A stretch of 31,035 nt of DNA, from positions 1-31,035 of IMG/VR virus record IMGVR_UViG_3300030329_000948. The stretch is one strand, 5' to 3'. Within the stretch, counting starts at the first letter, position 1; each line of letters starts with the position of its first letter. The notes under the pieces are model-generated. The model saw only the letters and a list, made by a program, of their open reading frames with translations, ran no database searches and was not told the DNA's origin. Shown piece after piece: positions 1-31,035 of this stretch. Made by a program: the position numbers and the translations under genes. Source of the stretch: a virus.

Positions 1-80
1 GCAGCAAACATCGCTGCAACAGGTAATATTGGCTTTGCTTTTTTAACTATATTTTTTATTGCTCTATCAAAAAATCCCAT
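1..80 (-). CDS. Partial virion-type protein, N-terminus only
   Basis: Only the first 26 codons lie in the window; the gene runs off the left edge. It begins with ATG at base 80, one base after the TAG stop of the preceding gene. The visible N-terminus starts MGFFDRAIKNIVKKAKP and is a basic, amphipathic, helix-prone segment followed by a small hydrophobic stretch. Short proteins starting this way are common near tail genes of marine phages, but I cannot assign a function. A membrane-active or ejected protein is possible. The tight spacing shows it is co-transcribed with its neighbours. Confidence 0.6.
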   Translation of the reverse strand, partial: MGFFDRAIKNIVKKAKPILPVAAMFA

Positions 81-81
81 A

Positions 82-846
82 CTATATTGTCATTGTAGAA
101 CCTGGAAATAACATTTCCAAGTCATTTGTTAATAATTCTATCTCATCTTCATTACCAGCATCTCTTGCATCTTCTAACATTTGTAATAAATTTGGTAAAG
201 TGTAAGTGTCTGCACTAGCTTCTAATGTTTCTGTCATACTACCAGGAGGTAATCCACCTTTAAAATCGTCTGGTAAAGGTAACCCTTCATCCATTGGTAA
301 ACCATCATTTTCTGGATCTATTGGATCTATAAGACCAAAAAGTTCACCAAGTTTTTGTATTATACCACCTTCTCCTGTTGGATCACCAAGACCTCTTCCT
401 GGTCCAAGCAACCCTGCCATAAACACATTTCCTTGTGGAGTATCTGTTGGGTCCATGTCTAATAAATCTCTTAATCTATCACCGAGTGAATCTTCAGGTA
501 AAGGATCTACGGGTGATGGCATCATGTCTACGGGTCCAGGTGTTACGTCCAAAACTGGTTCTATTGGCGCTGTAAAGTCAGGTAACATAGATGAATCTCT
601 ACCACCTTTACCTTCATCGTAGTCTACTATAATAGTTGGATTAGGATTGGGAGGAAATATTTGTAATGGTGCAACATCTTTTGCTCTATCAAACAAAGTT
701 GGTAAACCTCTGCTTGATCGCATAATATAATTTTCTCTGTTACTATCATCAAAAGACATCGTAGGTCTATTCATCATACTAAAAGGAGTAGCTCGTTCAG
801 CTTGCTGTGCTTGACCTCTTGCTCTTCGTATTCTTGTTATTGCCAC
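82..846 (-). CDS. Proline- and aspartate-rich hypothetical protein (GTG start)
   Basis: This 254-aa protein is not recognised. It is rich in Pro, Asp, Leu and Gly, with DP-type repeats around residues 128-135 and 172-180. The N-terminus is basic (MAITRIRRARGQAQQAER) and the middle and C-terminus are acidic, suggesting an extended or disordered chain. The start is GTG at 846, sharing its G with the TAG stop of the upstream gene (TAGTG). A GGAGG lies about ten bases upstream, supporting that start. By position at the end of the tail cluster it may be a virion or assembly protein, but nothing in the sequence proves this. Confidence 0.7.
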   Translation of the reverse strand: MAITRIRRARGQAQQAERATPFSMMNRPTMSFDDSNRENYIMRSSRGLPTLFDRAKDVAPLQIFPPNPNPTIIVDYDEGKGGRDSSMLPDFTAPIEPVLDVTPGPVDMMPSPVDPLPEDSLGDRLRDLLDMDPTDTPQGNVFMAGLLGPGRGLGDPTGEGGIIQKLGELFGLIDPIDPENDGLPMDEGLPLPDDFKGGLPPGSMTETLEASADTYTLPNLLQMLEDARDAGNEDEIELLTNDLEMLFPGSTMTI

Positions 847-1076
847 TATGAGCTACCTCCAAATATATCTGGCAGTTTGTTGACTTTAATTGCCACGTCT
901 TTCACTATGTCTTCTTTTTTTGTGCTAGTTTCAGGGTCATTGACATCATCATCTGCTTCTTTTTCATTGGCATAGACTTTCCCTGTTGTCGCGTGTTTGA
1001 TAGTAGTGTTTGTTTCTACATCTATCACAGGAATTGTTTTTCCTGCAACCACGGTAATATCGTCTTTTATAGCCAT
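846..1076 (-). CDS. Small acidic hypothetical protein
   Basis: This is a 76-aa hydrophilic protein that I do not recognise. The first half looks beta-like (DDITVVAGKTIPVIDVET) and the second half is charged, rich in Asp, Glu and Lys, with no cysteine, signal peptide or membrane segment. It starts with ATG preceded by GGAGAG. Its TAG stop overlaps the GTG start of the next gene by one base, suggesting coupled translation. A minor tail or assembly role is possible only from context. Confidence 0.65.
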   Translation of the reverse strand: MAIKDDITVVAGKTIPVIDVETNTTIKHATTGKVYANEKEADDDVNDPETSTKKEDIVKDVAIKVNKLPDIFGGSS

Positions 1077-1097
1077 TTTCTCTCCTTATTGCAATAA

Positions 1098-1472
1098 TTA
1101 ACTTATCTCTAACACACTAAGAACAACATGTAAATCATTAGCGTTTTCTGCTTGTATCTTAATTATCTCTGACTCTTTTGCAACCAAAGGTGCAATAGAG
1201 CTAGTAGAAGAATCGGCAGAAACCTGGCTAGAATTACCTGCAGCCAAAAGCTCTTGTGTTGTTTTACTCTCTATATCTCTACTTAATTGTAGAGTATAGC
1301 TTGTATCACCAGTATCTACCAAATACAAAGATACTTCACAGTTGTTAGAAGTGTCAACATTAGCCACACGCACAGATTTTATTATGGCTGTTGTTTGTGC
1401 AGGAACTGTGTACAATGTTGTTAAATTTGTATTTGATAAAACTGCTTTATAATTTGTATATACGTTTGCCAT
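1098..1472 (-). CDS. Small beta-rich virion protein, paralogue of the 115-aa protein
   Basis: This 124-aa protein begins MANVYTNYKAVLSNTNL. It is rich in Thr, Ser, Val and Asn, in a pattern expected for an all-beta structural protein. It resembles the 115-aa protein at 9502-9849: similar N-terminus, a TTxxIxxVxVAN-like core and matching ends (LSVLEIS versus VSIMEIT). The frame extends upstream to a TTG at 1487, but ATG 1472 is preferred because it overlaps the TAA stop of the 56-aa gene by one base (TAATG). Small proteins of this type are common in marine phage tail modules. A decoration or tail-surface role is inference. Confidence 0.7.
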   Translation of the reverse strand: MANVYTNYKAVLSNTNLTTLYTVPAQTTAIIKSVRVANVDTSNNCEVSLYLVDTGDTSYTLQLSRDIESKTTQELLAAGNSSQVSADSSTSSIAPLVAKESEIIKIQAENANDLHVVLSVLEIS

Positions 1473-1642
1473 TACGATAAAAACCAAGTTATAGCTTCAG
1501 ATTCATCTCTAAGTGGTTCTGAAGTATAAGTATTATTTAGTGCAAAAATTAATTGTTCTAACGTTTGCACCATCTGTGCCATTTGTGATTGATCATATTC
1601 TTCTCTTGCTTGTGGTATTATAGGTATTGTTATTTTAGTCAT
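1472..1642 (-). CDS. 56-aa conserved-type marine phage protein
   Basis: This gene was found by translating the gap. It encodes 56 residues, starting MTKITIPIIPQAREEYDQSQ and ending EAITWFLS. The pattern is an N-terminal IP-I-P segment, a helix with Gln and Met (QMAQMVQTLEQLIFALN), then a short Trp-containing tail. From memory this matches a very common unnamed family of about 55-60 residues beside tail genes in marine podoviruses. The ATG overlaps the TAA of the large tail gene, and its own TAA overlaps the next ATG, so it sits in an unbroken coupled chain. A small tail-assembly or structural role is inferred. Confidence 0.75.
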   Translation of the reverse strand: MTKITIPIIPQAREEYDQSQMAQMVQTLEQLIFALNNTYTSEPLRDESEAITWFLS

Positions 1643-3510
1643 TATCCACCTCGCATACCATCTGGTTTAGCATCAAATCTAAGTGTGCCATAGCGCCATT
1701 TATCATCAACAGCATCACTAGATACACGAAGTGCAAGTTGTCTACCTCGTATACGAGTATCTTTTTTGTTTGTAGATGTTGTAACAGTAAATGGACCGTG
1801 TGATCTTTGTGTTGTTGAAGGATATGGTCTTGATTTAAGTGTTATATCCACTTCTCCTATTTGATTTTTAAAATCAGGTATGAATCTTGATATGGACATA
1901 AAATTATCACCGTCTGCTATGTCGATATCTCCTGATTCTATGTGACAATTCATTGCTGCGCCATCATCATTCACGCCCTCTTCATGTAAATAAACAAATG
2001 TTCTACCTTCTTTTACGCCATTTATTGTAGATATAGTTGCTGTTGTATCACTTGCCTCAAACTCCGCTGCGTATGGATTTGAATACACACCGCGATCTGC
2101 CCAAGAGCTACGTGCTAATGTTCCTATATACCAAATATTTTCTGCGTAATTGTATGTTACGTTTCTATCTATCTGTGTAGAATTTTTAGATGGATAAAAC
2201 CATATTACTTCATTAAAGTCAGAATTGACTGCACAGAATACATCACCTAGTGCATTATTATTAATATCATCAAATACATAATCTTGTACACTGCACGGTA
2301 TTTTTTTAACTGCACCATCAAATAAGAAAAAAGAATCATTGCCCATCCAATAAGCAATACCGTTTACATCTACTGCAGATTTAATACCAACAGCTCCACA
2401 ATTTGTACCTAATTGTCTAAATCCAAAAGTAAAAGGCGGTCCAATGAACTGCATTTGATACAAAGCAGTATCAGTATAAATTAATATAACACCCCTAGAT
2501 CTAACAGCTGCATTTATTTGATTGCCGTCTGTAAGTCTTTGTGAGCCAGCTGTGTTTGTAGCTGTAGGTGTCCATGTTGCAGGATCTTCTTGATCTGAAA
2601 AACGTATAAACATATTGTCTTGCGTGGTTGCTGTACCTATAGTAGTTTCTGTGCCAAAACAAATTACGTGTCTATCATCACCAGATACTAACATAAATCT
2701 AGATTTCGTTGGTGCATTACTAACATTTGTCCTTGCTGCTAAATTACTTGACAATCCACTTGACGTGTCCCAATAATATAAACTGCCGTTAAACTGTTGT
2801 GCTAATACATCTTCACCCCAATTGTCCAAAGACCATTTACCAGATTGTAATAAAACACCATCAGCGCCTGTTAAACCTTCACGAGAAGTATTCCATGTTG
2901 ATGCGTTCCAAGTACCTGCACCCCATCCATATCCATATATGGATGTAGGTAAACCTGTATTTATTTGATAGGTAGCATTTGCCGTAGCACCAGTTGCATC
3001 AGAACTGGCTGCAGCACCTGCAATTATAGTGTAAGTATTACCAGTAGGAACTGTTTGTATTTCAAACTCACCTTGTAAGTTTGCTGCTGATATACCACCT
3101 ACAGCGCCACTTACGCTAGCAATGGTAACAAAGTCACCTATTAATGCACCATGGCTTGAATCTGTAACGATTACAGAAGTAGATCCGTTTGTTGTTTCAA
3201 ATTGTGTTATATTACCTGTGCCTGTTGCACGTGTTGGTGTAATATCGGCATACACATTTTCTGAGTATGCATACAGTTTTTTGTTTGTGCCATACACTGC
3301 ATAATTTACACCTTTAAGATCTGAATAAGTTAAGATAGCGCGTGTTGCGCCGAGTAAAGCATCGCTTGTTACTTTTTCCCAACCACCTATTTTTTCTGGT
3401 TGACCGTAACGAAAACGAATATTATCGCCGTCCACCCATCTACCTTCTGCACCATACTCGGTGTTTTGTTTATCTATGCCTGGGGCAATCTGTAGTTTAG
3501 TTAGTGGCAT
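1642..3510 (-). CDS. Large tail/head-stabilisation protein, P22 gp10-like candidate
   Basis: This 622-aa beta-rich protein carries an N-terminal segment (APGIDKQNTEYGAEGRWVDG) and a series of beta repeats with aromatic turns such as WYIGTLARSSWADRGVY. These are typical of the packaged-DNA-stabilisation/tail-hub proteins of podoviruses such as P22 gp10. That assignment is from memory and moderate. Residues 120-181 look like an inserted small beta module (HGxxxGD…YTI). The frame reaches an ATG at 3537, but those first nine residues merely overlap the end of the upstream fibre gene. ATG 3510, giving MPLTKLQIAPG, matches how such proteins usually begin. The TAA stop overlaps the next ATG. Confidence 0.75.
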   Translation of the reverse strand: MPLTKLQIAPGIDKQNTEYGAEGRWVDGDNIRFRYGQPEKIGGWEKVTSDALLGATRAILTYSDLKGVNYAVYGTNKKLYAYSENVYADITPTRATGTGNITQFETTNGSTSVIVTDSSHGALIGDFVTIASVSGAVGGISAANLQGEFEIQTVPTGNTYTIIAGAAASSDATGATANATYQINTGLPTSIYGYGWGAGTWNASTWNTSREGLTGADGVLLQSGKWSLDNWGEDVLAQQFNGSLYYWDTSSGLSSNLAARTNVSNAPTKSRFMLVSGDDRHVICFGTETTIGTATTQDNMFIRFSDQEDPATWTPTATNTAGSQRLTDGNQINAAVRSRGVILIYTDTALYQMQFIGPPFTFGFRQLGTNCGAVGIKSAVDVNGIAYWMGNDSFFLFDGAVKKIPCSVQDYVFDDINNNALGDVFCAVNSDFNEVIWFYPSKNSTQIDRNVTYNYAENIWYIGTLARSSWADRGVYSNPYAAEFEASDTTATISTINGVKEGRTFVYLHEEGVNDDGAAMNCHIESGDIDIADGDNFMSISRFIPDFKNQIGEVDITLKSRPYPSTTQRSHGPFTVTTSTNKKDTRIRGRQLALRVSSDAVDDKWRYGTLRFDAKPDGMRGG

Positions 3511-4498
3511 AATAAGGTATCCAAAAATCTGTGCCATTAATGTTTACTCTGATATGCCCTGTTAAATCTCCTACACTTGTGTCTGTTGTTAAACTTTTTG
3601 TTTGATCTGAAGCACTAGTGCCATCAAATCTTATAAACTCTTGATCAGTATCATCTTGATCTAAAGTTAAACAAGCTATTGCCGCAGAAGTGCTAGCTTG
3701 GTTTATTGTTACAAGTGCACTTGTTGGAGAAGACGTACCAAAAGCTATTTTATCAGCAGAACCATCAGCAAAGAAAGCATGCGTTAAAGTATCTGTTTCT
3801 ATTCTAAAATCAAGAGCAGCACCAGATTCGTTAAATGTAAATCCACCACCATCAAAGTCAATTGCACCAGTGGCTTTGACACCACCTACAACATCTAATT
3901 CTGTAGAAGGTGAGTTTGTTTTTATACCTACACGGTCATTACCAGCATCGGTAAAGAATAAGTTTGCATCGCCGTTACCTTCTATTCTAAAATCTAAATC
4001 TGCTGATGACTCGTTAAATACAAATGTACCTCCGTCAAGTGATGTGTTACCTACTACATCTAATGTTCCGTTTGCTTTTATATTACCTGCATCAGCTAAT
4101 ACATCAAACATAGTAGAACCATCAGAATACAAAATGTGTTTTGCACCTTGTACAAGATTAACAGCAGTTCCGCCTGCTGGTTTAAATCCTAATGTGTTGC
4201 CACCGTGTGTTGTTGCATCATCAACTATGTACCATGTTTCTACAGCTTCTGCCTGCATGGTTGTGTTACCTGATAGTGTGCCTGTTAGTTTAATTATGGC
4301 GTTACTTTGTTCATCAGTTGTAGATCCATCTGATGTAGCGAGTGAATCTGTTGTGCTTGCAATAGCAATAGATACATAGCCTTTTATTGCTGATTCTAAT
4401 TTTTGTAAGTTGTTATTTGTTTTAGTACCCCAGGATCCCGAGTTTTCACCAGTTGCCTGTAGTTCTAAATTTAAAGAACTTGAATATGTTGATGCCAT
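3497..4498 (-). CDS. Tail fibre-like protein with internal repeats
   Basis: This is a 333-aa Thr/Ser/Asn/Gly-rich protein. The N-terminus (LQATGENSGSWGTKTNNNL) is a widespread marine phage fibre start. The middle carries two copies of a roughly 50-residue repeat: FVFNESSADLDFRIEG…GNDRVGIKTNSPS and FTFNESGAALDFRIET…ADKIAFGTSSPT. Such repeats are typical of trimeric fibre shafts, and the C-terminus ends in WIPYYATN. An SD-like GGAG precedes the ATG. The gene overlaps the start of the large tail gene by 14 nt. The probable role is host recognition or a tail appendage; receptor and oligomeric state are inference. Confidence 0.8.
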   Translation of the reverse strand: MASTYSSSLNLELQATGENSGSWGTKTNNNLQKLESAIKGYVSIAIASTTDSLATSDGSTTDEQSNAIIKLTGTLSGNTTMQAEAVETWYIVDDATTHGGNTLGFKPAGGTAVNLVQGAKHILYSDGSTMFDVLADAGNIKANGTLDVVGNTSLDGGTFVFNESSADLDFRIEGNGDANLFFTDAGNDRVGIKTNSPSTELDVVGGVKATGAIDFDGGGFTFNESGAALDFRIETDTLTHAFFADGSADKIAFGTSSPTSALVTINQASTSAAIACLTLDQDDTDQEFIRFDGTSASDQTKSLTTDTSVGDLTGHIRVNINGTDFWIPYYATN

Positions 4499-4507
4499 CT
4501 TATCTCC

Positions 4508-4900
4508 TTAATCCGTTGATCCTGGTTCTACGTCTGTATATGTTGCTGTCATACTATCATCTATTTCATTCCAAATAAAGAAGTCTGGTTCGCCAACAGA
4601 TAATGACACTAAGTTTTGAAACGCCTCACCAAAAGCTGTTTCATCACCAATACTAAATGTCATTTGTCCAGCTGTTGTAACATCTACAGCAGCAGTACCT
4701 GTAACAGTTTCTGTTCCAATAGAAAATGTTGCAACGTTTGTTGAAGCAGAAACAGAAGCACTTCCTGTAACACTTTCTAAACTATTTAAAGTTGATGTAA
4801 GGCTAAGACCACTAATAAAAGCTGATCCTACGTTTAATACACCTGTTCCTCTAATAGAGGCAAAAGGATGTTCTGCTACTGATCCGTGTCCTAATAACAT
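4508..4900 (-). CDS. Small beta-rich tail-associated protein
   Basis: This 130-aa protein starts MLLGHGSVAEHPFASIRGTG, and the rest is a Ser/Thr/Val/Gly-rich beta sequence with two related segments (NVATFSIGTETVTGTA and QMTFSIGDETAFGEA). The internal duplication suggests repeated beta hairpins. The C-terminus is acidic. It abuts the upstream fibre gene exactly (TAG immediately followed by ATG). Short proteins with a similar start accompany fibre genes in marine phages, but I cannot name a domain. It may be a fibre accessory or virion surface protein. Confidence 0.65.
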   Translation of the reverse strand: MLLGHGSVAEHPFASIRGTGVLNVGSAFISGLSLTSTLNSLESVTGSASVSASTNVATFSIGTETVTGTAAVDVTTAGQMTFSIGDETAFGEAFQNLVSLSVGEPDFFIWNEIDDSMTATYTDVEPGSTD

Positions 4901-6439
4901 CTATCCGCAATGTAATGTGCATGGAACGCAGTACGAACCATCATCATGTGTTATAACTTTTTCTGTTGATGTTACTTTACCTATTGTGCTTGCTCGTAAA
5001 ATATCATCTGCTTGTTTCTTTCCTGTGCCATCTCCTTTACTCTGTATGTAATCGCCAATGGCAACTGTTTCATCTTTATGTATTCTAATCATGTAAGTTC
5101 CAAGTGAAGCAATACTTGCATCGTTTTGCCAGTTTTTACCATCATCATCATCATCCCATCTGTGAAAAACTCCGTATATAGCTTTACTATCTTCCGTATC
5201 AGATATTTTAAATTTAGGTAAAGTTATATTAGTTTCTTTTTCAATTACGCCAGAAAAAGATTTATCTCCGTGAGTTATTGTAACTGTATCACCCACACTT
5301 TTATCAGATGGTAACTCATATTCTTCGTAGTGATATCTTTCTGATTCATCACTGTCGTGTTGATTTACATCAAATTTAACAGTGTACCATGTACACATTT
5401 CAGCAATGCTTTCTACAACTGTGCCTCTTAATATTGTTGGTTTTGAATTATCTGCAAGTTGTGACCAGTGAGCTCCCATAAATGTATTATATGAAACTGT
5501 GCTTCCAGAAACAGAAATTGTTCCTTCTGCCGTGCCTCCTTGTCTTAAATCTACTAAATTACCATCGTTAGTGTTTCTATTTATTTCAAATGGTGTTCCA
5601 CTCGCTTTAGAAACTTGCATCTTGTGAGTGTTGATAAGAACTTGGTCATACGCTGAACCTTCACTGTCTGTGTCTGAACCAAAAAGAATAACATCAGTAT
5701 CTGAATTTAAATTTATTTGATGAGTAACATTATCTGATTCAACTCTAAAATCTATGTTAGAAGCACCATCTTGATTAAAAACAGTTCCACTACCAGAATC
5801 TATTTGTATATGATTTGCAGGAGAACTTGCACTGTCAGACAGTATAATTTGGTCTCCTTGTATTTTTAAACTTCCAGAACCTGGTGTGTGGTCTATGACA
5901 GTGCTTGTTCCGTCAAAAAATAATTCTGTATCATTACCAGTTCCAAGTCTTACTTTTACACTGTCATTAACGTCTAATCCAGTATCACCACCAACACTTC
6001 CAATGTAAGTTTTAAGTCTAGAAGCGGCAGTTTTTCTTAATGTACCTCCCGCACCATCATCAACAAGAAATAAATCTGCATCTGCTATGTTAGCTCCAAT
6101 GTCTGTGTGTCCTGTTAGTAAAGCAGTGTTAAGTTTGTCTGCTGTTACAGATGTATCAGAAGGTGTAACTGTGCCACCAACTGCACCAGATATTTCTACA
6201 ATAAATATAGAAGCACCACTTGCGGGTGCTGTGCTAAATGTAATTGATGCACCACCACTAGCTAAAGTATAGTCAGTGCCGGGTAACTGTATAACACCAT
6301 CATGAGATACTAAAAGCTGTGCCGCAGAACCAACTTGTGTGCCTAAACTGAATGTAACATTAGAGCCATTATAAGTATTACCTGATGTATCTAGTACCTT
6401 AAACGTGCCTTGCTTAATTCCTTGTCCTATATATGCCAC
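4901..6439 (-). CDS. Tail fibre/spike protein with probable C-terminal maturation domain
   Basis: This 512-aa protein shows three parts. Residues 1-100 are a beta domain (GTDYTLASGGASITFSTAP) shared with the 328-aa fibre. Residues 109-147 hold the repeated linker module (ADADLFLVDDGAGGTLRK). After a shaft (DGASNIDFRVESDN, 225-240), the last 170 residues contain YGVFHRWDDDDDGKNW, SLGTYMIRIHKDETVAIGDY and a Cys-rich end, CVPCTLHCG. This C-terminal pattern recalls the G2/intramolecular-chaperone domains of phage spikes, which fold the trimer and may be cleaved off. That is a memory-based comparison, not proven. It is probably receptor binding. Confidence 0.8.
   Translation of the reverse strand: MAYIGQGIKQGTFKVLDTSGNTYNGSNVTFSLGTQVGSAAQLLVSHDGVIQLPGTDYTLASGGASITFSTAPASGASIFIVEISGAVGGTVTPSDTSVTADKLNTALLTGHTDIGANIADADLFLVDDGAGGTLRKTAASRLKTYIGSVGGDTGLDVNDSVKVRLGTGNDTELFFDGTSTVIDHTPGSGSLKIQGDQIILSDSASSPANHIQIDSGSGTVFNQDGASNIDFRVESDNVTHQINLNSDTDVILFGSDTDSEGSAYDQVLINTHKMQVSKASGTPFEINRNTNDGNLVDLRQGGTAEGTISVSGSTVSYNTFMGAHWSQLADNSKPTILRGTVVESIAEMCTWYTVKFDVNQHDSDESERYHYEEYELPSDKSVGDTVTITHGDKSFSGVIEKETNITLPKFKISDTEDSKAIYGVFHRWDDDDDGKNWQNDASIASLGTYMIRIHKDETVAIGDYIQSKGDGTGKKQADDILRASTIGKVTSTEKVITHDDGSYCVPCTLHCG
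5999..6115 (-). repeat. Fibre linker module, copy in 512-aa protein
   Basis: Residues 109-147 of the 512-aa fibre contain TDIGANIADADLFLVDD followed by GAGGTLRKTAASRLKTY. The same sequence recurs almost unchanged in the 328-aa fibre and, more diverged, in the 431-aa protein. It joins an N-terminal beta domain to the rest of the fibre. Confidence 0.8.
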
Positions 6440-6440
6440 T

Positions 6441-7100
6441 CTATGTGTCTCCTAATCTCATTATTATACAAACAGTACCAAATGGTCCATCTCCACTTGA
6501 ATTTGCTCCATAAACATAGTTGTTGTTTGCTACGCTAGTTTGATACCAATAAAATTTATGAGTAGATGTATCAGTAACATCAAAAATAAAACTACTAGAG
6601 CCTTGATGATAAGCATTTGGAGTACCATCAGTGCTGTTAAAAGTATTTCTTACATATCCTAAAATTGATGTACTAGTAAAATCATTGGCAGTTGTGTAAG
6701 CCGCTATACCCATGTCATTATCATCTGCATTATGATAAGTTGTAAAGTGACCAGTAATTAAATACATTCCTGTTGTTGGAAAAGAAAATTTACCTCCACC
6801 AGAGCCAGTTGTAACAGTTGTAACTGAGCCAGTAGCACTTTGTTGTTTAGTCCATGCTCCGCCATTAGCACCAGATCCTCCACTATCAGCTATTATTCCA
6901 TTAGTACCATTGTCAGTTGAAGAAGCTAAATACCAATGATCGCATACAGTGATACCTCCACTAGCCGCACTAGCTAAAGTTGTGCTACCTGTAAATTTTA
7001 AAAATTGTCCAGATGTTCCAGAGGATAAACCAGTGCCACCATTAGCAACATTGACTTCTCCTGTTACCATATTTTCTATATCTATTTTACTTAGTGCCAT
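6441..7100 (-). CDS. Tail fibre protein with C1q/TNF-like C-terminal domain
   Basis: In this 219-aa protein the N-terminus contains MALSKIDIENMVTGEVNVANGGTGLSSG; the NGGTGL element is a typical fibre linker. From about residue 75 the sequence (GGKFSFPTTGMYLITGHFTTYHN … FDVTDTSTHKFYWYQTSV) has the alternating hydrophobic pattern of a C1q/TNF-like jelly roll, often the trimeric tip of fibres. It lies one base downstream of the 106-aa chaperone-like gene and one base upstream of the 512-aa fibre gene. The role is probably receptor binding; no ligand can be named. Confidence 0.75.
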   Translation of the reverse strand: MALSKIDIENMVTGEVNVANGGTGLSSGTSGQFLKFTGSTTLASAASGGITVCDHWYLASSTDNGTNGIIADSGGSGANGGAWTKQQSATGSVTTVTTGSGGGKFSFPTTGMYLITGHFTTYHNADDNDMGIAAYTTANDFTSTSILGYVRNTFNSTDGTPNAYHQGSSSFIFDVTDTSTHKFYWYQTSVANNNYVYGANSSGDGPFGTVCIIMRLGDT

Positions 7101-7103
7101 GTT

Positions 7104-7424
7104 TTACTCCGTTGGTTGTGTCCATATTGAATGTGTATAAATACCTTTATCATCTCTTGCTAATAATTCATCATACTTAGAACTGTCATAATCAGCAGGT
7201 ATGTCCCTTAAACTTTGCCTCCAAGTTTTAATATAACTTGGCATTGTAACATCAGAATTAGCCATCCAATCTGTTGCTTTTAATCTTTCCAATCTTTCTC
7301 TTTTAATTGTTCTTAATTGTCTGTTAGGTTTATCATTAGCCCATGCTGTTTGTCTTGCATCAAAAACAGCCTGTTCTTCTGCTGTCATATCTCTTATATT
7401 TCCATTATCATTTGTCTTAGTCAT
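7104..7424 (-). CDS. Tail (fibre) assembly chaperone-like protein
   Basis: This 106-aa soluble, charged protein has an N-terminal short beta part (MTKTNDNGNIRDMTAEEQAV). A helical region then carries RERLERLKATDWMANSDV and WRQSLRDIPADYDS. This spacing (helix, L-x2-TDW, a WRQ-LRDIP block) matches the phage tail assembly chaperone domain I know as Phage_tail_APC. Its place inside a fibre cluster, between two fibre genes, supports a role in folding or attaching a fibre. No SD stronger than GGAAA is seen before the ATG. Confidence in the family is fairly high, but the client fibre is unknown. Confidence 0.75.
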   Translation of the reverse strand: MTKTNDNGNIRDMTAEEQAVFDARQTAWANDKPNRQLRTIKRERLERLKATDWMANSDVTMPSYIKTWRQSLRDIPADYDSSKYDELLARDDKGIYTHSIWTQPTE

Positions 7425-7434
7425 ATTATTTTTC

Positions 7435-8184
7435 CTATGATTTCTTTAATCCATAAACTTGAATACTATGTGACCTTATACTACCACCACTAAAGTATAT
7501 GTTAAAACCATCTGCATCTGGGTTCGATGACATACCCCAAGCAAATAATTCAGCATACAATTTAGCACTACCGCCATTTCTAAAAGAACTTGTTCCAGTT
7601 GCATAACATCTTGCTATAATGTTTGTATTAGGGTCACTTAGAATAAAATCAAATGCTACTGCGTCTGATGTAGGGTCTTGGTTAACACCTGCCGCGGCTA
7701 TTTTAAAATGGTTAAGACCTTGATCTCCTTCATATTGTTGAGCTTCAGTATCTGAACTATTTGTGTTTCCATTTAAAGATGTGAAATCATAAATTGTACC
7801 ACTTACATTTGAACTACTTGCTCTTAATATAAATTGCACATGTACATCATCATCAGTCGGGCACATAGTTCCTACAATACGATAATGGTCGTAGGTAGAA
7901 CTAAAAATACCATCGAATGTTTTATCTGCTACTGTGCTTGTGCTACTTGAATTTGCTAGTAAAACCATAGCTCCACCACCAACATAACTAGCGTCTAATC
8001 TTTTTAAAGTGCCGCCATCACTAATTAAAAATTCATCAGTGTCAGCAGGTGCTTCTGCTAAAGCTGTATGTCCTGTTATAGCAGTAGCATCTAAATGTTC
8101 TTCTGATACTGCATCATCAGCTATGAGCGTTGCATCAATAGCATCTGCTGTAATCCCTCCTGTTGGTATTGTTGTTTTACTCAT
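7435..8184 (-). CDS. Tail fibre-like protein
   Basis: This is a 249-aa protein. Residues 10-35 (GGITADAIDATLIADDAVSEEHLDA, broken by turns) are a common fibre linker. Residues 36-70 are a diverged copy of the repeated module (TDEFLISDGGTLKRLDASYV). The C-terminal 180 residues (IFSSTYDHYRIVG … VHVQFILRASSSNVSG … IQVYGLKKS) form a compact beta domain of a type seen at the ends of marine phage fibres. The gene starts four bases after the 108-aa gene. It is probably one of several alternative or cooperating receptor-binding proteins. Confidence 0.75.
   Translation of the reverse strand: MSKTTIPTGGITADAIDATLIADDAVSEEHLDATAITGHTALAEAPADTDEFLISDGGTLKRLDASYVGGGAMVLLANSSSTSTVADKTFDGIFSSTYDHYRIVGTMCPTDDDVHVQFILRASSSNVSGTIYDFTSLNGNTNSSDTEAQQYEGDQGLNHFKIAAAGVNQDPTSDAVAFDFILSDPNTNIIARCYATGTSSFRNGGSAKLYAELFAWGMSSNPDADGFNIYFSGGSIRSHSIQVYGLKKS
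7975..8079 (-). repeat. Fibre linker module, diverged copy in 249-aa protein
   Basis: Residues 36-70 of the 249-aa fibre read ITGHTALAEAPADTDEFLIS followed by DGGTLKRLDASYVG. It has the same TG-T, AxTDxFL, DGGTLxR layout as the other modules, but shorter. Confidence 0.65.
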
Positions 8185-8187
8185 GTG

Positions 8188-8514
8188 TTACTCCTTTGGA
8201 TTGTCATCTTTAATTTTTTTAATACGAGCCTTCCAAGCGTCTATGTCCTTGTATATCTCATCGAGCTGTTCACCGATATCACCATAAGCCTCTTTACGAG
8301 TAGCACGAACACCTACATTGTTATATTCTTTAGTGGCGTTTGTAGCTAGTGCATTTAATTGACTGTCTGTTGGTTTTGACACGCCAGATACATTCCAAGT
8401 TTTTATATAATCACCAGAGCCATCATTTTGCAATGCAATGTTAGAATTAAATTCAGATTCTGTTTTACTATTAGCTTCTAAATATAATTTTACTTTATAA
8501 TATAAATTATCCAT
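8188..8514 (-). CDS. Small fibre-cluster protein, chaperone-like candidate
   Basis: This 108-aa protein is mainly helical. The C-terminal segment RKEAYGDIGEQLDEIYKDID followed by WKARIKKIKDD matches a motif often seen at the ends of small tail fibre assembly or XkdW-like proteins (R-x-x-AY-x-x-IGxQLD). The N-terminal part (YYKVKLYLEANSKTESEF) is unrecognised. Its ATG follows the 328-aa fibre gene with a one-base TAATG overlap, so the two are likely translated together. A role as chaperone or adaptor for the 328-aa fibre is the simplest inference. Confidence 0.6.
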   Translation of the reverse strand: MDNLYYKVKLYLEANSKTESEFNSNIALQNDGSGDYIKTWNVSGVSKPTDSQLNALATNATKEYNNVGVRATRKEAYGDIGEQLDEIYKDIDAWKARIKKIKDDNPKE

Positions 8515-9500
8515 TATGACTCCATACCTGTTAGTCTAAATCCTTCAAATCTTGTATAATCATCATTTGAGTCGGTTGTTCTACTTTGTCCGTAATTATG
8601 ATAAACATATGCTTCAAAGTAATCATCTGAATCAGCAGTTACTATACCACTACAACTAACCACTGAAGCTATTTCAATATTACCTCCTGCAACATGACGT
8701 TCAGCTATTTCTTTTGTGCCGTTTTTATAAATTGCAACATCCATATATTCGCTTTGAGCATTTGCATAATACATTAAAACGCTAGCCTTAAGAAAGTATT
8801 TTCCCGGAACAACGGGAGTAAATTTGTGAGAAGCAAAAGTTCCGTCTGAATCAAAGACCTCAGTTGCCCACTCAAGTTTTGTATCCGTGTTGTGGTTTAT
8901 GGTTTGAGCTCCACTTTGTTTTACGCTAAAAGCAGGTGTATTTGATATATGTTTTATATCTAATCTTTTTAAAGTTCCTGCATCGGATAAAACTATTTCA
9001 TCTGTTGCGGCAGGCTGTGCCGCTAATTCTGTAGCACCTGTAATACTTGTTACATCAAATCCGCCAACATAAGTTTTAATTCTAGATGCCGCAGTTTTTC
9101 TAAGTGTTCCACCTGCTCCATCATCTACTAAAAATAAATCAGCGTCAGCTATTGCTCCACCGATATCAGTTTGACCTGTTAATACAGAAGAGGCAAGACT
9201 GCCCGCCTGCACTCCACTAGCAGGAACATCAATAGTTCCTACACTCTTTGCTTGATGAACAACATAAATATTGTTTGTGCCGCTAGGAGGTGCACCAGTA
9301 AACGTTAATGTTGTACCAGATAAAGTGTATGCTGAGTTAGGATCTTGTCTTACATTACCAACAAATACTTCGATGTCTAATACTGAAGAAGGTGCTACAT
9401 CTAAAGTAAATGCAGTTGTGCTTCCATCACCATTAAACCTCTTACCTACAAGAGATTGAAAAGTATTTTGGGTATCTATAGGATTACCTACATATGCCAT
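8514..9500 (-). CDS. Tail fibre protein with linker module and C1q-like tip
   Basis: This 328-aa protein has residues 1-95 as a beta domain (FNGDGSTTAFTLDVAP, YTLSGTTLTFTGAPPSG) shared with the 512-aa protein. Residues 108-147 are the repeated module ADADLFLVDDGAGGTLRK, and 152-186 a second diverged module (TDEIVLSDAGTLKRL). From about residue 190 a C1q/TNF-like jelly roll follows (QTINHNTDTKLEWATEVFDS, FTPVVPGKYFLKASVLMYY). Domain order implies attachment base, linker, trimeric tip. Its start lies one base after the 115-aa gene. It is probably host recognition. Confidence 0.8.
   Translation of the reverse strand: MAYVGNPIDTQNTFQSLVGKRFNGDGSTTAFTLDVAPSSVLDIEVFVGNVRQDPNSAYTLSGTTLTFTGAPPSGTNNIYVVHQAKSVGTIDVPASGVQAGSLASSVLTGQTDIGGAIADADLFLVDDGAGGTLRKTAASRIKTYVGGFDVTSITGATELAAQPAATDEIVLSDAGTLKRLDIKHISNTPAFSVKQSGAQTINHNTDTKLEWATEVFDSDGTFASHKFTPVVPGKYFLKASVLMYYANAQSEYMDVAIYKNGTKEIAERHVAGGNIEIASVVSCSGIVTADSDDYFEAYVYHNYGQSRTTDSNDDYTRFEGFRLTGMES
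8943..9047 (-). repeat. Fibre linker module, second diverged copy in 328-aa protein
   Basis: Residues 152-186 of the 328-aa fibre read SITGATELAAQPAATDEIV followed by LSDAGTLKRLDIKHI. It follows the complete module in the same protein, so the fibre has a tandem pair. Confidence 0.65.
9060..9179 (-). repeat. Fibre linker module, copy in 328-aa protein
   Basis: Residues 108-147 of the 328-aa fibre contain TDIGGAIADADLFLVDD followed by GAGGTLRKTAASRIKTY. They match the module in the 512-aa fibre except at a few positions (GQ for GH, GAI for ANI, I for L), despite many silent base differences. Confidence 0.8.
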
Positions 9501-9501
9501 C

Positions 9502-9849
9502 TTACGTTATCTCCATTATTGACACAGCAATGTCTGCTGAACCAGATGCTGTCAGTGACAGTGTATCTGTAGCTTCCATTACTACCTTGTTGCCCGAAAG
9601 CAGTTCCAGTGTTCCACCAACAGGTATTGGCGCATTAGTAACTAACTCAACTGTTTGATTGGCCTCGTCGTTTGCACCTGATCTGCTAGAAGTATCTGAA
9701 GCTAAACTAACTGTAGCAGTAATTTGACCAGTGGTTGTGTTACCTACCATTACACCTAGAACTACAGTTGTTGTAGAACCAGCAACGGTATAAATAACAT
9801 CAGCACTTGTCACATTTGCTTTCGTTACAAGTTTAAAAGTATTAGCCAT
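9502..9849 (-). CDS. Small beta-rich virion protein, paralogue of the 124-aa protein
   Basis: This 115-aa protein starts MANTFKLVTKANVTSADVIY and is almost entirely short beta strands (TTTVVLGVMVGNTTTGQ, PVGGTLELLSGNKVVME), ending ISVSIMEIT-like as SADIAVSIMEIT. Proteins with this MANTFKL start, about 110-130 aa long, are common structural proteins of marine phages. It resembles the protein at 1098-1472, 8 kb downstream. An SD-like AGGAGG lies before the ATG. A decoration or tail-surface protein is the best guess; the paralogy is visible, the function is not. Confidence 0.75.
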   Translation of the reverse strand: MANTFKLVTKANVTSADVIYTVAGSTTTVVLGVMVGNTTTGQITATVSLASDTSSRSGANDEANQTVELVTNAPIPVGGTLELLSGNKVVMEATDTLSLTASGSADIAVSIMEIT

Positions 9850-9868
9850 TTATCCTCCTTTTATATTA

Positions 9869-11164
9869 CTAACCAAGCGCAATTGCAAGGGCAGTGGGAT
9901 CTTCTGTCGAGAACCCTGCACTTGTTAAATATGTTTTAAGTCTTGTTAATGTAGCTTTTCTATTAGTGCCACCTGCACCGTCGTCTACGATTATTAAATC
10001 TGCGTCTGCTAAAGCAGCACCAATATCAGTTCCGCCGTCAATATCTAATGTAGCTAATCCAACAGAGTTACTTGAAGCTGTTATTGTTTTGTTTGTAAAA
10101 GTTTGTGTTGCAGCAAGACCAGCAATTGTATCTGTTGTTGCCGGTAAAGTTAATGTTGTGTTACCAGAAAAATCAGAGTGTGCTGGTGCTTGTAATTGAG
10201 CATAGTGTGCGTTTGAAGATTCACAGTATAGTCTTAGCACTGATTGTGATCCTGTGTTTTTTAAATCTATAACACCACCTTCTACAGTAAGATCGTCTCC
10301 TACACTTACATCACCAGTTACTGTAACTGAATCTACATAAGCATCTTTAAATCTTACAGAGTTAGTTCCTAAATCTACATCACTGTCAGTTTGTGGACCT
10401 AATACACCATCTGATACAAATACTTGCTCTGCGTTTGCAGCATAAAAATGTATTTCATCTGCTGTTTCAAAATCTATTTTTGTTTGATCATCTTCACCAA
10501 TCTTAACATCAGTTGCTAATATTGATGTAATTCCTGTTTGTGCAGCATCTACGCTTAATGTGTTAGTAGATAATGATACACCTGTCCCTGCTGAAAAAGC
10601 AGTCTTGGACATTGCTATAGCAGCAGAAGAATTTATATCTGCGTTTACAATTACACCAGATCCAATTGCTGCTGTTCCGTTTGCAGCTATGCTTATGTCA
10701 CCAGATATAGTAACAGGATTATAATTTGTGCCATCTCCAATAAGAGCTGCACCACTTGTGTTTGTGTTTAAAGTAATGTCATCGCCTGTAACAGTTAAAT
10801 CTCCGGTTACAGTTAAGTTACGTCCTATGGTTGCATCATTGTTTGCATCTTCAAATATTAATTTACTAGCTGGTATAGTACAGAATACATCTTTTGTTCC
10901 TGAACTAAAGTCAACAGCGCTGTCACTGTTGGAACTAGATATAACTGTTGTACGTGTAAGATCAGAACTATCACCGTCAAGTGTTCCCAACCCAACTTCA
11001 AACTCTGCTTGATCCTGGTGTGCAATACAATAATAAACTGTGTTGGAATTACCAATACCAGCAGCAAAAGTTTCAAAGCCAGTTACAGCACCCGCAAGAG
11101 ATACGGCACCCGTACCAGTTGTAGTGGTTGTTTCTTTTACTCTATCATTAATGACTAATGCCAT
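9869..11164 (-). CDS. Long tail fibre-like protein
   Basis: This 431-aa protein is rich in Thr, Ser, Gly, Asp and Ala. The N-terminal ~100 residues (MALVINDRVKETTTTTGTGA … AEFEVGLGTLDGDS) are a recognisable marine phage fibre head. The middle has collagen-free shaft repeats (NLTVTGDLTVTGDDITLNTN, DSVTVTGDVSVGDDLTVEGG). Residues 377-415 contain the linker module (ADADLIIVDDGAGGTNRK), which here stands almost at the C-terminus instead of before a tip domain. It may therefore form the shaft to which other fibres join. The role is inferred from sequence type and neighbours. Confidence 0.8.
   Translation of the reverse strand: MALVINDRVKETTTTTGTGAVSLAGAVTGFETFAAGIGNSNTVYYCIAHQDQAEFEVGLGTLDGDSSDLTRTTVISSSNSDSAVDFSSGTKDVFCTIPASKLIFEDANNDATIGRNLTVTGDLTVTGDDITLNTNTSGAALIGDGTNYNPVTISGDISIAANGTAAIGSGVIVNADINSSAAIAMSKTAFSAGTGVSLSTNTLSVDAAQTGITSILATDVKIGEDDQTKIDFETADEIHFYAANAEQVFVSDGVLGPQTDSDVDLGTNSVRFKDAYVDSVTVTGDVSVGDDLTVEGGVIDLKNTGSQSVLRLYCESSNAHYAQLQAPAHSDFSGNTTLTLPATTDTIAGLAATQTFTNKTITASSNSVGLATLDIDGGTDIGAALADADLIIVDDGAGGTNRKATLTRLKTYLTSAGFSTEDPTALAIALG
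9920..10036 (-). repeat. Fibre linker module, copy in 431-aa protein
   Basis: Residues 377-415 of the 431-aa fibre contain GGTDIGAALADADLIIVDD followed by GAGGTNRKATLTRLKTY. It lies 16 residues from the C-terminus, unlike the other copies, which are internal. Confidence 0.75.
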
Positions 11165-11172
11165 TTATACTC

Positions 11173-11601
11173 CTACGCTAATCTTAAGATAGCATTACTT
11201 GCATCGGCTGCAGGAAACTGAATTGTAAATGTTCCACTCGTAGATGTTTTGTCTCCACCAAAATCTAAAATACAAACTGCTTTGTTAGAATTAGAACTAT
11301 TGTAAATCATAGCTCCTCTTGCAGTAATAGTAGCTGAAGTAAAAGATATATCAGCAAAATCACAAATAGCGGTTGTACCTGAAGTTGTTGGTGTTACACT
11401 GGTTAATGATCCTCCACCTGAAGAATAAGATCCTGAATCGGATACTTCATTAGATGTAGTGAAAGCAGTGGTTGAAGCATCTAGAGAGGCAGAACTTGTG
11501 TACAATGCAATTTTAAAAGTGTCTTGTCCATTAGTAAAGTTATGTCCTTCGACAAGTAATTCTTGTTTAAAACTTGTGCATACAGCTTGTGTTATAGCCA
11601 T
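11173..11601 (-). CDS. Small virion structural protein
   Basis: This 142-aa protein starts MAITQAVCTSFKQELLVEGH and continues with NFTNGQDTFKIALYTSSASL. From memory this is one of the most frequent small structural proteins of marine tailed phages. Most of it is predicted beta (ATITARGAMIYNSSNSNKAV, TFTIQFPAADASNAILRLA). A GGAGAATAA region precedes the ATG. It lies between the adaptor gene and the long fibre gene, so a tail-tip or fibre-connecting location is plausible. The biochemical function is unknown. Confidence 0.8.
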   Translation of the reverse strand: MAITQAVCTSFKQELLVEGHNFTNGQDTFKIALYTSSASLDASTTAFTTSNEVSDSGSYSSGGGSLTSVTPTTSGTTAICDFADISFTSATITARGAMIYNSSNSNKAVCILDFGGDKTSTSGTFTIQFPAADASNAILRLA

Positions 11602-11603
11602 GT

Positions 11604-12302
11604 TTATTCTCCTCTAGTATTTGTTTTAACAGACTGCATAGGGAACTTTAGTTCTCCATGCATATACTCATCTCGTCTATGTCTACCAGTTTGTTCAACT
11701 ATTAGTTCTTGCACAGCACGTTGATAAGATTGTTCGTATAATTGCAGCATTTCAGCTGGGCCCTTCAAAAATTTGAAGGCTTCTGCAAGACATCCATACA
11801 ACAAAGCCATAGGAGCATTGTTGCCCAACCATGAGGTTGTATTACTACTAGACAGTCTTGTTGGTAATCTAGTAATTCCTAATTCCACGTTATACGCTGA
11901 ATCAGGTGTTGGCGCAAGATATATTGTATTGTGATCCCACCATGACCAATACTTTGGTGTGCTTGTAGCAGTTCTGTCTGGCCAATATTCATTCATATAA
12001 CTTATGTCGCGATGTTCTAAAAAATCTCTTGTTGGTGTTCCTGATGCAGGAAATATATGTACAGTTCTTATTGTAGCAAGTGACGTAGGATCTGGTGACG
12101 TTCCACCAGGTAAGGATAAGAAAGGATTACTTGTTACAAGTGTAACTGATTGATGTGATTTAAACACATCAAGATCTGCTTCTTTCAATATTCTATTTTC
12201 TGTGTGCTCGATAAAATCGTTTGTGATTGTAGATGTCAACACATCACTACTAGTTTCTGTGTAATCTAAAATCTGCTGTGTTAGTTCTGCGTATGTAGTC
12301 AT
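11604..12302 (-). CDS. Head-tail adaptor candidate
   Basis: This 232-aa protein has an N-terminus (MTTYAELTQQILDYTETSSD, then a helix with FIEHTENRIL) and a C-terminal helical block (MALLYGCLAEAFKFLKGP … YEQSYQRAVQELI). These match the adaptor or connector proteins I know from SU10-, T7 gp11- and P22-like short-tailed phages. In them helices bind the portal ring and the beta middle (VELGITRLPTRLSSSNTTSW) lines the channel. The ATG overlaps the upstream TAA by one base. Family assignment is from pattern memory; a head-to-tail joining role is likely. Confidence 0.75.
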   Translation of the reverse strand: MTTYAELTQQILDYTETSSDVLTSTITNDFIEHTENRILKEADLDVFKSHQSVTLVTSNPFLSLPGGTSPDPTSLATIRTVHIFPASGTPTRDFLEHRDISYMNEYWPDRTATSTPKYWSWWDHNTIYLAPTPDSAYNVELGITRLPTRLSSSNTTSWLGNNAPMALLYGCLAEAFKFLKGPAEMLQLYEQSYQRAVQELIVEQTGRHRRDEYMHGELKFPMQSVKTNTRGE

Positions 12303-12787
12303 TAGTTACTCACCGTTACTGGACCAGCTGATGCTTGTCCTCCTCCACCTTTTACCAAACTTGAAGTCGCTAATCCACCAGTTGATATACTGTAAAAATC
12401 ATCGTCTATTTTTGTTATGGTATGACCACTTTCACTGTCCATATCAACAACAAAAATGTCTACAACATTTCTAAATCTAACAGTGTCCCCTGTTGATCTA
12501 CCATGTCCTGGTTCAAAAATTTTTATCACATCAGTTCCAGATTCATGTCTAAATGGATCAAGAGGTAACAATCTTTCTGTAGCTGGTTCTTCTCTCGCTG
12601 GTCTTGGAAACTGTAAAGCTATTGCATCAGGTGAATGTTTGTTTGGTCGATCTTGTGGTGTTTTTGGTTCGTATTCACTTTCGTGTACACGTGCACCATT
12701 CCACTCAACAACCATTTCGCTATATGGATATTCCATACCACTACGGTCAGAAATAAACTTAGCGTATTTACCTGTTGCGTATGACAT
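12302..12787 (-). CDS. Conserved-type virion protein with HG-GD beta module
   Basis: This is a 161-aa protein. Residues 1-80 have a polar, proline-containing segment (VHESEYEPKTPQDRPNKHSP). Residues 86-160 form a beta module with HGRSTGDTVRFRN, then TITKIDDDFYSIST and a Gly-rich end (KGGGGQASAGPVTV). The same kind of module is inserted in the 622-aa tail protein. No catalytic motif is visible. The stop/start junction with the adaptor gene is TAATG, suggesting fixed stoichiometry. It probably belongs to the head-tail interface, but it is not identified. Confidence 0.7.
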   Translation of the reverse strand: MSYATGKYAKFISDRSGMEYPYSEMVVEWNGARVHESEYEPKTPQDRPNKHSPDAIALQFPRPAREEPATERLLPLDPFRHESGTDVIKIFEPGHGRSTGDTVRFRNVVDIFVVDMDSESGHTITKIDDDFYSISTGGLATSSLVKGGGGQASAGPVTVSN

Positions 12788-12790
12788 TTA

Positions 12791-13033
12791 TTAGCTCCAA
12801 GTATACTTGCCACCTTTTGTAGCGGCACCCATTCCTAGTTTAGTTCCAGTCACTTTACCTTTTTCTACTGTAATATCTACAGCTTTACCCTTTGCAGGTG
12901 CAATACCTTTTGTGGTAACAGCAGCAGCTTCAACAGGATTAGGTATATTATTTTGACCTCTACCAAACTTTATACCGCTTTTATCTCCTTCTCTGGGATT
13001 AGCAGTTTGTGTGTTATGGTTTCTATTGCTCAT
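12791..13033 (-). CDS. Small hypothetical protein of the connector cluster
   Basis: This 80-aa Gly/Lys/Asn-rich protein starts MSNRNHNTQTANPREGDKSG and ends GMGAATKGGKYTWS. The C-terminal GMGAAT-GGKYTW segment is, from memory, shared by small proteins in other marine phages. There are no Cys residues, no signal peptide and no membrane segment. The sequence looks flexible at the N-terminus with a short Lys/Val beta part in the middle (AVDITVEKGKVTGTKLG). The ATG overlaps the stop of the Cys-rich gene by one base. Function is unknown; a virion or assembly role is plausible from position. Confidence 0.65.
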   Translation of the reverse strand: MSNRNHNTQTANPREGDKSGIKFGRGQNNIPNPVEAAAVTTKGIAPAKGKAVDITVEKGKVTGTKLGMGAATKGGKYTWS

Positions 13034-13140
13034 TAGTCCTCCTTTTTACATGTGCAGTCGCCACAATCACATCTATCGATAGTGCATGAACCATCTACGA
13101 TGCAATGACATGTATGACCACATATTTCACATTTCGGCAT
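13033..13140 (-). CDS. 35-aa cysteine-rich metal-binding candidate
   Basis: Direct reading of the gap gives MPKCEICGHTCHCIVDGSCT followed by IDRCDCGDCTCKKED. Nine of 35 residues are Cys (4, 7, 11, 13, 19, 24, 26, 29, 31), with His at 9 and 12. The CxxC, CxC and CHC spacings suggest binding of one or two Zn or other metal ions, as in metallothionein or zinc-ribbon fragments. A perfect AGGAGG lies 4 bases before ATG 13140, inside and after the stop region of the adaptor gene. The TAA overlaps the next ATG. It is too short for ordinary gene callers, and its function is unknown. Confidence 0.8.
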   Translation of the reverse strand: MPKCEICGHTCHCIVDGSCTIDRCDCGDCTCKKED

Positions 13141-13148
13141 ATGACCTC

Positions 13149-13898
13149 CTATGGTATGTACGCCCGTGCTGGTTCAATTCTAAAAGAAACCCTTTCTCTA
13201 TCATTTTCACTAGCACGTTTAAATTCATCATCATACACCGCTTTTAAGTTTGCACTTAACATCGGTGCTCTTTTCAAACTTATATAGTATGCCAAACCGG
13301 CAGTCAAACAAGGAAGAAAATAAAAAGGTACATCAACTTCGTTAGTATAATTACCTGCATCCTCTATTCTAGCAAGATAAAAATACTTGAATATGTATGC
13401 TTTATCAGGGCTAGGATATAAAAACAAAGTCATATCATTTGCTGGTCTACCACTACTAGTAGATCCACCCGCTGTCACTGTACCAGGAACTAAAGCAAAC
13501 TGTGTAGGTCTTGCGTCTCCAGATGATGAGTTTTCTTTTTTACTTAAATTAATAAATTCTGTTCTAGATATTTTATTCATAGCAACATCTGTGGTGTTAC
13601 TATCTCCTTCTAAATTAGAAGTTGCACCTGTTGTGGTAGTCACAACGGCATCAATAATATCTACAACTTTTTGATCAATAGCATAAAAATTAGTGCCAGC
13701 AGTTAACGTTTGTGTTGCATATGTGATGGTCCATAAATTTAAACCACGATTTGCCCACTCTGCTAACATCAAATTAAGAGATCTTCTGGCTGTTTTTAAA
13801 TCATAGCCAGTGCGAGTCTCTAACTGACATCTTTCGAATGCTTCCTCTATTATCTCTTCTATTGAGAGATTAAAGGTTTGTGTGCCTGAATAAGCCAT
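13149..13898 (-). CDS. Head-tail connector/tail accessory candidate
   Basis: This 249-aa protein has an N-terminal helical region (IEEIIEEAFERCQLETRTGY, LKTARRSLNLMLAEWANRGL) and a C-terminal block (FYFLPCLTAGLAYYISLKRA … YDDEFKRASENDRERVSF, then EPARAYI). These are the pattern I know from podovirus connector proteins (P22 gp4-like or T7 gp11-like families). The middle (TLTAGTNFYAIDQKVVDIID) is the usual beta part. It is the first of two adaptor-like genes in this window, the other at 11604-12302. It probably binds below the portal ring. Start ATG 13898 is preceded by GAGGTTTAG. Confidence 0.75.
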   Translation of the reverse strand: MAYSGTQTFNLSIEEIIEEAFERCQLETRTGYDLKTARRSLNLMLAEWANRGLNLWTITYATQTLTAGTNFYAIDQKVVDIIDAVVTTTTGATSNLEGDSNTTDVAMNKISRTEFINLSKKENSSSGDARPTQFALVPGTVTAGGSTSSGRPANDMTLFLYPSPDKAYIFKYFYLARIEDAGNYTNEVDVPFYFLPCLTAGLAYYISLKRAPMLSANLKAVYDDEFKRASENDRERVSFRIEPARAYIP

Positions 13899-13906
13899 CT
13901 AAACCT

Positions 13907-14326
13907 CTAATATATTTTTTGGAATTCTGCTATAACTGTGTACATGTTGCCTGAATCAGCTGTACTCGGTACAACAAAATTAACATCACTCTGGTTACTG
14001 TTACTAGATTTGTCTGCTGGTACGCCACCAAACTCTCTAAAGTCCCAATAGCCAGCACCTGTTAATCCAAGTATAGGAATATCTCCGTCTGAATCTTCTT
14101 CGTCTAAACGTGCAAAAGAGTTACCTCCATCGCCACCCTGACAAGAATACCAAACTCTAAGTAAACCTAAATGTGATACAGCTGTGCCGTCGTTTCTAGC
14201 AGCTAATGCTGAAACGTCACCCATAACTGTTGTGCTACCTGTTCCGTCTGATTGTACAACCATTTTGATAACAACACGTTTATCATTCTGTTGTAGTATT
14301 GTTGGTCCTGTTACTGTGTCTGCCAT
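13907..14326 (-). CDS. Small virion structural protein
   Basis: This is a 139-aa beta-rich protein: MADTVTGPTILQQNDKRVVI, then KMVVQSDGTGSTTVMGDVSA, ending SGNMYTVIAEFQKIY. Residues around 55-70 (LLRVWYSCQGGDGGNSFARL) and 85-105 (LGLTGAGYWDFREFGGVPAD) give it a marine-phage structural-protein character, but no family name can be given. It follows the UACG-loop hairpin by about 20 bases and has a strong GGAGGG SD, so its expression may be set separately from the capsid gene. A head-surface or connector role is inferred from its neighbours. Confidence 0.7.
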   Translation of the reverse strand: MADTVTGPTILQQNDKRVVIKMVVQSDGTGSTTVMGDVSALAARNDGTAVSHLGLLRVWYSCQGGDGGNSFARLDEEDSDGDIPILGLTGAGYWDFREFGGVPADKSSNSNQSDVNFVVPSTADSGNMYTVIAEFQKIY

Positions 14327-14347
14327 GTTCCCTCCTTAATCAAGAAC

Positions 14348-14367
14348 TGTGGGGCCGTAGCCCCACA
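14348..14367 (-). terminator. Strong hairpin with UACG tetraloop after the 207-aa gene
   Basis: On the transcribed strand an 8-bp perfect stem TGTGGGGC / GCCCCACA closes a TACG loop. That gives C(UACG)G, the very stable UNCG tetraloop type. It begins about eight bases after the TAA stop of the 207-aa gene. It is followed by GTTCTTGATT, which is only weakly U-rich, so it could be a partial terminator, a processing site or a 3'-end stabiliser rather than a full intrinsic terminator. Confidence 0.65.
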
Positions 14368-14375
14368 TTGTTAAT

Positions 14376-14999
14376 TTAATATACTGAGTATTCTAACTCC
14401 ACTGTAAATCTTCCAGCCGTTATATCAGCGTTTACTGCAGTTGTAGCAAAAGCATATAAGTTTTTGCTAGCAATCGCCGCTGTAATGTTTGGAACAAATA
14501 TGTGGTAGTTACCAGCAGTATTGTTAAAGTTCACATCAACCTCTGTGATTGATTGTGTAGCACTTAACTGTTCGTTAAAAGATGTTACACCAGCACCAAC
14601 GATTTCAGTTCCAGAAGAAACTGCTGAGTTAGTAGCTGTACCAGAGGTTGCACTTAGTGATAAACCACCGACAAGAGTTTGTCCTGCAGCAGTTGTAATA
14701 CCAATCAATGCTCTGTGAATGAAAAATTTAGTAGGGGTTACTAGTCCGTCTGGTGCGTCTGTATTTAATGCACCAAGTTCTACAAGAACATCACCATCTC
14801 CGTATGCAGTTGATGCTGCATTTGTTGATGCCAATGTACCAGCAAAAGATTGTATCTTTCTAGTTCCCATTGATATTAGTTGTCCAGTTGAATTTACTGA
14901 AAAACCTGTTTGTGTTATTGCGCCAGTAGAAGCAGCTTTGTTGATTACGTTAAATCCACCCTCTGTTCTTACCGGACCGCTAAATGTACTGTTAGCCAT
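14376..14999 (-). CDS. Virion structural protein, decoration candidate
   Basis: This 207-aa protein starts MANSTFSGPVRTEGGFNVIN and is Ala/Thr/Ser/Val-rich and beta-dominated. It ends with a regular strand (AGRFTVELEYSVY). From memory, proteins with this start are usual beside the capsid gene of marine podoviruses and are found in virions. It is flanked on both sides by strong hairpins. Its 5' leader is the longest gap in the window (119 nt), with a GAGGAG SD. A capsid decoration or cement role is inference. Confidence 0.75.
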   Translation of the reverse strand: MANSTFSGPVRTEGGFNVINKAASTGAITQTGFSVNSTGQLISMGTRKIQSFAGTLASTNAASTAYGDGDVLVELGALNTDAPDGLVTPTKFFIHRALIGITTAAGQTLVGGLSLSATSGTATNSAVSSGTEIVGAGVTSFNEQLSATQSITEVDVNFNNTAGNYHIFVPNITAAIASKNLYAFATTAVNADITAGRFTVELEYSVY

Positions 15000-15086
15000 T
15001 TTTATTCTCCTCGATCATATAGATCTTGTCATACAGTCTCTATATCGTCTGTCTAGCCAGTCTGTATAACTTGTTATGCTAGAAAT
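15000..15086 (-). promoter_or_regulatory. Leader between capsid hairpin and 207-aa gene, possible weak promoter
   Basis: The untranslated leader between the hairpin and the ATG contains, on the minus strand, TAGACA, then a 16-base spacer, then TATGAC. This resembles a weak sigma70-type promoter (5/6 and about 4/6 consensus matches). A GATC-TATAT-GATC inverted element and a GAGGAG SD follow. Because most other genes here overlap or abut, this gap is a likely place for transcription re-initiation or post-transcriptional control. The evidence is weak. Confidence 0.3.
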
Positions 15087-15111
15087 AATGGGGCACATTA
15101 TGTGCCCCATT
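15087..15111 (-). terminator. Terminator-like hairpin after the major capsid gene
   Basis: An 11-bp perfect stem AATGGGGCACA / TGTGCCCCATT closes a three-base loop, starting seven bases after the TAA of the capsid gene. On the transcribed strand it is followed by ATTTCTAGC, moderately U-rich. The structure could act as an intrinsic terminator with read-through, or protect the 3' end of capsid mRNA. Its GGGGC…GCCCC core and its distance from the stop match the hairpin after the next gene. Confidence 0.7.
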
Positions 15112-15118
15112 AAATGAT

Positions 15119-16024
15119 TTATGCTCCTGGTGATCCGAAGATACCTCTCCAGTCAGAGAACCCAAATGAGTATCTCTCTCTAGCTTTGTATCTTACGTTT
15201 CCAGTGTCGAAGTCGCCTTCCATTGCAGTTCTGATTGGCGCTCTAACGAAATGTTTTAATCCGTTAGGTGAATCAGTTTTAATGAAGAACGCGTCAGTGT
15301 CAGTTAGGAAGTTGTTTACCACATAACCTTGTGGCACCATTCCCATGTTTCTGACTGCGTTGATATCATTATCAGCAGTTCCCTGTCTTCCAGCAGACTT
15401 CATTAACCTTTCAGCAGTGAATTGAAGGTTTACAGGAATGATCATTTTCACTCCTTGAAGAGCAATTTTCATTCCTCTTTCATCCTTCATATCAGCGATA
15501 TCAATTAACATCTGCTCAAGCGAAGTTTCGTTTAAGTCAGCTGCAGTCGATAGCTCGTTCTTTTGCGTTCCACTAAGTGTTGGGTGATCAGTAGCGCAAA
15601 GCTCCTTATCATCACCACCAAGGAAAGAACTGTTAAACGCTCTGTTAAGAACGTTAGCAGCCTTAATTTGCTTAGTGTTAGCCATAGATCTTGCTAAAGC
15701 TTTTGTGTATCTTGTGCTGATTTTGTCGTAAAGGTTATCCTCTACGGCTTCTTCAGTTAATGAGAAAGCCAAAGCGACAGTTTCGTGTGAGTAGCGTGCA
15801 GTGAAAGTTTCTTGTGCTTGTTCGTAAACAACACCTGATCCTTCCGGTTTTACTTCTGCGTTGCCAAACCCACCTAGCATCACTTCTTCTTCAAAAGCAC
15901 GATCAGAACTTTCCTCATCGAAAATTTCTGTGTGCTGGTTTTCGTATCGGTCATACTCTAATCCGAACAAGGCATTTAAGCCAGGCTCGAGTTCTTTGAC
16001 CAATTGCATTCTTGAAATTGCCAT
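15119..16024 (-). CDS. Major capsid protein, Mu gpT-like
   Basis: This is a 301-aa protein. The sequence from residue 1 (MAISRMQLVKELEPGLNALF), the central EETFTARYSHETVALAFSLTEE-type segment (present as FTARYSHETVALAFSLTEEA), the LARSMANTKQIKAANVLNRA helix, CATDHPTLSG and the end RERYSFGFSDWRGIFGS match the Mu-gpT-like HK97-fold capsid proteins annotated in uncultured marine phages. The position after scaffold and co-chaperonin genes fits. Its codons look more GC-ended than its neighbours', as expected for a highly expressed gene. AGAGGAG precedes the ATG. Length is normal for the family. Confidence 0.87.
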   Translation of the reverse strand: MAISRMQLVKELEPGLNALFGLEYDRYENQHTEIFDEESSDRAFEEEVMLGGFGNAEVKPEGSGVVYEQAQETFTARYSHETVALAFSLTEEAVEDNLYDKISTRYTKALARSMANTKQIKAANVLNRAFNSSFLGGDDKELCATDHPTLSGTQKNELSTAADLNETSLEQMLIDIADMKDERGMKIALQGVKMIIPVNLQFTAERLMKSAGRQGTADNDINAVRNMGMVPQGYVVNNFLTDTDAFFIKTDSPNGLKHFVRAPIRTAMEGDFDTGNVRYKARERYSFGFSDWRGIFGSPGA

Positions 16025-16043
16025 TATATCTCTCCTCTAGCTA

Positions 16044-16646
16044 TTATGTTCCAGTGATACCTGTGCCTAATTTAACGTGTTCGTTAAACATAACGTACCA
16101 GTTAGCATTAGCACTTGAAGCATCATCGTTTTCTGGATCTTTCGTAATCCCAATGATTTTGACTTGTAAGCCAGCTGTAGTAGCTTCAGCGCTACTGTCT
16201 ATTTCATTTTTAGACAGACCGTTGACTGTGCTACCTGCAGTAAGAGCAGTATCAGTGTTCTTACCAATATCAGTTTTAGCTATTGTGCCATCACATTGAG
16301 CTTCAAAAAGCATGTACGGATCATCATAGATATACGCGTCAATATTAGTTGAACCAGAGATCGAACCTGCAGAGGTTACGTTTATGCTCCCTGGATAATA
16401 ATTTGAGTAAGTTGGCTTTTTGCTAGTTGGGTCAATGTAGAAACAACCATTGAATACACCAAGAATAGTTGCGCCTGAAGCAGTTCCTTTAATTACGTAA
16501 CCGCCAGACTGTAACACGTGATCTCCTTTAAAGATCGCTGTGCCGTAGTTATCCTCAATAGTGTACATAGTTGTACCCATGTTTTGAACACCACTACCGA
16601 CTTTGCCAATTGGTCTATACCCAAATGCTGCGTCAATATTAGCCAT
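16044..16646 (-). CDS. Capsid-adjacent structural protein
   Basis: This 200-aa protein starts MANIDAAFGYRPIGKVGSGV and contains TMYTIEDNYGTAIFKGDHVL. From memory this is a standard virion protein encoded just before the capsid gene in marine phages. The sequence is beta-rich with Gly/Ser/Thr turns (DPTSKKPTYSNYYPGSINV) and ends EHVKLGTGITGT. The frame opens 11 codons earlier at 16679, but ATG 16646 is preferred because TGAGGA sits the usual distance upstream. It leaves a 78-nt leader with a hairpin. A head decoration or cement protein is likely but unproved. Confidence 0.75.
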   Translation of the reverse strand: MANIDAAFGYRPIGKVGSGVQNMGTTMYTIEDNYGTAIFKGDHVLQSGGYVIKGTASGATILGVFNGCFYIDPTSKKPTYSNYYPGSINVTSAGSISGSTNIDAYIYDDPYMLFEAQCDGTIAKTDIGKNTDTALTAGSTVNGLSKNEIDSSAEATTAGLQVKIIGITKDPENDDASSANANWYVMFNEHVKLGTGITGT

Positions 16647-16672
16647 GATTTTATCCTCATAGTAATTGTTAC

Positions 16673-16695
16673 AACACACTCACCTTGAATGTGTT
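16673..16695 (-). promoter_or_regulatory. Imperfect hairpin in the leader of the 200-aa gene
   Basis: The transcribed strand reads AACACATT, CAAGGTG, AGTGTGTT. This can pair as an 8-bp stem with one G-U pair and a 7-base loop, about 25 bases before the ATG. No U-run follows. It may tune translation or mark an mRNA processing site. Structure support is modest. Confidence 0.35.
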
Positions 16696-16724
16696 AGTTT
16701 TGTGTAACTTATGTGGAGAAAAAA

Positions 16725-17195
16725 TTAGTTTTTCTTACCGCCACCAAATGTTACGCGAGATCGCCTGCTTTCATTATGTACAGGCATGCTAGGATGTTGG
16801 TCCTTGAGTGGATCGTTTGCAACAGCATCATCTTTATCTTGCGTTACTTGCGCAAAATATTGTTTTCGCTGCTCAACAATTTCCTCAGGAATTCTTGCTA
16901 GCATCAAACCTCCAACAGCAATAACACCTTGATATCTACCTGATTCCACTTGTGGCCATTCCATGTCAGGATATTCATCTGCTCTCACAAATTCCCATCC
17001 TTCCCTTAGTCTAGCGGAAACATTTTTTGAATCCATCTGTCCTATTGTTTCGGCCCTAATCCAGCGGTGTTTAAAACCAGCTGGTGCAGGTGGTGCATCT
17101 AACTGTGATGGTGGAGCCCATTGTTTCCTTCGTTCGGTTTTAACTCGGGTTTCAGACTCGCGTGACGGTAGTTTAGTTTTTGTATTTGTATTCAT
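16725..17195 (-). CDS. Conserved-type head protein of unknown role
   Basis: This is a 156-aa hydrophilic protein. The core FKHRWIRAETIGQMDSKNVS, then RLREGWEFVRADEYPDMEWP and VIAVGGLMLARIPEEIVEQR, is, from memory, a widespread marine phage family always located between scaffold and capsid genes. The first 30 residues are basic and disordered-looking. The C-terminus (SRRSRVTFGGGKKN) is basic. GGAGTAGG precedes the ATG. A structural or capsid-assembly accessory role fits the position, but no biochemical activity can be read from the sequence. Confidence 0.75.
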   Translation of the reverse strand: MNTNTKTKLPSRESETRVKTERRKQWAPPSQLDAPPAPAGFKHRWIRAETIGQMDSKNVSARLREGWEFVRADEYPDMEWPQVESGRYQGVIAVGGLMLARIPEEIVEQRKQYFAQVTQDKDDAVANDPLKDQHPSMPVHNESRRSRVTFGGGKKN

Positions 17196-17199
17196 ATGC

Positions 17200-18150
17200 C
17201 TACTCCTTCACGTATTTCGCATATTCGCTTAGTGGCACACCTAATTTTTTTGCTATGGCTACCTGTGACGGTGTGAGTCTCACAGAACCTTTGCGCTTGG
17301 CTGGCTGCGTGCTTCTGGTTGCAGGAGCAACAGTTTGCGTAGGCGTAGAAACTTGTTCAAATTTATGAGGAAAAGTATCCCTCATTCTTTTGTCAATCTC
17401 ACTATAATACTCATCTGACTTCGTGTCAAATCCTTCTTCAACTAATTTTCTATGAATTGAAAAGGATGTGAGTGTCATAGGCTCATCTGTTCCAAACCAT
17501 TCGTTCTTCTCTGCCCAAGCTTCTGCTTTAGGATCAGGTGGAGCTGCTGGTTGTTGTTGAGCTGGTTGTTGAGCTTGTTGAGGCATTTGTGGTTGATTTG
17601 GATCAACTCCACGTGCCTCCATTTCTTTTTTCAATCTTTCACGTTGATCCAAGCTTTTCTTTGCTCTGTCAGCATCTACAGCCAAACGTGCTATTTTTTG
17701 CTGTGCCTCTACTTGTGCATCTATATCACCAGTATCCATAGCATCTTTTAGCTGTTTTTTAGCCTCTGCTGTTTGAGCTTCCACACGTGATGCAAATTCA
17801 TTCACATAACCTGTGTCAAGCAATTTTGCTCTTTGTTGCAGTTTAGTTTGCTCTGATTGTAACCCCTGGGCAAACTCTATTGCAGCTTGTTCTCTTCTTT
17901 CTGATTCTCGTAGTTTTTTAGTTAGTTTATCAATCCTTGATTGAACTTTTTTACCGTAGTCATCCATCTCTCCTTGAGATGCACTTTCTTCCACTACAAC
18001 TTCTTGTTCTTGTTGTGGTTGAGATACTACTTCCGTTTCTTTTGCCTCTGGTATTTCCACATCAACTGATGGACCATCAGATGGTAAATCAATCATTTTA
18101 GCGTCAGCTGATTCTTGTGTCTCTACTTTTGGCTGTGCGTCTGCAGGCAT
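17200..18150 (-). CDS. Probable head scaffolding protein
   Basis: This is a 316-aa protein. Residues 1-65 are acidic and Gln/Glu-rich. Residues about 65-180 form a long charged coiled coil (SRIDKLTKKLRESERREQAA and following). Residues 185-210 are a Gln/Pro linker (MPQQAQQPAQQQPAAPP). The basic C-terminus has RLTPSQVAIAKKLGVPLSEY, a motif I associate with scaffolds and capsid-assembly proteins of podoviruses, which would contact the capsid. AGGAGG lies just before ATG 18150. It probably drives procapsid assembly with the capsid protein and is later removed. The assignment rests on layout and composition. Confidence 0.75.
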   Translation of the reverse strand: MPADAQPKVETQESADAKMIDLPSDGPSVDVEIPEAKETEVVSQPQQEQEVVVEESASQGEMDDYGKKVQSRIDKLTKKLRESERREQAAIEFAQGLQSEQTKLQQRAKLLDTGYVNEFASRVEAQTAEAKKQLKDAMDTGDIDAQVEAQQKIARLAVDADRAKKSLDQRERLKKEMEARGVDPNQPQMPQQAQQPAQQQPAAPPDPKAEAWAEKNEWFGTDEPMTLTSFSIHRKLVEEGFDTKSDEYYSEIDKRMRDTFPHKFEQVSTPTQTVAPATRSTQPAKRKGSVRLTPSQVAIAKKLGVPLSEYAKYVKE

Positions 18151-18162
18151 TTATCCTCCTGT

Positions 18163-18666
18163 TTATCTAAATTGCAAGATATCCTCTGGGTCTTTTACCA
18201 CAGCGATTATCTCGTCCTCGTTAAGTATTCTCACTTCACCACCTTCTATCCCAAACCTAGATCCTGCATAACGACCAAATATAATCCAATCGTTAATTTT
18301 ACACCAAGGTCCGTTCGGATACCTTTCTTTGTCTGTATAACATTCTGGTCCCATTTTAAGAACCAATCCTGTGACCGTTGTGTAGCCACGTTCTTCCATT
18401 GTTTGATCAGCTAATATTACACCACCTTTTGTTTTACCTTGTCCTTTGTATGGCAAAACTAACAAACGCCAACCAGTTGGTTCTGGTAAACGTTCTAATA
18501 CTTTTTCTGTTGGTAAGTGTTCTATATCTTTTGTAGCATCTTCTTGTATTTTTTTAAGAAATTTATTTTCTTTTTCTTCTGCTACTTTGTTGTTTTCGTC
18601 AGCCTCTACTGACAAATCTTTTTCTTCTAACGCAAATCTACGTTTCGGTAGTTCCTTGTCTGTCAT
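18163..18666 (-). CDS. GroES-like co-chaperonin
   Basis: This is a 167-aa protein whose last 105 residues match the Cpn10/GroES family: PTGWRLLVLPYKGQGKTKGG, VILADQ, VLKMGPECYTDKERYPNGP, WCKINDWIIFGRYAG and EVRILNEDEIIAVV. The KTKGGVIL segment corresponds to the mobile loop that binds GroEL. The 60-residue N-terminal charged extension (KELPKRRFALEEKDLSVEAD) is absent from bacterial GroES. ATG 18666 is chosen because GAGGA precedes it at normal spacing; another ATG lies at 18678. It overlaps the 70-aa gene. It probably acts in the host cytoplasm with host GroEL to fold capsid protein, as T4 gp31 does. Confidence 0.85.
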   Translation of the reverse strand: MTDKELPKRRFALEEKDLSVEADENNKVAEEKENKFLKKIQEDATKDIEHLPTEKVLERLPEPTGWRLLVLPYKGQGKTKGGVILADQTMEERGYTTVTGLVLKMGPECYTDKERYPNGPWCKINDWIIFGRYAGSRFGIEGGEVRILNEDEIIAVVKDPEDILQFR

Positions 18667-18850
18667 CGTTTTCCTCATCTTTCTGCAGGTCTTGAATCTC
18701 CTGTTCCATTATTGCATAGGCTTTGTATTCGCCTACGGTTTTATTATATTCATCCCAGCTAGGTAATCCAGCTGCTATGACTTCTTTCAACTCTTCCTTG
18801 CGCGTTCTAATCCTTTTCAAGATTATGTAGATCGCAGTCTCATCTCTCAT
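18638..18850 (-). CDS. Small helical hypothetical protein
   Basis: This is a 70-aa, highly charged, helical protein: YIILKRIRTRKEELKEVIAA, then GLPSWDEYNKTVGEYKAY and a Glu/Gln helix. Similar short proteins (helix, G-x-P-S-x-x-EY, second helix) occur in marine phages between small genes and head genes, but no function is known to me. No clear SD precedes ATG 18850; the upstream bases are AT-rich (AGTATATAGACTATTTTA). Its end overlaps the co-chaperonin gene by 29 bases, so translation of the two is linked. Confidence 0.65.
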   Translation of the reverse strand: MRDETAIYIILKRIRTRKEELKEVIAAGLPSWDEYNKTVGEYKAYAIMEQEIQDLQKDEENDDRQGTTET

Positions 18851-18866
18851 TAAAATAGTCTATATA

Positions 18867-19145
18867 CTAACAGTTCCATTTACGCAAAGCTTTATTTATT
18901 CTAGAGTTAGGATCTCTAGCTGTCTTTGCACTTGTTCTTCTCTTCTTCATACCCTCCATTCTTGCACAAAAAGATTTACGTCTTTTTGCAGCTTTGGAAC
19001 CTTTCTTTAACTTTGATGGTTTTGTTGTAACAGCCATCTTAAGTTTAGAACCTGGGTTTGCAGCACGATATGATGCAACTCCTTTTCTATTTAACCCACC
19101 AGATTTACTCTTACCTTCTTTTCGTTGCCAAGCTGGTGTTGCCAT
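18867..19145 (-). CDS. Small basic protein, DUF6321-type candidate
   Basis: This is a 92-aa, strongly basic protein. It starts MATPAWQRKEGKSKSGGLNR and carries KAAKRRKSFCARMEGMKKRR and INKALRKWNC. The A-W-x-R-x-EGK-x-x-GGLN start with the RRKSFCARM-x-GM block is, from memory, a widespread phage/virus small-protein family of unknown function (I recall it as DUF6321). Its ATG overlaps the TAA of the 37-aa gene. Nucleic-acid binding is suggested by charge only. The two Cys residues could be functional or structural. Confidence 0.75.
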   Translation of the reverse strand: MATPAWQRKEGKSKSGGLNRKGVASYRAANPGSKLKMAVTTKPSKLKKGSKAAKRRKSFCARMEGMKKRRTSAKTARDPNSRINKALRKWNC

Positions 19146-19258
19146 TACTTTTTCTTTATAATTTTACTTAAAGTTTTAGCTTGTCCTGCGTGAGCTTTAG
19201 ATGCTTTTTTTAAAGCTGATACAACTTTTTTTACTTTTTTTACTTTGGTCTTTTTCAT
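19145..19258 (-). CDS. 37-aa lysine-rich protein
   Basis: This gene was found by reading between two called genes. The product begins MKKTKVKKVKKVVSALKKAS and ends SKIIKKK, with 15 Lys among 37 residues and no acidic residue. Helical periodicity of Val, Leu, Ala and Ile suggests a basic amphipathic helix. Its ATG overlaps the upstream TGA (ATGA), and its TAA overlaps the next ATG. The two exact overlaps and a good frame argue strongly that it is real. Function is unknown; binding of DNA, RNA or membranes is possible. Confidence 0.75.
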   Translation of the reverse strand: MKKTKVKKVKKVVSALKKASKAHAGQAKTLSKIIKKK

Positions 19259-19626
19259 TTTATTTTAAAACTAGGAAATTCTTTAATTCTACCCGCATAA
19301 TAACTTCTATAACTAGGATTAGATAGTTTTACACCATCATAAGATCCAGATATGTTTGGTCCAATATAACCACCAGCAGCTTTCTTTATTGTCGCTACAT
19401 TCGATGGTTTTGGTCCAGTGTTAGAAGCTTGTTGTTTTCTTTTTACAGCAGATGCTTTTTGACCTTTGCTCATGGCTCTAGCTTTTGCTATTGGCACACA
19501 TTTAGGATAGTTTTTTCTTTTTTCACCACCAGATCTACCACATTTAGGATATGATCCATCTGGTTTCTTATTGGCTATATCTACCCAATTTTCTTGTACC
19601 CAAGATCTAAGGCCCTTTTTTGCCAT
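19255..19626 (-). CDS. Small basic protein with paired cysteines, DUF5872-like candidate
   Basis: This is a 123-aa protein starting MAKKGLRSWVQENWVDIANK, followed by a Cys-containing block (GSYPKCGRSGGEKRKNYPKC, then VPIAKARAMSKGQKASAVKR). This architecture (LR-W-x-E-x-WVDI, K-C-GR, YPKCVP-AKA) is a common marine phage and giant-virus small-protein family that I remember as DUF5872-like. Function is unknown. The C-terminal third has Gly, Tyr and Ser and includes AAGGYIGPNISGSYDG. It overlaps the previous gene by 20 bases and the next by four. Nucleic-acid or metal binding is speculative. Confidence 0.75.
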   Translation of the reverse strand: MAKKGLRSWVQENWVDIANKKPDGSYPKCGRSGGEKRKNYPKCVPIAKARAMSKGQKASAVKRKQQASNTGPKPSNVATIKKAAGGYIGPNISGSYDGVKLSNPSYRSYYAGRIKEFPSFKIK

Positions 19627-19894
19627 GTTTACTCCTTATACTTTCCTTGCCTTTTTTAAAAATACTGGCAACTTGTGTTTTACCCATAACTTTAGCTCTT
19701 TGTTCGCCTACGGTCAATATTTGAATTTTACGAGCAAACGGTTTACTGGATCTTTTAACTTTTGCAACAGTAGCTCTTGCATCACTAGGAGTTGCAAATT
19801 TAATTGATACAGTGTCTTTAGGATTTTCATCCGTGTAGAGACGTCTACCACTACCCTTAGGTTTTTTTCCTGTTCCAACTCTAGGATCAGCCAC
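19607..19894 (-). CDS. Small basic phage protein (GTG start)
   Basis: This is a 95-aa basic protein. It begins VADPRVGTGKKPKGSGRRLY (read as Met at GTG), then TDENPKDTVSIKFATPSDAR, and ends with a Lys-rich tail. The DPRVGTGKKPKGSGRRLYTDENP block is very characteristic of small unnamed proteins in marine phages. A helix follows (RATVAKVKRSSKPFARKIQI). The GTG shares its G with the upstream TAG stop (TAGTG), implying coupled translation without its own strong SD. Function is unknown; charge suggests contact with nucleic acid. Confidence 0.75.
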   Translation of the reverse strand: MADPRVGTGKKPKGSGRRLYTDENPKDTVSIKFATPSDARATVAKVKRSSKPFARKIQILTVGEQRAKVMGKTQVASIFKKGKESIRSKHGKKGP

Positions 19895-20187
19895 TAAGTA
19901 AATAGTTTTGTTTGTTTTCTTTTACTAGGATCAACAGCACCACAACCAGCTGCAACTATACTAGCACTACCACCATTTCCAAAATTTACTTTTCTTTGAC
20001 CAGAAACCTTTTTTCTAGATTGTGATATGCCATTGCTATTGTAACCACCAGCAGCTTTTTTCTTTTTACCACCAGGTGTTACTTTGCCAGAACATACAGC
20101 ACTAGCGTACATGTTAGCATATGCACTTGGATATACTTTAAATTTACGTTTTGCTGCTGCTTTACCTTTAGGACATAGTTTACCCAT
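19894..20187 (-). CDS. Small basic protein with CPKGKAAAKRKFKVYP motif
   Basis: This is a 97-aa protein. MGKLCPKGKAAAKRKFKVYP followed by SAYANMYASAVCSGKV is a well-known conserved pattern in marine phages and some large DNA viruses, function unknown. Two Cys flank a basic helix, and a third (CGAVDPSKRKQ) lies near the C-terminus. The rest is Gly/Ser/Asn-rich (AAGGYNSNGISQSRKKVSGQ). It shares a theme with the 123-aa protein: Cys, KRK, YP, then Ala-rich helix. The ATG overlaps the TAA of the 82-aa gene. Confidence 0.75.
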   Translation of the reverse strand: MGKLCPKGKAAAKRKFKVYPSAYANMYASAVCSGKVTPGGKKKKAAGGYNSNGISQSRKKVSGQRKVNFGNGGSASIVAAGCGAVDPSKRKQTKLFT

Positions 20188-20435
20188 TATTTTCTCTTTA
20201 TGCCTCCTCTTCTCATTTTCTGAGCTTTTAATTTTTGAGCTGCTGCTCTTAGGCCACCCTTCATGTAACCCATCATTTTATCATCTTTCATCATGCCACC
20301 ACCCATTTTTTTGATAGCGCCACCTTTTTTCTTAGCAACAACCTTGCCACCTTTTTTCTTGTAACCCATTTTGTTTCTAACTTTAGTAGGTAGTTTAGCT
20401 AAACCTGGATTTTTTTTCTTGTCTACTTCTTTCAT
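20187..20435 (-). CDS. Lysine/glycine/methionine-rich small protein
   Basis: This is an 82-aa low-complexity protein with 29 Lys/Arg. It has LPTKVRNKMGYKKKGGKVVA, a core seen in many marine phage small proteins, then KKGG and MMxGYMKGG stretches. No cysteines and almost no acidic residues outside the first five and a DD in the middle. GGGGAAA lies before ATG 20435. This is the first gene of the basic cassette. A histone-like or packaging-associated role is only a hypothesis. Confidence 0.7.
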   Translation of the reverse strand: MKEVDKKKNPGLAKLPTKVRNKMGYKKKGGKVVAKKKGGAIKKMGGGMMKDDKMMGYMKGGLRAAAQKLKAQKMRRGGIKRK

Positions 20436-20437
20436 AG

Positions 20438-20833
20438 TTATTTCCCCTTTTTAAATAACGACATTGCTGCAGGACCAGCTTTGACCCCAAAGCTTACTGA
20501 GCATGCCAAATATAATAAATGTTTATAATAATCTGGTAAAGAATGCAAGGCTTCAAATCCAGCTTTTATATGTGGTGTCCAACCAGGCACAAAGACTGCA
20601 ATTGCTGGCGCCAATAGGCAAATTAAAATTAGTTCATCTTTCCAGCTTCCTTTCATTTGATCTACAGCTGATGCTTCCCATTTAATTTTACCTGCCGCTA
20701 TGTCTTCGTTTCTTTTCTTTTCTGCCTGTATTTGAGCTATCTTGACTTCACCCTTCAATTTTTTGGTTTCTACGAAACCTTTGATTCCATCTACGGCTAC
20801 GCCCAATAATGGTTTTGCTAATAATTGCCACAT
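20438..20833 (-). CDS. Holin-like membrane protein (GTA_holin_3TM type)
   Basis: This is a 131-aa protein. The N-terminal 20 residues are amphipathic to hydrophobic (WQLLAKPLLGVAVDGIKGF). Then come a charged helix, the segment MKGSWKDELILICLLAPAIA, and LHSLPDYYKHLLYLACSVSF. Clear membrane segments lie at about 68-83 and 104-119. The S-W-K-DE before the first segment and the F-x-AL-x-x-LPD-Y/W block match the holin family known from gene transfer agents (holin of 3TMs). It would form pores in the inner membrane at lysis. No endolysin gene is in the window. It ends KKGK. Confidence 0.75.
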   Translation of the reverse strand: MWQLLAKPLLGVAVDGIKGFVETKKLKGEVKIAQIQAEKKRNEDIAAGKIKWEASAVDQMKGSWKDELILICLLAPAIAVFVPGWTPHIKAGFEALHSLPDYYKHLLYLACSVSFGVKAGPAAMSLFKKGK

Positions 20834-20834
20834 G

Positions 20835-21818
20835 TTAATCTCCTACTATGCTTGCTAAGCCACCGTCTTTTTTACGCATGGCTAATTTTGTATATGGATT
20901 ACCTCTATGTACATTAACCATGTACTGAAGTAAACGTAATTGTGCAGGTATATTTTCTTCATCACCTAGTTGTTTTGGTCTTCCAAGTAAACCTGAACCA
21001 ATACCGGCTGCGTAACTTGAACCTCCACCAGAAGACATACCGCCACCACCACCACCAAATCCACTTCTATTTGCTAGTATGTTGGGTGTTGGATCTTGTA
21101 TTTTAAAAAATCTACCGGTTTCATCTTCAAGGCCTACATAACCTGTGTCTGAACCAGTATACCCACCAACTCCAATTCCCTCTCCGTACATAGTTTGCGG
21201 TAAAATGCTTTTAAAAAATGGGTTATAGCCAGCGAGAAAATCATCTACTAATGTGCTATCGCCAGAAGTTCTAGCTGTGTTTACAATTCTATTTAATTCT
21301 GCATTTGCTTGATCAACAAGTGCTTGTGCCTCTGTTTCTGTTTTACCTTGACTTATGGCGTACCTGTAGACATCATTTGTAATGTTGCCTGTGTTAATCG
21401 CATCATCAGCGTATGTAGTGTAAAAAGGTGTTAAGCCATCTACTTTAGTTCCTGTTAAATCAACTTGTTGACCACCAATGTCTGTTGGATCATCAGTGTC
21501 TATAATATCTTGAGTGGTAGTTCCTGTTTCATAAATTACAGGTGATTTATCATAAAGACTAATGCCAGACACACTTGGTGTTAACATTCCTGCATCCCGC
21601 ATACTTTCATATGCACTTTTTCTGTCTTGTATAGATTGTGCAATTACGGGATCGTTAGGATTTACTTGACCGGTGTTTGAGCTACTGCTAGTTGTAGAAC
21701 CTGATCCTCCTGAAGTTGTATACATACTTCCAAAGTAATCTCTCTGTCTTGTTGGTCTTGTTGGTTTTTTGGTTGTTGAAGAACTACTACTAAACCCTGC
21801 GTGCGGATTAAAAACCAT
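20835..21818 (-). CDS. Low-complexity Ser/Gly/Thr-rich hypothetical protein
   Basis: This is a 327-aa protein, not recognised. Residues 8-50 are Ser/Thr-rich, residues 90-225 are polar with a helical part (QGKTETEAQALVDQANAELN), and about residues 250-275 are Gly/Ser-rich (GFGGGGGGMSSGGGSSYAAG). The end has LRLLQYMVNVHRGNPYTKLA and KKDGGLASIVGD. Such Gly-rich linkers and a C-terminal GGLAS tag occur in marine phage virion-associated proteins. The stop of the upstream gene overlaps its ATG (TAATG). A virion or internal-protein role is a guess. Confidence 0.65.
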   Translation of the reverse strand: MVFNPHAGFSSSSSTTKKPTRPTRQRDYFGSMYTTSGGSGSTTSSSSNTGQVNPNDPVIAQSIQDRKSAYESMRDAGMLTPSVSGISLYDKSPVIYETGTTTQDIIDTDDPTDIGGQQVDLTGTKVDGLTPFYTTYADDAINTGNITNDVYRYAISQGKTETEAQALVDQANAELNRIVNTARTSGDSTLVDDFLAGYNPFFKSILPQTMYGEGIGVGGYTGSDTGYVGLEDETGRFFKIQDPTPNILANRSGFGGGGGGMSSGGGSSYAAGIGSGLLGRPKQLGDEENIPAQLRLLQYMVNVHRGNPYTKLAMRKKDGGLASIVGD

Positions 21819-22453
21819 TATCTCATACCCATAATAAATGGTAACATTTCATCATCCATAAACTGATAGAAATAATCTGGTACTTGCATTGGGAAGAAAG
21901 ATCTATAGTTTGCTTCGTATGGATTTATTTGTTCAATAAGTTCTAGTAGTGCTTCATTGCCATCATCAAAAGCAAAACCCTCTGGTAAATTCATTAATCT
22001 ATTTGGTCTGTAATCCAAATAACTTAAATCACCTAATAATTCGTTTGTTCTTTTTGGTAACATGTTGCCAAGAAATGGTATACCTGTAATTGCACCCATT
22101 GCTTTTTCTGCTGCCATTGGTAGTGCTCTTTGTATAAGAAATGATAGAGGAAAGTTTTCTTGGTAATCTTTTGGATTAGTACGCATGTACATACCCATCA
22201 TTTCTCTATACGGTTCGTGATATAACTTATCTAAAGCTCTACCTTGTGACGAGGATAGTATGCCACCTTGTGTTGGACCAATAATATCTAACGCTTGTTT
22301 TTTTAAATTTTCTCTAAATCTTGTAAAATCTTTTCTATCCGCTGTGTTCGGATTGAAGCTTGTCATGAATTTACGCTCTTCAGCTGCACGCTCATCACGT
22401 GCAGCTTTTTGAGCTTCCATATATTTTCTTTGTCTGTCAACGAAAGGTTTCAT
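21818..22453 (-). CDS. Hypothetical helical protein
   Basis: This is a 211-aa protein, not recognised. The N-terminus is a basic/acidic helix (RQRKYMEAQKAARDERAAEE). The centre has AMGAITGIPFLGNMLPKRTN, a short hydrophobic loop that may contact membrane or protein. The C-terminus is aromatic and acidic (YRSFFPMQVPDYFYQFMDDE, then MLPFIMGMR). Both ends are joined to neighbours by TAATG overlaps, with the 42-aa membrane protein upstream. Location near the portal and holin does not settle the role. Confidence 0.65.
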   Translation of the reverse strand: MKPFVDRQRKYMEAQKAARDERAAEERKFMTSFNPNTADRKDFTRFRENLKKQALDIIGPTQGGILSSSQGRALDKLYHEPYREMMGMYMRTNPKDYQENFPLSFLIQRALPMAAEKAMGAITGIPFLGNMLPKRTNELLGDLSYLDYRPNRLMNLPEGFAFDDGNEALLELIEQINPYEANYRSFFPMQVPDYFYQFMDDEMLPFIMGMR

Positions 22454-22581
22454 TAACCACCTATCATTGACTGTAGGACAACAAGAACAATTACGGCTAC
22501 TATACCGGCTTTAATCCAGTCTTTCACACCCCAATCACTCCATTCTTTTAAATGTGCCCATAGGTCTTGCAATAATTTCAT
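22453..22581 (-). CDS. 42-aa single-span membrane protein
   Basis: Reading the gap between two genes gives MKLLQDLWAHLKEWSDWGVK followed by DWIKAGIVAVIVLVVLQSMI and GG. Residues 1-23 form a Trp-rich amphipathic helix (four Trp) and residues 25-40 a single membrane segment. A perfect AGGAGG lies upstream of ATG 22581, and the TAA overlaps the next ATG. Similar small Trp-rich one-span proteins sit between head genes of marine phages. A lysis regulator, holin partner or membrane-docking peptide is possible; none is proved. Confidence 0.75.
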   Translation of the reverse strand: MKLLQDLWAHLKEWSDWGVKDWIKAGIVAVIVLVVLQSMIGG

Positions 22582-22589
22582 ATTACCTC

Positions 22590-22844
22590 CTAGTGTATTG
22601 TTACGGGAGCGTCTAAATCGACCCCATAACCGTTTAAATAATCGAAGGACTCTACAACAGATTGAAAGATAAAGGAAGTATGTTCCTCACCTAAAGTTTC
22701 AACATAATGTTGTCTAGTTACAGCTAATAAAGCAGCACACACCAATAGTTTATCTTCAGATCTTTTAGATAAAGCTTTTGCAAGTTCATCTATTTCTTGC
22801 ATAGAATCACTGATCTTCTTGACTTTGTTTATTTCGTCTGACAT
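22590..22844 (-). CDS. Small acidic helical hypothetical protein
   Basis: This is an 84-aa protein. An N-terminal charged helix (MSDEINKVKKISDSMQEIDE) is followed by KLLVCAALLAVTRQHYVETL and a C-terminal acidic helix. The DKLLVCAALLAVTR segment is a moderately hydrophobic amphipathic helix rather than a membrane span, and is typical of an unnamed marine phage family. The gene overlaps the portal gene by 38 bases, with a GAGGAG SD before ATG 22844. It may be a portal- or terminase-interacting protein, by position only. Confidence 0.7.
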   Translation of the reverse strand: MSDEINKVKKISDSMQEIDELAKALSKRSEDKLLVCAALLAVTRQHYVETLGEEHTSFIFQSVVESFDYLNGYGVDLDAPVTIH

Positions 22845-25320
22845 TTCTCCTCACTGTTGGTTCATTTTTCATAGCTTCTTTTGTCAAAGAAACATTTTCT
22901 TTTAAATTACTCAAAGCATTTTTTGCAGCTCTATCATCAATACGATCAGCTGTTTCCATTAATTTAATAGTAGTGTCAGCTTCTATCTTATCACGATCCA
23001 TGTCAAGTCTAGCTGCATTCATAACTGTTTTAGTTTGCATGTCTTGTTGACGAGACATAACTTCTGCTGCGCGCAAATCAATTTCTTGTTGTTTTAGTTT
23101 AACAAGTGGATCTTGTTGCTCACGTTTGGTTCTTTCTTCCTCATCACGTGCTAATTGAGTTGTTATTTCAGCTTCAATTTTTGCAATTGCATTTGCTTTT
23201 TCAATAGCAATTTGTTGTGCTTGCATTTGTAATTGTTGCATCATTTGAGGATTCATTTGACTTTGTTGCATTGCCATTTGTAATTTTTGTTCTTGTTCAG
23301 CAAATTGTTTTTGTACTTGCATACCAGCCATTGCTGCAATGTGCTCTGACATATGCGCTTGTAACATAGCATACAATGGTGGATTGATTTGAACCATTCT
23401 TGTAAACATAAACTCAGCATGTGCTTTCATATGCGCTTGATGGTCCTGTTGTGGAAATACTTTTAATGGTTTACTTTTCATAGCCATTGCGTTTTCTACA
23501 GCTGGACTCATCGGTGCTGGTTGATTTTGATCTGGTTTTAATATGGCATCAATATTATCAACCCCCATTGCTTGATACATACGTCTGTATGCTTCACGAA
23601 TATTATGTAATGCTGGATTAGATTGCGCTAATTGTAATTGTTGTTGAGCCAACATAACACGTTGTGACATAGAAAATATATTAGGATCACTAACGGGTAT
23701 AATGTCAACACGATCATCAAAGTCAGCTTGTTTAATCATTCTGTTACCACCAATAATTTGATATGGATACGATGGTGGTGTAAACATTTTGATTGAACTT
23801 GCTAATAATTTAAACTCTTTTCTTTGAGAAAAGTGTAATCTTTTTTGTATTGCACTCATGACTTTTGTGCCACGTTCTAGTAATGCTAATGTTGTGCCAA
23901 CAGGATTCTGTTCATTACCTTCACCCATTTTCATATCAGCAATTGCTGCAAAAGATTTACCTGCATCAACGGCAAAACCTAGTAATGCAAATAAAACTTG
24001 TGATGGTTCTTTGTATGGTAATGGCAACAAAGACTCTTTAATAGATTGTCCTGTTACATCAACATCTCTGAACTCACCTGGTTGTAAAGGTTCATCATGG
24101 TCACGTATACGCATACCACGTGCTTTAAAACCTGCTGGTAGATTGGCAAGAGTACCTGCATCAATCAATTGTCGCAAAACACTTGTTGCAGTTCTTGACA
24201 ATCCACCTAACATGTGAATTAAGCCAAATCCATAAAAGCCTAACCCTGGGAGGAACTTATAATGTACAAAGTATTGTTTCTTTTTAAAATTAGGATCGTT
24301 TGGTTCATAGTTTCTTCTAATAGATAAAATTTTAGATGAGTATTGATCTATAGTAACCACGTAAGGAAGTTTTACACCAGATGTATCTTCAAACTCAGGA
24401 ACGTCTGCATCGACATGCATTTCTAAAATTACATGTTCATCATCATCGCTTGATGAAGTTGCACCATCTAATTCATTTATTTTTTCCTGCACATCATCAT
24501 CAGTGCTTACTGATCCTGATGTGATTGGTATGTCACGATAAAATCCAGACACTTGTAATTTTTTTAATTCATTAGCTGACATTTTTACAATATGTGTAAT
24601 TCTTTCTGCGTGTTCCAAATCTGTAGCTGCATAATTTATTACACAGTCTTCACTTGACACAAACTTTGCAACGCAACGTTTTAATATTTGATCGTAATAA
24701 ACTTTTTTAAATGCAGAACCTGATAATGGTAAATAGAATAATAGTTGATCCATCTCTGGGTCATACTCTTCCATTACATTTAAAATGTAATAGTTCATAT
24801 ATTCTTTTACACGTTCTGCTTGTTGTTCTATCATTGGATTAGCTTCACCAACTATTTGTGTGCGAACGGGGCCGCTTGGGGGGAGGAGTTCCTTATAAGC
24901 TTGGGCTTGAAACTGTGTTACAGATTCTGCCAATAAGGGATGTACGACCCCTGACGCACCTTCGAAAGGTTGTGTTCGGTTTTCATATTTGAATCCTAAC
25001 ATATCGAGCCCTTTGATATAGGTATCTTCCCAATCTTTACGTGACTCTCTGTCCCCTTCGAAATTATCTACCAAGTCTGTAGCAAACTTGGTTAACTTGT
25101 CATCATCAATGTATTCTGCTAAATTTGCATCAAAAGGAATTTGTGATTGATCTATTGGCTGTTCACCAGCAATCTCTGCACTTCCATCTTCTTGTATTTC
25201 AAAACCGTCAAAGGTTACATTTTTTTCAAACTGTATTTCTTCACCTAATGGTTCAATATCCAACGCTTTTTCTACAGCGTCCATTGCTTTCTCTATTTGA
25301 TTCTTTGTTTTATCTACCAT
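22807..25320 (-). CDS. Portal protein (podovirus type)
   Basis: This is an 837-aa protein, long for a portal but normal for short-tailed marine phages. The core (KDWEDTYIKGLDMLGFKYEN, RTQPFEGASGVVHPLLAESV, TQFQAQAYKELLPPSGPVRT) is a strong match from memory to portal proteins of uncultured marine podoviruses. A central region includes GLGFYGFGLIHMLGGLSRTA and DAGKSFAAIADMKMGEGNEQ. From about residue 655 to 815 there is a Gln/Met/Ala-rich coiled coil that probably extends into the capsid. It forms the dodecameric DNA gate to which terminase docks. Residues about 80-157 use more GC-rich codons. It overlaps genes on both sides. Confidence 0.88.
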   Translation of the reverse strand: MVDKTKNQIEKAMDAVEKALDIEPLGEEIQFEKNVTFDGFEIQEDGSAEIAGEQPIDQSQIPFDANLAEYIDDDKLTKFATDLVDNFEGDRESRKDWEDTYIKGLDMLGFKYENRTQPFEGASGVVHPLLAESVTQFQAQAYKELLPPSGPVRTQIVGEANPMIEQQAERVKEYMNYYILNVMEEYDPEMDQLLFYLPLSGSAFKKVYYDQILKRCVAKFVSSEDCVINYAATDLEHAERITHIVKMSANELKKLQVSGFYRDIPITSGSVSTDDDVQEKINELDGATSSSDDDEHVILEMHVDADVPEFEDTSGVKLPYVVTIDQYSSKILSIRRNYEPNDPNFKKKQYFVHYKFLPGLGFYGFGLIHMLGGLSRTATSVLRQLIDAGTLANLPAGFKARGMRIRDHDEPLQPGEFRDVDVTGQSIKESLLPLPYKEPSQVLFALLGFAVDAGKSFAAIADMKMGEGNEQNPVGTTLALLERGTKVMSAIQKRLHFSQRKEFKLLASSIKMFTPPSYPYQIIGGNRMIKQADFDDRVDIIPVSDPNIFSMSQRVMLAQQQLQLAQSNPALHNIREAYRRMYQAMGVDNIDAILKPDQNQPAPMSPAVENAMAMKSKPLKVFPQQDHQAHMKAHAEFMFTRMVQINPPLYAMLQAHMSEHIAAMAGMQVQKQFAEQEQKLQMAMQQSQMNPQMMQQLQMQAQQIAIEKANAIAKIEAEITTQLARDEEERTKREQQDPLVKLKQQEIDLRAAEVMSRQQDMQTKTVMNAARLDMDRDKIEADTTIKLMETADRIDDRAAKNALSNLKENVSLTKEAMKNEPTVRRNVRRNKQSQEDQ

Positions 25321-26989
25321 TTACTATTCCACCCTTTGCATACGCAGAAAAACTACTTCCTACGTTTTTATTATCTTTAAGATTTAACATTTTGACTTGC
25401 CCAAAAACTCTTCCCTGATCATCCTTTATAACAGTATTTAACAAATTTGCACCTGTTTTTTTAGATGTCTCTTTTAAGGCACCATTGAGTATAGGACCAT
25501 ACGCAGCAACATTACCTTGGTAATCTCTACCACCTGGCGATAAGTTACGATTTTTTATTGCAGGTGTTGAAAACGCTACACCATCATAATCACCATCTTT
25601 TGCTACACGCACTAAATACTTTGCAACAAACTCCATGTATTCTTTTGATGTTTGAAAAGGACCCATGGCAACATCACCACCTTGTTTACCCTCTTTGGTC
25701 ATAGACTCAGCAATAATAACTCTAATTTTCTCACGTTCTTGTCTTAATTTAGGTAGTGCAGGTGATCTAGGATTTGTAGCTAATAAATTTTCTATTTTAA
25801 GATTTATTAGGTCTAATTGTTGTTTGTTTGCTGCCAACTCTGGTGGAGGTGGCATATCTTGACGGTATGCATAGCTATCCTCACGAGACGGTTTTTTTCC
25901 TGTAATTTTTGCTTCTCTCATTGCACGTTGTACACGTTGGTGCATATCAGATTGTATTTCTTCTACAAACATTAGTCTTCTACCAAACTCATCTGTTCTA
26001 TCTGACACACGTGCGTGAACAATACCACCAGCTCTTTGTGATGATGTTAATCCAAAGTCATGTGCATAGGTATATATTGGTTCACCAGTTCTAAGTTTAC
26101 CTGGTTCGTATTTAAACAAAAATTCACGGTAATTATCTCCACCTGGTAGTGTTTGTTGTCCTGCATAGCTAGGTTTACGTGCAACATCTTCTGGTTTTAA
26201 GCCAACGCCACGTCTATCAAGTGCTGCTGCTAAATTTATTAATGGTTCACGAACTTTGAAAGGTATTGGTGAAGTTAATGCCACCCCTTCATTCAAAGCG
26301 CTCTTAACACCAAAAACTTGTTGCATGTATTGATCTACATTTGCTGCAACTTTATCTAAAGCTTGTTGATTTATCTTTTCTTCACGAATTATGCCTGGCA
26401 ATGAGTCACGAAGGTAGGATAAAAAACCTCCTACACGTGGATCTTCAGCTTTTGGATCTACTTTTTGCAATTTTTTAACCATATTTGCCAAAATACCTCT
26501 AGATCCCGGTTGTCCAAGGGCCAAGACGTCCAATTTTGGTGAAATTTCGTCAAATTCCTTGATTATATCGGCTTTTGTAAAGGTTTTTGTGCCTTGAGAC
26601 TGTAAAAAGGGCCCAAGGGACGTGTCTAAGAGCTCAGATTTCTTAATTCCTTTGGCATTTAGGTAGTTTAACCACCTATCTGCTGACATTTTCTCCATTG
26701 GAGCGTCAATTAACGCTTCTCTGGACTTGTAAAATAATGCTGGAGCGTTTTTTCCTGCATCAACTGCACCTGCTTTAGGTGTGTTACCAACTGTATACGA
26801 TGGTTGATCCTTTGCAAATTTCATTGCATCGTCAAATGTTTTAAAATCTTTTATTGGTAATCCTGCTTCATCAAAAACACTGAATGGTTTAGCACTCAGA
26901 TCTAATTTTTTAGCAGATCCTTTACCCTTTGGTGCTGCAACCTTAGGTGCGTACTGACGTAGTGGTCCTAATACTCTAGCTAAAACCAT
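25310..26989 (-). CDS. Polyvalent-protein-like large protein with EEIQSD motif
   Basis: This is a 559-aa protein. Residues 95-125 (MEKMSADRWLNYLNAKGIKK), 287-290 (YREF), 323-350 (IVHARVSDRTD, then MFVEEIQSDMHQ) and 458-473 (YLVRVAKDGDYDGVAFST) reproduce the order of the EIQSD-type region I know from phage polyvalent and large head-associated proteins. There the normal form is EEIQSDWHQ followed by a GYDxIAW block. The function of that domain is not established. The N-terminus is basic, and the C-terminus is AYAKGGIVNGR. It lies between a 378-aa protein and the portal, so it may be packaged and injected or processed during assembly. Confidence 0.7.
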   Translation of the reverse strand: MVLARVLGPLRQYAPKVAAPKGKGSAKKLDLSAKPFSVFDEAGLPIKDFKTFDDAMKFAKDQPSYTVGNTPKAGAVDAGKNAPALFYKSREALIDAPMEKMSADRWLNYLNAKGIKKSELLDTSLGPFLQSQGTKTFTKADIIKEFDEISPKLDVLALGQPGSRGILANMVKKLQKVDPKAEDPRVGGFLSYLRDSLPGIIREEKINQQALDKVAANVDQYMQQVFGVKSALNEGVALTSPIPFKVREPLINLAAALDRRGVGLKPEDVARKPSYAGQQTLPGGDNYREFLFKYEPGKLRTGEPIYTYAHDFGLTSSQRAGGIVHARVSDRTDEFGRRLMFVEEIQSDMHQRVQRAMREAKITGKKPSREDSYAYRQDMPPPPELAANKQQLDLINLKIENLLATNPRSPALPKLRQEREKIRVIIAESMTKEGKQGGDVAMGPFQTSKEYMEFVAKYLVRVAKDGDYDGVAFSTPAIKNRNLSPGGRDYQGNVAAYGPILNGALKETSKKTGANLLNTVIKDDQGRVFGQVKMLNLKDNKNVGSSFSAYAKGGIVNGR

Positions 26990-28125
26990 TACTCTAATAA
27001 ACTCGCTATGCCACCACGGAAAAATCCGAAGTCACTTATTTTTTTCTTACCAAACATAATGTTTTGTATATCTCTTTGTGTCATTTTGCCGAAAGGTTTT
27101 GATCCTACGTTTATTGCTTTTCGTAAAAACTCCATTTGTAATTCTGGATTGTTAGTTCCTAAATACATCTTCTGGTATATTTGACCAGGTAGAATTGATT
27201 TTATGCCTGACATATCAAACAGTCTACGCATTTCAGCTAATCCTTCTTTTGTAACTTGATTATCTGGATTACGTACTGCAGCTAGTATGCCGCGGTCCAA
27301 GGTTTCTTTCGCAATGTTTAAAGGTCCTAGTTCAGGTTGCATCTTTGTTAAAAATTTTGGATCTCTTGCTAACATCTTTGATGTTTGTGATCCTGATTTA
27401 AGATAATGATCTAAGTTTGCAGCTATGGGTGAAGGGTGACCAAACGTTGCTGAACGTTGAAACCAATAATTAGGATCAGAACCTTTTGTAAGGTATGTGT
27501 AATCCGTCATCAATTCACCAAGTTCTTTTTTATTATCTCCTTTAAATTCTTTTATGTCTTTTACTGTCTTGTTAAGTTGTGTTTTATATTTATTAGCAAG
27601 ATTGACATATTTCTTTACATTCGTTGGACTTAACAAACCTTCCATTTGTGCTTTCGTTAAATCATAATATCCAAGGTCAGATCTATACTGTGATAATGTA
27701 CCTTTTAATATTCCAAGATCATCACGAAGTGGTGTGCCTAAAGCTGTTTTTACATCAGCCTCTAAACCTTTTGAAACTAAAGATGGATTATTAGCTGCTT
27801 GTTGTGCTCGCTTTACATTATAGCCAACTAAATTCAATCCTTGACCTTGTGCAATATTTGCTAGTCTTGCATCGCTTATTCTTTTTAGAAATAAAGGATC
27901 AGAATAATCTCTTTGTCTTTCTCCTACTTTTAATCCTGTTTTTTTAGAAAGAGTGTCACCAGATTTCATAAAACCTTGTTTGACACTTTGATCTTTTATA
28001 AATCTACCAAAGGGTCCTGTAAACTGTGATTGACCTGCAATATTTAAAGCTCTATTTTTAGATGCTGTATCTCTACCACCAGTAAAAAATGCTCTGGCTG
28101 CTCTTTCAAAAAGTTTACTACTCAC
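26989..28125 (-). CDS. Large hypothetical protein upstream of the polyvalent-like gene
   Basis: This 378-aa basic, mostly helical protein is not recognised. The N-terminus (MSSKLFERAARAFFTGGRDT) and the segment FTGPFGRFIKDQSVKQGFMK are basic. Residues about 205-240 contain YTYLTKGSDPNYWFQRSATF and GHPSPIAANLDHYLK. The C-terminus is DFGFFRGGIASLLE, a GGIAS tag similar to two other proteins here. No catalytic motif can be confidently named. Coupled stop/start with the 559-aa gene suggests the two work together, possibly as internal virion proteins. Confidence 0.65.
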   Translation of the reverse strand: MSSKLFERAARAFFTGGRDTASKNRALNIAGQSQFTGPFGRFIKDQSVKQGFMKSGDTLSKKTGLKVGERQRDYSDPLFLKRISDARLANIAQGQGLNLVGYNVKRAQQAANNPSLVSKGLEADVKTALGTPLRDDLGILKGTLSQYRSDLGYYDLTKAQMEGLLSPTNVKKYVNLANKYKTQLNKTVKDIKEFKGDNKKELGELMTDYTYLTKGSDPNYWFQRSATFGHPSPIAANLDHYLKSGSQTSKMLARDPKFLTKMQPELGPLNIAKETLDRGILAAVRNPDNQVTKEGLAEMRRLFDMSGIKSILPGQIYQKMYLGTNNPELQMEFLRKAINVGSKPFGKMTQRDIQNIMFGKKKISDFGFFRGGIASLLE

Positions 28126-29350
28126 CGCCTACAAACTCAGGTAATGTAACAGTTCCATACGCTTGTAAAGGAGTTCTAATTAAGCCAGAAGTTTTAGGAT
28201 ATCCAGATAATATTCCAACGTTTAATCTTGCGCCATCTCTACCAAATCTAACTGGAAATTCTAATCTACCACCAAACGTTCCAGGATACAATTGTTCTAG
28301 CACTGCCGCAGTTCTACCACTGCCTAATTTATTTTTCATATTTCTTAAAAGTTTGCTAGTTTTTCCTATGCTAGCTACACCTCCTGCAATATTCATTACT
28401 GGATCATCTCCAAACAATGCTTGTCCTTCTGGTGTGCTATACTCAAATGGTCCTTCATAGTAATTCATTAAATCATTTAACAATCCAAAATCAGTTGCGC
28501 CTCCACCCATCAATATACTTTCAGCTGATCCTTGTGAAACACCTAAATCTTCTGCTAATTGATCAACCATAAATGGAAGTTGTGCATCAGCAAAATTATC
28601 ATACATACCACTCATAAATTGATTTGCTTCGTCAATATTATATTGATCAAACATATCTTGTAATGCTTGATTGTATGGTGCCATTCCTTCTGCAGCACTA
28701 AATTTATTTATATCAACAAAATATGGACTATCTCTATCTTGAGTCATGTCAAAGAATTGATTCATTCTGTCTTCATCACCTGTGTTGATGATATCTCTCA
28801 TAAAATCAAAATCGTCTTGAATATTAAAACCTTGTCCACGCAAATAATTTTGAAAAGCTTCGTTTGCAACTAATTCATCATATCCTAAAGATAATGGAGA
28901 TCCTTCTAACACGGCGTTGATTGCCATCGCTTCTCTGTCAGCAGCATCTGAATCAATTAATTTATTTATCATGTATCCCATGTCGCCAGTGCCTTGGCCA
29001 GAACCAACATCAAAACCCATAGCTTGTGCTCCTGCTTCAAAAGGTAACTGAAATATATCACCAAAAAGTTCTAGTGCACCTATACCTTGGTTGATTGGAA
29101 ACTTTGCCATGTCAACATCATATGCAGTTGGAGCAGAAAAAAATCTACCATCACGTGCCTTTTCTGATGCACGCATGTAATCTGCAATATTACTACCTGT
29201 ATCTCTAAATACATTTTGAATCATATCAACACCACGTTGAAAAGCTGATGGACCTTTTGCAGGTACAATGTTCATGTCTTGTGGACTAGTGAACTGACGT
29301 GATGTTCTATTTGGATTGTCTGGTTTTTTTCGTATTCTTACTTCGACCAT
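28118..29350 (-). CDS. Large acidic hypothetical protein after terminase
   Basis: This is a 410-aa protein, not recognised. The first 45 residues are basic and proline-containing (VEVRIRKKPDNPNRTSRQFT). From there on it is acidic and rich in Asp, Asn, Gln, Met and Phe, with helical segments (MNQFFDMTQDRDSPYFVDIN; NQALQDMFDQYNIDEANQFM). Near the end are Gly-rich strands (IAGGVASIGKTSKLLRNMKN; EFPVRFGRDGARLNVGILSG). IGKTSKLLR is not a confident Walker A. The gene is joined to terminase by a TAATG overlap and overlaps the 378-aa gene. The role is unknown. Confidence 0.65.
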   Translation of the reverse strand: MVEVRIRKKPDNPNRTSRQFTSPQDMNIVPAKGPSAFQRGVDMIQNVFRDTGSNIADYMRASEKARDGRFFSAPTAYDVDMAKFPINQGIGALELFGDIFQLPFEAGAQAMGFDVGSGQGTGDMGYMINKLIDSDAADREAMAINAVLEGSPLSLGYDELVANEAFQNYLRGQGFNIQDDFDFMRDIINTGDEDRMNQFFDMTQDRDSPYFVDINKFSAAEGMAPYNQALQDMFDQYNIDEANQFMSGMYDNFADAQLPFMVDQLAEDLGVSQGSAESILMGGGATDFGLLNDLMNYYEGPFEYSTPEGQALFGDDPVMNIAGGVASIGKTSKLLRNMKNKLGSGRTAAVLEQLYPGTFGGRLEFPVRFGRDGARLNVGILSGYPKTSGLIRTPLQAYGTVTLPEFVGGE

Positions 29351-30801
29351 TAATAGTAAGCCCTCCTCCTAGCTTTGTCTATTGCTTCGTCTTCAAAGTC
29401 ATCTTTTAACGTAATGTGATAACCTTGTCTATATTTCATTAGAGCTTGCGTGGTTGAATCCACGAAATCATCATGATCACCGAAAGGGAATGCTGCGCAT
29501 TCCTCTATGACTTCTTCGGCGAAACTTTTTTTGGGCGCCCATATAGCTCCTGATTCAAACAGGGGAGCTACGCTGTTTACCCTCGAATGTTTGTCATTAC
29601 CTTTAGAGGGTGTAAAATTTATAACAGGTATTCCCATCTTTTGCAACTCATGAGTTAATGGTAAGCCAGATGCCTTGGCCTCCACTAATACCATCTCCGG
29701 TTCCCAATACTTATATTGCTCCATAGCCTCGGCTTTTAGTTCAGGAAAGTTCCAACGATCTTTCTTTGCGTCAAGCAAAATTAATCCTTTACCACTACCA
29801 TCTTCAGGGTTAAACACACCCCATGTTGTAATGGCAGAATAGTCAGCGCTTTCTTTTTTACTAAACGCTGTATCGTATGATTGTATAATAAATTCTAGTT
29901 CAGGGATATTATCATTATCCCATTCACGCCACCACTCGCGTTTTAAGATTGCACCCTCCTCGGACGTTGGTGCTTGCATCCATTGTGCTTGCCACTTGGT
30001 TAAAGGTATAGAAGCTTTGACGCTTTGTAATCCGTCCATGGTCCAAAAACCACCCCACATGGGTTTGTCATTTATGATTGCAGGAAACTCTACAACTTCC
30101 CATTGATCTGCAGCTGGGTCTTTAGCCTGGGCCTCGAGCAACCGTCCAGTGAGATCTTTTGTTGACCAACGTGTCATGACCAAAACGATCGAGCCGCCTG
30201 GTTGTAAACGTTGACGTGGACCTGAAGTATACCACTCGTAATGTGAATCTAGAATGGTTGGCGAGAGCGCATCCTGCTCAGAATGAGGATCGTCAATAAT
30301 AAGTAAATCGGCACCGCGACCAGTAATAGCCCCACCAACACCAGCAGCAAAATACTCACCCCCATGATTTGACTCCCAACGTCCAGCAGCCTTGGAATCA
30401 GCTGCGAGTTTGACTGTAGGAAATACTTTTTCATATTCAGACGACTCTATCACATTTTTTGCCTTACGTCCAAAGCGTATTGCTAGCTCTCCTGTGTGTG
30501 TAGTCTGTATGAGCTTGGCCTTTGGGTGACGGCCCATGTAAAAAGCTGGAAATAGGTTAGATGCAAACTCAGATTTGGTGTGTCTAGGGGGCATATTAAC
30601 GATTAATCGCTTTAATTCACCGTTTGCTATGCGATTTAGCTTCTCTGCATAAATTCTATGGTGATTTCCTTCAATAAAATCAGGCCAAACCGTCTTTACA
30701 AACGATAAAAAGTCTTTTTGTGACTTTTCTTGCTTGTCTAACAACGCATTTTTAAGAATATACTTCAAAGTTTGCGTATCTAACGTCTCTAAATTGCTCA
30801 T
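29350..30801 (-). CDS. terL: Terminase large subunit
   Basis: This 483-aa protein is the DNA-packaging ATPase and nuclease. The Walker A-like MPPRHTKS lies at residues 70-77, Walker B LLIIDD at 166-171, and the coupling segment MTRWSTKDLTGR at 209-220. RNase H-like nuclease acidic residues are plausible at D310 (SYDTAF), E374 (VLVEAKASG) and D445/D448 (GDHDDFVD). The order and length fit the Terminase_6 family, full length. It cuts the concatemer and pumps DNA through the portal. The ATG overlaps the upstream stop by four bases (ATGA). A small terminase is not recognisable in the window. Confidence 0.93.
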   Translation of the reverse strand: MSNLETLDTQTLKYILKNALLDKQEKSQKDFLSFVKTVWPDFIEGNHHRIYAEKLNRIANGELKRLIVNMPPRHTKSEFASNLFPAFYMGRHPKAKLIQTTHTGELAIRFGRKAKNVIESSEYEKVFPTVKLAADSKAAGRWESNHGGEYFAAGVGGAITGRGADLLIIDDPHSEQDALSPTILDSHYEWYTSGPRQRLQPGGSIVLVMTRWSTKDLTGRLLEAQAKDPAADQWEVVEFPAIINDKPMWGGFWTMDGLQSVKASIPLTKWQAQWMQAPTSEEGAILKREWWREWDNDNIPELEFIIQSYDTAFSKKESADYSAITTWGVFNPEDGSGKGLILLDAKKDRWNFPELKAEAMEQYKYWEPEMVLVEAKASGLPLTHELQKMGIPVINFTPSKGNDKHSRVNSVAPLFESGAIWAPKKSFAEEVIEECAAFPFGDHDDFVDSTTQALMKYRQGYHITLKDDFEDEAIDKARRRAYY

Positions 30802-31035
30802 AGCCCTAATAATTTGAAATATTTATCTTGATAATCATTTAATTCTACCAAACTTTCTATTTTACTGTCCTCGCTGCACAGTTTTTCGTACAAATTTTTG
30901 TCTTGCAACCATTTTCTACCTGTCCAAAACTCAAAACCTCTGTATTTTGACTTATATGCACTAGCATTTTCGTAAGCGTAAGACAAATAATATTTATGTA
31001 GACCATTATTTATGCTCCACTTAATCTCAGACAAT
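30798..31035 (-). CDS. Partial gene upstream of terminase
   Basis: Only the C-terminal part, about 79 codons, is visible; the frame is open to the right edge, so the start may lie outside. A TTG at 31034 is the only in-window start near the edge. The product (KYYLSYAYENASAYKSKYRG, FEFWTGRKWLQDKNLYEKLC) is rich in Tyr, Lys and Trp and ends FKLLGL. I do not recognise it. A small-terminase or packaging role is possible by position, but no helix-turn-helix is evident. Its TGA overlaps the terminase ATG. Confidence 0.55.
   Translation of the reverse strand, partial: LSEIKWSINNGLHKYYLSYAYENASAYKSKYRGFEFWTGRKWLQDKNLYEKLCSEDSKIESLVELNDYQDKYFKLLGL

Follow-up and report, generated by a model that had tools for sequence, protein, structure and literature searches.

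A diverged phage co-chaperonin with a conserved N-terminal motif in the head module of a virus related to HTVC023P-type pelagiphages

Results

The co-chaperonin gene and its neighbors

We describe here a locus in the virus record IMGVR_UViG_3300030329_000948, the whole 31,035 bases of which were analyzed (the window), where a gene for a GroES-like co-chaperonin is followed on the minus strand by genes of a head module. The gene encodes a product of 167 residues (19.2 kDa), of which residues 60–167 form the Cpn10/GroES core. The features are as follows.

18673..18676, minus strand: GAGG, a Shine-Dalgarno-like site for the 18666 start, kept in nearly all relatives
18163..18666, minus strand: phage co-chaperonin GroES (Cpn10), 167 aa, from Pfam Cpn10, PHROG 3188 and a GroES structure match
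18490..18666, minus strand: N-terminal extension, residues 1–59, from the alignment, the AlphaFold2 model and dN/dS
18613..18648, minus strand: conserved short motif PKRRFALEEKDL, residues 7–18, a clade variant of Lxx[KA][YWD], from dN/dS and motif counts
18412..18435, minus strand: GroEL-binding mobile-loop motif KTKGGVIL, residues 78–85, from the GroES loop pattern in relatives
18370..18411, minus strand: segment between the mobile-loop triad and the next strand, 14 residues, from alignment with host GroES
18166..18195, minus strand: phage-specific C-terminal tail KDPEDILQFR, conserved in the relatives' alignment
17200..18150, minus strand: 316-aa coiled-coil-like protein, probable scaffold (PHROG 28737, unknown function), the next downstream gene in 306/306 testable contigs
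16725..17195, minus strand: 156-aa head-module protein (PHROG 36003), in 255/255 testable contigs
16044..16646, minus strand: 200-aa head-module protein (PHROG 37556), in 227/227 testable contigs; the longest ORF, from the GTG at 16679, is 211 aa
15119..16024, minus strand: major capsid protein, 301 aa, 33.5 kDa (Pfam Phage_capsid_4, PHROG 371), in 160/160 testable contigs

We place the start of the GroES gene at the ATG at 18666 (the protein begins MTDKELPKRR) because this ATG, with the GAGG site 7–10 nt ahead of it, is conserved in nearly all relatives, whereas the ATG at 18678 that would open a longer ORF is not; in many relatives it is ACG, AAG or deleted, and that start was dropped. Upstream, a 70-aa ORF (18638–18850, minus strand) runs 29 bases into the start of the GroES gene. 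HTVC027P (gp54) and 023Pt_psg01 have a small gene that overlaps in a similar way, and the overlap appears to be kept across the group.

A Cpn10 core distant from bacterial GroES

The core matches Pfam Cpn10 (PF00166) with 38.1 bits (E=1.5e-9), above the cut-off of 21.1, and PHROG 3188, 'co-chaperonin GroES', with 68.4 bits (E=7e-19). It does not reach the level of the NCBIfam bacterial GroES equivalog (PRK00364 group), for which the best score is 40.1 bits against a cut-off of 96, and the phage protein is thus strongly diverged from bacterial GroES. A single-chain AlphaFold2 model built on a 105-sequence alignment has pLDDT values mostly of 84–95 in the core, and the predicted structure has the GroES beta-barrel fold, matching solved GroES chains with a Foldseek E of 5.8e-7 and a VIA Z of 10.2 over 92 residues. 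The same core matches T4 gp31 with a Foldseek E of 0.012 and a VIA Z of 7.8–8.4, so that GroES chains rank ahead of gp31; a profile search of the PDB found GroES chains at E 1.9e-11, and gp31 was missing from it at E<=1. The initial annotation, made from the sequence alone, had proposed a GroES-like co-chaperonin at 18163–18666 with a KTKGGVIL mobile loop, and family, structure and start-codon evidence agree with it.

All 268 distinct relatives tested have the GroES loop pattern, and the hydrophobic triad of the loop varies, with Tyr, Ala or His sometimes at its middle position. Between this triad and the next strand there are 14 residues in each of the 195 phage relatives measured, compared with 10 in host GroES. 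The roof segment has 14–15 residues in most measured relatives, near the length in host GroES as read from the alignment only, the hairpin being unresolved in the model. At the C-terminus, proteins of the inner clade share a conserved tail of the form xxPEDIL, which SAR11 host GroES lacks. The protein is a variant Cpn10 by virtue of its N-terminal tail with the motif (below), its longer loop segment and its C-terminal tail, and the motif, the four added residues and the conserved PEDIL go beyond what had been noticed earlier.

The N-terminal extension carries a strongly constrained motif

The extension, previously put at 60 residues, is present and is lacking in bacterial (host SAR11) GroES, but the alignment sets its length at 59 residues, with the core starting at LPEPTGWR. 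Charged residues make up 51% of it, with a net charge of −4. In the AlphaFold2 model residues 18–45 form a helix of moderate confidence (pLDDT blocks of 68–76), and the N-terminus ahead of it, which carries the motif, is predicted with low confidence and is read as flexible. No known fold was reported for the extension as part of this model, which does not amount to evidence of a new one.

The initial annotation had called for a search for matching extensions in relatives, and these were found. In the inner clade they are 25–66 residues long (one 3-residue reading is an exception of start prediction), and among outer relatives the extension is short in Pag-Yong1 (16) and CRP-901 (about 25) and missing from the 113-aa protein of an Alcaligenes phage. 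A universal extension was therefore rejected, and it seems dispensable for the basic function of the protein because outer relatives have little or none of it. This Alcaligenes phage relative (vB_Af_QDWS535, L452:2848–3189) also has a long, altered mobile loop without the GG-hydrophobic motif, and its binding to GroEL may be different or absent.

The sequence and length of the linker vary among relatives and its charged character stays. Across the 75 distinct genes of the window's clade, with regions begun past the first ten codons, which overlap the upstream ORF, dN/dS is 0.026 for FALEEKDL, 0.142 for the linker and 0.122 for the core; the extension is thus under purifying selection in this clade, strongest at the motif. 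Conservation of the motif within sets selected by a regular expression is partly circular, and it was recounted without such selection, which gave Lxx[KA][YWFD] in 232 of 269 distinct relatives, and against composition-preserving shuffles, where a related pattern occurs in 77 of 107 less redundant extensions compared with 10.4 expected and a maximum of 19. The window has FALEEKD; other clades have ALLDKY or ALADKY, TALERKW with a second LDDAY, SFDKAY, or GLLNAY, and a few have LVGV or LNF in place of Lxx[KA][YWD]. Recombination or swapping of tail types was considered and rejected, since tail type agrees for the most part with position in the core tree (18 changes, compared with 79 when shuffled).

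Linkage to the head module

The capsid protein (Pfam Phage_capsid_4, E=1.6e-12; PHROG 371, major head protein) is encoded 2.1 kb downstream of GroES, and its 301-aa product confirms one part of the earlier description, that the gene adjoins scaffold and capsid genes. For the other part, the 316-aa protein is probably the scaffold, as judged from its position, its coiled-coil-like composition and a conserved C-terminal segment, LTxSQVAIAKKLGVPLEEYAK. The order GroES–316 aa–156 aa–211 aa–capsid is kept in 160/160 testable contigs, which were themselves selected by GroES. When contigs were instead selected by the capsid protein, the GroES gene lay 2.4–2.7 kb upstream of the capsid gene in all 33 that had enough upstream sequence to be counted. 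The contigs in these linkage counts are not independent, many being close relatives.

Deposited phage records with this capsid family all have a Cpn10 gene (19/19; 16 by tblastn and 3 by Pfam search), and their recorded hosts include Pelagibacter, Roseobacter, Caulobacter, Alcaligenes, Planktothrix and a methanogen group. One of them, vir526, had been taken as a natural control without GroES, and was dropped when a search of the whole record found Cpn10 near the terminase, raising the count from 18/19. The vir526 gene (BK063670.1:42883–43134) is away from the head module and its usual place near the scaffold; the recorded host is Methanomicrobiales, and no group I chaperonins of Methanomicrobiales turned up in a literature search.

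Phage group, hosts and GroEL

By capsid protein, HTVC023P-type pelagiphages and phage DSL-LC04 come closest among deposited phages, at 73–77% identity. The virus is a marine phage, allied to those infecting the abundant bacterium Pelagibacter, and HTVC023P-type and related phages have been described as widespread in the ocean. The presence of the GroES gene and its general role in this phage group are already known, co-chaperonin GroES having been listed as one of 13 core genes in HTVC023P-type phages (PMC9599517); it is marked as well in CRP-901/902, which are related roseophages (PMC10149686). Some Pelagibacteraceae single-cell genomes have contigs that carry relatives of the phage GroES, and three of these genomes hold groES adjoining groEL, the groES product having 96–97 aa and no extension. 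GroEL was found neither in the window nor in five of five complete relatives, in line with the earlier reading, in which the co-chaperonin was seen and GroEL was not. Since the complete relatives do not encode GroEL and the hosts have groES–groEL, we propose that the phage lid uses host GroEL.

Discussion

We conclude, with a probability of about 0.78, that the gene encodes a true Cpn10, acting as a phage lid for host GroEL that is used in the folding of head proteins. Its nearest named counterparts are the GroES proteins of HTVC023P-type pelagiphages (HTVC027P gp55, QGZ17836.1; HTVC023P gp36, QGZ17665.1; and 023Pt_psg01), which belong to the same family, occupy the same place in the head module and have an N-terminal extension. 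The HTVC027P protein aligns over 98% of the window's protein with 44.6% identity. However, extensions of this type are shorter (about 38–48 aa) than the 59 residues here, and the motif is ALADKY in HTVC027P, compared with FALEEKD, whereas HTVC023P is without a clear Lxx[KA][YWD]. The best structural match in BFVD is A0A221S4I5 (155 aa, 46% identity), one of the 'Co-chaperonin GroES [uncultured virus]' records (A0A221S...); those that we examined give no function for the extension. These virioplankton co-chaperonins may be the ones surveyed by Marine et al. (2017, ISME J), whose work on chaperonins of the virioplankton is cited in PMC5934643 and PMC7185714. With bacterial GroES/Cpn10 (PF00166) the protein shares the core fold, the mobile loop and the length of the roof segment, although the bacterial proteins have no N-terminal extension and no PEDIL tail, and their mobile-loop segment is four residues shorter.

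The comparison with T4 gp31, which the initial annotation gave as the precedent, holds for function but not for close relationship, identity being about 10–12% in structural alignments with no comparable N-terminal tail of gp31 aligned. Like gp31 and RB49 CocO, the protein would be a phage-encoded GroEL lid of the same fold class with a mobile loop longer than that of GroES, although the gp31 loop has 22 residues compared with 16 in GroES, six extra (PMC6318259), and here there are four extra. Of the features that mark the gp31 family, this lengthened loop is the one that is shared; gp31 is without roof loops (PMC6318259), whereas the window's protein keeps a roof segment of host length, and its core is closer to GroES than to gp31. 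The enlarged cage of gp31 is explained by its client gp23 of ~56 kDa (PMC6318259), but the capsid protein here, at 33.5 kDa, would fit the ordinary GroEL–GroES chamber, so a private lid is not needed for reasons of size. A gp31-like expanded cage was rejected, the longer loop agreeing with it and the roof and capsid size disagreeing, and the tailoring of chamber size suggested earlier is not obviously needed.

There are other ways in which the extension could act on the cage. Seven charged 7-kDa tails could line it and, without any specific partner, alter its charge and volume to suit phage clients. Cage changes have a precedent in T4 gp31 (PMC6318259), and the 51% charged composition with a net −4 on each tail, together with a charged character that outlasts changes in linker length and sequence, is consistent with such a role. 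A mere brush, however, would not need one short motif to be far more constrained than the rest. The seven tails also amount to ~49 kDa, or roughly 59,000 cubic angstroms by our own estimate (1.21 per Da), and if placed inside would take up ~30% of the 194,000 cubic angstrom cage (PMC6318259), shrinking rather than enlarging it; simple enlargement is the less likely for a capsid protein of only 33.5 kDa, and we regard a partner-free role of the tails as unlikely. An alternative that we take seriously without favoring it is that the lid outcompetes host GroES during infection and serves the folding of many phage proteins without being tied to the capsid in particular, its position in the head operon setting only the timing. 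The GroES-like mobile loop and the Alcaligenes relative without any extension are in accord with this general role, as is the ability of gp31 and CocO to stand in for GroES in functions essential to E. coli (PMC3012670), but it leaves unexplained why 19/19 records of the capsid lineage keep Cpn10, almost always in the same head-module place. It is very improbable that the protein has given up GroEL binding and that its GroES fold now serves in the virion or in assembly. The gene does sit in the head operon, its product scores well under the bacterial GroES equivalog cut-offs and the GG-hydrophobic loop motif is gone from the Alcaligenes relative, although every relative of the window's clade retains that motif, which would be unexpected if GroEL binding had been lost.

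In the reading that we prefer, in which the phage protein is a GroEL lid serving head-protein folding, seven copies would form a heptameric dome, by analogy with GroES and gp31, and this lid would dock on host GroEL through the KTKGGVIL mobile loop and either replace or compete with host GroES during infection. The clients folded by GroEL would then be head proteins of the phage, the likeliest being the capsid protein, whose gene is a few genes downstream, although the linkage covers the whole head module (portal, scaffold and capsid) and so does not single out the capsid as the client. Docking elements usually take the form of a short, strongly constrained motif borne on a linker that is charged and variable, and we infer from these sequence patterns that the N-terminal motif may dock a phage partner, either the capsid protein or the probable scaffold. 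The tail is thus probably a tether for a head-assembly partner, holding it to the seven-fold lid, and with such tethering head assembly would be coupled to release from GroEL. The fullest version of this proposal, with the motif displayed seven times around the lid, capturing the capsid or scaffold partner and passing folded capsid protein from GroEL to prohead assembly, is speculative and has the odds against it. We know of no Cpn10 with a client-recruiting function of this kind.

The capsid lineage appears always to be accompanied by a GroES of its own, and why a small capsid protein should have a private chaperonin lid becomes a testable question outside T4, with the conserved tail motif as one short target for deletion or mutation.

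Two further features of the window are noted. Between the portal side and GroES there are five small, strongly basic ORFs (82–123 aa; 18867–20435, minus strand), possibly DNA- or RNA-binding, of which a 92-aa ORF matches DUF6321. In the tail region, three genes on the minus strand (4901–6439, 8514–9500 and 9869–11164) have in common a ~30-residue cassette, TDIGxxIADADLFLVDDGAGGTLRKTAASRLKTY, and look as if they were tail-fiber genes built from one module.
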